Assembly (NCBI GenBank): GCA_902610655.1 | Contig: CACLWL010000003.1 | Coordinates: 1 to 64,000, forward strand | Direction: 5' to 3' | Length of the DNA stretch: 64,000 nucleotides | Source of the DNA: an uncultured Pelagibacteraceae bacterium | Lineage (GTDB): Bacteria > Pseudomonadota > Alphaproteobacteria > Pelagibacterales > Pelagibacteraceae | In this document: in pieces, positions 1 through 64,000 of the stretch | How the letters are laid out: every line of letters starts with the position of its first letter | Numbering within the stretch: position 1 is the stretch's first letter | Notes under the pieces: generated by a model | Told to the model about the DNA's origin: nothing | Databases searched by the model: none | Seen by the model: only the letters and a program-made list of their open reading frames with translations | Translations under genes and position numbers: made by a program

Positions 1-228
1 GTGCGAAAAAATTCTTATTTTTTTTATATTTTGAAACTGTTTTGCATTAAGAGTAATAATATTTTTATTAATAAAATTAATATTACTTTTACTGATTCCT
101 ATTGTTCTGGTTGAAAAATTACTTTTCTTTTGATTAAAAGCAAAAATATCTACAGAACAGCCAATATTTATCAATGCTTTAGACAAAATAAGGCTAGTAA
201 GATTCATTCCTATAATACAAATTTTCAT
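1..228 (-). CDS. UbiH/VisC-like FAD-dependent monooxygenase, N-terminal part (runs off window start)
   Basis: Reverse-strand reading from ATG at 228: MKICIIGMNLTSLILSKALINIGCSVDIFAFNQKKSNFSTRTIGISKSNINFINK...; Rossmann-type start and RTIGIS motif as in ubiquinone hydroxylases. Confidence 0.6.
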   Translation of the reverse strand, partial: MKICIIGMNLTSLILSKALINIGCSVDIFAFNQKKSNFSTRTIGISKSNINFINKNIITLNAKQFQNIKKIRIFSH

Positions 229-303
229 ATTTAATTTTTAATTTTTAATTTTAACAACAAATATTAAATGATACAAAGTGATTAATTTACTTTTTAAAAT
301 ATT

Positions 304-2382
304 ATGAGTCTTAAAAATATATTATTAAATACCACAAATATTATTTTAAATAAAATTATTCAAATATTTGGGATTATTGTTATCTTTTGTGGTATTTTGT
401 TTTTATTATCACTAATTACATATTCCCCAGATGATCCTAATTTTATTTTCTCAAAAAATAAAGAGATTAATAATCTCTTAGGTTTCAAGGGTAGTTTAAT
501 ATCCGATTTTTTTTTTCAAACAGTAGGTTTGGTATCGTTTTTAATACCTTTAACATTGATAATTACGGGTATAAATATTTTTTTTAACAAAAAATTAATT
601 ATATTTTTTGAAAATTTTTTTTTTATAATTTTATATTCAGTAATAGGATCTTTATACTTATCGTATTTTTACCAAGAATCTTTTTTCTTATCTATTAATG
701 GAAACGGTGGTTTTATAGGGACATTTTTAAGTGACTCTTTTTTAAAAAAAATATTTTTTCTTGATAAGGAAATATCTTATTTTTTTCTTCTATTTATTTT
801 TATTGTTTTATTCCTTCTAAGTGTAAATTTTAAGCCAAATCATATAAAATTTTTTATAAGTTTCATTTTTAAAGATAAATCTAAAAATAAAATTGAAAAA
901 GATATAAAACAAAGTATGAATTTAGATTCTAGTGAAATCGAAACTAACGTTCAAGAAAATTTTACTTTTGATAACTTTTCGCAATCAAAAAATGAAAAAA
1001 AAAATATTATTAAATTACCATCATCTGATTTTTTAAATACTCAACCAAAAGAAAGAAAAAAAAAAGCTAAAAATCAAAGCAACCATGATCAAAAAAGTTT
1101 AGAGAAAATTTTATTAGATTTTGGTGTACAAGGTAATATAACTAAAATTAGCCATGGACCAGTTGTTACATTAAATGAATTTGAACCTGCTGCAGGTATA
1201 AAAGTTTCTAAAGTAATAAATCTGTCAGAAGATATTGCAAGAAATACAAGCTCAGAATCTGCAAGAATATCAACCATACCAGGAAGAAGTACAATTGGTA
1301 TAGAATTGCCAAACACTGTTAGGGAAAATGTTTATTTGAGTGAAATAATTATGAGTAAAGAATATAAAAGTAAAGATATTAAACTGCCAATTGCATTAGG
1401 AAAAAGTATTTCAGGTAACCCTATTATTGGAGATTTAACTTCTATGCCACATTTGTTAATTGCTGGAACAACTGGGTCTGGAAAATCGGTATGTATAAAT
1501 ACAATAATTTTATCCCTTTTATACAAGCATACACCGGACAAATGTAAGTTCATTTTGATTGATCCTAAAATGCTAGAGCTCTCAACTTACGAAGGAATTC
1601 CTCACCTGCTTTGCCCAGTAATTACTGAGCCCAAGAGAGCTGCGTCCGTACTCGGATGGGTAGTTAAAGAAATGGAAAGCAGATATAGATTGATGACTAA
1701 AGATGGTGTGAGAAATATCGATGGATATAATGAAAAACATTCTCTACCAATGCCATACATTGTGGTTATCGTTGATGAGATGTCAGACCTAATGTTAGTA
1801 GCTGGTAAAGAAATTGAAAATTATATTCAAAAGTTATCTCAGATGGCAAGAGCTGCAGGAATACACATAATAATGGCAACTCAAAGACCAAGTGTAGATG
1901 TAATTACTGGAACAATAAAAGCTAATTTTCCAACAAGAATATCTTTTCAGGTTACATCTAAGATAGATAGTAGAACAATTTTAGGTGAGCAGGGAGCAGA
2001 ACAACTTCTTGGAAAAGGTGATATGCTCTATATGACTTCTGCTAATAGAGTTATTAGAATTCATGGACCATATGTATCTGAAAAGGAAATTGAAAAGATA
2101 AACAATTTTTTAAGATCTCAAGGGGAAGCAGAATATTTTGATGAAATTTTAAGTTACGGTGACAACAAAACTACAGATATTACAGAAAAAAATACTGATA
2201 AAGATGAGCTTTATGAAACTGCTGTTGAGATAATTAGAACTGAAGGGAAAGCCTCAACTTCTTTTTTACAGAGAAAACTCCAGATTGGCTATAATAGAGC
2301 TGCAAGAATAATTGACACAATGGAGACTGAAGGGATTGTTAGCAAAGCAAATCATGTTGGAAAAAGAGATGTCATTAAATAA
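304..2382 (+). CDS. ftsK: DNA translocase FtsK
   Basis: N-terminal TM segments, Walker A GTTGSGKSV, FtsK motor motifs, C-terminal winged-helix (gamma) domain. Confidence 0.97.
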   Translation: MSLKNILLNTTNIILNKIIQIFGIIVIFCGILFLLSLITYSPDDPNFIFSKNKEINNLLGFKGSLISDFFFQTVGLVSFLIPLTLIITGINIFFNKKLIIFFENFFFIILYSVIGSLYLSYFYQESFFLSINGNGGFIGTFLSDSFLKKIFFLDKEISYFFLLFIFIVLFLLSVNFKPNHIKFFISFIFKDKSKNKIEKDIKQSMNLDSSEIETNVQENFTFDNFSQSKNEKKNIIKLPSSDFLNTQPKERKKKAKNQSNHDQKSLEKILLDFGVQGNITKISHGPVVTLNEFEPAAGIKVSKVINLSEDIARNTSSESARISTIPGRSTIGIELPNTVRENVYLSEIIMSKEYKSKDIKLPIALGKSISGNPIIGDLTSMPHLLIAGTTGSGKSVCINTIILSLLYKHTPDKCKFILIDPKMLELSTYEGIPHLLCPVITEPKRAASVLGWVVKEMESRYRLMTKDGVRNIDGYNEKHSLPMPYIVVIVDEMSDLMLVAGKEIENYIQKLSQMARAAGIHIIMATQRPSVDVITGTIKANFPTRISFQVTSKIDSRTILGEQGAEQLLGKGDMLYMTSANRVIRIHGPYVSEKEIEKINNFLRSQGEAEYFDEILSYGDNKTTDITEKNTDKDELYETAVEIIRTEGKASTSFLQRKLQIGYNRAARIIDTMETEGIVSKANHVGKRDVIK

Positions 2383-2945
2383 TGAGAAGTTTTATCATAA
2401 TTTTTTGTTTTATTTTTTTAGTAAAAATCAATAATTCCATTGCATCAACTAAAAATAATATAATCCAAAATTTTAGTGAAATTGCAAATTTATCTTTTAA
2501 ATTTAAGCAAAATATTGATGAAAAAACTGAAGAAGGAAATTGTATAATTGAATATCCAAAAAAGATTTATTGCGAATATTATAATAAAAAAAAAATATTG
2601 GTCTCTGACGGAAAAAACTTAGTCATTCAAAATCTAAATAGTAATCAATTTTATATTTATCCAATAAAAAAAACAGCATTTAATTTAATTTTAGATAAGA
2701 ATTTTTTAATAGATAAAATTAAAAATACAAAAGGCGATATAATAGACAATAAATATTTTAGATTTAAATTTGTAGAAGGAGATTATCAAATAAATATTTT
2801 TTTTGATATGGTCACACATAACATTATTGGATGGCAGAATGTAGATATATATCAAAATTTAGTGATCACTTATTTGTTTAATTTGGAGAAAAATGTTCAG
2901 ATACAAAAAAATCAATTTAAATTGCCAACACAAACTAATAATTGA
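2382..2945 (+). CDS. lolA: LolA-like outer-membrane lipoprotein carrier
   Basis: Signal peptide, LolA-like beta domain, position after ftsK. Confidence 0.75.
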   Translation: MRSFIIIFCFIFLVKINNSIASTKNNIIQNFSEIANLSFKFKQNIDEKTEEGNCIIEYPKKIYCEYYNKKKILVSDGKNLVIQNLNSNQFYIYPIKKTAFNLILDKNFLIDKIKNTKGDIIDNKYFRFKFVEGDYQINIFFDMVTHNIIGWQNVDIYQNLVITYLFNLEKNVQIQKNQFKLPTQTNN

Positions 2946-3768
2946 AATATTCTAAATCTTTTTGGAATTCTTTTTCTACTTTAGATAAAATTTCTTTAGG
3001 TAGTTTTGTTTGCCACTGATTTTCTGGTCCAAGAAAAAAAAAGGATTTGTTTATATTGTTTATTTTAATACTTTCGTCGAATCCAAAATCTTTTTCTTTT
3101 TTTTTTAAAATGTCAAATTTGGTTGTTTCAATACATTTAAATAGTTTTTTCTCATCCACTAAATTATTATGTCCATTTAAAAATAAAATAAATTTAATTA
3201 ATTTGTGAGAAGTCGAATAACAATCCTTCTCTAAATCTTCATATTTTAATAAAAGAATTTTAAATTTTGAATTATTGACCCATGACTTATAATGATCAGG
3301 CCATGAGCCTAAAAATTGAAATCCACTAAAATCATCCTTTTTTCTAACATCCCAAATATATTTTTTTTTATTAGTCATAAAATCAAATGCTTCATTATAA
3401 TCCTTAAAGTCATAATGATTTTTTAATGATGACAATACATTTCTAGGATCTCTTACTATATAAATTGCACCAAGAGTTAGTTTTTCAGAGGTAAAATTTT
3501 TATTGTTTAATGCTACTAAGGCATTATGAGTTTTAAGATAAGTTTGTTTCTGTTTTTTAATAATATTTTTTTGTGATATTTCCCAAAATAAGCTAACTTC
3601 ACCAGGTTTTTTTATTGGGTTTTCAAAATATTTTGGACCAGGATAAAGAGATATTTTTTTTAATAAACTAAAATCAAAATCACCAGTTTCTGAAAAAAAA
3701 TAAGAAGAAATAATTGATCTAACCCAAGTATTTCCACTTTTGGGATATGAAGCAATCCAAATTATCAA
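2935..3768 (-). CDS. Sulfotransferase family protein
   Basis: N-terminal PAPS-binding 5'-PSB motif IASYPKSGNTWVR; IVRDPRNVLSS. Confidence 0.85.
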   Translation of the reverse strand: MIIWIASYPKSGNTWVRSIISSYFFSETGDFDFSLLKKISLYPGPKYFENPIKKPGEVSLFWEISQKNIIKKQKQTYLKTHNALVALNNKNFTSEKLTLGAIYIVRDPRNVLSSLKNHYDFKDYNEAFDFMTNKKKYIWDVRKKDDFSGFQFLGSWPDHYKSWVNNSKFKILLLKYEDLEKDCYSTSHKLIKFILFLNGHNNLVDEKKLFKCIETTKFDILKKKEKDFGFDESIKINNINKSFFFLGPENQWQTKLPKEILSKVEKEFQKDLEYFNY

Positions 3769-3777
3769 AATATCTCC

Positions 3778-4281
3778 TTAAATAGCTCGTCTTTTTAAAA
3801 TTTCTGTTTTAAATATCTTCATGCCTCTAGACTTATAATTTTCAATTGCGTTTGGATGATCCAATGAACAAGTATGAACCCAAATTCTCTTAGCGTTCTT
3901 AAAACCAATTCTTAGAGCCTCTGAAAGTAAAAAACCTCCATATCCCTTGCCTATATATTCCTCTAAAATTCCAAAATAAGCTATTTCGCAATCATTGCCA
4001 TTAAAAATAAGCTCAAAGTATCCAATCAGATCATTATTATTTTGTAATACAAATGTTTTTAAATTTTTATCTGAAGTATAATCTATCCAATTCTTATCTT
4101 GCCAAATTAATCTATCTATCCACTCATGTTTTTTTCCAATTTGTTTGTAAAAAAATTTATTTAATTCAAATTTATCTTTATCTGCTTCCTTTAGAAAAAA
4201 ATTATCTGATGGTATTTGTTTAGTTTTTAAGTCCTCCATGGAATTTATTTCTAAATAATATCTTTCGATCTTTTCAATCAT
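3778..4281 (-). CDS. GNAT family N-acetyltransferase
   Basis: GNAT motif EYIGKGYGGFLLSEAL. Confidence 0.8.
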   Translation of the reverse strand: MIEKIERYYLEINSMEDLKTKQIPSDNFFLKEADKDKFELNKFFYKQIGKKHEWIDRLIWQDKNWIDYTSDKNLKTFVLQNNNDLIGYFELIFNGNDCEIAYFGILEEYIGKGYGGFLLSEALRIGFKNAKRIWVHTCSLDHPNAIENYKSRGMKIFKTEILKRRAI

Positions 4282-4643
4282 GAAACCATTCTTCCAATTT
4301 TTTCACCACCAAATAAATGAAAATGTAAATGAGGAACTTCTTGACCACCATCAACACCAATATTAGATAGTACTCTATATCCTTTACCAGAATCCATAGA
4401 AATGCCTAACTTTTTTGAAACTTTTTCTATACCTTTAAACATTCCAACCATTTCATTAGTTGATGCATTTCTACAGAAATCATCTAAATCAATATATTTT
4501 CCTTTAGGAATGACTAATGCGTGAATTTTTTTTTGAGGATTTATGTCATGGAAAGATAATACAAATTCATCTTCATAGATTTTTTTGCAAGGTATTTCAC
4601 CCCTCAAAATTTTAGCAAAAATATTATTATCATCGTAACTCAT
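4278..4643 (-). CDS. HIT family protein (HinT-like)
   Basis: Histidine triad EVPHLHFHLFGG. Confidence 0.92.
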   Translation of the reverse strand: MSYDDNNIFAKILRGEIPCKKIYEDEFVLSFHDINPQKKIHALVIPKGKYIDLDDFCRNASTNEMVGMFKGIEKVSKKLGISMDSGKGYRVLSNIGVDGGQEVPHLHFHLFGGEKIGRMVS

Positions 4644-4987
4644 TATAAAACTTCAATCTCTTCTATAATATTAAGTATTTTACCTTCTTTTACTATGGCT
4701 TTTATTTTTGCACATTCATAGTACGCATTTGAACTTTCTTCAGCAATCTGTTTCATCTCAAAACATTTTGATCTACTTTTAACTAACAAATGCTCAACTA
4801 ATTGCAGATCTTCCTCATCACCAAGATACATCATTAACCCAATAACTTCGTCCTCTCTTTCAAAACCCATTTTTTCTATTTCTGCCGCTTGTTTATTTAC
4901 ACCTATCTCAAAATTTTTTACTGCAACAAAAATTTTATAAACGATGAAACCAAATATTAAAAAAGCAATTATCTTTATCTTGCTCAT
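4643..4987 (-). CDS. Hypothetical protein with N-terminal membrane anchor
   Basis: ORF fitting between neighbours with 1-nt contact; N-terminal hydrophobic segment. Confidence 0.6.
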   Translation of the reverse strand: MSKIKIIAFLIFGFIVYKIFVAVKNFEIGVNKQAAEIEKMGFEREDEVIGLMMYLGDEEDLQLVEHLLVKSRSKCFEMKQIAEESSNAYYECAKIKAIVKEGKILNIIEEIEVL

Positions 4988-4988
4988 T

Positions 4989-5876
4989 TTACTTTTTCTC
5001 TAATACAGACTTTACAGTTTCTCCCATCACTGATGGATTTTTTGAGATTTTTACTCCACACTCTCTTAAAAGCTCAACTTTTTCAACGGCACTCTCTCCG
5101 TATGCAGAAACTATTGCTCCTGCGTGGCCCATAACACGCCCTTTAGGAGCTGTAAGACCTGCTATATAGGCTATTACAGGTTTTTTCATATTCTCTTTTG
5201 CGAAATTCCCGGCCGCAACTTCTTGTGGTCCACCAATTTCACCAATCATTAAAACTGCGTCTGTTTCTTTGTCCTCCTCAAACTTTTCTAAAATGTCTTT
5301 AAAAGAACTTCCATTTATTGGATCTCCTCCTATTCCAACACTTGTTGAAATACCAATTCCCAAGTTCTTCATTTGCTGTGCAGCCTCGTAACCCAAGGTT
5401 CCTGATCTTCCTATAATTCCGACATTGCCCTCTTTGTAAATATGGCCTGGCATTATACCAAGCATAGCTTTCCCTGGACTAATAATACCTGCACAATTAG
5501 GTCCAATCATAGTCATCTTTTGAACCCTAGAATATCTTCTCATATATCTTTTGATTTTTATCATATCGTGTGAGGGTATGCCGTCTACAATAGCTACACA
5601 CGTTTTAATACCGGCATCCGCAGCTTCCATAGCGGAGTCTGCAGCAAAGGCTGGAGGGACAAACAATATTGAAGCTGATGCACCAGTGCTATCAACAGCC
5701 TCCTTTACAGTATTAAAAACTGGTAAATTTAAATGTTTTGATCCACCTTTACCTGGTGTAACACCACCAACAACATTAGAACCATATTTAATCATTTCTT
5801 CTGCATGAAAAGATCCCATCTTCCCGGTAAAACCTTGTATAATGATTTTTGTATTTTTATCTATTAATACTGACAT
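4989..5876 (-). CDS. mtkB: Malate-CoA ligase alpha subunit (MtkB-like; succinyl-CoA ligase alpha family)
   Basis: IGRSGTLGYEA, GMGHAGAIVS-type motifs of SucD/MtkB; operon with MtkA-like and malyl-CoA lyase-like genes. Confidence 0.75.
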   Translation of the reverse strand: MSVLIDKNTKIIIQGFTGKMGSFHAEEMIKYGSNVVGGVTPGKGGSKHLNLPVFNTVKEAVDSTGASASILFVPPAFAADSAMEAADAGIKTCVAIVDGIPSHDMIKIKRYMRRYSRVQKMTMIGPNCAGIISPGKAMLGIMPGHIYKEGNVGIIGRSGTLGYEAAQQMKNLGIGISTSVGIGGDPINGSSFKDILEKFEEDKETDAVLMIGEIGGPQEVAAGNFAKENMKKPVIAYIAGLTAPKGRVMGHAGAIVSAYGESAVEKVELLRECGVKISKNPSVMGETVKSVLEKK

Positions 5877-7040
5877 TTATTTTCCTAAAGCTTTAACAGC
5901 TTTGTTTGCTGCATCTTCTAAAGTATTTGCCTCAATATAATTTATTTTACTTTCTTTTAAAATTTTATTACCTTTTTCAACATTGGTGCCTGCTAGTCGT
6001 ATTACTAAAGGAACTTTAATATCAATTTTTTCTAAAGCTTGAACTATTCCTTCTGCAATCCAATCACATCTGTTTATTCCTGCAAATATATTAACTAATA
6101 TAACTTCTACCTTTTTATCCATTGAAATTAATTTAAATGCTTTAACAATTTTTTCAGGTGTTGCTCCACCACCAACATCTAAGAAATTAGCTGGCGCCCC
6201 CCCTGCTAATTTTATCATATCCATAGAGGCCATAGCTAAACCAGCACCATTTATTATATTTCCAATATTACCATCTAGACTTACGTAATTAAGACCTCTG
6301 TCAGATGCATAGACTTCACTTGCATTCTCTTGCGTTTTATCTCTAAGTTCTGATATTTGGTTTCGTCTAAATAACGCATTATTATCAAAACTCATTTTAC
6401 AATCTAAAGCCAAAATTTGATCTTGGTTTGATATTACCAACGGATTTACCTCAACCATAGTAGCATCAAGCTCACTAAATGCTCTATAACATCCAGTTAT
6501 CGCTTCAGCAGTTCTTGAAATTAATTTTGGTTCAATACCAAGGCCAAATGCAATTTCCCTCGCTTGGAATTGTTGCATACCGACAGCCACTTCAATTTTA
6601 GATCTAATAATAGTTTCTGGTTTCTGTTTAGAAATTTCCTCAACACTCATCCCTCCCTCAGTAGATGCAACGACCATTATTGACTCTGAACTTCGATCAA
6701 AAACAAGTCCAAGATAAAGTTCTTTTTTAATATCGGTAGCCTCTTCGATATAAACTCTGTTTACAATTTTTCCCTCAGGACCAGTTTGATTGGTCACAAG
6801 TTTTTTACCTAAAAGTTTATCAGTTGCTTGTGCGACTTCCAATTCACTATTACAAACAATAATTCCTCCTGCTTTTCCTCTAGCACCCGAATGAATTTGG
6901 GCTTTAACAACCCACTTGGATCCTCCAAGTTCTCTAGCCTTATTCTCGGCATTTTCTGGACTATAAACAATTCCGCCTCTTGGAATTGTAACTCCAAACC
7001 CTGCTAATATTTTTTTTGCTTGGTACTCGTGAATATCCAT
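5877..7040 (-). CDS. mtkA: Malate-CoA ligase beta subunit (MtkA-like; succinyl-CoA ligase beta family)
   Basis: MDIHEYQAKKILAGFGV..., ATP-grasp; closely resembles remembered Methylobacterium MtkA (GLAMASMDMIKLAGGAPANFLDVGGGA). Confidence 0.75.
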   Translation of the reverse strand: MDIHEYQAKKILAGFGVTIPRGGIVYSPENAENKARELGGSKWVVKAQIHSGARGKAGGIIVCNSELEVAQATDKLLGKKLVTNQTGPEGKIVNRVYIEEATDIKKELYLGLVFDRSSESIMVVASTEGGMSVEEISKQKPETIIRSKIEVAVGMQQFQAREIAFGLGIEPKLISRTAEAITGCYRAFSELDATMVEVNPLVISNQDQILALDCKMSFDNNALFRRNQISELRDKTQENASEVYASDRGLNYVSLDGNIGNIINGAGLAMASMDMIKLAGGAPANFLDVGGGATPEKIVKAFKLISMDKKVEVILVNIFAGINRCDWIAEGIVQALEKIDIKVPLVIRLAGTNVEKGNKILKESKINYIEANTLEDAANKAVKALGK

Positions 7041-7041
7041 T

Positions 7042-7980
7042 TTATTTATCCTCTATTTTTTTATTTATATTTACAATATTTTCTGCCATTCTTGCAGAAG
7101 CTGCATCAATCATCCTTCCGTCTAATTGGGCTGCACCTTTTCCTTCTTTTGCAGCTTTATCTAATTCCTCTAAAATTCTCTTTGCTTTTTTTACTTCAGC
7201 CTCTGGTGGTGAAAAAACTTTATTTGCTAAATCTATTTGTGATGGATGTATTGCCCACTTACCCTCAATACCAATGGCAGCAGCTCTCTTTGCTGAAGCA
7301 ACATATGCATCTGGATCGTTAAAATCTCCAAACGGTCCGTCTATAGCTCTAAGACCATATGCTCTGCATGTCATAACTAATTCTGATAAACCATGATGCC
7401 ATTGATCCCCTGGATAATCTGGATTTAAACCACCTATCACGACAGTTCTTGCTCTTAGACTTGCAGCATAATCAGCAACTCCAAAATGTAATGCCTCTAA
7501 TCTTTCGCTAGATTTTGCAATTTCTTTAATATTAGACATGCCTAAAGCAGTTTCAATTAAACATTCAATTCCAATTTTATTTTGAATTTTTTTATTTATT
7601 TCTATTTGAGTTAATAAACAATCTACCATGTAAACATCACTTCCAGTTCCAGCTTTAGGTACAAGTATAGTATCGATGTTTTGTCCAGCTTGCTCTACAA
7701 GTTCAACTAAATCACTGTACATGTAATGAGTATCTAAACTGTTAATTCTTACAGAAATAGTTTTTCCTTTTTCCCTCCAATTAATTTCATTTAAAGCTTT
7801 AATAGCATTTGCTCTTGCAGCCATCTTGTCATTTGGAGAAACAGCATCTTCTAAATCCAAGAAAACATAATCTGCATCTGAATTTAAAGCCTTTTCAAAC
7901 ATTTTTGGTGATGAACTAGGGACTGCTAATTCACTTCTCTGAAGTCTAGATCTTGCGGGTTTATAGAATTTGTGGCTCAT
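7042..7980 (-). CDS. mclA: L-malyl-CoA lyase (HpcH/HpaI-CitE family)
   Basis: RLQRSELAVPSSSPKMFEKAL...DYVFLDLEDAVSPNDK, GFEGKWAIHPSQ-like motif. ORF track start at 8010; internal ATG at 7980 (MSHKFYKPARSRLQRSELAVP) fits the family start better. Confidence 0.8.
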   Translation of the reverse strand: MSHKFYKPARSRLQRSELAVPSSSPKMFEKALNSDADYVFLDLEDAVSPNDKMAARANAIKALNEINWREKGKTISVRINSLDTHYMYSDLVELVEQAGQNIDTILVPKAGTGSDVYMVDCLLTQIEINKKIQNKIGIECLIETALGMSNIKEIAKSSERLEALHFGVADYAASLRARTVVIGGLNPDYPGDQWHHGLSELVMTCRAYGLRAIDGPFGDFNDPDAYVASAKRAAAIGIEGKWAIHPSQIDLANKVFSPPEAEVKKAKRILEELDKAAKEGKGAAQLDGRMIDAASARMAENIVNINKKIEDK

Positions 7981-8023
7981 AAATGAATTTAATTTTAAGA
8001 AAGCTAACACTAATTTGGTCTTT

Positions 8024-8308
8024 TTAAGACTCTTTTTTTTTCTTCCTTTTTTCTAATTCATCCATAATATCCTCAATACGGACGTTATTTCCCTCTAGAT
8101 AAACTAATAAATGATAAAGAACATCAGCTGCCTCGTGAACTTCATTCGAATTATTTTCTACAGCTTCTATAAGCTCTTCAATTTCCTCTTTAACCTTTTC
8201 TACTGATAAAGATTTATCTTTAAGTAGTTTTGATGTGTAAGAACTATCATCTGATGATGATTTTCTATCTCGAATTATATTGATTAAATTCTCTAAAGTT
8301 TTAAGCAT
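8024..8308 (-). CDS. hisE: Phosphoribosyl-ATP pyrophosphatase HisE
   Basis: MazG-like/HisE fold signature E(E)IEELIEAV..EAADVLYHLLV; adjacent to hisF. Confidence 0.9.
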   Translation of the reverse strand: MLKTLENLINIIRDRKSSSDDSSYTSKLLKDKSLSVEKVKEEIEELIEAVENNSNEVHEAADVLYHLLVYLEGNNVRIEDIMDELEKRKKKKES

Positions 8309-8309
8309 A

Positions 8310-9065
8310 TTAAATTCTAACTGGAATTCCTTTTAAATCCAAATATTCCTTTGCCTGTTTAACTGAATATTTCCCATAATGGAAAATTGAAGCTGCTAAA
8401 ACTGCACTCGCATTAGCTAGTTTAATACCATCTACTAAATGATCTAAGGTACCAACTCCACCGGAGGCAATAACAGGAATATTTACAGCAGATGAAATCT
8501 TAGACATCAAATCAATGTCATATCCAACCTGTGTACCATCTCTATCCATTGATGTTACAAGTAATTCACCCGCTCCACTTTTCTCCATATCTTTTGCAAA
8601 TTTTAATGCATCAATGCCTGTTTTATTTCTTCCGCCATGAGTATAGATCTCCCATATATTTCCATTTTTTTTTGCATCTATTGCAACAACAATACATTGA
8701 GACCCAAATTTTTTAGAACTATCAACAACAACTTGCTTGTCATTTACAGCAGCTGTATTTATTGAAACTTTATCGGCACCACAGTTAAGTAATTTACTTA
8801 TATCTTCGACACTTCTAACTCCTCCACCAACTGTTAAAGGCACAAAACATTTCTTGGAAGTTTTCTCTACAACGCTATAAATAGTGTCTCTATTTTCGTT
8901 TGAAGCAGTTATATCTAAAAAACAAATTTCATCAGCACCACCGTCACTATAAATTTTTGCTTGTTCCACTGGATCTCCTGCATCTTTTAGATCAACAAAG
9001 TTAATGCCTTTAACAACACGACCGTTTTTCACATCTAAACAGGGAATTATTCTATTTTTAAGCAT
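8310..9065 (-). CDS. hisF: Imidazole glycerol phosphate synthase cyclase subunit HisF
   Basis: [20 protein letters not shown]. Confidence 0.98.
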
Positions 9066-9774
9066 CTTCTTTCACAAGATCTTCTAATTTAATATCACCA
9101 TCATAGATAGCTTTTCCAACTATTATACCTTCAATATTTTTTAAACCTTTTGCTTTTTTAACATCATCTATTGATGAAACACCACCAGATATGATTACGG
9201 GACAATTTGATTTAGCTGCAATTTTTGATGTATCTTCGAAATTTGGACTTTGTTTCATACCATCTTTATTTATATCAGTAAAAATAAGTCTACTAACACC
9301 ATAATCATTTACTTCACTCAAATAATCTAAAGCTAATTGATTAGAATTTTCCTTCCATCCAGACAATGATAAGTATCCGTCTTTAGCATCTAAACCTAAT
9401 GCTATTTTATCCGGAAATTTTTGACACGCCTCTTTTAAAAATATTTTATCTTTAATAGCAGCACTTCCTAAAATCACTTTTTCAACACCAGCATCAACAT
9501 ATTTTTTAATACTGTCAAGCTTTCTGATACCACCACCAATCTCAACCTTTAAATCAAATTTACCAACTATATCTTGGATAATACCTAGATTAACAGTTTC
9601 GCCAGTTAAAGCTCCATCTAAGTCAACAACATGCAAATTCTTGAAACCATGATCCCTATATTTGCTAGCTTGTACAACTGGAGACATTTTATACTCAGTT
9701 TTCTTGTCAAAATCTCCTTTAACTAGTCTTACGCACTTTTTATCCTTAATATCTATGGCTGGAAATATTTTCAC
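9058..9774 (-). CDS. hisA: ProFAR isomerase HisA
   Basis: [29 protein letters not shown]. Confidence 0.98.
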
Positions 9775-9813
9775 TATTTTAAATTTTTTTTTATTAGCTT
9801 ATTAATTTATAAG

Positions 9814-11133
9814 TTATTTTCCTCCAACAATCATCCCTTCAACTAGCATTGTAGGTGAATTGGTTGAATAGTTAAATTCTAAATCATTGGCTAATGATAT
9901 ATTTTTATAAATATTATTTAAATTTCCAGCTATTGTTATTTCGCTTACAGGATAGGAAAACTCACCATTTTCAACCATTAATCCAGATGCACCAACTGAA
10001 TAATCTCCAGTAATTATGTTTGATCCCCTACCAATTGTCTCTGTAATATAAAGCAGCTTTTTAGTTGAGTTGAGTAATTCCTCAAAACTTAAATCACCAT
10101 TTAGGAAATATAAATTTGATGAACCACTAGCTCTACCATTTGATTTTTTTTTTATTTTTTTTCCGTTGTAAGTATCAATTAAAAGATCATTTAAAGCTCC
10201 ATCTTTTACAAGTTCTAAAGGTTTCGTCTTAACCCCTTCAATATCAAAATATCTCGAGCCATTTGCTTTTTTAATGTCAGCTTTATCTTGAATATTAATT
10301 TTATCTCCAAATACTTTTTTATTTAGTTTATCTTTTAAAAAAGTTGTTCCTTTTGCAAATGCACTAGAGGATATAGCACTTGAAAATGAGGATAAAAAAC
10401 CTTTAGCAATTCTTTTATCGAAAATAATATTTAATTTCTCACTTTTTATTTTTTTTGGATTCAATTTTTTTAACGCTAATTCAGCAGCTTTTGATCCTAA
10501 TTGTTTTGGTTTAAGAATATCATTAAAAAAACGTTTGCTACTGTACTCGTAATCTCTCTCCATGCTTCCATTATTTTTTGATACTACCTCACAATAGGCT
10601 GTAAACTGAGATGTTTTATAACCATCAGAAAATCCACTTGAATTTGCTAAAATAAAATTTGATTTATTTTGGCTAAAGCCCGATCCATTGGTATTAACAA
10701 TATCTTTTCTGGAAAAAGCCTCTTCCTCAGCTTCGTTTATGTATTCTATTTTCTTTTTATTTTCTAAAACTGTTTCATCATACAAATCTAGTTCTTTATC
10801 ACCTTTAAAATAAAGTTCTTTATCTGCCAGAGAGTTTAGCTCATCTTCAGGTGTTATTTTAGTACTCTCAACGCATCTATTAATCAGACCATCTAAATTT
10901 TTTGTATGCAGATCTGAGGATGAAATTGTAGACTTTTTTTTACCAATGTAAGTTGTTAATGTAATACCTAAATTTTCAGACCTTGTTGAGCCATCTAATT
11001 TTCTATTTCTTACACTTACATCCTCAGATACTGAATGCATTACCATTACACTTACATCAGTTGAGCCAAGTTTATTAGATTTAGATAAACATTGCTCAGC
11101 AATATTATTTAGATAATCTTTTTCTTTTATCAT
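9814..11133 (-). CDS. pmbA: TldE/PmbA family metalloprotease subunit
   Basis: TldD/PmbA family architecture, paired with tldD. Confidence 0.9.
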   Translation of the reverse strand: MIKEKDYLNNIAEQCLSKSNKLGSTDVSVMVMHSVSEDVSVRNRKLDGSTRSENLGITLTTYIGKKKSTISSSDLHTKNLDGLINRCVESTKITPEDELNSLADKELYFKGDKELDLYDETVLENKKKIEYINEAEEEAFSRKDIVNTNGSGFSQNKSNFILANSSGFSDGYKTSQFTAYCEVVSKNNGSMERDYEYSSKRFFNDILKPKQLGSKAAELALKKLNPKKIKSEKLNIIFDKRIAKGFLSSFSSAISSSAFAKGTTFLKDKLNKKVFGDKINIQDKADIKKANGSRYFDIEGVKTKPLELVKDGALNDLLIDTYNGKKIKKKSNGRASGSSNLYFLNGDLSFEELLNSTKKLLYITETIGRGSNIITGDYSVGASGLMVENGEFSYPVSEITIAGNLNNIYKNISLANDLEFNYSTNSPTMLVEGMIVGGK

Positions 11134-11135
11134 TT

Positions 11136-12548
11136 TTATAGTTGAGTGCCACCAACTGTCATATTGTCAATTAAGAGAGATGGCTGACCAACTCCAACTG
11201 GAACCCCTTGTCCAGACTTACCACAAGTTCCGATACCAGGGTCTAACATCATATTATTGCCAACCATCAAAACTTCTTTAAGAGATGATGGGCCGTCACC
11301 AATTAAAGTTGCTCCCTTTAAAGGTGCACCAATTTTACCATCTACTATTTCATAAGCTTCTGTACAATTAAAAACAAACTTTCCTGAAGTAATATCAACT
11401 TGTCCACCCCCAAAGCTAACAGCAAAAATCCCCTTATTTACAGAATTAATCATCTCTTCCTGAGTATGAGTACCGTTTAACATTATTGTATTACGCATTC
11501 TGGGTAGTACGATATGTTTGTAATTTTCTCTTCTCCCATTGCCTGTAGACTTAGTATTCATCAATCGTGCATTTAATCTATCTTGCATAAAGTTTTTTAA
11601 AATTCCTTTTTCAATTAAAACTGTCCTTTCTGTAGGAGTTCCTTCATCATCAATGTTAAGACTTCCTCTTCTATTATCTATAGTTCCATCATCAATAATA
11701 GTGACACCTTCACTAGCAACCCTTCGTCCAACTAAATTATGGAAAACAGAGGTTTTTTTTCGATTGAAATCGCCTTCTAGACCATGCCCTATTGCTTCAT
11801 GTATTAATATCGCTGGCCAACCAGGTCCAAGAACAACTTTCATTTCACCTGCAGGAGATGGTTTGCTTTTTAAATTAGTTGTAGCAATTCGAAATGCTTC
11901 ATCACACAACTTCTTCCAACTTCCATCTTTCAGATATTCATCATAAGACTGTCTTCCACCAACTCCATATACAGCAGTTTCTTTTCTACCATTTTTTTCT
12001 ACCATCATTGATATATTTATTCTAACCAGAGGTCTACTGTCTTTAAGTAATTCACCCCCTAGTCTTAATATTTCAACATTTTTTTTCTCTCCTAGAAAAC
12101 TAGCTGAGACCTGTTTCACAGATTGATCTTTTGATCTTGAATATTCATTCATTAAATTTAACAATTCTATCTTTGCATTTAAGGACTTTGTCTCGATAGG
12201 ATCTATATCGTTATAAAATTTTTGATTTGTTTTTTTAATTTCAGAATTGTAAGTACCTTTTTTACTCTTAAGAGTTGACTTTAAATTTTCACTTGATTTT
12301 TTAAGAGACTCCTCTGAAATTTCGTTTGAATGTGAGTAAGCGATCACATCATCAGTAATTGCTCTAAAACCATAACCTGAGTCTATACTATATTCTGAGC
12401 TTTTAATTTTGTTATCATCTAAAGTTACAGTTTCAAATTTTGTATCTTCTATATATAACTCTCCATCATCACAATCGTGTAATGTATCTGAAACGATTTT
12501 ATCTGCAGTATCTAGAGATAAATCTGAGTTTTTAAGTAAATCTGACAT
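11136..12548 (-). CDS. tldD: TldD family metalloprotease
   Basis: HEAIGHGLEGDFNRKKTS metal-binding motif. Confidence 0.95.
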   Translation of the reverse strand: MSDLLKNSDLSLDTADKIVSDTLHDCDDGELYIEDTKFETVTLDDNKIKSSEYSIDSGYGFRAITDDVIAYSHSNEISEESLKKSSENLKSTLKSKKGTYNSEIKKTNQKFYNDIDPIETKSLNAKIELLNLMNEYSRSKDQSVKQVSASFLGEKKNVEILRLGGELLKDSRPLVRINISMMVEKNGRKETAVYGVGGRQSYDEYLKDGSWKKLCDEAFRIATTNLKSKPSPAGEMKVVLGPGWPAILIHEAIGHGLEGDFNRKKTSVFHNLVGRRVASEGVTIIDDGTIDNRRGSLNIDDEGTPTERTVLIEKGILKNFMQDRLNARLMNTKSTGNGRRENYKHIVLPRMRNTIMLNGTHTQEEMINSVNKGIFAVSFGGGQVDITSGKFVFNCTEAYEIVDGKIGAPLKGATLIGDGPSSLKEVLMVGNNMMLDPGIGTCGKSGQGVPVGVGQPSLLIDNMTVGGTQL

Positions 12549-12560
12549 TTTTTTAATTTC

Positions 12561-13187
12561 CTATAATGTAATAAAATTTTCTATTATTCTAAGCCCTATT
12601 TTGTCACTCTTTTCAGGGTGAAATTGAGTTCCAAAGATATTCTCTTTTTCTGCAGCACATACAACTTTCGATGAATAGTCCGTTGTTGCAGCAATTACGG
12701 ATTTGTCTTCAGGTATAAATTCATAACTGTGCACAAAATACATGTGAGATTTATCTTCTATATTATTAAAAATCTTACTATCTTTAACAATATTAATTTC
12801 ATTCCATCCGATATGTGGAAGCTTAAATTTACCGTTTTGATTATTAATTTTAGACACTTTACCTGAAATCCATCCTAGACCTTTTGTTTCAGTTTCTTCA
12901 TAACCAACATCTGCAAACATTTGTAATCCTACACAAATACCCAGAAGTGGTTTTTTATTTGTTATAACAAATTCATTTAAAACATCATCTAAACCATTGA
13001 TTTTTTTTAAAGCATCTAAGCAACTTTTAAACGATCCTTGGCCTGGTAAAACAATTTTGTCTGAAGATTTTATTTTATTTAAATCTGATGATACCTCTAT
13101 TATTGCTTTATTTTGTGCAACCTCCTTAAAAGAGTTTATTACAGAGCTAATATTGCCCGAGCTGTAATTAACGATTGTGACTTTCAT
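12561..13187 (-). CDS. hisH: Imidazole glycerol phosphate synthase amidotransferase subunit HisH
   Basis: LLGICVGLQMFAD; FGTQFHPEKS. Confidence 0.97.
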   Translation of the reverse strand: MKVTIVNYSSGNISSVINSFKEVAQNKAIIEVSSDLNKIKSSDKIVLPGQGSFKSCLDALKKINGLDDVLNEFVITNKKPLLGICVGLQMFADVGYEETETKGLGWISGKVSKINNQNGKFKLPHIGWNEINIVKDSKIFNNIEDKSHMYFVHSYEFIPEDKSVIAATTDYSSKVVCAAEKENIFGTQFHPEKSDKIGLRIIENFITL

Positions 13188-13197
13188 TAATTCTTTT

Positions 13198-13788
13198 TTA
13201 TAAAGAACCTTTTGTAGAGGGAACTGTATTTTTATTTTTAGGATCTAATTCAAGCGCTGCTCTTAATGATCTAGCAAGTCCTTTATAACAAGATTCGATT
13301 ATGTGATGGCTGTTATCACCGTAAATATTTTCAACATGCATAGTTATTCCAGCTGACTGAGCAAATGCCTGAAACCATTCTTTGAATAACTCGGTGTCCA
13401 TTTCGCCTAATTTTTCAACCTTTAATTTAACGTTCCAGATTAGATATGGTCTATTAGACATATCAATTGCTACCCTTGTTAATGTTTCGTCCATAGGCAA
13501 CAAGGCGTGCGCATATCTTTTAATACCAACGAAATTTTTTGATGCTTTCTTTAAGCATTCACCAATTGCAATTCCAGTGTCTTCAGTTGTGTGATGTAAA
13601 TCAATATGAGTATCTCCTTTTGCTTTAACCTTAAGATCAATTGAAGAATGTTTCGATAGTTGTTCTAGCATATGGTCTAAAAAACCAATTCCTGTGTCAA
13701 TTTTGTATTGGCCTTTACCATCTATATTAAGTTCCACCTTAATTGATGTTTCTTTTGTTTTTCTAGTAATATCAGCTTTTCTCTTCAT
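13198..13788 (-). CDS. hisB: Imidazoleglycerol-phosphate dehydratase HisB
   Basis: [28 protein letters not shown]. Confidence 0.98.
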
Positions 13789-13878
13789 TATTTTAATACG
13801 TATATATTCATTATTTGCTTATATCAATAAAAGTAATCAAGCACTTGAACTATTAGGATTAATATCCATCTAGTAAAT

Positions 13879-14394
13879 ATGACAACAATTGTGTTAGTTA
13901 GAAAAGATAAAAACGTTGTGGTTGCTAGCGATGGTCAAGTTAGCATGGGTAATACTGTTATAAAAAGAACAGCAAATAAAGTTAGAAAAATTGAGAAAAG
14001 AAATGTGATTGCAGGATTTGCTGGATCGACAGCTGATGCGCTAACGTTATTTGAAAGATTAGAATCTAAATTAGAAAAACATGCAGGAAATTTAACAAGA
14101 GCTGCTGTTGAGCTTGCGAAAGACTGGAGAACAGACAAATATTTAAGAAGATTAGAAGCATTAATGGCAATTGGGGATAAAGAAAAAAGTTTTATAATCT
14201 CAGGTACTGGTGATGTTCTAGAACCAGAGGGTGATGTTATAGGAATTGGATCAGGTGGAAATTATGCTTTAGCATCAGCGAAAGTATTGATGGACACAGA
14301 TTTGTCAGCGGAAGAGATTGCTAAAAAAGCTATTAAAGTAGCCTCAGAGATCTGTGTATTCACAAATAATAACGTCAATATTGAGAAAATATAA
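13879..14394 (+). CDS. hslV: ATP-dependent protease peptidase subunit HslV
   Basis: [23 protein letters not shown]. Confidence 0.98.
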
Positions 14395-15761
14395 TGGAAA
14401 AAAATAATGTTACACCTCTAGTGCCAAAAGATAAAAAAAATCAAGAAGACACTTTTATAAGCTCGCTATCTCCTAGAGAAATAGTTTCAGAGTTAGATAG
14501 ATTTGTAGTTGGACAAAACAAAGCTAAGAGAGCTGTTGCTATCGCACTTAGAAACAGGTGGCGAAGACAAGCTTTAAAGGGTGATATGAAAGATGAAGTT
14601 TTGCCAAAAAATATATTAATGATTGGCCCAACCGGTGTTGGAAAAACAGAAATATCTAGACGTTTATCTAAACTTGCTGAAGCTCCATTTGTAAAAGTTG
14701 AAGCGACAAGATTTACAGAAGTTGGATATGTGGGAAGAGATGTCGAACAAATAGTAAGAGATTTACTTGAAATAGCTATCGCAATGGAAAAAGTTAAAAA
14801 AAGAAAAGAGGTTTATGCACAAGCTCAAAAACAAGCTGAAGAGAAAGTTTTAGATGCAATAGTTGGGAATAAAGCAAGCGTTGCAACTAGAGAAAGTTTC
14901 AGAAAAAGATTAAGAAATGGAGATCTAGATGAGAATGAAATTGAAATTGCTGTTAACGAAGCAAGTTCAATGCCATCATTTGAAATTCCTGGAATGCCAG
15001 GGGCCAATGTCGGAATGATAAATATTGGAGAGATGCTTGGTAAAGGTATGGGCAATAAACCCAAAAAGAAAAAAATGACTGTAAAAGAATCCCATGAGAT
15101 TTTGATTAATGAAGAGTCTGATAAATTAATTGAACAAGATAAAATTATTAAGTCGGCAAAAAATTCTACAGAAGACAACGGTATAGTATTTCTTGATGAA
15201 ATAGACAAAATCTCTGCAAGAACTGATAGAGTTGGTGGAGACGTATCTAGAGAAGGAGTTCAAAGAGATCTGTTGCCATTAATTGAAGGTACAACTGTAA
15301 GCACAAAATATGGCCCAATAAAAACTGATCATATACTTTTTATAGCTTCTGGCGCTTTCCAATTAGCAAAACCCTCAGATCTTTTGCCTGAACTACAGGG
15401 AAGATTACCAATAAGAGTTGAGCTTGAAGCTTTGACTAGCGATGATTTCAAAAAAATTTTAAGAGAACCAGATAATAGCTTAATCAAGCAGTATAAAGCA
15501 TTATTAAAAACAGAAAATGTAGAATTAGAATTTTCAGATGATGGAATTGACGCTATAGCTAATATTGCTACTGAAGTAAACTCAACTGTTGAAAATATTG
15601 GTGCTAGAAGACTACATACTATAATTGAGAAGGTCTTGGATGAAATTAGTTTTACAGCTACTGACAGATCTGGAGAAAAAATTATTGTAGACTCAGAATA
15701 TATTAAGAAAAATTTAGGTGAGTTAGTTAAAGATACTGATTTATCAAAATTTATTTTATAA
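14394..15761 (+). CDS. hslU: ATP-dependent protease ATPase subunit HslU
   Basis: [16 protein letters not shown]; adjacent to hslV. Confidence 0.98.
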
Positions 15762-16368
15762 CTTTATACTCAAAATTTTGGGTATTTTCATTTACTTGTA
15801 ACTCAACGGCCCCATTTCTTAAATGGAATTTTCTAGCCATATCAGTTAACGGAGAAAGAGTAACAAGTCTATTCAGATGATTTGATTTTTTTATCATTTT
15901 ATAAATCTCTTTAACTATAAGCTTTCCCCCTCCTTTTTTCTTTGACCAAACAGTGTAAGCTATTGCTATTCTTCCAACTTTATTTGGATCTCTTTGAACA
16001 TTCTTTAAAAATGCATCTTTACTAAATAATTCAAGTTCCTCAACAGATTTAGGTATTTCATCTGTAAATGCAAAACACATTACTGCGTAAATTTCATCTT
16101 TGAACTTAACTCCAAAAATTTTTCTTCCATAGCTAGTTCTAAATAGGTTGTCTAATTCTGGTCTAACAGGATCTTCAGAGATATTACATTTTTCTAACTC
16201 TACAAGCTCTGCTCCTTTTACCCAATAAAAAAAATCTTTTAAATTTTTTTTGATATCTGTTTGACTTTTTACAATTTTTGCTTTTTCAGATACAACAGAA
16301 AAATTTTTTTTAATATCAATTTTGCTTTTTCTTAATCTGGCCTTTATTCTTGGCTTAAAGTTTTTCAT
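15751..16368 (-). CDS. Putative GNAT-like acetyltransferase / hypothetical
   Basis: Weak GNAT-like pattern ([29 protein letters not shown]). Confidence 0.5.
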
Positions 16369-16373
16369 ATAAG

Positions 16374-16787
16374 TTAACTTTTTTTTAAGTAAATATTAAA
16401 ACTTCCTTTATTTTTAGAGTAACTTTCATCAAAATTTATAGATTTAATTTTTTTCATTAATTCTGAATTATTTTTTATAAATTCTGGCACAGAATGTTTT
16501 AAAATTCCTAAATTAGTTGATGAATAAGGGTCATCTGTATTCTTTGATCTCAAACCTTTGCCTGTAATAATATTTATTGATTTTACTTTTTTATCGTAAC
16601 ATTCATTAACAAATTCAAATATTTTTTTATTTGCATCATCTAATGAGTAACCATGTAAATCTATCTCCATATGAATATCCTTATTTAATCTTTTTTTATA
16701 AGAAATATCTTTGTCATGAATCTTATCTTTACTTTTTATAAAATTTTCCCAGTCTTTTTTGTCTTTTTCAGAAATTTTTTTAATCAA
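16374..16787 (-). CDS. Smr domain protein
   Basis: EIDLHGYSLDDANKKIFEFV...INIITGKGLRS. Confidence 0.9.
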   Translation of the reverse strand: MIKKISEKDKKDWENFIKSKDKIHDKDISYKKRLNKDIHMEIDLHGYSLDDANKKIFEFVNECYDKKVKSINIITGKGLRSKNTDDPYSSTNLGILKHSVPEFIKNNSELMKKIKSINFDESYSKNKGSFNIYLKKS

Positions 16788-17371
16788 GTTTCTGTGCTAA
16801 TTAACAACCAATTTGGATTATTTGAAGTTACGTCTTTTGAGAATGTCCAAGTATCAAATACTTTTTTGATTTTTTTTGGGTCTCCAGATAAAATATTATT
16901 ATCTTTATCTTTAACGCATGAAATAATCTCACTAACAAAACTGACTGTTACTTCTAAAAAACCTTTTTTATTTTCATGATTTTTGATTTCAGCTGTATCT
17001 ATTCCTATAAATGTTGTTTCTGATACCTGCCCACTAGCATCTCTTGTTTTTATCGCTTCGTCAAATTGATCATAAACTTTTTTATCTAAAAGTTGTTTCA
17101 CATTTTTTAAATTTCCTGATGAGAAACTAGTAATAATTGTTTCATATGCAATTTTTGCCCCAGAAAGAAAATCTTTTTTTGCTTTTTCATCAAATGTTTT
17201 TTCATTTAAATTTTTTTTGGATTTCTCTGCAGGAAAGTCATGAGCAAAACTTGCTGACATTTTGTCCTCAAAACCTGACTTTTTTCCTAGAATACCTCTC
17301 AATCGCAAGAAAATAAAACCTGCAATCATCGCTAAAAGTATTATATCTATATACTCGAAACTATAATTCAT
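16784..17371 (-). CDS. Tim44-like domain protein
   Basis: N-terminal TM, Tim44-like C-terminal domain; conserved beside secB/fxsA in alphaproteobacteria. Confidence 0.85.
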   Translation of the reverse strand: MNYSFEYIDIILLAMIAGFIFLRLRGILGKKSGFEDKMSASFAHDFPAEKSKKNLNEKTFDEKAKKDFLSGAKIAYETIITSFSSGNLKNVKQLLDKKVYDQFDEAIKTRDASGQVSETTFIGIDTAEIKNHENKKGFLEVTVSFVSEIISCVKDKDNNILSGDPKKIKKVFDTWTFSKDVTSNNPNWLLISTET

Positions 17372-17429
17372 AGTACAATAATATTTACTATGTTATTTAA
17401 TTTCAACAAACAATTTATTTAAAAGACAA

Positions 17430-17849
17430 ATGAACGCGTTTTTATTATTAATAATTTTAGTTCCAGCCATTGAGATTTATCTTTTTATAGAAATTGGGGG
17501 TAAAATCGGAGCTTTCTACACAATATCGTTAATCTTTTTGACTGCGTTTGTGGGTATATATTATGCAAAATATGAGGGCTTTAATACTCTTCGATCAGGC
17601 ATGAGCCAAATGATGAAGAATGAGTTGCCACTATATGAGATAGTTTCTGGTGCTGCTCTAGCGTTTGGAGCATTACTTTTAATTATTCCTGGTTTTGCTA
17701 CAGATTTTATTGGTTTTGTAATGATTTTTCCACCAACAAGAAAAGTTATTCTAAATAAATATTCAAAGAGATATACAAAAGAAAAAAAATTTAAAGAAGA
17801 CTTTATAGAAGGCGAGTCTGAAGATATAGATAACAAGAAAAATGAGTGA
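17430..17849 (+). CDS. fxsA: FxsA family membrane protein
   Basis: LLIILVPAIEIYLFIEIGGKIGAFYTI... PGFATDFIGFVMIFPPTR. Confidence 0.92.
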   Translation: MNAFLLLIILVPAIEIYLFIEIGGKIGAFYTISLIFLTAFVGIYYAKYEGFNTLRSGMSQMMKNELPLYEIVSGAALAFGALLLIIPGFATDFIGFVMIFPPTRKVILNKYSKRYTKEKKFKEDFIEGESEDIDNKKNE

Positions 17850-18264
17850 GAAATATAAAATACTTTCAGGGTATGTAAAAGATTTGTCAAGTGAGACTCC
17901 TAATGTTGAAAGTTACTTATATACAAAAGATAATATATCAAAGTATGAACTTGATATTGATATTAATTCAAAACCATTAAAAGATAAACTAATAGAAGTA
18001 AATACAACTTTAAAGTTTCAAGATAAGTCCCAAACAGAAAAAAAATCATATTTTGAAGTTGTTTATAGTTCTATTGTTAAAATAGGTGAAGACATTAAGG
18101 TGAAAAAAGAATTACAGAAAATCATTCTTTGTGATATTCAAAATGAAATTTTTCCAAAATTGGAAAAAGTACTTATAAATATGATTACTGACTCCGGGTA
18201 TCCTGGTGTCAAATTTGATAAAAAAGTGGATTTTACAAAATTATTTAACGAAAAATTTAATTAA
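17842..18264 (+). CDS. secB: Protein-export chaperone SecB
   Basis: ORF with YVKDLSSETPNVESYL motif, LFPKLEKVL-like NEIFPKLEKVLINMI; synteny. Confidence 0.88.
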   Translation: MSEKYKILSGYVKDLSSETPNVESYLYTKDNISKYELDIDINSKPLKDKLIEVNTTLKFQDKSQTEKKSYFEVVYSSIVKIGEDIKVKKELQKIILCDIQNEIFPKLEKVLINMITDSGYPGVKFDKKVDFTKLFNEKFN

Positions 18265-18928
18265 AAAAATTTTTTTTAAGATTATTTTTTAAGTAAGTTT
18301 TGTGTAACTTTAACTCTTCCTCAGTTGGCTTAATAACTTTATTAAAATATTTAATTTTTTTGTTTAAATGTTCAGGTTCCTTAATAGAATTCCCAATTTT
18401 AAGATCTAAAGTGGGTTCTTTTTGATCAGCTAAATTAATATAGACTTTTGATAGCAGCTCACAATCTATAAGCGCAGTATGCTTTGCTCTTTTTGAGTTA
18501 TCAATTTTATATCTTTTACACAAAGCATCAAGGCTGTTTTGAGAACCTGGAAATTTTTTTCTAGCTAAATCAAGTGTATCAATAACATTATTGGCGATTA
18601 TATTATTTTTACCTAATATTGATAATTCATTATTTAAATGTGATAAATCAAAACTTGCATTATGTATTACCAATCTTTTATCTTTTATAAAATTCAAAAA
18701 TTCTTCAACAATTTGTGAAAATTTTTTTTGTGAGGATAAAAATACATCAGTATAACCGTGAACTTTTAAAGCTTGTTCTGATACTTTTCTTTCAGGATTT
18801 AGATAACAATGAAATTTTTTTGAAGTCAAAACAAAGTTATCTAACTCCAGACAGCCAATTTCTACTATCCTGTGCCCATCTTTAACATCTAAACCAGTTG
18901 TTTCTGTATCAAGAATTACTTCTTTCAT
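18257..18928 (-). CDS. dnaQ: DNA polymerase III epsilon subunit
   Basis: ILDTETTGLDVKDGHRIVEIG; exonuclease motifs. Confidence 0.97.
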   Translation of the reverse strand: MKEVILDTETTGLDVKDGHRIVEIGCLELDNFVLTSKKFHCYLNPERKVSEQALKVHGYTDVFLSSQKKFSQIVEEFLNFIKDKRLVIHNASFDLSHLNNELSILGKNNIIANNVIDTLDLARKKFPGSQNSLDALCKRYKIDNSKRAKHTALIDCELLSKVYINLADQKEPTLDLKIGNSIKEPEHLNKKIKYFNKVIKPTEEELKLHKTYLKNNLKKNFFN

Positions 18929-19500
18929 TTATTTAAGATTTTATATTTAAGTATTTTAACTTTTTTTTTTAAATTTTCACTTTTAAAATTATTTATAATC
19001 ACATAATTAGATTTTTTTTTCTTCATCTTTGGAGGTAATTGGAATTTACCTATTTTTTTAAGAAGTTTTAAATCAGATTTACCTCTTTTCCTTAATGCTG
19101 AGTTAATCTTTTTTTTTTTAGCACTTATGAAAATTACAATATCTGACTTTTTATTTAAGTTATTCTCAAAGTATAAAGGAATATCCAGCACAACAGCTTT
19201 TTTTAATTTGTTTTTTTTCAGAAATTTAAACATATTTTTTCTAACAGTTGGATGAACTATTTTTGAAATAATTTTAAGATTTTTTAAATTATTTTTAACC
19301 GCACGACCTATTTGTTTTTTTTTAATTGGGAAAGAAAAAATAAACTTGGGTAATTTTTTTTTAAGCTTTTTAAAAACATCACGATTATTTCTATAAATTT
19401 TTGAAACTTCGTTGTCTGCATTAAAAATTGGAAAGCCAAATAGTTTTGCAACAAATGTTTTACCAGAACCAATTTCACCTACTACAGAAATTCTAATCAT
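18925..19500 (-). CDS. coaE: Dephospho-CoA kinase
   Basis: VVGEIGSGKTFVAKLFG, synteny with dnaQ/aroE; unusually Lys-rich. Confidence 0.9.
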   Translation of the reverse strand: MIRISVVGEIGSGKTFVAKLFGFPIFNADNEVSKIYRNNRDVFKKLKKKLPKFIFSFPIKKKQIGRAVKNNLKNLKIISKIVHPTVRKNMFKFLKKNKLKKAVVLDIPLYFENNLNKKSDIVIFISAKKKKINSALRKRGKSDLKLLKKIGKFQLPPKMKKKKSNYVIINNFKSENLKKKVKILKYKILNK

Positions 19501-20297
19501 TATTTATTAAGTAAACTTTCAACTTTTTCGTCTATTTTTGGAAATATGTTATGCCATATTGCAAAAGCCTGGTGCGCCTGATAAATAAACATTTTCTTAC
19601 CGTTCTCAACTTTGTTTCCTGCTTTCTTCGCTTCCATTAAAAAACTTGTTTCTGTTGGATTGTATATAACGTCATAATAAAACTTATTTTTTCCTATTTT
19701 ATCATAATTTAAATCAATTTTATCAGTCTTATTAATACCTAAGCTTGATGCATTTATTAACATGTCTACATCATCTGGAATATTTTCTTTATCTATAATT
19801 TCAACGGTATTAAAAATTTTTTTTATATTTTCGGACTTTGTTAAGGTTCTATTATAAAGAAATATTTTCAAAGCTCCCATTCTTTTTAAAGCTATTATTA
19901 TTGAAGGCACTACACCACCCGCTCCAAATATAAAAATATTTTTTTTTTTAACATCATATCCGTATGATCGAATAGCAAGTTCAAAACCAGCAATATCAGT
20001 ATTGTGACCGATTATTTTTTGGTCTTTTAAATAAATAGTATTTACAGATTTTGTCTCTTCCGCTTCTTTTGTCAAAATATCCATAAACGATACAACTTCA
20101 TTTTTGAAAGGAACTGTTACATTTACTCCATGCAGTTTTTTAGATCTTACCTTTGATATTATTTTTTCAATTTCGTCTTTGTTAATTAATATTTTATCAT
20201 AAACTGCCTTTATTTTATTTTTTGCTATCCAATAATTATGTAGCAATGGAGACAAAGAATGTGCTATGGGATTTCCAATAACTATGTATTTTTTCAT
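19500..20297 (-). CDS. aroE: Shikimate dehydrogenase
   Basis: IGNPIAHSLSPLLHNYW; GVNVTVPFK. Confidence 0.97.
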   Translation of the reverse strand: MKKYIVIGNPIAHSLSPLLHNYWIAKNKIKAVYDKILINKDEIEKIISKVRSKKLHGVNVTVPFKNEVVSFMDILTKEAEETKSVNTIYLKDQKIIGHNTDIAGFELAIRSYGYDVKKKNIFIFGAGGVVPSIIIALKRMGALKIFLYNRTLTKSENIKKIFNTVEIIDKENIPDDVDMLINASSLGINKTDKIDLNYDKIGKNKFYYDVIYNPTETSFLMEAKKAGNKVENGKKMFIYQAHQAFAIWHNIFPKIDEKVESLLNK

Positions 20298-20872
20298 TTG
20301 TTTAAATAATCCTTTATCTTTTTTATTGGTAGGCCCATAATTGTATTCTCATCCCCCTCTATTTTTTCAAATAAGTTTTTACCCTCTCCCTCTATTTGAT
20401 AAACATTATAAGAGTATAGTGCTTCATCTGAAATTTTAGATAAATAATACTTAAGATCACCATCTGACATTTCTTTCATGGTTAGTTCTGCTTTATCCGT
20501 ATAATTCCATATCATTGAGCCATTTTTTGATATACAAACTGAACTTATTAAATCATGCTTTTTTCCATTAAGTTTTTTTAATATTTCTAACGCTTCTTTC
20601 CTGTTTTCAGGTTTGGAGATTAATTCTCCATTTAAATCAATTACACTATCAGCTCCAAGAACTAAGTCTTGATCCATTTTTTGACTGACTTTATTCGCTT
20701 TTAGTTCTGCTAAGTTTTTGGATATGATTTCTGGAGAAGCCCCTTCTTTAATAAGACTAGCTTTTATTGGTTCTTCGTCCACATTAGATGGTTTAACCAA
20801 ACAATTAATATTATTTTTTTTTAATATGTTTCTTCTAACTTTGCTTTTAGAAGCTAAAATAATATCAGGCAT
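20294..20872 (-). CDS. maf: Maf family nucleotide pyrophosphatase
   Basis: ILASKSKVRRNILKK; GADSVIDLNGELISKPE. Confidence 0.95.
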   Translation of the reverse strand: MPDIILASKSKVRRNILKKNNINCLVKPSNVDEEPIKASLIKEGASPEIISKNLAELKANKVSQKMDQDLVLGADSVIDLNGELISKPENRKEALEILKKLNGKKHDLISSVCISKNGSMIWNYTDKAELTMKEMSDGDLKYYLSKISDEALYSYNVYQIEGEGKNLFEKIEGDENTIMGLPIKKIKDYLNK

Positions 20873-21689
20873 TTTTATTACTTATTTCATAAATTTTGAT
20901 GACGGATGCGGCTGTCTCTTCAACAGATTTTCTACTTACATCGATAACTGGCCATTTAAACTTTATAAAAGTATTTTTAGAACTTTCAACTTCATCTTGT
21001 ATTTTTTGTAAACTTGTATATTTCTGATTACCCGTTTCTTTTAAACTAGTCATTCTATTTTTTCTAATTTCAGCGAGTCTTTTTGGTTCTGCTATTAAAC
21101 CTATTATACATTTTTTAGATTTATTTTTTTTAATATTTTCTGGTATAGAATTTTTATTTACAATTGGTATATTAGAAACTTTATAGCCTTTATTAGCTAA
21201 ATATATTGAAGTTGGCGTTTTGCTGGTTCTGCTAACACCAATCAATATTATGTCGGATTTTTCAACATCACTTATTGCATTTCCATCATCATGATTCATA
21301 GTAAATTGAATAGCATCTATTTTTTTATAATAATCATCATCTAATATATGTTGTCTACTTGGGACATTTAACGAATTTTGATTTAATAATTTCGAAAAAT
21401 TATTTATCAAATCTCCTAAGACACTAAAACACGGAATATTGTTTTTTTGTGCTTTACTATTTAAAAATGTGCTCAGTTTACTATCAACAATGGTATAAAG
21501 AATTATATTTTTACGGTTGTTTTTACAATTTTCTAATATTTTTATTATTTGATTTTCAGTTCTAGTAAAAGAAAAATGGTTTGTTTTGTAATTAAAATTA
21601 TTAAATTGCGCTTTTAGAGCTAAGAATATCCTATCAAGTGTTTCTCCCGTTGAGTCAGAAATTAAGTATATTTGATATATATTACTCAT
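20865..21689 (-). CDS. ppsR: PEP synthase/PPDK regulatory protein (kinase-pyrophosphorylase)
   Basis: LISDSTGETLDRI; IGVSRTSKTPTSIYLANKGYK. Confidence 0.95.
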   Translation of the reverse strand: MSNIYQIYLISDSTGETLDRIFLALKAQFNNFNYKTNHFSFTRTENQIIKILENCKNNRKNIILYTIVDSKLSTFLNSKAQKNNIPCFSVLGDLINNFSKLLNQNSLNVPSRQHILDDDYYKKIDAIQFTMNHDDGNAISDVEKSDIILIGVSRTSKTPTSIYLANKGYKVSNIPIVNKNSIPENIKKNKSKKCIIGLIAEPKRLAEIRKNRMTSLKETGNQKYTSLQKIQDEVESSKNTFIKFKWPVIDVSRKSVEETAASVIKIYEISNKNA

Positions 21690-21961
21690 GTATAATTTGT
21701 AAATTAATAATTAATAATAAACAAATTTTTTCAAAAGTAGAATATCTACTTATTTTGTAGGTAAAAAACCAAGCTAATCAACAATTTTGGTCACATGTAT
21801 AAATTTTATCAACAATATATAACTATTTTAATAAAAGTTAATTTATACAGTAATTATGGATTTTTATCCTGTGGAAAAAAAATATAAAAAGTGTTGATAA
21901 CAGTTTATCACCATAATTAACAAGGCAAAATACTAATAATATAGTTTAATATATATTTTAT
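21690..21961. other. oriC: Probable chromosomal replication origin (oriC)
   Basis: AT-rich non-coding gap between divergent ppsR and hemE; DnaA-box-like 9-mers TTATCAACA (21806-21814 +; 21892-21900 -), TTTTCCACA (21870-21878 -), weaker TAATCAACA (21775-21783) and TTATCACCA (21905-21913); hemE-flanked origin as in Caulobacter. Confidence 0.85.
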
Positions 21962-22975
21962 ATGTCTCCTTTACAAAGTGTTATTTATAAAAAAAAGAAA
22001 TCAATTAAACCAATATGGTTAATGAGACAAGCAGGAAGATATTTGCCTGAATTTAGAAAAATAAGAAAAAAAAATGCAGATTTTACAAAATTATGTTTGA
22101 ATGCTCAAAAGATTAAAGAAATAACTTTACAACCAATTAAAAGATATGACTTAGACGCTGCAATAATTTTTTCAGATATTCTTATGGTTCCCTATGGTCT
22201 AGATCAATCTGTCAAATTTAAAAAAAATTTCGGTCCTAGTCTTGGCCCTATAAGTTTAAATCAAATTAAAGAATATCCTAAATTACAGTTTAAAAAAAAT
22301 TTAGATTCGATTTATAAATCTATAAATTTAGTTAAGAATGATAGCTTAATTAGCAAAAAAGATTTAATTGGTTTTGTAGGAGGTCCTTGGACTTTACTAA
22401 TTTATATGCTTAATAAAAATTCACCTAAAAAGAAATTAAAAAAGATTTTATCTGATAAACCTTTAATTTTAGATATGATTAAATATATTAGTGTTTTTTT
22501 AGAGCAGCATATTAAATATCAAATTAAAAGTGGAGTGGATATAATTCAAATATTTGACAGTTGGGCAGGATTAGTAAAAGAAAAAGATCTGGAAGATTTT
22601 ATTTATAGTCCTACCAAAAAATTGGTAAAATTTACAAAATCAGTAAACAAACCTTGCATATGTTTTCCAAGAAATATAAAAAACTATTATGAATACATTA
22701 AAATAGTTAAACCCAATGTTATAAGTATTGACTATAATGTTAATCCAGAAAAAATTGTTAAAAAAATAAATATTCCTGTTCAAGGCGGTATGGATCCTAA
22801 AGTTTTGTTAACAAATAAAAAAAATTTGGAAAAAGTTGCAAATCATTATTTAAATATTTTTGAAAATCATCCTTATATATTCAATTTAGGACATGGAGTA
22901 CTCCCGCAAACAGACCCAGATATGGTAGATTATTTAATTAAAATAATAAAAAAATTTAATGGAAAATCATCCTAA
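21962..22975 (+). CDS. hemE: Uroporphyrinogen decarboxylase
   Basis: PIWLMRQAGRYLPEFR. Confidence 0.98.
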   Translation: MSPLQSVIYKKKKSIKPIWLMRQAGRYLPEFRKIRKKNADFTKLCLNAQKIKEITLQPIKRYDLDAAIIFSDILMVPYGLDQSVKFKKNFGPSLGPISLNQIKEYPKLQFKKNLDSIYKSINLVKNDSLISKKDLIGFVGGPWTLLIYMLNKNSPKKKLKKILSDKPLILDMIKYISVFLEQHIKYQIKSGVDIIQIFDSWAGLVKEKDLEDFIYSPTKKLVKFTKSVNKPCICFPRNIKNYYEYIKIVKPNVISIDYNVNPEKIVKKINIPVQGGMDPKVLLTNKKNLEKVANHYLNIFENHPYIFNLGHGVLPQTDPDMVDYLIKIIKKFNGKSS

Positions 22976-23957
22976 AATTAACTTCGGAAAAACCGGAATA
23001 ATGTTAGTAAATTTAGGAACACCGGATTCAACAAGTTGGTTAGATATAAGAAAATATTTAAAAGAATTTTTATCTGATAGAAGAGTTATTGAAGTAAACC
23101 CAATAGTTTGGCAATTAATACTAAATATATTTATTTTAACATTTAGACCATCAAAAACTGCAAAAGCTTATAAAGAAATATGGATGAAAGAAGAAAATAT
23201 GTCTCCGTTAAGATATTATACTGAAAAACAAGCTTCAAAATTAAAAGAGATCATATCTAACAAAAATATAATAATTGATTATGCTATGAGGTATGGAAAC
23301 CCAAGTATAAAAAGTATAATGAAAAAATTACAAGAAAAAGGATGCGAAAATTTAATAGTATTGCCTCTTTATCCTCAATATGCAGCCGCTACAACAGCAA
23401 CAGTTTGTGATGAGGTTTATAGAACTTTAATGAAAATCAGGTGGCAACCAAGTTTACAAATTATTCCTCACTACGAGTCAGAACCATTGTATGTTGATGC
23501 GCTTGTCAAAAGTATAAATAAAAAAATTTCAGAATTAAATTGGGTACCAGATTTAATTGTAGCTTCATACCACGGTATCCCTAAAAAATATTTTGAAAAA
23601 GGAGATCCATATCATTGTTATTGTCAGAAAACTACAAGGCTAATAAATGAAAAATTTACTAAAATTCCGATAGAGACTACATTCCAATCAAGATTTGGTC
23701 CTCAAGAATGGTTGCAGCCCTACACAGACAAGACATTAGAAAAACTCCCCACAGTGGGTAAAAAAAACATTTTAGTCATCTGCCCAGGATTTTCCTCAGA
23801 TTGTGTTGAAACTCTCGAAGAAATATCAATTCAAGGAAAAGAAAGTTTTTTAAATTCCGGGGGCAAAAATTTTGATGTTGTGCCCTGTTTAAATGATAGT
23901 GATGATCACATTAGGCTCCTAAAGTCATTGGTTAATAGATATATAATAAATAAATGA
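22959..23957 (+). CDS. hemH: Ferrochelatase
   Basis: GIMLVNLGTPDST; ASYHGIPKKYFEKGDPYHCYC. Confidence 0.97.
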   Translation: MENHPKINFGKTGIMLVNLGTPDSTSWLDIRKYLKEFLSDRRVIEVNPIVWQLILNIFILTFRPSKTAKAYKEIWMKEENMSPLRYYTEKQASKLKEIISNKNIIIDYAMRYGNPSIKSIMKKLQEKGCENLIVLPLYPQYAAATTATVCDEVYRTLMKIRWQPSLQIIPHYESEPLYVDALVKSINKKISELNWVPDLIVASYHGIPKKYFEKGDPYHCYCQKTTRLINEKFTKIPIETTFQSRFGPQEWLQPYTDKTLEKLPTVGKKNILVICPGFSSDCVETLEEISIQGKESFLNSGGKNFDVVPCLNDSDDHIRLLKSLVNRYIINK

Positions 23958-24388
23958 ATGTCTATTTAACATTAAAGGCTTTACATTTAATAGCTGTAAT
24001 ATCTTGGATGGCGGGTTTGTTATATCTCCCACGTATTTTTGTATATCATTCAGAAAAGAGCGATGAAAAAAATGTTAGTGAGGTTTTTAAAACGATGGAA
24101 TTTAAACTTTATAACTACATTATGATGCCGGCCATGATTTTGTCGTGGATTTTTGGTTTACTATTGGTAAGCAGTATCGGATTTGATCAACTTTCTAATT
24201 ATTGGCTAATTTTAAAGCTTGTTTTTGTAATAATTTTAACCGTCTACCACTTTTTTTTGGGCACATGTTTGAGTAAATTCAGGAAAAATGAGAATAAATT
24301 TTCATCAAGATTTTATAGAGTATTTAATGAAATACCCACATTATTATTAATATTGATTATATTTGTAGTTGTTTTTAAGCCTCTATAG
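23954..24388 (+). CDS. hemJ: HemJ-type protoporphyrinogen IX oxidase
   Basis: ALHLIAVISWMAGLLYLPRIFVYH; next to hemH. Confidence 0.93.
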   Translation: MNVYLTLKALHLIAVISWMAGLLYLPRIFVYHSEKSDEKNVSEVFKTMEFKLYNYIMMPAMILSWIFGLLLVSSIGFDQLSNYWLILKLVFVIILTVYHFFLGTCLSKFRKNENKFSSRFYRVFNEIPTLLLILIIFVVVFKPL

Positions 24389-24454
24389 CTATTGAAAAAT
24401 CAGATAAAGATATATATATTATTATAATCTAAACAAATAAACCTTCCTTAAAAT

Positions 24455-25726
24455 ATGAATATTGAAGAACTTAAATCAAAATCATCAGAAAATTTAATAA
24501 CTCAAGCTGAAGAGCTTGGCATTGAAAACGCTAGTACTCTAAGAAAACAAGAAATTCTTTTTTCTATTTTAAAAAAATTAGCAGAAAAGGGAGAGGAAAT
24601 TACAGGGGGTGGAGTTTTACAAATGTTACAGGATGGTTTTGGTTTTTTAAGAGCTATGGAGTCTAACTATTTACCTGGTCCAGACGATATATATATTAGT
24701 CCTAGCCAAATTAGAAGATTTGGTTTAAGAACTGGAGACACCGTCGAAGGACCTGTGAGAGCTCCTAGGGACGGAGAAAGATATTTTGCTTTACTTCAAG
24801 TAACAAAAATAAATTTAGAAGATGCCGATAAGTCTCGCCATAAAATTGCTTTTGATAACTTAACTCCGCTTTATCCAAATAAACAGTTAAGCATGGAAGT
24901 TGAGAGCACAAAAGTAGAAAAGAAACCAGACCTAACACCTAGATTAATTGACTTGGTTAGCCCAATAGGCAAAGGGCAAAGATCATTAATTATATCTCCC
25001 CCAAAAGCAGGCAAAACAATGATTTTACAAAGTATTGCAAATTCTATTACCGCAAACCATCCAGAGTGTTATTTAATGGTCTTATTAATTGACGAAAGAC
25101 CAGAGGAGGTTACTGATATGCAACGGACTGTTAAAGGGGAAGTAATAAGTTCAACTTTTGATGAACCAGCTCAAAGGCATGTTGCTGTTGCTGAAATGGT
25201 TATAGAAAAAGCTAAAAGATTAACCGAACATAAAAAAGACGTAGTAATACTTTTAGATTCAATAACTAGACTAGGTAGAGCGTACAACGCAGTTGTCCCA
25301 AGCTCAGGAAAGGTTTTGACAGGTGGTGTTGATGCAAACGCTTTACAAAGACCAAAAAGATTTTTTGGAGCTGCAAGAAACATTGAAGAAGGAGGATCTT
25401 TAACAATTATTGCTACTGCTTTAATTGATACTGGAAGTAGAATGGATGAGGTTATTTTTGAGGAATTTAAAGGCACTGGTAACAGCGAAACTATATTAGA
25501 TAGAAAAATTTCAGAAAAGAGAATTTATCCCGCGATCGATATCACAAAATCTGGGACAAGACGCGAAGAATTAATATTTGATAAAGCTGATCTTCAAAAA
25601 ATGAATGTATTGCGAAGAATTATTGCTCCTATGGGGTCAATGGATGCGATTGAATTTATTAATTCGAAATTGAAGAATACTAAAAACAATTCAGAATTTT
25701 TCAACTCAATGAATAAACCATCTTAA
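24455..25726 (+). CDS. rho: Transcription termination factor Rho
   Basis: [29 protein letters not shown]. Confidence 0.99.
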
Positions 25727-25744
25727 GGACATTTATATTTAAAT

Positions 25745-27394
25745 TTGGATAATATTTTTTATAAAAAAATTGAGCAGTTATTTAAAAACAAACAATTTGA
25801 AAGTATAAAATTTGAAATAAATCTGCTTGGCGAAGAAGAGAAAAAAGATCCTTATTTATACAATATTCTGGGTATTATAGCGGCCACAAACAAAAAAAAT
25901 GATGAGGCCATAAATTACTTTAATTTAGCGGTAGAGATTGACAAATATTATCTTCATAGTTTAATAAATCTATCGAGATTATCTTACACAAATAAAGATT
26001 TTCAAAAAATAATAACTCTACTTAAAAATTATCATTTAAAATTTCCTGAAAACGACAGAGTTATTTTAAATTTAGCGGATCTTTGTTTTAGTGCAGGTTT
26101 TTTAGAAGATACTATTTATTTTCATAAAAAACTCGTTAAAACTGGTAAGTACCGCATGAATGATTTAGCTGCACTAATTTTTCTCTTAAATTATTCAAAC
26201 AAATATTCAGACGAAGAATATAAAAGATATTGTAAACTTTATGATGCCACGCTCAGCAAAAATAAAACTAATTATAATATTTTAAATGACGAACATGATA
26301 AAGCTAAAATTGGTTTTTTATCTAATGATCTTAGAGGTCATTCAGTGGGGTATTTTTTAAAAGATTTTATTAAAAAACTTAATGAAAAAAACTTTAAAAC
26401 AATAGCTTTTAATTTATTTAAAAAAAATAAAAATGATCTTTTCACTTCTGAACTAAAAAATTCATTTACCGAATGGTATGATGTTTCGGATCTGAATGAT
26501 AAAGATTTAAGTGATTTAATATATTCTAAAAAAATTTACTATCTGGTTGACCTTGGTGGATATTCAACTGGTAATAGACTACAAATCTTTAAAAATAAAC
26601 CAGTACCTATCCAGTTATCATGGCTAGGTTATTGTAATAATACTCATGTTGATGAAATTGATTATATGGTTATTGATGAAAATGTCGTGCCAAAAAAAAA
26701 TGGTTTTAGTGATAAGAACTACATTAAAATGCCAAAAATTTGGAATGCCTTTTCAAAACTAGATGATTTAGAAGTTAATGAATTACCATTTATTAAAAAT
26801 AAAATATTTAATTTTGGATGCTTCAATAATTTTCTGAAAATATCAGATGAAACAATTGAATTATGGTGTGAAATATTAGATAAATTTTCTAAATCAAACT
26901 TAATTTTAAAAAATTCAGTTACTGTAGATAAAAATTATAAAAAATATCTTATCAAAAAATTTAAAAATAAAATTGACGAAAATAGAGTTTTTATACTTAA
27001 TTACGAGAAAAACAAAAAGAAACACTTGGAACAATACTATAATATTGATGTATGCCTAGACACATTTCCCTATAATGGTGTTACCACCACTTTCGAGTCT
27101 TTGTGGATGGGTGTACCAGTTATAACTTTAAAAGGTGAGAGGTTTGTTTCTAGATGTGGTTACAGTATAAATGAAAATGCAGGTCTAAAAAATTTCATTG
27201 CTGAAAACAAAAATAAATATTTGTCTATAGCATTACAATATATGTCTGAGACAAACATAAAAAAATTGATAAATTTGAGAAAAAAATTAAGACCTCAATT
27301 ACTAAAGTCTTCGTTATTTGATACAAATAGTTTTGCTGAAAATTTTATCACTGAATTAAATAAAGTTTATGAAAAAAATAAGACTAATTCATAA
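25745..27394 (+). CDS. TPR / O-GlcNAc transferase (SPINDLY, GT41)-like glycosyltransferase
   Basis: TTG start; TPR-like N-terminus; IGFLSNDLRGHSVGYF, PVPIQLSWLGYCN, DTFPYNGVTTTFESLWMGVPVITLKG. Confidence 0.88.
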   Translation: MDNIFYKKIEQLFKNKQFESIKFEINLLGEEEKKDPYLYNILGIIAATNKKNDEAINYFNLAVEIDKYYLHSLINLSRLSYTNKDFQKIITLLKNYHLKFPENDRVILNLADLCFSAGFLEDTIYFHKKLVKTGKYRMNDLAALIFLLNYSNKYSDEEYKRYCKLYDATLSKNKTNYNILNDEHDKAKIGFLSNDLRGHSVGYFLKDFIKKLNEKNFKTIAFNLFKKNKNDLFTSELKNSFTEWYDVSDLNDKDLSDLIYSKKIYYLVDLGGYSTGNRLQIFKNKPVPIQLSWLGYCNNTHVDEIDYMVIDENVVPKKNGFSDKNYIKMPKIWNAFSKLDDLEVNELPFIKNKIFNFGCFNNFLKISDETIELWCEILDKFSKSNLILKNSVTVDKNYKKYLIKKFKNKIDENRVFILNYEKNKKKHLEQYYNIDVCLDTFPYNGVTTTFESLWMGVPVITLKGERFVSRCGYSINENAGLKNFIAENKNKYLSIALQYMSETNIKKLINLRKKLRPQLLKSSLFDTNSFAENFITELNKVYEKNKTNS

Positions 27395-28172
27395 CCTACC
27401 AAGATCTGGTGGCACAATTATATCAAAATGCATAGGGGTTCAGAGAAACGTAATATTATTAAGTGAAATCCATGAGCAAGGAGAATTAATACGTGAAAAA
27501 ATGGGATCAGATCCTAATATGGCAAATCCATTGAAACAAGCTTTGAAGTTGAGTAATTTTTTTAACGATAAAGAGAAAGAAAAAATTCAAAAGTCAAATT
27601 ACAATTTTATAGATAAAATTAACTTAATTTATGAAAAAGCAGAAAATAAAGGAAAAAAATTAGTTATTAGGGATTGGTCTTATATTGACTTTATAGGTCT
27701 CCCTTTTTCTAAACCAATATACCAAAACTCTCTGATAAAAAAACTTGAAAAAGATTACGAAATCAAAAATATATATATTTTAAGACATCCATTAGAGAAT
27801 TTTTTTAGCATTAATAGTTTAAAAATATTAAATAATAAAATCCCTCTTGATTTCTTTTTAAAAAGTTATTCTCTATTTTTCAAAGAAGCTGCTAAAGCAC
27901 GGACTTATTCATATGAAAAGTTTACATTAGACCCATATAAAGACTTAAGAAAGATATGCGATAACATTGAAATAGAATTTGATAAAAAATATTTAAACAA
28001 TATTGGAAATATTGAAATTACAGGAGATCACAAAGCTATTAGTTCTAATACAGTACTACCTAGTGAAGATAAAATAATGAAATTTATAAATGAAGATATT
28101 TTATTAAAAATAAAAAAAAATAAATTATATATAAATTTAATTGATGAATTAAAAGATTTTTATAGGTCGTAG
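27369..28172 (+). CDS. Sulfotransferase-like protein
   Basis: RLIHNLPRSGGTIISKCIG P-loop-like PSB motif; overlaps preceding ORF by 26 nt. Confidence 0.75.
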   Translation: MKKIRLIHNLPRSGGTIISKCIGVQRNVILLSEIHEQGELIREKMGSDPNMANPLKQALKLSNFFNDKEKEKIQKSNYNFIDKINLIYEKAENKGKKLVIRDWSYIDFIGLPFSKPIYQNSLIKKLEKDYEIKNIYILRHPLENFFSINSLKILNNKIPLDFFLKSYSLFFKEAAKARTYSYEKFTLDPYKDLRKICDNIEIEFDKKYLNNIGNIEITGDHKAISSNTVLPSEDKIMKFINEDILLKIKKNKLYINLIDELKDFYRS

Positions 28173-28184
28173 AAAAGTTTTTAA

Positions 28185-29018
28185 TTATCTTAAATATCCT
28201 AGTTCCTTCATTTCGTAAAAAAATTTTTTTTCTATTTTTTCTGAAAGATTTTTATTAAGGTTCATTTTCCAATTTCCACTCTTGCCATTTCTAAAAAATA
28301 ACTTACCATAACCTTTTTCTATAAAACCATTTTTTTTTTCAAGATTTTGAAGATTATCAAAACTTGTTATTTTTATACACTCACTGATTCGATCTCTGCT
28401 TATTTTTATATCTAAAATTGAGTTTAGATATTTTATAATTTTCTCAAAAGTTAAAAATGTGTTATTAATCAAATCTTCATACTTAATAACCAAAACATTT
28501 ATACCCTTGTAATTTTTCCATGACTTGTAGTGATCACTCCAAGATCCTAGCAATGTAAAATTGTATTTTTTACCATCAATAATTCCCTCTTCAAAAGTAT
28601 CGCTTTTTAATAAATTTTCAGCAACTTCACTGTGAGTTTTTTGAAGATGATCAGAATAAGATATTACAATATCTCTTGGATCTCTAACCAAATATATTGC
28701 TCCTAAAGATTGATTAGCGTTTGTAAAAGGATTTCCATCAATTGTACACATTGCATTATGAGTTTTGAGGAATATTTTTGAATTGTTTAAATTTATATAT
28801 GTCTGCATTTGAAGCCAACTTTTTGATAGATTATTAAAATTAGAATAATCTATATCAAGCTTCTTAATAATAGAATTTTTTGGAAAAAGCGAAAACGGTA
28901 TCATCATTTTATTAATATCAAATGTGTCCGGATCCTTATGATTTCCTAAGTATGCAGACAAAAATAATTTCAGCCAAGTATTTCCACTTTTTGGATATGA
29001 GGCTAACCAAATAATCAT
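28185..29018 (-). CDS. Sulfotransferase family protein, paralogue of 2935..3768
   Basis: MIIWLASYPKSGNTWLK; LGAIYLVRDPRDIVIS. Confidence 0.87.
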   Translation of the reverse strand: MIIWLASYPKSGNTWLKLFLSAYLGNHKDPDTFDINKMMIPFSLFPKNSIIKKLDIDYSNFNNLSKSWLQMQTYINLNNSKIFLKTHNAMCTIDGNPFTNANQSLGAIYLVRDPRDIVISYSDHLQKTHSEVAENLLKSDTFEEGIIDGKKYNFTLLGSWSDHYKSWKNYKGINVLVIKYEDLINNTFLTFEKIIKYLNSILDIKISRDRISECIKITSFDNLQNLEKKNGFIEKGYGKLFFRNGKSGNWKMNLNKNLSEKIEKKFFYEMKELGYLR

Positions 29019-29070
29019 AATTTTATTTAATTATATTTATTAAAAATAACTATATATAATAATTTATATT

Positions 29071-30399
29071 ATGACCATTTATGCTTTATCATCTGGCCCA
29101 GGCCTTTCAGGAGTTGCAGTCATTAGAATATCTGGCCCTGAAACACATAAAGTAATATTGTCGATAACTAAACGATCTTTGCCAGTTCCCCGTGTTGCTA
29201 CACTTAGTAAATTTATTGATATTGAGTCTAAAGAGTTAATTGACGAAGGTATAATACTTTGGTTTCCCACACCAAATAGTTACACAGGTGAGGATATGGC
29301 TGAATTTCATGTGCATGGAAGTAAAGCTGTAATCCAGTCAATCCAAAATAATATCTCAAAAGTTAAAAATTGTAGACTTGCTTATCCAGGAGAATTTACA
29401 AAAATAGCTTTTCAAAACGAAAAAATAAACTTATTAAAAGCTGAGAGTATCGGCGATCTTATAGCTTCTGAGACAGAAATACAAAGGAGACAAGCTATAA
29501 AAATAATGATTGGTAAAAGCTCTGATACATTTAATTCCTGGAGAGAAACTTTGTTAAAGATCTTATCTAATATAGAAGCAAAAATAGATTTTCCAGATGA
29601 GGATTTACCTATCGATATTTTAAAAAATGTTAAAAAAGACTCTGAAAAAGTCAAAGCCGAAATCGTAAAAACCTTAAATGATAGTGAAGTTGGAGAAAAA
29701 ATTAGAGAAGGTTTTAAAATTGCAATTCTTGGACCTACTAATGCAGGAAAATCCAGCTTGCTAAATTATTTTTCTAAAAGAGAAGCTGCTATTGTTTCTG
29801 AGATTGCTGGAACCACAAGAGACATAATAGAAGTTCATCTCAATATGAATGGCTTTCCAGTTGTTATGTCTGATACTGCTGGAATAAGACTTTCAGAAGA
29901 TGAAATAGAAAAAAAGGGTATTAAATTAGCTTTGAAAAAGGCAGAAGATTCGGACTTAAATATTATAGTTTTTGAGCCAAAAAGTCTTGATTTTACAGGC
30001 TTTTTAGACGATCTGGACTTAAAAAAATCAATATTTGTTATAAATAAATTGGATCTTGGAGTTAAAAAAACTAAAGAGATAGTTCAATATAACCCTATAT
30101 CTATTTCTATCAAAAATGGAACTAACATCGATAAGCTTTTATCTCAAATTAAAAAAAATTTACAAAGTAAATTTGTTAGCGTTGAGGATACGCTCATAAC
30201 TCGTGAGAGACATAGACAACATCTAGAGCAATGTGTTGCGCATTTAGATGAATTTAATAAAAAAAATAATGAAAAAGATTTTGATAAAGCAGCAGAGGAT
30301 ATAAGACTTGCAACAAGACATCTTGGAATGTTGGTAGGAAAAGTAGATGTAGAAGAAATATTAGGTAGTATTTTCAATGACTTCTGTATTGGCAAATAA
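29071..30399 (+). CDS. mnmE: tRNA modification GTPase MnmE
   Basis: GPTNAGKSSLLNYFSKREAAIVSEIAGTTRD; C-terminal FCIGK. Confidence 0.99.
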   Translation: MTIYALSSGPGLSGVAVIRISGPETHKVILSITKRSLPVPRVATLSKFIDIESKELIDEGIILWFPTPNSYTGEDMAEFHVHGSKAVIQSIQNNISKVKNCRLAYPGEFTKIAFQNEKINLLKAESIGDLIASETEIQRRQAIKIMIGKSSDTFNSWRETLLKILSNIEAKIDFPDEDLPIDILKNVKKDSEKVKAEIVKTLNDSEVGEKIREGFKIAILGPTNAGKSSLLNYFSKREAAIVSEIAGTTRDIIEVHLNMNGFPVVMSDTAGIRLSEDEIEKKGIKLALKKAEDSDLNIIVFEPKSLDFTGFLDDLDLKKSIFVINKLDLGVKKTKEIVQYNPISISIKNGTNIDKLLSQIKKNLQSKFVSVEDTLITRERHRQHLEQCVAHLDEFNKKNNEKDFDKAAEDIRLATRHLGMLVGKVDVEEILGSIFNDFCIGK

Positions 30400-30423
30400 T
30401 AAAAAAATAACTATATTTTTAAT

Positions 30424-32295
30424 ATGATAAAAGATGTTTTTTATGATGTGGTAGTAATTGGTGGCGGTCATGCAGGTTGCGAGGCTGCTGCAGCATCTGC
30501 GAGGTTGGGTGTTAATACAGCCCTATTTACTCATAAAATAGAAACTATAGGTGAAATGTCATGCAATCCTGCGATAGGAGGACTTGGTAAGGGACATTTA
30601 GTTAGAGAGATTGACGCTCTGGATGGTCTAATGGGAGAAGTAGCAGATAAGTCTGGCATACAATTTAAACTATTAAATAGAAGTAGAGGGCCAGCAGTTA
30701 GGGGTCCAAGAACACAAAGTGATAGATCATTATATAAAAAATATATGCAAGAAAAACTGCTAAACTATTGTAATTTAAATGTTTTTTCGGATCCCGTAAT
30801 TAAATTTATTTTTGAAAAAAACTCTGTAAATGGTTTTGTTACACAATCAGGAAAGAAAATTTCTTGTAGCAAGCTTATACTTACTACTGGTACATTTTTG
30901 AATGGTCTTATACATATTGGTGAAGAGAAGACACCAGCAGGTAGGTTCAATGAAAAACCTACAACAGGTTTAAGTGAACAATTAGAAAAATTTAATTTTA
31001 CAATAGGAAGACTTAAAACAGGAACGCCTCCAAGACTAGATAGTAGAACTATAAATTATGAGAATTTGGAGGTACAGCATGCTGATACTGAACCTTATTT
31101 TTTTTCATTTCTAACTATAAAAAATATTAATAAACAGGTTTCTTGTAAAATGACTTATACCAATGAAAAGGTACACAAAATCATTTCCAAGAATATTAAA
31201 TTAAGTGCAATGTACTCTGGTAGTATAAAAGGAATTGGCCCAAGGTACTGTCCATCCATAGAGGATAAAGTTTTTAAGTTTTCAAATAAACAAAGACACC
31301 AAATTTTTCTTGAGCCCGAAGGACTAAAAGATAATACAATTTACCCAAATGGAATTTCAACTTCACTACCAGCTGAAATACAATACGAAATATGCAGAAA
31401 TATCAATGGTTTAGAGCATGTTAAAATTCTGAGGCCTGGGTACGCAATCGAGTATGATTATGTCGATCCAAGGGAACTTTTTTTAACATTGGAAACTAAA
31501 AAAATTAAAAATCTTTACTTGGCTGGACAGATAAACGGAACCACAGGTTATGAGGAGGCGGCTGCGCAAGGACTTATCGCAGGAATAAACGCAGCTCAAT
31601 CTGTAAAAAGGTCTGAGCCATTCATTCTGGATAGATCGGACGCTTACATAGGCGTTATGATAGATGATTTAGTTACAAAAGGCGTTGCTGAGCCCTACAG
31701 AATGTTTACATCTAGGGCAGAGTATAGATTAAGTCTTAGAGCTGACAATGCTGACTTAAGACTTACTCAAAAAGGTATAAATATAGGTTTAGTTACAAAT
31801 AATAGATTTGAAATATATAAGAAAAAATTTGATGATTTAGATAAATTAAATAAATTGATGGATAATTTGGATATTTCCCCGACAAAAGTTGCTAAATTTG
31901 GTGTTAATATTGCAAAAGACGGAGTTAAAAGAAGTGCAGAGCAGATACTTAGCCAGAAAGACGTTAAAATGGCTAAAATAAGAGAGATTTGGCCTAATAT
32001 ACCTTTCAAATCAAAGGAAATTGACGAGCAATTAGAAATAAAAGCTCATTATTGTGGTTATTTAACTAAACAGAGTGCAGACATACTAGCATTTAAAAAA
32101 GATGAGAACCTTAAAATTCCTGAGGGTGTTAATTATGACATTCTGAGCGGACTTTCTAATGAGGTTAAGTCTAAATTCAAGAAAATTAGACCAAAAACAA
32201 TGGGACAAGCTTTAAGAATAGATGGGATAACTCCAGCCGCAGCATATATTTTGTTGTCTCATGTCAAAAGAAAGTCTATTAAGAGCATAGCTTGA
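30424..32295 (+). CDS. mnmG: tRNA uridine-5-carboxymethylaminomethyl modification enzyme MnmG
   Basis: GGGHAGCEAAAASARLG; SCNPAIGGLGKGHLVREIDALDG. Confidence 0.99.
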   Translation: MIKDVFYDVVVIGGGHAGCEAAAASARLGVNTALFTHKIETIGEMSCNPAIGGLGKGHLVREIDALDGLMGEVADKSGIQFKLLNRSRGPAVRGPRTQSDRSLYKKYMQEKLLNYCNLNVFSDPVIKFIFEKNSVNGFVTQSGKKISCSKLILTTGTFLNGLIHIGEEKTPAGRFNEKPTTGLSEQLEKFNFTIGRLKTGTPPRLDSRTINYENLEVQHADTEPYFFSFLTIKNINKQVSCKMTYTNEKVHKIISKNIKLSAMYSGSIKGIGPRYCPSIEDKVFKFSNKQRHQIFLEPEGLKDNTIYPNGISTSLPAEIQYEICRNINGLEHVKILRPGYAIEYDYVDPRELFLTLETKKIKNLYLAGQINGTTGYEEAAAQGLIAGINAAQSVKRSEPFILDRSDAYIGVMIDDLVTKGVAEPYRMFTSRAEYRLSLRADNADLRLTQKGINIGLVTNNRFEIYKKKFDDLDKLNKLMDNLDISPTKVAKFGVNIAKDGVKRSAEQILSQKDVKMAKIREIWPNIPFKSKEIDEQLEIKAHYCGYLTKQSADILAFKKDENLKIPEGVNYDILSGLSNEVKSKFKKIRPKTMGQALRIDGITPAAAYILLSHVKRKSIKSIA

Positions 32296-32933
32296 TCGAT
32301 TCGAATATTTTAGAATATAAAAATCTTGAGCCTCTAAATGTTTCACGTGAAACATTTCCGCAGTTTGAGGCTTACTGTGAATTATTGAAAAAAGAAAACA
32401 GAAAAATTAACCTAATTAGCAAATCAACCGAGAAAGAAATAAGGAAAAGGCATATTGTAGATTGTGCACAAACTATTGATTTTATTGATGAAAATTATAA
32501 TATTTGTACTGATATTGGATCTGGTTCAGGTCTCCCAGGGATAGTCATTGCGATCATAATGAGGATAAAAAAACCAGGTATGAAATTTCATCTTTATGAA
32601 AAGAGCTTTAGAAAGTGTGAATTTCTATTCTCTGTAAAGGAAAAACTAGATTTAAATGCTGAGGTCTATCAAAAAGATATATTTAAAGAAAGAAATTTAG
32701 AAACAGATTTAATTATCACTAGAGCATTTAAACCTCTGCCTATCGTTTTAGATCTTGCTGAGAAAAACTTCAAAAAATTTAAGAGTGTTATAATTTTTTT
32801 AGGAAAAAATAAAAAAGACTTTTTAAAAAAAGCTTTGTCAAATTGGAGCTTCACCTATAAAGAAAAAAAAAGCATCACAAGCTCAGAGTCGAAAATAATC
32901 AAAATATGTAATTTAAAAAAAAATGAAAAATAA
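32292..32933 (+). CDS. rsmG: 16S rRNA (guanine527-N7)-methyltransferase RsmG
   Basis: NVSRETF, DIGSGSGLPGIVIAI. Confidence 0.96.
   Translation: MIDSNILEYKNLEPLNVSRETFPQFEAYCELLKKENRKINLISKSTEKEIRKRHIVDCAQTIDFIDENYNICTDIGSGSGLPGIVIAIIMRIKKPGMKFHLYEKSFRKCEFLFSVKEKLDLNAEVYQKDIFKERNLETDLIITRAFKPLPIVLDLAEKNFKKFKSVIIFLGKNKKDFLKKALSNWSFTYKEKKSITSSESKIIKICNLKKNEK
32339..32354. promoter_or_regulatory. parS: parS centromere-like site (TGTTTCACGTGAAACA)
   Basis: Exact 16-bp palindrome matching the ParB/Spo0J parS consensus, ~570 bp upstream of parA and inside rsmG. Confidence 0.95.
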
Positions 32934-33723
32934 AATAATTTCAGTAATTAACCAAAAGGGAGGGGTAGGCAAAACAACAACCGTTATTAATTTAGCTGCA
33001 GGCTTAGCTTCTAAAAATAAAAGAGTATTAGTAATAGATCTGGATCCACAAGGTAATGCTACAACTGGTCTAGGCCACTCCAATATTGATGGATCTGATA
33101 AGAATATCTATAATGTTTTAAATGGTACAAAAAGTATTTCTGAAATAATTCAAAATACTCAAATTGATAATTTAGATATAATCACTTCAAACGTTGATCT
33201 TTCAGGGCTAGAAGTAGAAACCGCTGGTGATAATGGAAGAGCCTTCATTTTAAGAGATAAATTATCTTTGTTTTTAAATGAAAAAAGCTTAAATTACAGC
33301 CACATTTTTATTGATTGTCCTCCATCTTTAAGCTTGCTTACTATTATGGCTTTGGTGGCATCAAAATCATTAATTGTTCCTCTTCAAACAGAATTCTTTG
33401 CTTTGGAGGGTTTAACACAATTAGTTAAAACCATTGATAGGGTTAAGGAAAGCCTAAATTCAGATTTGTCAATTAGAGGTATAATTTTAACAATGTATGA
33501 CAAGAGAAATAAGCTTTCTAGTCAAGTTGAAAAGGAAGCAAGAGATTATTTTAAAGATAAAGTTTATAACACTGTAATTCCAAGAAATGTTAGATTGTCA
33601 GAGGCGCCCTCTCATGGAATTCCAGTTTTAATATATGACAAAACTTGTCCTGGAAGTAAATCATATTTTAGCTTAGCTGAAGAATTCATAAATCAGGAAA
33701 AAATAATGGAGAGTGCAGCTTGA
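32923..33723 (+). CDS. parA: Chromosome partitioning ATPase ParA
   Basis: INQKGGVGKTTTVINLAAGLA. Confidence 0.98.
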   Translation: MKNKIISVINQKGGVGKTTTVINLAAGLASKNKRVLVIDLDPQGNATTGLGHSNIDGSDKNIYNVLNGTKSISEIIQNTQIDNLDIITSNVDLSGLEVETAGDNGRAFILRDKLSLFLNEKSLNYSHIFIDCPPSLSLLTIMALVASKSLIVPLQTEFFALEGLTQLVKTIDRVKESLNSDLSIRGIILTMYDKRNKLSSQVEKEARDYFKDKVYNTVIPRNVRLSEAPSHGIPVLIYDKTCPGSKSYFSLAEEFINQEKIMESAA

Positions 33724-34568
33724 GTATTTTTAAACCAAAAAAAGGTTTAGGTAGAGGAATATCTTCGTTAATAGGAGATACTAAAAATACGTCAATTAAG
33801 AATAAAATTTCTTTAAGTGAAATAGTTAGAAGTAAGCTCCAACCAAGAAAAATTTTTAATAAAGATAGCTTAGATGAACTCACAAATTCAATTAAAGAAA
33901 GAGGTGTAGTTCAGCCAATAATAGTTAGGAAATCAAAGGAATTTGACAATAAGTTTGAAATTGTTGCTGGTGAAAGACGATGGCTTGCATCTCAAAATGC
34001 AGGATTGAATGAAATACCAGCTGTTATTATTGAGGCCGATGATATCAAAGCACTAGAATTTGCTATAGTTGAAAACGTACAAAGAAGTGATCTAAACCCA
34101 ATAGAGGAAGCAGCGGGTTACAAACGTTTAATGGATGAATTTGCTTATGATCAAGAAAAAGTTGGAAAATTTATAGGAAAGAGCAGAACACACATAGCAA
34201 ATTGTTTAAGATTGTTATCTTTGCCAAAGGATGTAATTAATTTAGTTGAGATAGGTAAAATTACACAAGGGCATGCTAAAGTATTGGTGGGTATGGATAA
34301 TGCAAATCTTCTGGCAAAAAAAATTGTTGATAAAAAATTATCGGTAAGGCAAACAGAGAATTTAGTAAATTTATTTAAAAAACCTAAAAAAATTAAATTA
34401 CTTTCTAAAGATACCAATCTAATTGATCTTGAGGAAAACTTAATTAATAAGTTGGGTATTAGGGTTTCTATTAAAAATAAAAAAAATAATTCTGGCTCAA
34501 TATCCTTTAATTATAAAGATCTCGATCAGTTAAATAAGATAATTTATATAATAAAAGCTAATTATTAG
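33720..34568 (+). CDS. parB: Chromosome partitioning protein ParB
   Basis: ParB N-terminal motif, EIVAGERRWLASQNAGL, ENVQRSDLNPIEEA. Confidence 0.98.
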   Translation: MSIFKPKKGLGRGISSLIGDTKNTSIKNKISLSEIVRSKLQPRKIFNKDSLDELTNSIKERGVVQPIIVRKSKEFDNKFEIVAGERRWLASQNAGLNEIPAVIIEADDIKALEFAIVENVQRSDLNPIEEAAGYKRLMDEFAYDQEKVGKFIGKSRTHIANCLRLLSLPKDVINLVEIGKITQGHAKVLVGMDNANLLAKKIVDKKLSVRQTENLVNLFKKPKKIKLLSKDTNLIDLEENLINKLGIRVSIKNKKNNSGSISFNYKDLDQLNKIIYIIKANY

Positions 34569-35550
34569 TTTCAACCTGGCTTAAAATAAAATCGTTTAAC
34601 AAATTTACAGAAATTAAACTATTTTTTTTAATTAAAAGTTCTAAATCATTAATAAAAATAATAAGTTTATATATCTTTTCTAAGCTCCAATTATTTATCT
34701 GTTGTCTTACAATTTCCTTATCTTTCCAAAATATTGGAGGCTTATAAATTGATAAACATTCATCAATACTCATATTTTCACTTTCCATGGTCTTTAATGC
34801 AAAAATTCGTTTAGCCTTAGCTAAAAATATTCTTATTATTGCTACACAATCTTCAGAAGAAAAATTGTTTTCATTAACAATTAAAAGAGTTTTTTTTTTA
34901 TTTTTGCTTAGACATGCATCTGCTAATTCTGAAAAACTATAGTTTTCTGCTAGATTTGTTAATTTTAAAATTTCATCAACTGATATTTTTTCTTTACTTT
35001 TTAAAAAAGCCTCAATTTTAAATATTTCATTTTTTAAATTTATTCTGTCTCCCCTACATCTTTCGACTAAATTATTGAGGACTTCCCTTGAAATTGGAAT
35101 TTTATTTTCAAAGAAAAATTTGTTTGCTAAGTTTGCAAGTGTAGTATTATTATCGTCATAGAAAGCAATACAAACTAATTTTTTTTCTTTTTCAAAATTT
35201 GACCTTAATTTAGATTTTTTATCAAGTGGTTTTGAGTTTAGTATAATTTTAACATCTTCAATATTTTTATCCATAATATCATCAATTAATGAATATATTT
35301 TTTCACTTACCCTTGAAATGATAATTAATTTTTTTTCCTCAAAAAAAGATTTGTTTGATATTTCACTTATGAAATTATTGTAATTTTTAAATATTTCATC
35401 CTCTTCATATCTGAAAATGTTTTTTGTAAAACCCATGTTTAAAATTTGATTGATTGCTTCATTTTTATGTCCTTCATTTTGTCCATAAAATAAAAAAAAA
35501 TTTGAATTTTTTCCACTTATGTTTGATAATTGGTAAGATTTTAGAATCAT
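34558..35550 (-). CDS. holA: DNA polymerase III delta subunit
   Basis: HolA-like architecture; synteny with lptE/leuS. Confidence 0.85.
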   Translation of the reverse strand: MILKSYQLSNISGKNSNFFLFYGQNEGHKNEAINQILNMGFTKNIFRYEEDEIFKNYNNFISEISNKSFFEEKKLIIISRVSEKIYSLIDDIMDKNIEDVKIILNSKPLDKKSKLRSNFEKEKKLVCIAFYDDNNTTLANLANKFFFENKIPISREVLNNLVERCRGDRINLKNEIFKIEAFLKSKEKISVDEILKLTNLAENYSFSELADACLSKNKKKTLLIVNENNFSSEDCVAIIRIFLAKAKRIFALKTMESENMSIDECLSIYKPPIFWKDKEIVRQQINNWSLEKIYKLIIFINDLELLIKKNSLISVNLLNDFILSQVETNN

Positions 35551-36014
35551 GTTAGATTTCCAGTTTGAATAAATAATATTATCTCAGAAAATATTTTTTC
35601 AGTCATGTTTTCTATCAAGTTATCCTCATATTTTCTTAAATCAAATTTACTGTCATTATTATCGTAAGTATTATTTTCTGAAAAAATTCTCTTTACAATA
35701 TTATCTAAATCATCAGTAATTTGAATGGTAACAGAAAGTTCAATAGAAAACTGCGTGGGGTTTCCTTTTTTATCTTTTGCAATTGTTGTTTTAGTAGATG
35801 ATGAATTTATATTTAAATTAAAATTTTTTTTAGCAATAGGGTTATCACTGTAAACTTTAAGCTTATTATAAAGCAGTTTATTTACCTTAACTTCACCAGA
35901 AGTTTCAATTGTATTAATTTGAAAGTCTTGACTCTTTTTGGAGTAAATTGGTGTATATCCGCAGTTATTTAAAAATACAATTAAAAAACTAAGTAGAATA
36001 ATTTTTTTAATCAT
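35547..36014 (-). CDS. lptE: LPS-assembly lipoprotein LptE-like
   Basis: Lipoprotein signal ([11 protein letters not shown]) and synteny between leuS and holA. Confidence 0.8.
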
Positions 36015-38559
36015 TTAGCAAAATATTAATCAGCCTATTTTTAACAAAAAAAACTTTGTTTATTTTTTTATTTTTTATGCTTTTATTTATCCTATCCTCT
36101 TTTGATATTAGGTCCATAATTGTTTTTTCTTCAGTATCTTTTTTAGTTTTAATTATACCTCTTTTTTTCCCACCAATTTGTACAACTATAGAAACAGTCT
36201 CTTCACTAAGATATTTTTTATTTACTAAAGGCCATTTTTGAGAAATACTAAAATTATTAACTTCGAAACACTCGTTTACAAGATGAGGAATAACTGGAGA
36301 CATAACTGTTAAAATTTTTTTATAATTTTCTATTAAAACTTCCCTATTGAATTGCCCACTTAAAACTTTGTTTAAATAATTATAAGTTTCATGCATATTT
36401 GCTATGATTACGTTATAGTTAAATTTTTCAAGATTATTATCAATTTTGTTAATTAATTGGTTTGTAAATTTTTTTAAATCTAAATCACCCTTTTGATTAT
36501 TATTAGTAGATGTTTCTATTTTTTCTTTAATACGATTATTTATAAGCCAAAATTTTTGGATAAATTTATAAGATGCAAGCATACCTTGTTCAGACCATTG
36601 AACATCTTTTTCAGGAGGGCTATCAGATAAAATAAACAATCTAACAGCATCTGCACCGTAATTTTTGATCATTTCAGCTGGATCAATAGTATTTTTTTTT
36701 GACTTAGACATGGACTCAGCTGGACCAATTGAAACTGTATTATTTGGATCATTTTTCTTAAAGAAATTTTTTCCGTCATTAGTTTCAATTTCATCTGGAC
36801 TTAACCAGTTATTATTTTTATCCTTATAGGTTTCGTGGCAAACCATTCCTTGAGTAAACAAACTCTCAAATGGTTCTGATAATGAAAAATTTTCGTTTTT
36901 ATAGGTAATTGCTCTCATAAAAAATCTTGAGTAAAGTAAATGCAATATTGCATGTTCAATACCTCCAATATATTGATCAACTGGCATCCAATATTTCGCA
37001 GCATCGTAATCAAATCCATATTCTTTATCATTTGGCGAACAAAATCTTAAAAAATACCATGATGAGTCTACAAAAGTATCTAGAGTGTCTGTTTCTTTTA
37101 AACATTCCAATCCATTAATGCTAATTTTTCTCCACTCATTTTCTAAATTAAGTGGATTGCCTTTAGCTTTTAAATTTATTTTTTCAGGTAATTTAATCGG
37201 AAGTTTATTCTTTGGAATAGTATGAACATTGCCATCTTTGTCATATGCTATTGGTATTGGGCAACCCCAATATCTCTGCCTAGAAACACCCCAGTCTTTT
37301 AATCTAAAATTAATTGTTTTTTTTCCGATTTTTTTCTCTTCGATTATATTTATAGTTTTAATAATTGATTCATCTGGTACTTTTAATCCGTCTAGGAATT
37401 TTGAATTTATTATTACACCTCCACCAGTGTAAGCTTCATTGTTAATCTTAAAGTCATCATTTTCTTCTGGTGGTTTTACAACAGTTCTAACTGGCAAATT
37501 ATATTTAAGTGCAAAATCTAAATCTCTTTGGTCGTGGGCAGGACAACCAAATACAGCGCCAAATCCGTAGTCCATGAGAACAAAATTTGCAAAGTACACG
37601 GGAACTTTCTCATTTTCATTTAGTGGGTTTGTGGCAAGTAAATTTGTTTTAAAGCCAATTTTCTCACCTTGCGCAATTGACTCTTCGGTCGTACCAGTTT
37701 TAGAACATTCGTCTTTAAATTTTTTGAATTTAGGATCATCTTGATAAAATTTTGAAATAGGGTGATCTACAGAAACAGCCAAAAAAGAAAAACCAAATAA
37801 AGTATCAGGTCGAGTTGTGAAGCATTTTATTTCATTAATTGGAAGATCTCCCTTGATTTTGAAATTTATTTCACACCCAAAGGATTTTCCAATCCAATTT
37901 GCCTGCATTGTTTTAACTTTTTTAGGCCAATTTTTTAGACTATTTAAACTTTCTAAAAGGCTTTCTGAAAATTTTGAAATATTAAAAAACCATTGATTTA
38001 ATTTTTTTCTTTCAACTACTGCACCTGATCTCCAACCTTTACCATCAATTACTTGCTCATTTGCTAAAACAGTCTGATCAATCGGGTCCCAATTTACATA
38101 ATTTTCTTTTCTGTAAACAAGACCTTTTTCGAACATTTCTATAAAAAAAAGTTGCTGATGTTTGAAATAATCTTCATTACATGTTGAAATTTCTCTATCC
38201 CAATCTATTGAAAGCCCTAGACTTTTTAATTGTTTCTTCATTACTGAAATATTCTTTTCTGTCCAATCTTTTGGATGTAGATCGTTTTCTCTTGCTGCAT
38301 TTTCTGCGGGCATTCCAAAAGAATCCCAACCCATAGGATGTAGCACATTAAAACCTTGCATTGATTTATACCTGGATAATACATCTCCTATAGTATAATT
38401 TCTAACATGTCCCATATGAATTTTCCCAGAGGGATAAGGAAACATTTCAAGGCAATAAAATTTTTTTAATTTAAGATTCATTTCAGATTTAAATGATTTA
38501 TTTCTAATCCAAAAATTTTGCCACTTTTCCTCGATTTTTTTAAAATTATATCTCTCCAT
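36007..38559 (-). CDS. leuS: Leucyl-tRNA synthetase
   Basis: [32 protein letters not shown]. Confidence 0.99.
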
Positions 38560-38587
38560 AAGTTTTTAAAGAATGAACCAAAATTTA

Positions 38588-39130
38588 TTATTTTTTAGTT
38601 TTTTTTTCAGACTCTTTTTTTAAGAGCGCAGCTTTTTTTAGAATTGCTAATTTAATATCATTTCCAATGTTGGACTTAATTTTATTAATATTACAGTTTA
38701 ATTTAGATTTATCAGAACATATTTTCTCGTGAATAATAACTTTTATTCCGTCCGCTCTTATTTCATTACTCAGGAATCGAACTGTTATTTTTAAATCTCT
38801 TTGACTATTTTCTTCAGAGTTTGAGTTTCCTGAAAACCAATCAGTAATTAAAATTCCTCCAGAATAACTTGCGTTAGTGAAACTCACAAAGTCTAATACC
38901 TCAATTGATGCTCTCCATAATTCATTTGAAGAAGCAAAATCAAATACACCTCCTTTTTTTTTCCCACCTAAAAGAGCAATACCTCTTCCTTCTTCAATGT
39001 TTTTTCGTACTCGTTCCTCTCCATCAACTGGAACCTCACGAGCATCTGTATAGCGAAAAGGATTTTTGCAGCTAGGTAGAACTAGCAAAGAGACTAATAA
39101 TAAATTAATTAATAAATATTTGATATTCAT
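38588..39130 (-). CDS. DUF3576-like lipoprotein
   Basis: Lipobox LPSCKNPF; alphaproteobacterial synteny upstream of leuS. Confidence 0.75.
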   Translation of the reverse strand: MNIKYLLINLLLVSLLVLPSCKNPFRYTDAREVPVDGEERVRKNIEEGRGIALLGGKKKGGVFDFASSNELWRASIEVLDFVSFTNASYSGGILITDWFSGNSNSEENSQRDLKITVRFLSNEIRADGIKVIIHEKICSDKSKLNCNINKIKSNIGNDIKLAILKKAALLKKESEKKTKK

Positions 39131-39373
39131 GGTTAATTATTACAGTTTTTAATGATTTTATTGAAAAAAACACATCTAAAAGTAGCTAATTTATGAAAAA
39201 TACTCAAAATGACACATAAATTAAAAAACCTTAAAAAATAGGGTTTTAATGGTGATATTTTTGCAACAAAATATAATTTATTCAATATTTTGGCCTTAAA
39301 ATATAAACTAAGGGTCTATTTTTAGGTATAAAACCATCATTCATGTGAATAATTAACAAAAGGAGTATTTATT

Positions 39374-40438
39374 ATGAATACACTAAAAAAAATTGGACTA
39401 ACAGCTTTAGGAACATCTTTAGTTGCTGGTTCAGCTTACGCAGGTGAAATAACTGCATCAGGAGATGCTGGTTATACATATTCATCTGAAGAAGTAGGTG
39501 TAAGAACTGACGAAGGTTATGGTTTTAACCATGACATTACGTTTTCTGGTTCAGGTGAATTAGATAACGGTTTCACAGTTTCTACAACTATGATCTTAAC
39601 AGAAACTGCTGGTCTTTCATCATCTAACGTAACGTTAGGTATGGGAGGATTGGGCTCAATCGTTATCGGTAATGGTATAGATAACGTTGGTGCTTCATTT
39701 GACGATGTAACACCAAGAGCTTACGAAGAAAACCATGATGGTATGAAAACTACTACAGTAATCGACAGTATGGGTGCATTATCAGATGGAAACTCAGTTC
39801 ACTATTCATCGCCGTCATTTGACTTAGGTGGTGGTTCACTATCATTTATGCTTGGATATACTCCAGAAGCAGGTGATGCAGTAACTGGTGAAGGTGGTGT
39901 TGCAGCTCAGTCAGCAGCATTTGGTTCAGCAAAAACTGCTGGTGTTACACTATCTTTTGGTGGTTTATCAGCTGGTGCATTTGGTGAAGAAGTTGAAAAC
40001 GATCAAGGTGAAGCGTCAGAGCAACAAAATGCTATGTCAGCAACATGGTATGCAAACTATTCGTTTGGACCAGTATCAGTTGGTTACCAAACTGGTGGTT
40101 TAGATCATGGTAAAGATACAGCAGCTACAGCGGCTACAACTGCAAAAACTATTGCAGCTGCTGGTGGTAACTTTGAATTTGAAAAAATGTCAATTGCGTT
40201 TAACGTAAATGAAAATTTATCAGTTTCTTGGGGTGAATTAGAAGAAACATACGATGCTTCTTCTCATCAAACTACAAACATTGCTGACGTAGAAATGTCT
40301 TCTACTTCAATCCAGTTTGCTTACACTATGGGTTCTATGTCAATTAAAGGTTATCAAACAGATACTGATAATCCAGGTTGGGACTCAAACGCTAAGTCAG
40401 ACGAAGTAACAGAATTAGCAGTTAACTTTGCGTTCTAA
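39374..40438 (+). CDS. Outer-membrane porin
   Basis: Signal peptide MNTLKKIGLTALGTSLVAGSAYA, beta-rich Gly/Ser/Thr protein, terminal Phe; AGGAG ribosome-binding site at 39361-39365. Confidence 0.88.
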   Translation: MNTLKKIGLTALGTSLVAGSAYAGEITASGDAGYTYSSEEVGVRTDEGYGFNHDITFSGSGELDNGFTVSTTMILTETAGLSSSNVTLGMGGLGSIVIGNGIDNVGASFDDVTPRAYEENHDGMKTTTVIDSMGALSDGNSVHYSSPSFDLGGGSLSFMLGYTPEAGDAVTGEGGVAAQSAAFGSAKTAGVTLSFGGLSAGAFGEEVENDQGEASEQQNAMSATWYANYSFGPVSVGYQTGGLDHGKDTAATAATTAKTIAAAGGNFEFEKMSIAFNVNENLSVSWGELEETYDASSHQTTNIADVEMSSTSIQFAYTMGSMSIKGYQTDTDNPGWDSNAKSDEVTELAVNFAF

Positions 40439-40461
40439 TTACTTTTAAGATTTAAAAATTT

Positions 40462-40499
40462 AAAACGGCCTAAAAATTTATTTTAGGCCGTTTTTTTTT
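40462..40499 (+). terminator. Rho-independent terminator after the porin gene
   Basis: CGGCCTAAAA-ATTTA-TTTTAGGCCG stem-loop (466-475/481-490) followed by a T-tract and preceded by AAAA; also overlaps the 3' end of the convergent ORF. Confidence 0.92.
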
Positions 40500-41023
40500 A
40501 TCCACGATATTGAAGCTATCCCTTTAGATTTTGTAAGATTTATTTTTTTTAAATTCTTTGAATTTATCCCACCAAGCGCAATAATATCTTTCTTTACTTC
40601 TAAAGTTTGAAGATTAAATTTAATAATATCAAGATATTTTTTATTTTTATCTGTTTTAAAAATGGGGCTTAAGAATATTTCCTCACAATTTTGTTTTTCT
40701 TTAATTTTAATTTCTGAAATATTGTGAGCTGAACCAATAAATCTAAATTTCTTTATTAAACTTAAATTTTTATAAATTAACCTTTTATTAACTGATGGTA
40801 GATAAACCCCGTCTAGCTTGAGTTTAATAGCTAGATGTAAATTATTTGATAAAAATATATTAAATCCCTTTTTTTTGCAGAAATTTCTAGTTTTTATTAA
40901 ATCCTGTAAATAATTATTACTATGATAGTTTCTAAAAATAATATTTATTGGTCTGTTAATACTTGATAATTCTTTGAAATTAAAATTATCTATGAAATAA
41001 TAAACTTTAAAATTTATATGCAT
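40478..41023 (-). CDS. Thiamine-phosphate synthase (ThiE/TenI)-like protein
   Basis: DGVYLPS, FIGSAHNISE, IFLSPIFKTDKN, IALGGI: TIM-barrel ThiE/TenI-like motifs. Confidence 0.7.
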   Translation of the reverse strand: MHINFKVYYFIDNFNFKELSSINRPINIIFRNYHSNNYLQDLIKTRNFCKKKGFNIFLSNNLHLAIKLKLDGVYLPSVNKRLIYKNLSLIKKFRFIGSAHNISEIKIKEKQNCEEIFLSPIFKTDKNKKYLDIIKFNLQTLEVKKDIIALGGINSKNLKKINLTKSKGIASISWIKKNGLK

Positions 41024-41659
41024 AATATCGTTGATAATCTTATATTAATAAATAAAGAAATAAGCGCAATAAATTCTGATACAAAAATCATTGCTGTATC
41101 AAAGACATTTCCAATTGAACATATTCAACCAGTCATTGACCATGGTCATTTACACTTTGGTGAAAACAAAGTTCAAGAAGCTGCTGAAAAATGGGCTAAA
41201 GTAAAAGAAAAAAACAGCTCCTTAAAAATTCATTTGATAGGAAAACTTCAAACGAATAAGGTTAAATTCTGCTTACCTCTTTTTGATTACATTCATTCAC
41301 TGGATAATATTAGACTTGCAGAAAAAATAGCAAATGAGCAAGTAAAAAAAAAATTTAAACCAAAAATATTTATCCAAGTCAATATTGGAGATGAGGATCA
41401 AAAAAATGGTATTGCATTACATGAGCTGGACAGTTTTTATGAGAGTGTAAAGAATTTAGATTTAGACATTATTGGATTTATGTGTATCCCACCTTTTGTA
41501 GATGATACTGAAGTTTATTTTGAGAAAATGGTTCAACTTAAAAATAAGACAAATTTAAAAGATTTAAGTATGGGAATGTCTAATGACTATCTAAAAGCTG
41601 TTAAAAATTCATCAACGTATGTAAGGATTGGTTCAAAAATTTTTGGTGAAAGAGGTTAA
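41018..41659 (+). CDS. YggS-family PLP homeostasis protein
   Basis: IAVSKTFP, HFGENKVQEA, HLIGKLQTNK, LSMGMSNDY. Confidence 0.96.
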   Translation: MHNIVDNLILINKEISAINSDTKIIAVSKTFPIEHIQPVIDHGHLHFGENKVQEAAEKWAKVKEKNSSLKIHLIGKLQTNKVKFCLPLFDYIHSLDNIRLAEKIANEQVKKKFKPKIFIQVNIGDEDQKNGIALHELDSFYESVKNLDLDIIGFMCIPPFVDDTEVYFEKMVQLKNKTNLKDLSMGMSNDYLKAVKNSSTYVRIGSKIFGERG

Positions 41660-42147
41660 TATATTTTAATTTTAGTTTTTTTATCAATTAGTTTAAGTAG
41701 AATTAAGAGATCTTGCTTGCCCAAAGCAATACATCCCGCTGTACCTTTTAAGTTTTTCGTTAAGTGTAAAAATATTGCGCTTCCTTTAAAAGGTATGGGT
41801 TTTTTAAAATTATAATTAATTACAACAAAAATATCATATTTGTTATCTTTTCTATATAATCTTTCACACCTTAATCTTTCACTTATCTTTACTAAAGAAT
41901 TATATCTTTTACTAAGAGGATCGTTACACCATCCCATGTCTCTATTAATTTTTTGTAAACTCAATTTTGTTTGAATATTTTGAATTCTATCAGATCTATA
42001 AAAAACAGTTTTTAAACTGAAAACTCCTTGTGGTGTACATAAGTCTCCTTCTTTTTTCTTACTAGAGATTCCTTTTTTTCCTACTGCGCATTGGAAAATA
42101 AAATCATCGAAAATTAAAGTATCTTTATTTTTAACTTTTATTAGCAT
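41656..42147 (-). CDS. L,D-transpeptidase (YkuD-like) family protein
   Basis: TPQGVFSL...IFLHL...GTAGCIALG catalytic His/Cys motif. Confidence 0.85.
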   Translation of the reverse strand: MLIKVKNKDTLIFDDFIFQCAVGKKGISSKKKEGDLCTPQGVFSLKTVFYRSDRIQNIQTKLSLQKINRDMGWCNDPLSKRYNSLVKISERLRCERLYRKDNKYDIFVVINYNFKKPIPFKGSAIFLHLTKNLKGTAGCIALGKQDLLILLKLIDKKTKIKIY

Positions 42148-42158
42148 AAGTTAACCAA

Positions 42159-42737
42159 ATGAGTAAATCAGCTGTTTATATATATAATTATAAAGTTTTA
42201 TATAATATTATTTTCGAGATTAAAAACTTTTTTAACTTTGATTTATTCTATAATGAAAGTGAAAAATCTATCTTTGAAGAGCAAAAAAAGAGAGGTGATA
42301 ATAATTTTATTATAATAACCCATCAAAAATTAAAAAATAATTCTATAAACAATAAACAAATAATTACAGTAGAAAATTACCCTTTAAACCTTCTGAGTTT
42401 GATTGAAAAAATTAATTCAAATTTATTAACGCAACAGTATAATTTTCAGTCAAATATTAATATAGGTGACTATTTATTAGATTTAAATTCAAGAATTATA
42501 TCATTAAAGAATAATAAACTTAAACTTACGGAAAGGGAGATCCAAATTATACTATTTTTAAAAAAACAAAAACAGCCTTCAAATATAAACATACTGCAAA
42601 AAGAAGTTTGGGGTTACGCAGAAGAGTCCGAGACACATACTGTAGAGACCCATATTTATAGGTTGAGAAAAAAAATAAAAAAAAATTTTGATGATCAAAG
42701 CTTCATAAAAAGTGATAAAAAAGGTTATTTCATATAG
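42159..42737 (+). CDS. OmpR/PhoB-type winged-helix DNA-binding protein with degenerate receiver domain
   Basis: C-terminal LTEREIQIILFL...LQKEVWGYAEESETHTVETHIYRLRKKI; N-terminal half lacks clear phospho-acceptor context. Confidence 0.85.
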   Translation: MSKSAVYIYNYKVLYNIIFEIKNFFNFDLFYNESEKSIFEEQKKRGDNNFIIITHQKLKNNSINNKQIITVENYPLNLLSLIEKINSNLLTQQYNFQSNINIGDYLLDLNSRIISLKNNKLKLTEREIQIILFLKKQKQPSNINILQKEVWGYAEESETHTVETHIYRLRKKIKKNFDDQSFIKSDKKGYFI

Positions 42738-42844
42738 TGAAAAAAAAAAATTCAATCGCCAAGGATCTAATGAAACCCAAATATAAACCAAGAGTCATGA
42801 AGCCTAAAAAAGGTAAGGGAAGTTTTAAAAGAAAGAAAAAATAA
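42737..42844 (+). CDS. arfA: ArfA-like alternative ribosome-rescue factor (35 aa, GTG start; not in ORF track)
   Basis: VKKKNSIAKDLMKPKYKPRVMKPKKGKGSFKRKKK; matches the RV-x-KGKGS[YF]xRK signature of ArfA; GTG overlaps the TAG stop of the upstream gene by 1 nt. Confidence 0.7.
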   Translation: MKKKNSIAKDLMKPKYKPRVMKPKKGKGSFKRKKK

Positions 42845-42847
42845 TTT

Positions 42848-43777
42848 TTAAAGTCTAGCACCAATTTGTTGAATAACTTTAGAGGACATTTCAGTTCCTT
42901 TATCTAAACTCTCTTTTAGAGACATATTATTTACATTCCCGTGTAAAAAGCCTGCTGCAAAAAGATCTCCAGCACCAGTTAAATCAACAATTTTGAGCCC
43001 TTGTTTAATTCCACACTCAATAACTTCGTCTCCATTGATAGCAACAGCGCCTTTTTCACCCCTCGTTAATACAATTATTTTACCAAGAGATTTTGAAAAA
43101 TTTATTACTTCATTAAAAGACTTTGCATCTATTAATGACATGATCTCTTGTTCATTAGCGAATGTTATGTCTAATTTATTTTTAACTAATTCTAAAAAAT
43201 GAGGTTTGTGTCTGTCAACACAAAATTGGTCAGATAATGACATTGCTACTTTATTAGCACTTTGAATTGCTTTTTCAAAAGCTCTTTTTGGATCTCCTTC
43301 ATCCCAAAGATATCCCTCTAAAAGTATCGTTTCACTTTGTTTAATTGCATCTGAACTCACATCGTTTTCATTTATTTTACCTGCAGTTCCTAAAAAAGTG
43401 CACATTGTTCTCTCAGAGTCTGGGGTAACTAGGATTAAGCACGTTCCTGTAGGTAACTCTTCTTTTTTCTTTGAGTAAAAATATTTAACATTTTCTTGTT
43501 TTAAACCATCTTCATATTTACTACCAAGATTATCATCATTTACTTTACCTATAAACCCTACTTCATTTCCAAGTTGTGACAATCCAACAATAGAATTTGC
43601 CACTGATCCGCCTGAAACAGTTTTTTCTATTTTAAGATTAGATAATAATTCTTTAAACTCTTTATCATCAAAAATTAATTTCATAGTGCTTTTTGTAAGA
43701 TTATTTTTAGTTATAAAATCGTCTTCTACTTTGCAAATCACATCTACAATTGCGTTTCCAATCCCTAATATTTTCAT
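42848..43777 (-). CDS. PfkB family carbohydrate/adenosine kinase
   Basis: GGSVANSIVGLSQLG; DLTGAGDLFAAGFL. Confidence 0.95.
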   Translation of the reverse strand: MKILGIGNAIVDVICKVEDDFITKNNLTKSTMKLIFDDKEFKELLSNLKIEKTVSGGSVANSIVGLSQLGNEVGFIGKVNDDNLGSKYEDGLKQENVKYFYSKKKEELPTGTCLILVTPDSERTMCTFLGTAGKINENDVSSDAIKQSETILLEGYLWDEGDPKRAFEKAIQSANKVAMSLSDQFCVDRHKPHFLELVKNKLDITFANEQEIMSLIDAKSFNEVINFSKSLGKIIVLTRGEKGAVAINGDEVIECGIKQGLKIVDLTGAGDLFAAGFLHGNVNNMSLKESLDKGTEMSSKVIQQIGARL

Positions 43778-43780
43778 TTT

Positions 43781-44434
43781 TTATGCTTTCTTAGTTATAA
43801 GTGGTTTTTTTCTTGCAGGATAACAAGTAGTACAGATTTTACAAGATAAACCATAGCATTTTCTTGCCTTGCAGTATTCTCTTCCATAGTAAATAATTTG
43901 AAGATGTAATTTATTCCAATATTTTTTAGGAAAAAGTCTTTTGAGATCTTCCTCAGTTTGAACTACATTCTTTCCATTGGTTAAGCCCCATCTTTGTGCA
44001 AGCCTGTGTATATGTGTGTCGACTGGAAAAGCAGGATAACCAAAACCTTGAGACATCACTACACTTGCTGTTTTGTGTCCAACTCCAGGCAATTCTTCTA
44101 ATTGTTCAAAAGTCTTTGGAACTTTTCCATTATATTTTTCAACTAAAGTTCTTGATAAATTATAAACACTTTTTGCTTTAATTCTAAAAATTCCAATACG
44201 CTTTATAAGTTTCTCTATTTTTTTTTTTCCCAGTTTTACAAAATGTTCAGGCTTATTATATTTAGGATATATATTTTTAGTAACATTATTTACATTTACA
44301 TCTGTACATTGAGCAGACAAAAGAACAGAAATTAAAAGTGTAAAAATATTTCTATGCTTAAGAGGTATTGGAGTTTTGGGGTATATTTTATTTAAAGTTT
44401 TAAGAATAATTTTTACTCTTTGCTCTTCGCTCAT
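43781..44434 (-). CDS. nth: Endonuclease III
   Basis: LLSAQCTDVNVNNVT; LPGVGHKTASVVMSQ; Cys-rich C-terminus. Confidence 0.96.
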   Translation of the reverse strand: MSEEQRVKIILKTLNKIYPKTPIPLKHRNIFTLLISVLLSAQCTDVNVNNVTKNIYPKYNKPEHFVKLGKKKIEKLIKRIGIFRIKAKSVYNLSRTLVEKYNGKVPKTFEQLEELPGVGHKTASVVMSQGFGYPAFPVDTHIHRLAQRWGLTNGKNVVQTEEDLKRLFPKKYWNKLHLQIIYYGREYCKARKCYGLSCKICTTCYPARKKPLITKKA

Positions 44435-45207
44435 TTAAAGTTTAAAACATCTCGCATCGAATATAAACCAGGCTTTTTTTTCATTAACCATTTTCCTGCT
44501 GTCAATGCTCCCTCACTATACAAAGCCCTATCAAATGCTTCATGATTTAAAGTTATTATCTCCTTACCACTTGAGAAAGTAACCTCATGTTCTCCGATCA
44601 CTTCACCTTTTCTTAACGAGTTAAAGTTAATCTTTTTTCCATAAGGGAAAGATTTTTTATTCAAATACTTTTTTCCAATCAATTTATAAAAATCCTTTTT
44701 TTTTCCTACAGCAATACCTTTTCCTATCATCAAGGCTGTACCTGAAGGATGATCTTTTTTGTGCTTATGATGGATTTCAAAAACTTTGCTCAAAAATTTA
44801 TTTCCTAGAGATTTTGAAGTAATTTCTGTTAAATACATAAGCAAATTTATTCCTAAACTCATATTTCCAGCTTTAAGAATAGGTATTTTTCTTGAATATT
44901 TTTTTATTAAATCTTCCTCTTTCTTTGAAAATCCAGTTGTTCCAATTACTACTTTTTTTTTAAGTTTTAATGATATTTTTAGAATTTCAAAAGTACATTT
45001 AGGAACTGCGAAATCTATAATTAAATCAACCTTTTTGAGCGCTTCTATTGAATTAAGGCTTGGTTTTACTCCATAAATTTTTTTATTAATAATTTTATTT
45101 TCAGTAATTGCTAGGATTTTGAAATTTTTATCGGATTTTGCAGATTTAATGATCTGTTGACCCATTCTTCCCATACACCCAGTGATAGCTAAATTTATTT
45201 TTTTCAT
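44431..45207 (-). CDS. dapB: 4-hydroxy-tetrahydrodipicolinate reductase
   Basis: ITGCMGRMGQQI; EIHHKHKKDHPSGTA. Confidence 0.98.
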   Translation of the reverse strand: MKKINLAITGCMGRMGQQIIKSAKSDKNFKILAITENKIINKKIYGVKPSLNSIEALKKVDLIIDFAVPKCTFEILKISLKLKKKVVIGTTGFSKKEEDLIKKYSRKIPILKAGNMSLGINLLMYLTEITSKSLGNKFLSKVFEIHHKHKKDHPSGTALMIGKGIAVGKKKDFYKLIGKKYLNKKSFPYGKKINFNSLRKGEVIGEHEVTFSSGKEIITLNHEAFDRALYSEGALTAGKWLMKKKPGLYSMRDVLNFK

Positions 45208-45375
45208 TTAATAGATAAAATATAAAGTTATCATAACAACTAAAACAATTATAGTCCAAATAGATATATTCTTCAAAAATATCTTAAAATTAGAATTAGA
45301 TGAAAGAAAACTTGGAAGTACTAATATAAGCACTAACATTAATGCGATTGCAGGTACTATTTGTTCCAAATTCAT
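45208..45375 (-). CDS. Small two-TM membrane protein (55 aa; not in ORF track)
   Basis: Reverse-strand MNLEQIVPAIALMLVLILVLPSFLSSNSNFKIFLKNISIWTIIVLVVMITLYFIY*, directly abutting dapB start. Confidence 0.6.
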   Translation of the reverse strand: MNLEQIVPAIALMLVLILVLPSFLSSNSNFKIFLKNISIWTIIVLVVMITLYFIY

Positions 45376-45377
45376 AA

Positions 45378-46229
45378 TTATATATCTTTAAAATTTGATA
45401 TATTCTTTTTATGAATTAAGAAGAAGTTTTTTGATCTATCATTTAAATTTTTTGCAATTTTACTAATATTTTTTACCTGATTGAAGTTTTCATCAAAGAA
45501 CAAGTAACTCATATCTTTTTTTATAAAGTTAATAAGTATTTTTGAAGAATAGCCAAATTCTTTATAAAGATATGGTGCAAACTCAAAATAAATCACTGGT
45601 TTATATTTATTTATTATTTTTTTTCCACTTCTAAGTACATCTATTTCATAACCATCAACATCAATTTTTATCAAATCTATTTTTCTTTTTTGTTTTTTTA
45701 TTAATTCAGAAAGAGATTGTATTTTATTTGATGCTTGTTTTAGAATTCCACGATGAACTTTATGTTTTTTGGAGCCTGGTGAAAAATTCCAAGATGAATG
45801 TATGAAATTAATTTTTTTTTTTTTTATTTGAAATAAAACTATTATAAATTTTTATTCTTTTTTTTAAAGTCAGGATTTAAATTCAAGTTTTTTTTTCAAC
45901 TTTGAAAATGCATAATATGTTGGCTCAACTGAAATTATAGTAGAAGAGTGAAATAATTTTGCTAAAGGCAAACTAACAGATCCAATATTTGCGCCTATAT
46001 CGACTATAGTATTTTTTTTTTTAGGATTTATATAATTTTTAATTTTAAAAAGATTTTTTTCATTTTTAATCCCTAAAAAAATTCCAAGATCAATTCCTTC
46101 TTTTAAATCTATTTCGTACTTGATATTTTTCCTTTCTATTAATCTTTTTTTATTACCTAAAAAAAATATTAAAATTTTACTAATTAGAGAACCAATTATA
46201 AACTTTGACTTTGTTGAAAGACTAAACAT
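45378..46229 (-). pseudogene. FkbM family methyltransferase, frameshifted
   Basis: N-terminal fragment 45870-46229 (VDIGANIGSVSLPLAKLF) and C-terminal fragment 45378-45674 (IKIDVDGYEIDVLRSGKKII); intervening residues recoverable only by changing frame at A-tracts. Confidence 0.85.
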
Positions 46230-46259
46230 AATATAAAAATTTATTATGCTTTAATGAGA

Positions 46260-47384
46260 TTAACTTTTCCAGAAACTTTTAGCTTTTTGGAAGAATTTTT
46301 TAATACTTGGATTAGATTTTTCGTTTTCTATTTCCCTGAATTTTTCTAATAATTCTTTTTGTTCTTTATTCAACGATATTGGAACTTCAGTATTTACTTG
46401 AATATAAAGATCACCCATTTCACCACCTCTCATATAAGGCATACCTTTGCCTCTCAGTCTAAACTGTTTTCCAGTTTGAGTTCCAGATGGAATTTTAATT
46501 TTTGCCTTTCCCCCATCTATTGTTGGTATTTCGATTGACGTACCTAAAGCTGCATCTGCAATTGAAATTGGACACTCAAAAAATAAATTTTCATCAGATC
46601 TTTTAAATAAATCGTGGGAATAAACATTTATAAATAAGTATAAGTCCCCATTACCTCCTCCCCTAGAGCCAGCTTCACCTTTTCCTGATAATCTTATTCT
46701 AGTTCCATCATCAACACCTTTAGGAATAGTTACTGATAATTTTTTAGATGACTGCTTTTTTCCTTGTCCTCCACAGCTAGAACATGGGTTTGTAATTTGC
46801 TCACCTGATCCTGAACATTGGGGGCAAGTTTGTTGAACTGTAAAAAATCCTTGGCTTGATCTTACTTGACCATGACCCCCGCACATTGTGCAAGAACCAA
46901 CATCATGTCCTGGTTTAGAACCGCTGCCTTTGCAAGTGTCACATTTTTCTGATGAAGAAAATTTTATATCTTGTTTTTTTCCAGTAAAAGCTTCTTCTAG
47001 GGTAATTGATAAATCATATCTTAAGTCGGAACCTCTGTTATTAGATTTTCGTGATCTTCTTCCTCCACCAAATCCTTCTCCAAAAAAATCCTCAAAAATA
47101 TCTGAAAAGTTACCCGAAAAATCAAAGTTACCAAACCCTCCTCTACCTCCTCCACCATTTTCAAACGCAGCGTGCCCAAAGTTATCGTAATTTTGTTTTC
47201 TCTCTGAGTTCGAAAGAATATGATAGGCTTCTGAGGCTTCTTTAAATTTGTCCTCAGAGGCTTTGTCACCCTTGTTTTTGTCAGGATGATATTTTACAGC
47301 TAGTTTTCTATAAGCAGATTTAATTTGATCTGGAGTAGCTTCCTTATTAATACCTAGAACATCATAATAATCTCTTTTTGCCAT
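46260..47384 (-). CDS. dnaJ: Chaperone DnaJ
   Basis: YYDVLGINKEATPDQIKSAYRKLAVKYHPDKN; four CxxCxGxG zinc motifs. Confidence 0.99.
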   Translation of the reverse strand: MAKRDYYDVLGINKEATPDQIKSAYRKLAVKYHPDKNKGDKASEDKFKEASEAYHILSNSERKQNYDNFGHAAFENGGGGRGGFGNFDFSGNFSDIFEDFFGEGFGGGRRSRKSNNRGSDLRYDLSITLEEAFTGKKQDIKFSSSEKCDTCKGSGSKPGHDVGSCTMCGGHGQVRSSQGFFTVQQTCPQCSGSGEQITNPCSSCGGQGKKQSSKKLSVTIPKGVDDGTRIRLSGKGEAGSRGGGNGDLYLFINVYSHDLFKRSDENLFFECPISIADAALGTSIEIPTIDGGKAKIKIPSGTQTGKQFRLRGKGMPYMRGGEMGDLYIQVNTEVPISLNKEQKELLEKFREIENEKSNPSIKKFFQKAKSFWKS

Positions 47385-47415
47385 AACAATTTAGAGATAA
47401 TCAGTTGATATTTTA

Positions 47416-49338
47416 TTAAGCGCTCTTTTCTTTATTTTCGTCTTTTACTTCTTCAAAGTCTGCATCAACAACGTTATCGTCTTTTTTTCCTTCTTCTTTT
47501 TTATCTTTTGGTGCATCTCCAGGTTTAGCACTCTGTTGAGATTTATAAATTGCTTCACCTAACTTCATTGAAGACTGAACTAAATCTTGGGTTTTCTTTT
47601 TAATATCTTCTATATCTGTGCCTTTTAATGAATTTCTAAGATTAGCTGATGCTGTTTCTATAGCTTTTTTATCAGCATCTGAAACTTTAGCTCCATGTTC
47701 TTTCAAATTTTTCTCAGTAGAATGTAAAAGTGTATCGGCCTGGTTCCTTGCATCAACCGACTCTCTTTTTTTCTTATCCGCTTCTTTATTTGCTTCGGCT
47801 TCTTTAACCATTTTACTTATTTCATCTTCACTAAGTCCACCTGAAGCCTGAATTTGTATCTTTTGTTCTTTACCAGTCCCTTTATCTTTTGCTGAAACAT
47901 TTACAATTCCATTTGCATCAATATCAAAAGTAACTTCAATTTGAGGAACTCCTCTAGGAGCAGGCGCAATACCAACTAGTTCAAAATTTCCTAAAACTTT
48001 GTTATCGGTTGCCATCTCTCTTTCACCCTGTAAAACTCTTATCGATACGGCTGGCTGATTATCATCTGCTGTCGAAAATACTTGGCTTTTCTTTGTTGGT
48101 ATTGTTGTGTTTTTATCAATTAATTTGGTCGAGACACCGCCTAATGTTTCAATTCCTAGTGAGAGTGGAGTAACATCTAGCAACAAGACATCTTTAACAT
48201 CACCCTGTAAAACGCCAGCTTGTATTGCTGCACCCATAGCTACAACTTCATCAGGATTAACTGATTTATTTGGAGCTTTACCAAAAAAATTTTTTACTTC
48301 TTCTATAACTTTAGGCATTCGTGTCATTCCACCAACTAATATAATTTCATCTATTTCATTCGCTGACAAACCAGCATCTTTTAAAGCTGTTTGGCAAGGC
48401 GGAATTGTTCTTGTAATTAAATCTTCAACTAAAGCTTCAAGTTTTGCTCTAGTCATTTTTAAATTAATATGTTTTGGTCCAGTTTTATCAGCTGTGATAA
48501 AAGGTAAATTAATTTCAGTTTGAGTTGCTGAGGAAAGCTCAATTTTCGCCTTTTCCGAAGCTTCCTTTAATCTTTGTAAAGCTAATTTATCAGTTTTTAA
48601 ATCTATTCCATTTTCTTTTTTAAATTCACTAAGAAGATATTCTACAATAGTATTATCAAAATCTTCTCCACCAAGAAAAGTATCACCATTAGTAGACTTA
48701 ACTTCAAATACACCATCACCCAATTCTAAGATTGATACATCGAACGTACCACCCCCCAAATCGTAGACAGCAATTTTTTTATTAGCTTTTTTGTCTAATC
48801 CATATGCTAAAGATGCAGCAGTTGGTTCATTTATAATTCTTAACACCTCCAAACCAGCAATTTTACCTGCATCCTTGGTTGCTTGTCTTTGTGCATCGTT
48901 GAAGTATGCGGGAACGGTAATTACAGCTTTTGAAACTTCTTGTCCTAAATACTTTTCAGCCGTTTCCTTCATTTTTTGTAAAACAAATGCTGAAATTTGA
49001 GATGGGGAATATTTTTGACCCTTAGCTTCAATCCAAGCATCACCCTTCTCAGAATTTATTATTTTAAAAGGAGCTGTTTCGATATCTTTTTTAACTGTTG
49101 CGTCACTAAAATTTCTGCCAATTAATCTTTTAACAGCAAATATTGTATTTTCGGGGTTCGTAACTGCTTGTCTTTTAGCTGGTTGGCCAATTAATTTTTC
49201 GTCCCCATCAGTAAAAGCTACTACTGAAGGTGTTGTTCTTGCTCCTTCAGCATTTTCTAAAACTTTAGCTTGCGTGCCATCCATTATAGCTACACAAGAG
49301 TTTGTTGTTCCTAAATCTATACCTATTACTTTACTCAT
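47416..49338 (-). CDS. dnaK: Chaperone DnaK
   Basis: [17 protein letters not shown]. Confidence 0.99.
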
Positions 49339-49373
49339 AATTATAATCCTTCATATAAGTGCTATTTTTTTGT

Positions 49374-50015
49374 CTACAAGTTAGTTTTTCCATTATTTTC
49401 TTGATTTTTTTCTCCATTTTTGTCTATTTCATTCTTTTTTTCTGATTTTGATGTCTTTTTAGATACGGCAACCAAGGCAGGTCTTAAAAGCCTATCTTTC
49501 ATCATATAACCTGTTTGAACTTCTTGAACTATTGTTCCTGGTTCTTTATCATCATCTTCAATTTCCAGCATCGCTTGATGAAAATTAGGATCTAGCTTTT
49601 TATTTTTCGTTTCAATCTGCTCAATATTATTTTTTTTAAAAATAGAAATCATATCTTTTTTAATTATATTTAGATGATCAAGGATCTTTTTAAGAAATTC
49701 AGAATCTTTCAATTTTTCATCATTTTCTAAAGACGCTTTAGATCTATCTAAATTATCTAGTAAATTTAGAGACTCCTTTGCAAATGAAAAACCTCCATAC
49801 TCAAATGCGTCATCTTTTTCTTTTTCGTATCTTCGTCTTTGATTTTCCATTTCAGCATACGCTCTTACCAATTTATCTTCCAGCTCTTTTAACTTATCTT
49901 CTGGTGAAATTTTTTCTTTATTATCTTCGTTATTAATATTTTTATCTTTATCAGTATCATTTTCTTTTAAAACCTGATTTTCATTATCTGCTTTATTAAT
50001 ATTTTTTTTATCCAT
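49374..50015 (-). CDS. grpE: Nucleotide exchange factor GrpE
   Basis: RAYAEMENQRRRYEKEKDDA; GYMMKDRLLRPALVAVSK. Confidence 0.97.
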   Translation of the reverse strand: MDKKNINKADNENQVLKENDTDKDKNINNEDNKEKISPEDKLKELEDKLVRAYAEMENQRRRYEKEKDDAFEYGGFSFAKESLNLLDNLDRSKASLENDEKLKDSEFLKKILDHLNIIKKDMISIFKKNNIEQIETKNKKLDPNFHQAMLEIEDDDKEPGTIVQEVQTGYMMKDRLLRPALVAVSKKTSKSEKKNEIDKNGEKNQENNGKTNL

Positions 50016-50051
50016 ACATTGGTATATGGTAAGAAAAATTAAAATTTCCAG

Positions 50052-50654
50052 ATGAAAGTAAAAAAAATTAAAGATTTACTTATAGGTTCAAATAATCCTG
50101 GAAAAGTGCGCGAAATAAAGCGATTATTGTCAAAAAATATCAAGGTTTCATCGATAATCGATTATAAACTTAAAAGTCCAGTTGAAAATGGTAAAACCTT
50201 TTTACAAAACTCATATATTAAATCAAAATATTTCTCTAAAAAAACAGGTAAAATATGTTTAGCAGATGATTCAGGTTTAGAGATAGATATACTTCATAAA
50301 AAACCTGGTATCTACTCAGCAAGGTGGGGAGGAAAAAAAAATAACTTTAATGTAGCAATCGAAAAAGTTTTTAAAGAACTTGGTAAAGTTGATAAAAATT
50401 GGAAAAATAAAAAAATTACCGCAAGGTTTGTTTGTGCTCTTAGTGTTTACGGACCAAAGACAAGAAAAATTCATGCAGTCGCTAAAATTGAAGGGAGAAT
50501 TTCAAATAAAAAAATCGGAAAAAATGGTTTTGGTTATGATCCTATATTTATACCATCAGGAAAAAAGGTTACTTTTGGTCAGATGAAATTTTTCAAAAAA
50601 TTTAAAATGGACCACAGAGCTAAAGCATTCAAAAAGCTCAAAAAACTTCTATAA
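50052..50654 (+). CDS. rdgB: RdgB/HAM1 XTP/dITP pyrophosphatase
   Basis: GSNNPGKVREIKRLL; LADDSGLEIDIL; GFGYDPIFIP. Confidence 0.97.
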   Translation: MKVKKIKDLLIGSNNPGKVREIKRLLSKNIKVSSIIDYKLKSPVENGKTFLQNSYIKSKYFSKKTGKICLADDSGLEIDILHKKPGIYSARWGGKKNNFNVAIEKVFKELGKVDKNWKNKKITARFVCALSVYGPKTRKIHAVAKIEGRISNKKIGKNGFGYDPIFIPSGKKVTFGQMKFFKKFKMDHRAKAFKKLKKLL

Positions 50655-51786
50655 ATTTTCCTTTTTCAACATTATAAAAATTTAACTCATGGCTAATTTT
50701 TTTATTATTGATTTCAAAAATACCAGCTTTACCTTTAAATCTATTTTTTTTATTAAAAATATTTTCGTTAATTTCAAAATTATTTTGTAAAAGAAGATAA
50801 TATATTAAGCCGACCAAATCGTAAGTTATTAATGAAAGTTGATTTGGTTCATTGTCATAAAAATTATTATAACTTTTTTTAAATTGTTCAAAGTTCTCCT
50901 TATTGATGGAAGGGAAGCCTATTGGTTGTGAAGCTGTTTCTTTAAATAATGATTCATCAAACCATTGATTAAGAGATATAAATGTAATTTTTTTTGGAGA
51001 AAGATCAGTATATAAAAGAGAAGTTGTTACACTTTTTAAACTTTCATCGAAGTCAGCGATAATTACAGAGTCATACCCGATTTTTCCCAGTGTATCTCTT
51101 TTATTTAAAATTTCTAATTTTTTTTCTTTGTTATTTTCTTCAGAATTCTCAACACGTTTAATTTCATCCTCTAAATTCTGTTTTCTAATTTGATATCTTG
51201 TTACTTTTTCAATTTGTTTAGTTAACTTAGTTGGTTCAGTGTCATAGTAAAAAACTTTTTTTACTTTAATTTTAGTCTCCTTAATTGCGTTTTCGATTTC
51301 TTCTTTATAGTTTTTTTTAGGTATCAAAATTAATGTCTCCTCTAAATTATTAATTTTTTGATATTTTTTAATTGCACTAAATTGTGATCTTGCATTAATT
51401 CCAGCACTAATAACGTTTCTAGGATTATTCAAAACTTTATTTGTAAAAGATAAAAAATATGCGTCTTTAAATTTTTCAAGTCCTTTTAAATTCTTATTAA
51501 ATACTGGGCCAATAAAAATTCTAACTCCTTGAATATACAATTTTTCGACCTGTAAAAGTGTTTCTTTATTTTTTCCTTTAGTATCTCGAGGTAAAATATT
51601 TATATTATCATCATTAATCTTGTTTAAGGCCATTCTAGCTGAACTAAATACTGATTTACCTATATCTTCATATTCACCTGAAAAGGGGGCCAGTAATCCA
51701 ATTTTAATTTCATTATTTCCCTGTGCGACTTTAGGGAAAATTATTAAAAAAAATATTATTAAAAAATACTTAATATCTGCTTTCAT
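50638..51786 (-). CDS. Periplasmic-binding fold / penicillin-binding protein activator-like protein
   Basis: Signal peptide; IKIGLLAPFSGEYEDIGKSVFSSARMAL; convergent with rdgB next to rsmI. Confidence 0.8.
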   Translation of the reverse strand: MKADIKYFLIIFFLIIFPKVAQGNNEIKIGLLAPFSGEYEDIGKSVFSSARMALNKINDDNINILPRDTKGKNKETLLQVEKLYIQGVRIFIGPVFNKNLKGLEKFKDAYFLSFTNKVLNNPRNVISAGINARSQFSAIKKYQKINNLEETLILIPKKNYKEEIENAIKETKIKVKKVFYYDTEPTKLTKQIEKVTRYQIRKQNLEDEIKRVENSEENNKEKKLEILNKRDTLGKIGYDSVIIADFDESLKSVTTSLLYTDLSPKKITFISLNQWFDESLFKETASQPIGFPSINKENFEQFKKSYNNFYDNEPNQLSLITYDLVGLIYYLLLQNNFEINENIFNKKNRFKGKAGIFEINNKKISHELNFYNVEKGKFIEVF

Positions 51787-51817
51787 TTATTTATCTTTAT
51801 TATAATTATATTCATTA

Positions 51818-52681
51818 ATGATTCCATTAGATCAAAATGAATTTATAAACTTTAAAAGTGGTTTATATGTGGTCTCCACTCCAATTGGCAATTTGATGGA
51901 TATAACTCTAAACGCACTTAAAATTCTTAAAATATCTGACTTAATTTTGTGTGAGGATACCAGAGTATCCAAAAAAATTTTAGAAAAGCACCACATAAGA
52001 AATAAGCAACTAATTTCGTATCACAAATTTAATGAAAAAAAGAGTCTTCAGAAAGTAGTAAGTTTACTAGAAGATAAAAAAATTGTCTCAATTATTTCAG
52101 ATGCTGGAACTCCGTGTATATCTGATCCAGGATCGATTCTTATAAATGAGATTGTTAAAAAGAAAATAAATATTTTTTCAATCCCAGGCCCATCTTCTGT
52201 TATTTCAGCTGTATCAATTAGTGGATTCTCAGACAAATTTATTTTTTATGGTTTCTTTCCAGAAAAGCTAAAAGATATTAAAAAAGATTTAGAAATTTTA
52301 TCAAAACTAAATTTAACAATTGTTTTTTTTATATCGGCAAAGAAATTCAAAAAAAATTCAATATATTTAGAAAAATTTTTTTTTGATAGAAAATTACTAA
52401 TATGTAAGGAATTAACTAAAATGTATGAAGAACATTTTAGATTAGAAGTTTCGGATATCAAAGATTTTAAAGTTGATTTGCGTGGTGAAATTACGTTAGT
52501 GCTTTCCGAAAAACTTAAAGACGAATCAAATACTCATTTAGACGAGAAAGATAAATCGAAAATTAGAAAACTTATGAAAAAGTTAAGTATCAAAGACATT
52601 GTAACAGAAATAAAAAAAAATAAAGATATATCAAAAAAGGAGATTTATAAATATTGCCTTGATTTAAAAAATGAAAAATAA
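51818..52681 (+). CDS. rsmI: 16S rRNA (cytidine1402-2'-O)-methyltransferase RsmI
   Basis: LYVVSTPIGNLMDIT; CEDTRVSKKIL; ISDAGTPCISDPG. Confidence 0.97.
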   Translation: MIPLDQNEFINFKSGLYVVSTPIGNLMDITLNALKILKISDLILCEDTRVSKKILEKHHIRNKQLISYHKFNEKKSLQKVVSLLEDKKIVSIISDAGTPCISDPGSILINEIVKKKINIFSIPGPSSVISAVSISGFSDKFIFYGFFPEKLKDIKKDLEILSKLNLTIVFFISAKKFKKNSIYLEKFFFDRKLLICKELTKMYEEHFRLEVSDIKDFKVDLRGEITLVLSEKLKDESNTHLDEKDKSKIRKLMKKLSIKDIVTEIKKNKDISKKEIYKYCLDLKNEK

Positions 52682-53264
52682 ATTATTAATATACTTGTTA
52701 CTTTTATTTATTTTGAATGGATGTGTAGGAACTTCATCCCAAGGCCTATTTGGAACAGGTGTAAGTATAGCAATTGATCCAAGATCCCTAGGTACCCAAA
52801 TCGATGATAATATCATGGAAAAAAATCTGAAAGCCAGATTATTACTTGAAGATAAAAAATATCTTTTGTCAATAAATTCTAAAGTTTTAGATGGAAGAAT
52901 ATTCATTACAGGCAAGGTTGATAATCCAGAGGAAAAATTAAAAATTACTAAAATGGCTTGGGAAACTAAGGGTGTAAGATCTGTAAGAAACAATTTAATT
53001 ATTAAAAAAGAATTTAATTTCAAGCAATCTGCTGTAGATCTTCTCATCACATCTCAACTTAGAACAGCATTAGTTTTAAATAAAAAAATTAAATCAACAA
53101 ACTATAATATTGATACCTATAAAAAGAAAATTTATATCTACGGAATCGCTCAAACCAAAGAAGAGCAAGAAGAAGTAGTGAATGAGGGTAAATCTATACC
53201 AGATGTTGAAAGGGTAATAGCCAGTATATTGCTTGTAGAAGATTTAAGAATACAAAAAAATTAA
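52671..53264 (+). CDS. BON-domain lipoprotein
   Basis: Lipobox LNGCVG; two BON-like repeats (GRIFITGKVDNPEEK / KIYIYGIAQTKEEQ). Confidence 0.88.
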   Translation: MKNKLLIYLLLLFILNGCVGTSSQGLFGTGVSIAIDPRSLGTQIDDNIMEKNLKARLLLEDKKYLLSINSKVLDGRIFITGKVDNPEEKLKITKMAWETKGVRSVRNNLIIKKEFNFKQSAVDLLITSQLRTALVLNKKIKSTNYNIDTYKKKIYIYGIAQTKEEQEEVVNEGKSIPDVERVIASILLVEDLRIQKN

Positions 53265-53554
53265 GATAGTAGAATTAATAGTAATTTACTCATAAAAGAC
53301 ATCAAAATAATAAAAAGTATAAAAAAAATCCACCACATTAACGTAACTGCCTTGTTTCTTTTTCGCCTAAGTAAAACAAATTCCTTGTCGTCTAAATTTG
53401 AAATATCTCTTTTTCCTTTTACAGGATAATCATAACTCCATCTCCAAATTGAGTTACCAAGTCTTTCGTCGAGATTATTAAAGTACTTTATCCATGCAGT
53501 TGACCAAATAAATATAAAACCAAAAATTATTAGAAGTAAAATCTCAGTAAGCAT
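53261..53554 (-). CDS. Small membrane protein, unknown function
   Basis: N- and C-terminal hydrophobic segments; downstream of maeB on the same strand. Confidence 0.6.
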   Translation of the reverse strand: MLTEILLLIIFGFIFIWSTAWIKYFNNLDERLGNSIWRWSYDYPVKGKRDISNLDDKEFVLLRRKRNKAVTLMWWIFFILFIILMSFMSKLLLILLS

Positions 53555-53557
53555 TTA

Positions 53558-55846
53558 TTAATTAGCTTTACCATAATTTATCACACCCGCTGAATAGGCT
53601 GCTACAGAAGCAAGATTTAATATTTCAGATGTTGATGATCTTAGTGGAACAATTTCTATTGCTCTTCCAAGACCAATAAGCAGAGGTCCAATGACTTTCG
53701 CTCCACCTAGTGTCTTCATAATTTTATAAGCTATGGCAGCACTATGTTGTCCAGGCATCACTAAAACATTGGCTTTCCCCACTATTTCTGAAAATGGATA
53801 TAAATCTCTATATTCTTCGCTCAAAGCAACATCCGGCTGCATATCCCCATCAAATTTAAAATCAACGTTTAATGATTTTAATATATCAACAGCATCTCTA
53901 ATATGTTTTGTTCTACTTGTAATTGGTTGTCCAAAAGTTGAATGAGATAAGAAAGCAACTTTTGGATCAAATCCAAACAATCTTACAACTCTTGAAGCAG
54001 AGATCGCGATTTCTGCCATCTGTTTTGAGGTTGGATATTCATGAACTGTAGTATCAGCTATAAATACAGTTTTACCTTTGTTTACTATCATATTCAAACC
54101 AAACATAATTTCACCAGGCCTTGCATCAACTACTTTGATAACTTTTTTGAGAGATGATGAATATTTTCTTGTATTTCCTGTTATCATTGCATCTGCATCA
54201 TCACATTCGACCATGCATGATGCCCAAACTACTCTATCATTTCTTACTAATTTATCACAATCTCTTTCAAGAAGGCCTTCTTTTCTATGCAATTTCTCAA
54301 ATAAAAATTTTACATATTTTTCACGTAAAATTTTGTTTTTTGAGTTAATTATTTCAATATCAAGGTTTTCACTGTAACCAATATCTTTTAATTTTTTTTT
54401 AATTATTTCTTCTTTAGCAACTATAATTGGAACTCCTAAACCACCCTTTTTAAATGCAATAGCAGCTTTTAAAGTTTCTTCATCTTCCCCGTCGGCAAAA
54501 ACCACTCTTTTTTGATTTTTCTTAATTTGACTATTTATACCTTGCATAATTGTAACGGAAGGATCTAGCCTTTGCTTTAATTGTTCAGAATAAATTTCAA
54601 AATTTTCTATTTTTTTTCTGGCTACACCAGTTTTCATAGCAGCCTTAGCGACAGCAACAGGTATTACACTTATTAATCTTGGGTCGAAAGTGGATGGAAT
54701 TATATAGTCTTTACCATATGACGGTCTGTCTCCTCCCATTGCAGCGACCACTTCGTCAGGTACCCTTTCCCTCGCTAATGAAGCTATGGCATTCGCTGCA
54801 GCTATTTTCATTTCCTCATTGATAGTTTTTGCTCTCACATCAAGTGCGCCTCTAAATATATATGGAAATCCTATAAGATTATTTACTTGATTTGGATAAT
54901 CAGATCTACCGGTTGCAATAATTGCATCTTTCCTAACTTCCTCCACTTCTTCAGGAGTTATTTCTGGATCAGGGTTTGCACATGCAAAAATTATTGGATT
55001 ATTAGACATTTTTTTAACCATTTTTTTTGATAAAATACTTTTAGACGAAAGCCCTAAAAAAACATCTGCACTTTCAATTGCATCTTCAAGTGTTCTTTTT
55101 TTAGTATCGATTGCATGAATAACTTTCCACTTATTTAAATTTTCTCTTCCTTTAAAAATAACACCTTTACTATCTATCATAATAATATTTTTTGAAGGAA
55201 CTCCTGTTTTTTTGAGTAAATTTGTGCAAGCAATGGCAGATGCTCCAGCACCATTTACAACCACTTTAATATTTTTTATTGATTTTTTTGAGATATCTAA
55301 TGCATTAATTAGTGCTGCGGTTGTTATTATTGCTGTGCCATGCTGGTCATCGTGAAAAACTGGAATATCCAATATTTCTTTTAATTTTTCCTCTATTATA
55401 AAACAGTCTGGAGCAGCTATATCTTCTAAGTTTATGCCACCAAAACTTCCTGCAATGCTTTTTATACTTTTAATAATCTCCTCTGAATCTGATGAGTCTA
55501 TTTCTATATCTATTGAGTTAATGTCAGCGAATCTTTTAAACAAAACTGCTTTACCCTCCATAACAGGCTTAGATGCGAGTGCACCAAGATTACCCATACC
55601 TAAAATTGCTGAACCATTGCTTATTACAGCAACTAAATTACCCTTGCTGGTGTAGTCGTATGCTGCCTCTGGATTATTTGATATTGCTTTTACTGGTGCT
55701 GCTACACCAGGAGAGTAAGCTAGAGCTAAATCTCTTTTAGTAGTCATTGGTTTTGATGATATAATCTCAATCTTGCCTGATTTATTATTATGATGGAAAT
55801 CAAGAGCTTCTTTATCAGAGTAATGTTCAATTTTATTTTTTTTCAT
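53558..55846 (-). CDS. maeB: NADP-dependent malic enzyme with C-terminal phosphotransacetylase-like domain
   Basis: LALAYSPGVAAPVKAI, VFHDDQHGTAII, fused PTA-like C-terminus. Confidence 0.97.
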   Translation of the reverse strand: MKKNKIEHYSDKEALDFHHNNKSGKIEIISSKPMTTKRDLALAYSPGVAAPVKAISNNPEAAYDYTSKGNLVAVISNGSAILGMGNLGALASKPVMEGKAVLFKRFADINSIDIEIDSSDSEEIIKSIKSIAGSFGGINLEDIAAPDCFIIEEKLKEILDIPVFHDDQHGTAIITTAALINALDISKKSIKNIKVVVNGAGASAIACTNLLKKTGVPSKNIIMIDSKGVIFKGRENLNKWKVIHAIDTKKRTLEDAIESADVFLGLSSKSILSKKMVKKMSNNPIIFACANPDPEITPEEVEEVRKDAIIATGRSDYPNQVNNLIGFPYIFRGALDVRAKTINEEMKIAAANAIASLARERVPDEVVAAMGGDRPSYGKDYIIPSTFDPRLISVIPVAVAKAAMKTGVARKKIENFEIYSEQLKQRLDPSVTIMQGINSQIKKNQKRVVFADGEDEETLKAAIAFKKGGLGVPIIVAKEEIIKKKLKDIGYSENLDIEIINSKNKILREKYVKFLFEKLHRKEGLLERDCDKLVRNDRVVWASCMVECDDADAMITGNTRKYSSSLKKVIKVVDARPGEIMFGLNMIVNKGKTVFIADTTVHEYPTSKQMAEIAISASRVVRLFGFDPKVAFLSHSTFGQPITSRTKHIRDAVDILKSLNVDFKFDGDMQPDVALSEEYRDLYPFSEIVGKANVLVMPGQHSAAIAYKIMKTLGGAKVIGPLLIGLGRAIEIVPLRSSTSEILNLASVAAYSAGVINYGKAN

Positions 55847-55899
55847 TTTTTATTAAATAGATATACAAATAGAACTAATTTATAAGACTAATATGATTT

Positions 55900-57429
55900 A
55901 TGAATCTAATTAAGTCAACAAGCACATATAGTTTCTTTGTTCTTATCAGTAGAATTCTTGGATACCTCAGGGACGTATTAATCGCAATTTATCTAGGCTC
56001 AAGCCCAATAGCAGATGCTTTTTTTGTTGCTTTTAGGATACCCAACACATTCAGAAGACTTTTTTCTGAAGGTACTTTTAATTCTGCTTTTGTACCAAGC
56101 TACATGTCTGAGTTAGACAAAGGAAAAGAAAATGCTAAAAAATTTGCTAATAATGTGTTTAACTTTCTTGCACTAAGTCTCCTATTTCTTGTCTTGCTGA
56201 TAGAAATATTTATGCCTGCCTTTGTTTTTCTAATTGCTCCAGGCTTTTCAGACAGCGGTGAAAAATTGGAAACAACTATAAGCTTGACCAGAATTACTTT
56301 TCCATTCCTCATATTCGTCAGTCTGTCTTCATTCTTTGGTGCAATTCTGAACTCATTTAATAAGTTTGCAGTAGCATCTGCCGCACCTATAATTCTAAAT
56401 ATATTTTTAATTTTAACACTTCTTTTTTCAAATTATTTAAATGATGTACTTGTCTATTATTTATCTTATGCTGTTACCATAGCAGGTATTGTTCAATTAT
56501 TATTCTTAATTTTTTTTACTCGAAAATATTATTTTCCAAAATTTTCGTTTAAAATTAGATTTGATAAAAAATTAAAGTTTTTTTTTAAGAAATTAATCCC
56601 TAGTATCTTTTCATCTGGCGTCACACAAATAAATATTTTAATCGGCACCATTATTGCTTCTTTTCAAGCAAGCGCTGTTTCATATCTTTATTATGCTGAT
56701 AGAATATATCAAATTAATCTAGCAATTGCAGGAATTGCTATAGGAACTGTTTTATTACCAAATTTGAGTAAGTACGTTGAGCAAAATAATTTAAAAAAAA
56801 TAAAATTTATTCAAAATAAATCCTTAGAATTAAGTTTATTTCTGTGTCTGCCTGCAACATTTGCCCTTTTAATTTCTTCTGAACAAATTACTTCTGCACT
56901 TTTTGGATATGGCTCATTTGATTATTCTAGTGTAAAAAATTCGTCTAAGGCTTTATTCTATTTTGCTTACGGATTACCTGCTTTTGCTTTAATTAAAGTG
57001 TTTTCAAGTTATATTTTTGCAAGACATAACACCAAAGTTCCATTTATTATTTCTATTTATTCAGTAACTATAAATGTTTGTATTAGCTTATATTTTTTTT
57101 CAGATATTGGATTTATTATAATTCCAATAGCTACGACGATATCATCATGGTTTAATGCTATTATATTATTTGGATATTTAATAAAAAAAAAATACTTTGT
57201 TTTAGATAGTACTTTAAGTTTTTCTATTTTTAAAATAATTTTTTCATCAATTATAACTTCATTTTTATTTTATCAATTAATTAGATATTTTAATGATTTA
57301 TTGATTTATGAGAGTCAATACAAACTTTTAACAATAATTTTAATTATTTTTTTAACATTTATAATCTACATGCTTATTTCAATCCTTACAAAAGCTTTTA
57401 AAATGTCTGATATTAAATTAAAGTACTGA
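55900..57429 (+). CDS. murJ: Lipid II flippase MurJ (MviN)
   Basis: [30 protein letters not shown]. Confidence 0.98.
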
Positions 57430-57434
57430 TTCAC

Positions 57435-58436
57435 ATGTCGAAAAAAATTTTTTCTGGTGTTCAACCAACTGGCAACTTGCATTTAGGAAATTATCTAGGC
57501 GCAATAAAAAAATTTGTTGATTTACAGAAAGATATCAAGAACAATTGTATATATTGCGTTGTAGATTTACACGCAATAACTGTTAAGCAGGATCCTAAAT
57601 TTTTGAAGAAAAATATAAGAGAAACAACAGCCGCATTTTTAGCAAGTGGCTTAGATCCAAAAAAAAGTATTATATTTAATCAATCTATGGTTTCCTCACA
57701 TGCTGAAGGTGCATGGTTATTAGGATGTGTGGCACGAATGGGATGGTTAAATAGGATGACTCAATTTAAAGAAAAAGCTGGAAAAGATAAAGAGAAAGCG
57801 AGCGTCGGTCTTTATATTTATCCAATACTTATGGCCTCAGATATACTTTTATATGATGCAACACATGTTCCTGTGGGAGAAGATCAAAAACAGCACTTAG
57901 AGCTTACTAGAGATATAGCTCAAAAATTTAATTCGGATTTCAACTGTCCTAATTTTTTAATTACCCCAGAACCATTGATACAAGAAAATTTTTCTAGAAT
58001 AATGAGTTTAAAAGATGGAACTAAAAAAATGAGTAAATCGGATCCTTCTGACCAAAGTAGAATTAATTTAACAGACGATAAAGATCAAATTGTAAATAAA
58101 ATAAAAAGAGCAAAAACAGACAGTGCACAACTTCCACAAAATGATAATGATATAATCAAAAGACCAGAGTTAGTTAATCTTTATGGGATATTTTCTAGTA
58201 TTCAAAACCAAAATTTAAATAAAACGATAAATGATTTTAGAGGAAAAAATTTTTCAGAATTTAAAAATAATTTAGCTGATATTTTAGTAGAAAAAATCTA
58301 TCCTATATCGAATGAAATTAAAAAACTCTTAAAAGATGAAAAATATATTGATAATATACTAAAAACTGGATCAATTGAGGCTGAAAAAATCGCTAGAAAA
58401 AAGGTAAATGATATCAAACAAAAAATAGGTTTTTAA
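57435..58436 (+). CDS. trpS: Tryptophanyl-tRNA synthetase
   Basis: [29 protein letters not shown]. Confidence 0.99.
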
Positions 58437-58481
58437 AAAAAATACTTCAAATTTAAGTATTAATAACTATATATAATTAAT

Positions 58482-59024
58482 ATGTTTGTTCAAACTCAAA
58501 AAACACCAAATCCAAACTCACTTAAGTTTTTACCCGGTAAAGTAATTTCAAATGCTGAGTCAATGGAGTTTTCTAATAAAGATATTGTAGACAATCATCT
58601 GATAACAAATATTTTATCTATCAATGGTGTAGAAAGTATGTTTCTTGGTTCAGATTTTTTATCTGTAAATAAAAATAATAATACCGACTGGGAAGATATA
58701 AAACATATTGTTATTTCGTTAATTAATGAATTTTTTGATGAAGGGAATGAATTAATAATTGATAAAAATTTAAATAAAATTAATGACACGAACTATAAAG
58801 ATATTGAAAAAAAAATTATTCACGTTTTAGAAACTAAGGTAAAGCCAGCTGTAGCAAATGATGGAGGAGATATTAAGTTTTTGAATTATAAAGATGGAAT
58901 AGTAAAAGTAAAACTCCAAGGTAGTTGTTCTGGATGTCCTAGTTCAACAATTACTTTAAAGCAAGGAGTACAAAATTTGCTAAAGCATTATATTCCAAAT
59001 GTAAAAGGAGTAGAGGCCGAGTGA
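58482..59024 (+). CDS. NifU-like Fe-S scaffold/carrier (Nfu family)
   Basis: MFVQTQKTPNPNSLKFLPG; GSCSGCPSSTITLKQGV. Confidence 0.96.
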   Translation: MFVQTQKTPNPNSLKFLPGKVISNAESMEFSNKDIVDNHLITNILSINGVESMFLGSDFLSVNKNNNTDWEDIKHIVISLINEFFDEGNELIIDKNLNKINDTNYKDIEKKIIHVLETKVKPAVANDGGDIKFLNYKDGIVKVKLQGSCSGCPSSTITLKQGVQNLLKHYIPNVKGVEAE

Positions 59025-59033
59025 AATAATTAA

Positions 59034-60164
59034 ATGCTTAAAAATAAAAAAATAAATTTAAATACAATAAAAAAAATTCTCCTTGAAAAAGGATTTACGA
59101 TTAAAAAAAAAAAGAATAATTTTTTTTTAAAAGATTTAAAAAGCTTCTATTTTACTACATTGTGCAGTTTGTTTATAATTTTAATTTTTACTTTAGTACC
59201 TCTATCAGTGGGTATTAAAGAAAATATAAAAGTGAGCAAACTAACAGTAAATAATAATTCAAATGTTAATTTCCAGAAAGTTCTTGATGGCAAATCAATA
59301 GAAAAAAAAAGCGTTGACGAAGGGCTCGATATAGAAAATTTATTTGAAGATGTTTTTTCAATTGAAGAGGTTCCAACAGATACAGTTAGATTAAGTGCTG
59401 AAACAATTAAACAATTATTTAAAGATACAAAATATAGCCTTGATAATGTGAGAAAAAATCAAATTGTAAAACCTATAAATCTTTCTTTGTTACCTACTGA
59501 AATAAAAAATATTGAAAGTACAAAAAAAAAAAAAAATTTATTTATAAAAATTGTTTTGCCTTTAATTCTTGAGGAAAATAATAGGATAAAGATCGACAGA
59601 AAAAAACTTTTTAAAATTCTGAATAAGAACATGAACTCAGACTTGGAGAAAAAATGGTTAAATTCTAAGTTTAAGCAGTACGGGGTTTTAAATAAAGACC
59701 TATCAACACTTAAAGTGAGAATGGATATTGTTCCAGTCTCTTTGGCAATAGCACAAGCTGCAAAAGAAACCGGATGGGGCACATCTAGATTTGCGATTGA
59801 AGGAAACGCACTGTTTGGTCAATGGACTTGGTCAGGAGAAGGTATTAAACCTGCTGGAGTCGACTCAGAGGATTCAAAACATAAAGTAATGAAATTTAAA
59901 GTTTTAAAAGCATCGGTTAGAGCGTATCAAAGAAATCTTAATACACACGGAAGCTATAAAACGTTTAGATCGGAAAGAGCAAACATGAGAGATAATGATG
60001 AAGAATTAGATAGTTTATTGTTGGCAGATTATTTGGACAAATACGCCGCTACGGGAAAAGAATATACAAAAATACTAAAACAAATTATCAAGCAAAACAA
60101 TCTAAAGGACTTTGATAAAGTAAAATTATTACCCACAAGCCTTCAATTGAAAAGTATTATTTAG
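59034..60164 (+). CDS. Bax-like glucosaminidase domain protein
   Basis: N-terminal TM; VSLAIAQAAKETGWGTSRFAIEGNALFGQWTW. Confidence 0.9.
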   Translation: MLKNKKINLNTIKKILLEKGFTIKKKKNNFFLKDLKSFYFTTLCSLFIILIFTLVPLSVGIKENIKVSKLTVNNNSNVNFQKVLDGKSIEKKSVDEGLDIENLFEDVFSIEEVPTDTVRLSAETIKQLFKDTKYSLDNVRKNQIVKPINLSLLPTEIKNIESTKKKKNLFIKIVLPLILEENNRIKIDRKKLFKILNKNMNSDLEKKWLNSKFKQYGVLNKDLSTLKVRMDIVPVSLAIAQAAKETGWGTSRFAIEGNALFGQWTWSGEGIKPAGVDSEDSKHKVMKFKVLKASVRAYQRNLNTHGSYKTFRSERANMRDNDEELDSLLLADYLDKYAATGKEYTKILKQIIKQNNLKDFDKVKLLPTSLQLKSII

Positions 60165-61225
60165 TTTAGTCTAATAGAGAACTGCAAACCAAACCATCTC
60201 CAACCTTCTTTGTCATTAAGAGAACAATTTATTCTTCCTCTTCTAAAAAGAAATTTATCAGAAAAATCTACAAACAATTTATTATCTTGAAATTTTATTT
60301 TTGATTGTTTCCAATTGTTACCTTCATCTGAAAAACAATTAATATTTTCTAAATTTTTTTGATCCTCAAAAAAAGTAATTTCTAATTTTGGTGGGTTATT
60401 ATTTGTAATATATTTATCTTTAGGGATTACATTTTTATATTCCAAGGGCAATAAATCTATAATAAATTCAAACCTTTCTAAATCACCATATTTTTCGTTT
60501 ATCGGAAATCTTGGAAGTTCAAAAGGATCTTTATTTACATCGATTACTCCAGAATGTTGTCCAAATCCGTATTTAAATTTTTTTTTTATAAATGATAATT
60601 GTTTTTTGCTAAACTCTCCAAAAGGATAAGAAAAAAATATTGGATTATATCCCAAGTTATCTTCAAAAATTTCTACTGATTTAATTATATCTGATTTAAA
60701 TTTCTCAAAGCTTAAATCCAATAAGTAATCATGAGAATGAGAATGATTTCCAATAAAAGCAAAACGCTCTTTTTCAATTTCTTTTATTTCATCCCAATTC
60801 ATATATCCATTTTTACCTATAGATTCAGTGGATATAAATAATATGAAAGGTATTTGTTTTTCCTTTAAATATGGCCACGCTTTTTCATAAAATGATGAAA
60901 ATCCATCATCTATAGTAATTAAAATTTTTTTTTTTATTTTCCTTTCAGAAAATTTTTTATCAAAATCTTTAGGATTTAAATAATTATAATTTTTTTTAGA
61001 AATAATATCCATGTGCTTTCTAAAAACTTCCATTCGAATATTTGTTGATGGATACTTAATTTCATCAAATCTATGATACATTATTGACAAAATACCTTTA
61101 TCATTGGAAAAAAATTTGCTTTCATTTTCCTCTGATTTTGAACTAAATGTAAGTATAGATAATAAAATGAAAATTTTAATAATAGATGCAACTGGAAAAA
61201 AAATATTATTGGCCCTCATATTCAA
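60161..61225 (-). CDS. Polysaccharide deacetylase family protein
   Basis: LSIMYHRFDE, ILITIDDGFSSFYEKAWPYL, NHSHSH. Confidence 0.92.
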   Translation of the reverse strand: MNMRANNIFFPVASIIKIFILLSILTFSSKSEENESKFFSNDKGILSIMYHRFDEIKYPSTNIRMEVFRKHMDIISKKNYNYLNPKDFDKKFSERKIKKKILITIDDGFSSFYEKAWPYLKEKQIPFILFISTESIGKNGYMNWDEIKEIEKERFAFIGNHSHSHDYLLDLSFEKFKSDIIKSVEIFEDNLGYNPIFFSYPFGEFSKKQLSFIKKKFKYGFGQHSGVIDVNKDPFELPRFPINEKYGDLERFEFIIDLLPLEYKNVIPKDKYITNNNPPKLEITFFEDQKNLENINCFSDEGNNWKQSKIKFQDNKLFVDFSDKFLFRRGRINCSLNDKEGWRWFGLQFSIRLN

Positions 61226-61580
61226 TAAAAATCTTTATACATCTACTTATATAAATAGTAAAAAGAATTATGATAAATTAATTATTTTAATCGATAAATT
61301 TTTATCAAAGTATAAAATTTCTTTAAATAATATTAAGAGAATATACGTCAATAGGGGCCCTGGTAGTTATGCTGGAATAAGAAGTTCTTTATCTATAGTT
61401 AAAGCTATAAATTTATCAAAAAAAATTGACTATTATTCATTTAGTTACGAGGACTTTTTAGATCAAGGAAATAAATATATTTCATCAGATAACTCAAATA
61501 AAATTTATCATTTTAAAAAATTACCCGATTTATGTGACAAATTTAATATTAAAAAAAATTTGATTAAACCTCTTTATTAG
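61167..61580 (+). CDS. tsaB: TsaB-like tRNA t6A biosynthesis protein (short form)
   Basis: MKILIIDATGKKILLALI...VNRGPGSYAGIRSSLSIVKAI; internal ATG at 61167 preferred to the track start at 61104; only 137 aa. Confidence 0.85.
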   Translation: MKILIIDATGKKILLALIFNKNLYTSTYINSKKNYDKLIILIDKFLSKYKISLNNIKRIYVNRGPGSYAGIRSSLSIVKAINLSKKIDYYSFSYEDFLDQGNKYISSDNSNKIYHFKKLPDLCDKFNIKKNLIKPLY

Positions 61581-61594
61581 AGTTAAATTAATAA

Positions 61595-62014
61595 ATGTCA
61601 GAAATGATAGAAAAAAAATGTATTGAAAAAGGTGTAAAGCTGACTGATCAGCGAAAAACTATAGCCAGAGTTATTTCAGAGTCGAAAGAAACTTACGGTG
61701 AGTCAGATCATCCAGATGTTGATGAACTTTACAAAAGAGTATCTAAAATTGACTCAAAAATAAGTATTGCAACAGTTTATAGAACTGTAAAACTTTTTGA
61801 GGAAGCAGGAATTTTAACAAAACATGATTTTAAGGGTGGTAAAGCTAGGTATGAAATTAATGACGATCATAATCATTTAATAGATATTAAAACTGGAGAA
61901 ATAATAGAATTTGTAGACCATGAAATTGAAGAACTTCAAAGAAAAATTGCTGAAAAACACGGGTATGATTTAGTGGATCACAAACTTGAGCTTTACGGTG
62001 TTAAAAAAAATTAA
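61595..62014 (+). CDS. fur: Fur/Mur-family metalloregulator (lacks the first CxxC)
   Basis: KGVKLTDQRKTIARVI, ISIATVYRTVKLFEEAGIL, HNHLIDIKTGEIIEF. Confidence 0.93.
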   Translation: MSEMIEKKCIEKGVKLTDQRKTIARVISESKETYGESDHPDVDELYKRVSKIDSKISIATVYRTVKLFEEAGILTKHDFKGGKARYEINDDHNHLIDIKTGEIIEFVDHEIEELQRKIAEKHGYDLVDHKLELYGVKKN

Positions 62015-62020
62015 TTATTA

Positions 62021-63361
62021 ATGTCAAAAAAAGTATTTGTGAAAACATTCGGCTGTCAAATGAATGTTTACGATTCTGAAAAAATTGTAGATGCTTTAAA
62101 AATAATTGGGTATGAAAAATCTGAAGATTTAAAGAAAGCAGATTGTTTTATCTTGAATACATGCCATATACGAGACAAAGCCAAAGAAAAAGTCTACCAT
62201 GAAATCGGAAGAGTAAGAGAATTGTTTCTAAATAAAAATAAACCATTAGTAATAGTTGCAGGTTGTGTTGCTCAAGCAGAAAATAATGAAATGCTTAAAA
62301 GAGAACCTTATATTGATCTGGTAATTGGACCACAATCCTATCATAAATTAAATGAAAGTATTTTGAAGTTTCAAAAAAATAAATCAAAAAATGAAATTAC
62401 AGATTTTGAAACTATAGAGAAATTTAATTACTTGAGCAAAATACAAAATAAAAAAAGTAAAGTTTCCTCTTTTTTAACAATTCAGGAAGGATGCGATAAA
62501 TTTTGTCATTTTTGTGTAGTACCCTACACACGTGGACCTGAATATTCTAGACCTTATGATCAAATAATAAATGAGGCCGAAATATTGGTTAGAAATGGGT
62601 CAAAAGAAATTATTTTACTAGGTCAAAATGTAAATGCTTACAATTATAAAAATGTTAATAAAGAATTTAGACTTTCAGATTTAATTATGTCACTCGAAAA
62701 GATCGATGGTCTTGGTAGAATACGTTACACAACATCTCATCCCCGAGACATGACTAAGGATTTATTAGATTGTTATAAAAATTCAAAAAAACTGATGCCG
62801 CTTGTTCATTTACCTATTCAGTCAGGTTCAAACAAGATTTTAAAATCAATGAATAGAAAGCACAAAGTAGAGGATTATATTTCGGTCTTTAATTTTCTTA
62901 AAGAAATTAATTGTCAAATCGAATTTTCTAGTGATTTTATCATTGGATATCCTGGAGAGGAAATAGAAGATTTTGAAAATACAATTAAATTAATAGATAG
63001 AATAAAGTTTATTAATTCGTATTCTTTCATCTTTAGTGCGAGGCCTGGCACAACTGCATCAAAGCTAAAACGCATCGATGACAAAATTACAAAAAATAGA
63101 CTTAAAATTATTCAAGAAAAATTATTTGGATATCAAAAAATGAAAAACAAGTCTCTAGAAAATAAATACATAGATGTTTTGATAGAAAATGAGATCAAGG
63201 GGCAAAATAAATTTTTTGGCAGAAATGAATATATGAATTCAGTAATAGTAGAAGGCAATAAAAATTTAATTGGAAAAATTGTTCAAGTTAAGATTAGCAA
63301 ATCTAATCAAAATACTTTATTTGGTGAAATTGACAGAAAAAAAACAATTAAGGCAGCATAA
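62021..63361 (+). CDS. miaB: tRNA-2-methylthio-N6-dimethylallyladenosine synthase MiaB
   Basis: FVKTFGCQMNVYDSE; EGCDKFCHFCVVPYTRG. Confidence 0.99.
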   Translation: MSKKVFVKTFGCQMNVYDSEKIVDALKIIGYEKSEDLKKADCFILNTCHIRDKAKEKVYHEIGRVRELFLNKNKPLVIVAGCVAQAENNEMLKREPYIDLVIGPQSYHKLNESILKFQKNKSKNEITDFETIEKFNYLSKIQNKKSKVSSFLTIQEGCDKFCHFCVVPYTRGPEYSRPYDQIINEAEILVRNGSKEIILLGQNVNAYNYKNVNKEFRLSDLIMSLEKIDGLGRIRYTTSHPRDMTKDLLDCYKNSKKLMPLVHLPIQSGSNKILKSMNRKHKVEDYISVFNFLKEINCQIEFSSDFIIGYPGEEIEDFENTIKLIDRIKFINSYSFIFSARPGTTASKLKRIDDKITKNRLKIIQEKLFGYQKMKNKSLENKYIDVLIENEIKGQNKFFGRNEYMNSVIVEGNKNLIGKIVQVKISKSNQNTLFGEIDRKKTIKAA

Positions 63362-63363
63362 AA

Positions 63364-64000
63364 TTGAACAAAACTTCACTTAATCTTAAAAGTAAAATAA
63401 AGTTTGTTTACTCAGAAAATGAAAGTGTAAGTGTTATATTTCAAGACAACAGTTTATTAATGGGAGTTGTTGGTGAATTTAATGAAAATTTGAAGCAGCT
63501 AGAGAAGATAACAGGAACAAGTTTATATTTTAGAGGAAATTCAATCATCATCAAAAGCGATCAAAAGAAAAATGAAGTTATAAAAAATGCAATCGTATTT
63601 CTATCTGACCAATTTATAAATAATGGAACCATAGAAAAAAAAGATATATTATCCTCAGTAAATAGATTCATGATAAACGAAAAAATTAATACTGGCCAAA
63701 AAATTGATTATATTATCAAAACACCAAAAAAATCGGTTATACCGAGATCTGAAAAGCAAAAGAGATACTTAAGAGCTTTAAAAGAGAGTGAAATTGTAAT
63801 TTCCACAGGACCTGCAGGAACAGGAAAAACTTTTTTAGCAGTGGCAGTGGCATTGACTATGCTTTTAGAAAAAAAAATTGAGAGAATAATTTTGTCTAGA
63901 CCTGCAGTCGAAGCTGGAGAAAGACTCGGTTTTTTGCCTGGCGATATGAGAGAAAAAGTTGATCCATATTTAAGACCGCTTTATGACTCCTTATATGATT
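63364..64000 (+). CDS. phoH: PhoH family protein, 5' part (runs off window end; TTG start)
   Basis: Manual translation from TTG 63364: ...KQKRYLRALKESEIVISTGPAGTGKTFLAVAVALTML...LSRPAVEAGERLGFLPGDM; follows miaB. Confidence 0.92.
   Translation, partial: MNKTSLNLKSKIKFVYSENESVSVIFQDNSLLMGVVGEFNENLKQLEKITGTSLYFRGNSIIIKSDQKKNEVIKNAIVFLSDQFINNGTIEKKDILSSVNRFMINEKINTGQKIDYIIKTPKKSVIPRSEKQKRYLRALKESEIVISTGPAGTGKTFLAVAVALTMLLEKKIERIILSRPAVEAGERLGFLPGDMREKVDPYLRPLYDSLYD

Follow-up and report, generated by a model that had tools for sequence, protein, structure and literature searches.

Gene neighbourhood of the ppsR/hemE intergenic region

The window analysed here is a stretch of 64,000 nucleotides from an uncultured Pelagibacteraceae bacterium. 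Within it, positions 21690-21961 form a non-coding gap of 272 bp between an open reading frame on the minus strand (20865-21689) and one on the plus strand (21962-22975). The left boundary gene was identified as ppsR, encoding a Kinase-PPPase (DUF299/COG1806; Pfam PF03618, 2.6e-88), and the right boundary gene as hemE (Pfam URO-D, 9.6e-83; TIGR01464, 4.7e-90). According to Pfam and NCBIfam, ppsR is followed leftward by maf, aroE, coaE, and dnaQ, and hemE rightward by hemH, hemJ, and rho and then by mnmE, mnmG, gidB, parA, and parB. The AT content of the gap is 82%, a value matched by just 1.1% of 272-bp windows, compared to a window mean of 71%. The open reading frame bounds, the base composition, and the gene assignments thus agree with an earlier note on this DNA, in which a non-coding, AT-rich gap between leftward and rightward genes was described and taken to be the probable chromosomal oriC. 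An exact match to parS, TGTTTCACGTGAAACA, of which 0 are expected, is located at 32339-32354 (+), where gidB begins, immediately to the left of parA and parB (32923-34568, +). It lies 10.4 kb to the right of the gap, in line with the approximately 10.5 kb given before. In the interval between rho and mnmE (25745-29018), we additionally observed genes for a family-41 glycosyltransferase-like protein (25745-27394), a 267-aa protein without Pfam match (27369-28172), and, on the opposite strand, a sulfotransferase (28185-29018).

The origins of Caulobacter (Cori) and of Rickettsia prowazekii are located between hemE and COG1806/DUF299 (PMC1914354). This published boundary corresponds to hemE/ppsR in the window, as the earlier note had proposed for Cori, and the location of the gap is therefore inherited. 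The gap shows the characteristics of an oriC of the hemE/COG1806 type, i.e. the two bounding genes, an AT content above the average of the window, and a cluster of DnaA boxes that is unusual for the genome and conserved in relatives. A nearby parS-parAB locus is likewise shared with the Caulobacter and R. prowazekii origins.

DnaA boxes in the window and in related genomes

Individual boxes are degenerate, and there is no exact box in the gap of this species. We found TTATCAACA in both orientations, at 21806-21814 (+) and 21892-21900 (-), and TTTTCCACA at 21870-21878 (-), each with 1 mismatch to TTATCCACA; weaker boxes with two mismatches start at 21756 (-), 21775 (+), and 21905 (+). The boxes that had been listed before are found at their stated positions. 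A lone one-mismatch box means little, because such boxes are common throughout the AT-rich window (24 found compared to 20.4 +/- 4.8 in shuffles). Three of them inside one 272-bp gap correspond to a Poisson P of ~1e-4, and the gap is the densest box cluster of the window.

A scan of genome contigs, combined with a same-genus search, yielded more than 100 loci from Pelagibacteraceae. None of the 108 loci with both genes lacks the gap, whose length is 261-291 bp; some of these loci represent one genome reached by both searches. From these loci, we obtained 95 distinct gaps and reduced them to 39 representatives with less than 80% identity; the representatives are related to each other, and counts among them are not independent events. 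The median identity of the relatives' gaps to that of the window is 55%. Across the 39 representatives, there are on average 2.72 exact copies of TTATNNACA per gap compared to 0.39 in dinucleotide shuffles, and TTATCCACA with at most one mismatch occurs 55 times compared to 3.1 (shuffle maximum 7). When the consensus was derived separately for each box position, it converged on the DnaA box, namely TTATCCACA at 21870 and TTATTCACA at 21914. Conservation of the 9-mers among relatives, on which the earlier reading had been made to depend, is therefore evident: the consensus TTATNNACA recurs at several fixed positions, and the spacing from 21870 to 21892 and from 21892 to 21914 is exactly 22 bp each in 39/39 representatives.

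The best conserved box is TAATTAACA at 21914-21922 (+; family consensus TTATTCACA), which is found in 92% of the representatives and would be proximal to the DNA-unwinding element (DUE). Its conservation per position is T77 T74 A97 T100 T90 C56 A97 C100 A97. Next in conservation is TAATCAACA at 21775-21783 (+; family consensus TTATTAACA) on the ppsR side, present in 90%. These two sites had been missed or rated as weak before. Among the boxes that had been named, TTTTCCACA at 21870-21878 (family consensus TTATCCACA; 85%), with which a phased array starts, and TTATCAACA at 21892-21900 (family consensus TTATAAACA; 67%) are conserved, but the good match at 21806-21814 (26%) and the weak box TTATCACCA at 21905-21913 (+; 2 mismatches; a box in 21%), in tandem with box 21914, are poorly conserved. 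Additional sites are a conserved weak box at 21698-21706 (-; family consensus TTATAAACA; 59% of the 39 match TTATNNACA with at most one mismatch), a box site near 21794 (-; 46%), and a weak box at 21881-21889 (-; family consensus TTATTAACT; 28%), which is degenerate in the window. The imperfect inverted pair GTGTTGATAACAGTTTATCACC does span 21891-21912 as claimed; as a key element it was rejected, since its right half is a box in just 21% of the representatives.

A phased box array and the predicted unwinding side

Together with the weak middle box at 21881, the boxes at 21870 and 21892 form an array with an 11-bp period, i.e. one helical turn per box. The 53-bp block from box 21870 through box 21914 has hardly any insertions or deletions, in contrast to the flanking blocks, all of which vary. 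Box 21914 is followed by a short GC-richer stretch, AGGC (21923-21926, +), of which position 4 past the box is C in 23/39 representatives, and then by the DnaA-trio-like triplets ATA CTA ATA ATA (21930-21941, +), which read 3'-TAT GAT TAT TAT-5' on the other strand. The first CTA begins 11 nt past box 21914, hence after a spacer of 10 nt. Triplet phase was apparent across the 39 representatives: within positions 8-21 after the box, 68 of 75 C residues fall on positions 8, 11, 14, 17, and 20, and 43 of 52 C-C distances within single sequences are multiples of three. Taken by itself, the longest NTN run is a weak signal (z of 2.2 over shuffles). The third triplet is frequently CAA.

The order of elements in the bacterial basal unwinding system (BUS) is box, short GC-rich stretch, and DnaA-trios, with the trio reading 5'-CTA-3' on the complementary strand (PMC8287927, PMC8235120). 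A GC-rich element of 4-5 bp has been described (PMC8235120), and the spacer between box and trios peaks at 10-13 bp in bacteria (PMC8287927). The gap resembles the BUS of Bacillus subtilis in the order and polarity of box, GC-richer spacer, and 5'-CTA/ATA-3' triplets (3'-NAT-5' on the bound strand), and the 10-nt spacer to the first CTA lies within the published range. We also applied the published rule on box mismatches, a distance of 16 bp, and a tandem box with at most 4 mismatches (PMC8287927). At 21930-21941, there are at least three triplets in phase whose central base is A on the bound strand (NTN on the hemE strand), and a box with no more than 2 mismatches and at most 16 bp from the trios is provided by TTATCACCA at 21905-21913, 16 bp from 21930. 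The tandem box 21914 is within the permitted 4 mismatches, and the family consensus there has 1 mismatch. Unlike the BUS, SAR11 gaps contain few perfect 3'-GAT-5' trios and often CAA as third triplet; in addition, the proximal box of the window has 3 mismatches, and unwinding is here a prediction from sequence. From box 21914, the GC-richer stretch, and the phased triplets, it follows that melting would begin at ~21930-21961, beside hemE. We accordingly annotated a predicted DUE at 21923-21961, up to the hemE start codon, based on its position relative to the box and the triplets.

In E. coli oriC, directly repeated low-affinity boxes with helical spacing lie beside a strong box, and the DUE-proximal box is aimed at the DUE. 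The SAR11 gap has a comparable layout, with directly repeated, presumably low-affinity boxes at helical spacing beside a strong box, and the predicted DUE-proximal box faces the DUE. Unlike in E. coli, we found no IHF site and no GATC/SeqA logic in the SAR11 gap, and the flanking genes are different.

Uniqueness of the gap and its distance from dnaA

Two complete genomes of the same genus, G012 (1.34 Mb) and G082 (1.44 Mb), were used for chromosome-wide analyses. A core nucleotide profile from which the window and its close relatives had been left out gave one match per genome, with values of 1.8e-9 for the gap of the window and 2e-8 and 6.3e-8 for the complete chromosomes; the next best was 1.2. 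Of the 155 and 141 intergenic regions compared in the two complete relatives, the gap has the top rank by TTATNNACA count.

This uniqueness bears on the possibility that the gap is a mere shared promoter and that its conserved 9-mers are sites through which DnaA or another regulator acts on the two genes. Indeed, ppsR and hemE diverge from the gap, and DnaA doubles as a transcription factor in Caulobacter. A dual promoter, however, needs neither the order of box, GC stretch, and triplets nor the 22 + 22 bp phasing, and the gap is the sole box cluster in each of the two complete chromosomes, near the GC-skew minimum, beside parS-parAB, and in the position published for alphaproteobacterial origins (PMC1914354). 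We therefore consider a promoter-only role very improbable, although promoter activity may coexist with origin function.

The cumulative GC skew of both complete relatives has its minimum 29-31 kb away from the orthologous gap; its maximum is separated from the gap by about half a chromosome. The uncorrected minima are displaced by ~30 kb to one side, to about the midpoint between the hemE gap and dnaA; gene orientation is probably the cause of this shift. Raw cumulative GC skew was thus rejected as a locator, being too coarse. A fit of the third-position skew with gene-strand correction placed the origin at +1.5 kb in G082 (bootstrap -20 to +32) and at +34 kb in G012 (bootstrap -98 to +49), with a weak and broad GC skew (R2 of 0.03-0.04). 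Minima of the intergenic-only skew were inconsistent (-96 and +39 kb), and third-position T/A skew was uninformative in the two complete relatives. A GC-skew minimum lying elsewhere had been named as evidence against an origin in the gap; in the two complete relatives, the gap lies within ~30 kb of the skew switch, with the terminus opposite. GC skew agrees with the gap, and taken alone it could equally fit the neighbourhood of dnaA.

The dnaA gene is found 62-64 kb from the gap on the hemE side (G012:C1:1198465, G082:C1:971827). In many bacteria the origin lies beside dnaA-dnaN, and the hemE gap would then be a relic, for which the position of the raw GC-skew minimum, midway between the two loci in both genomes, could be cited. 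Yet the 7 kb around dnaA contain just one and three scattered boxes with at most one mismatch in the two complete genomes, and, for G082, the gene-corrected fit speaks for the hemE gap (+1.5 kb; -20 to +32 kb). A relic would also not be expected to hold an indel-free block of 53 bp across sequences of 55% identity. We regard an origin at dnaA as the most improbable reading, even more so than a promoter-only gap. With the origin placed at the hemE gap, 62-64 kb away, dnaA does not mark the origin of these SAR11 genomes. The genome from which the window stems has a single dnaA, on a different contig and followed by a putative dnaN. Domain IV of the encoded DnaA carries the canonical RDHTTV box-reading helix, and the protein matches the solved full-length-type DnaA 8btg (7.8e-92); standard TTATCCACA-type specificity is therefore expected.

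Interpretation of the gap as the probable chromosomal origin

Overall, the location, the conserved boxes, the uniqueness per chromosome, and the GC skew support the initial proposal of a probable oriC between ppsR and hemE. We consider it highly likely that the gap at 21690-21961 as a whole, given its maintenance in relatives and its box ranking, is the DnaA-dependent chromosomal oriC at the ancestral alphaproteobacterial hemE/COG1806 position. An oriC at an expected place is in itself nothing unusual for a bacterium; the conserved anatomy described here makes the finding more useful.

The sequences themselves show the location and conservation of the gap, the box array and its spacing, the phase of the triplets, uniqueness per chromosome, a fit with the GC skew, and a canonical DnaA, and we infer DnaA binding, a melting site, helicase loading, and actual initiation at the gap. 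In the proposed course of events, domain IV of DnaA would contact boxes on either side of the gap; its chief targets would be the helically phased minus-strand array at 21870/21881/21892 and box 21914, which faces it on the plus strand. Starting at box 21914, a DnaA filament would then grow over AGGC, engage the ATA-CTA-ATA-ATA triplets on the adjacent strand, and melt the AT-rich region at ~21930-21961. The helicase would be loaded at the opened DNA, forks would depart in both directions, and ParB at parS, 10.4 kb away, would subsequently move the new origin.

SAR11 is among the ocean's most abundant bacterial groups, and replication-based growth estimates, such as those from ori:ter coverage or methylation gradients, depend on the origin position. 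The papers that we found locate the SAR11 origin by GC skew or coverage only, which here leaves an uncertainty of tens of kilobases. In the literature searched, a partial set with DoriC outside it, we found no description of a SAR11 oriC at base level, and a database prediction may well exist. With the predicted origin narrowed to 272 bp, its boxes named, and a melting site predicted, DnaA binding, unwinding, and coverage become testable at base level in many relatives.

Candidate regulatory sites in the SAR11 gap

In comparison with the Caulobacter and R. prowazekii origins, which likewise consist of an AT-rich gap with several DnaA boxes but exceed 400 bp (PMC1914354), the SAR11 gap is shorter (272 bp), its boxes are much more degenerate, GANTC is nearly absent, and neither CtrA (TTAAN7TTAA) nor IHF sites are enriched. 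In the 39 gaps, we counted 13 TTAAN7TTAA sites compared to 9.4 +/- 3.0 in shuffles. This fits the reported absence of a ctrA ortholog from Pelagibacter (PMC2877005), and the gap was therefore not classified as a CtrA-silenced origin of the Caulobacter type. It also provides a natural example in which the CtrA switch is missing from an alphaproteobacterial origin. Searching with WATCAANNNNTTR gave 3 IHF sites in the 39 gaps compared to 3.8 +/- 2.0 expected; this consensus is weak, and a divergent site is possible.

The CcrM methylation motif GANTC is nearly excluded, with 0 occurrences in the 39 representatives and a single one in the full set of 95 gaps, compared to 0.28-0.58 per 272 bp of AT-rich intergenic DNA in the two complete relatives. 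The genomes encode GcrA and a CcrM-like protein that has a RAMA domain, and CcrM has been described in SAR11 (PMC3973325). A gradient of GANTC methylation from ori to ter, with ori placed by GC skew (PMC9516812), and V-shaped coverage with a single origin (PMC9589681) have also been reported for SAR11. We tentatively propose, as a possibility somewhat short of even, that the SAR11 origin is stripped down to the ancestral hemE/ppsR site with a phased DnaA array and a trio module, lacking CtrA and IHF control and purged of GANTC despite the presence of CcrM and GcrA. If so, initiation would be under the control of DnaA alone and blind to the methylation cycle.

In the second family of the order (f2), no match to ppsR at E <= 1e-15 was found in 12 of 12 genomes (G101-G112); the hemE/ppsR origin boundary may therefore be lost or altered there. 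Finally, the window encodes, at 42159-42737 (+) and ~20 kb from the predicted origin, a 192-aa protein that carries a DNA-binding domain of the OmpR type and in which a receiver domain was not detected. Similar short OmpR-type proteins are encoded ~17-18 kb from the gap in the two complete relatives, and the 192-aa protein is possibly an origin-linked regulator.
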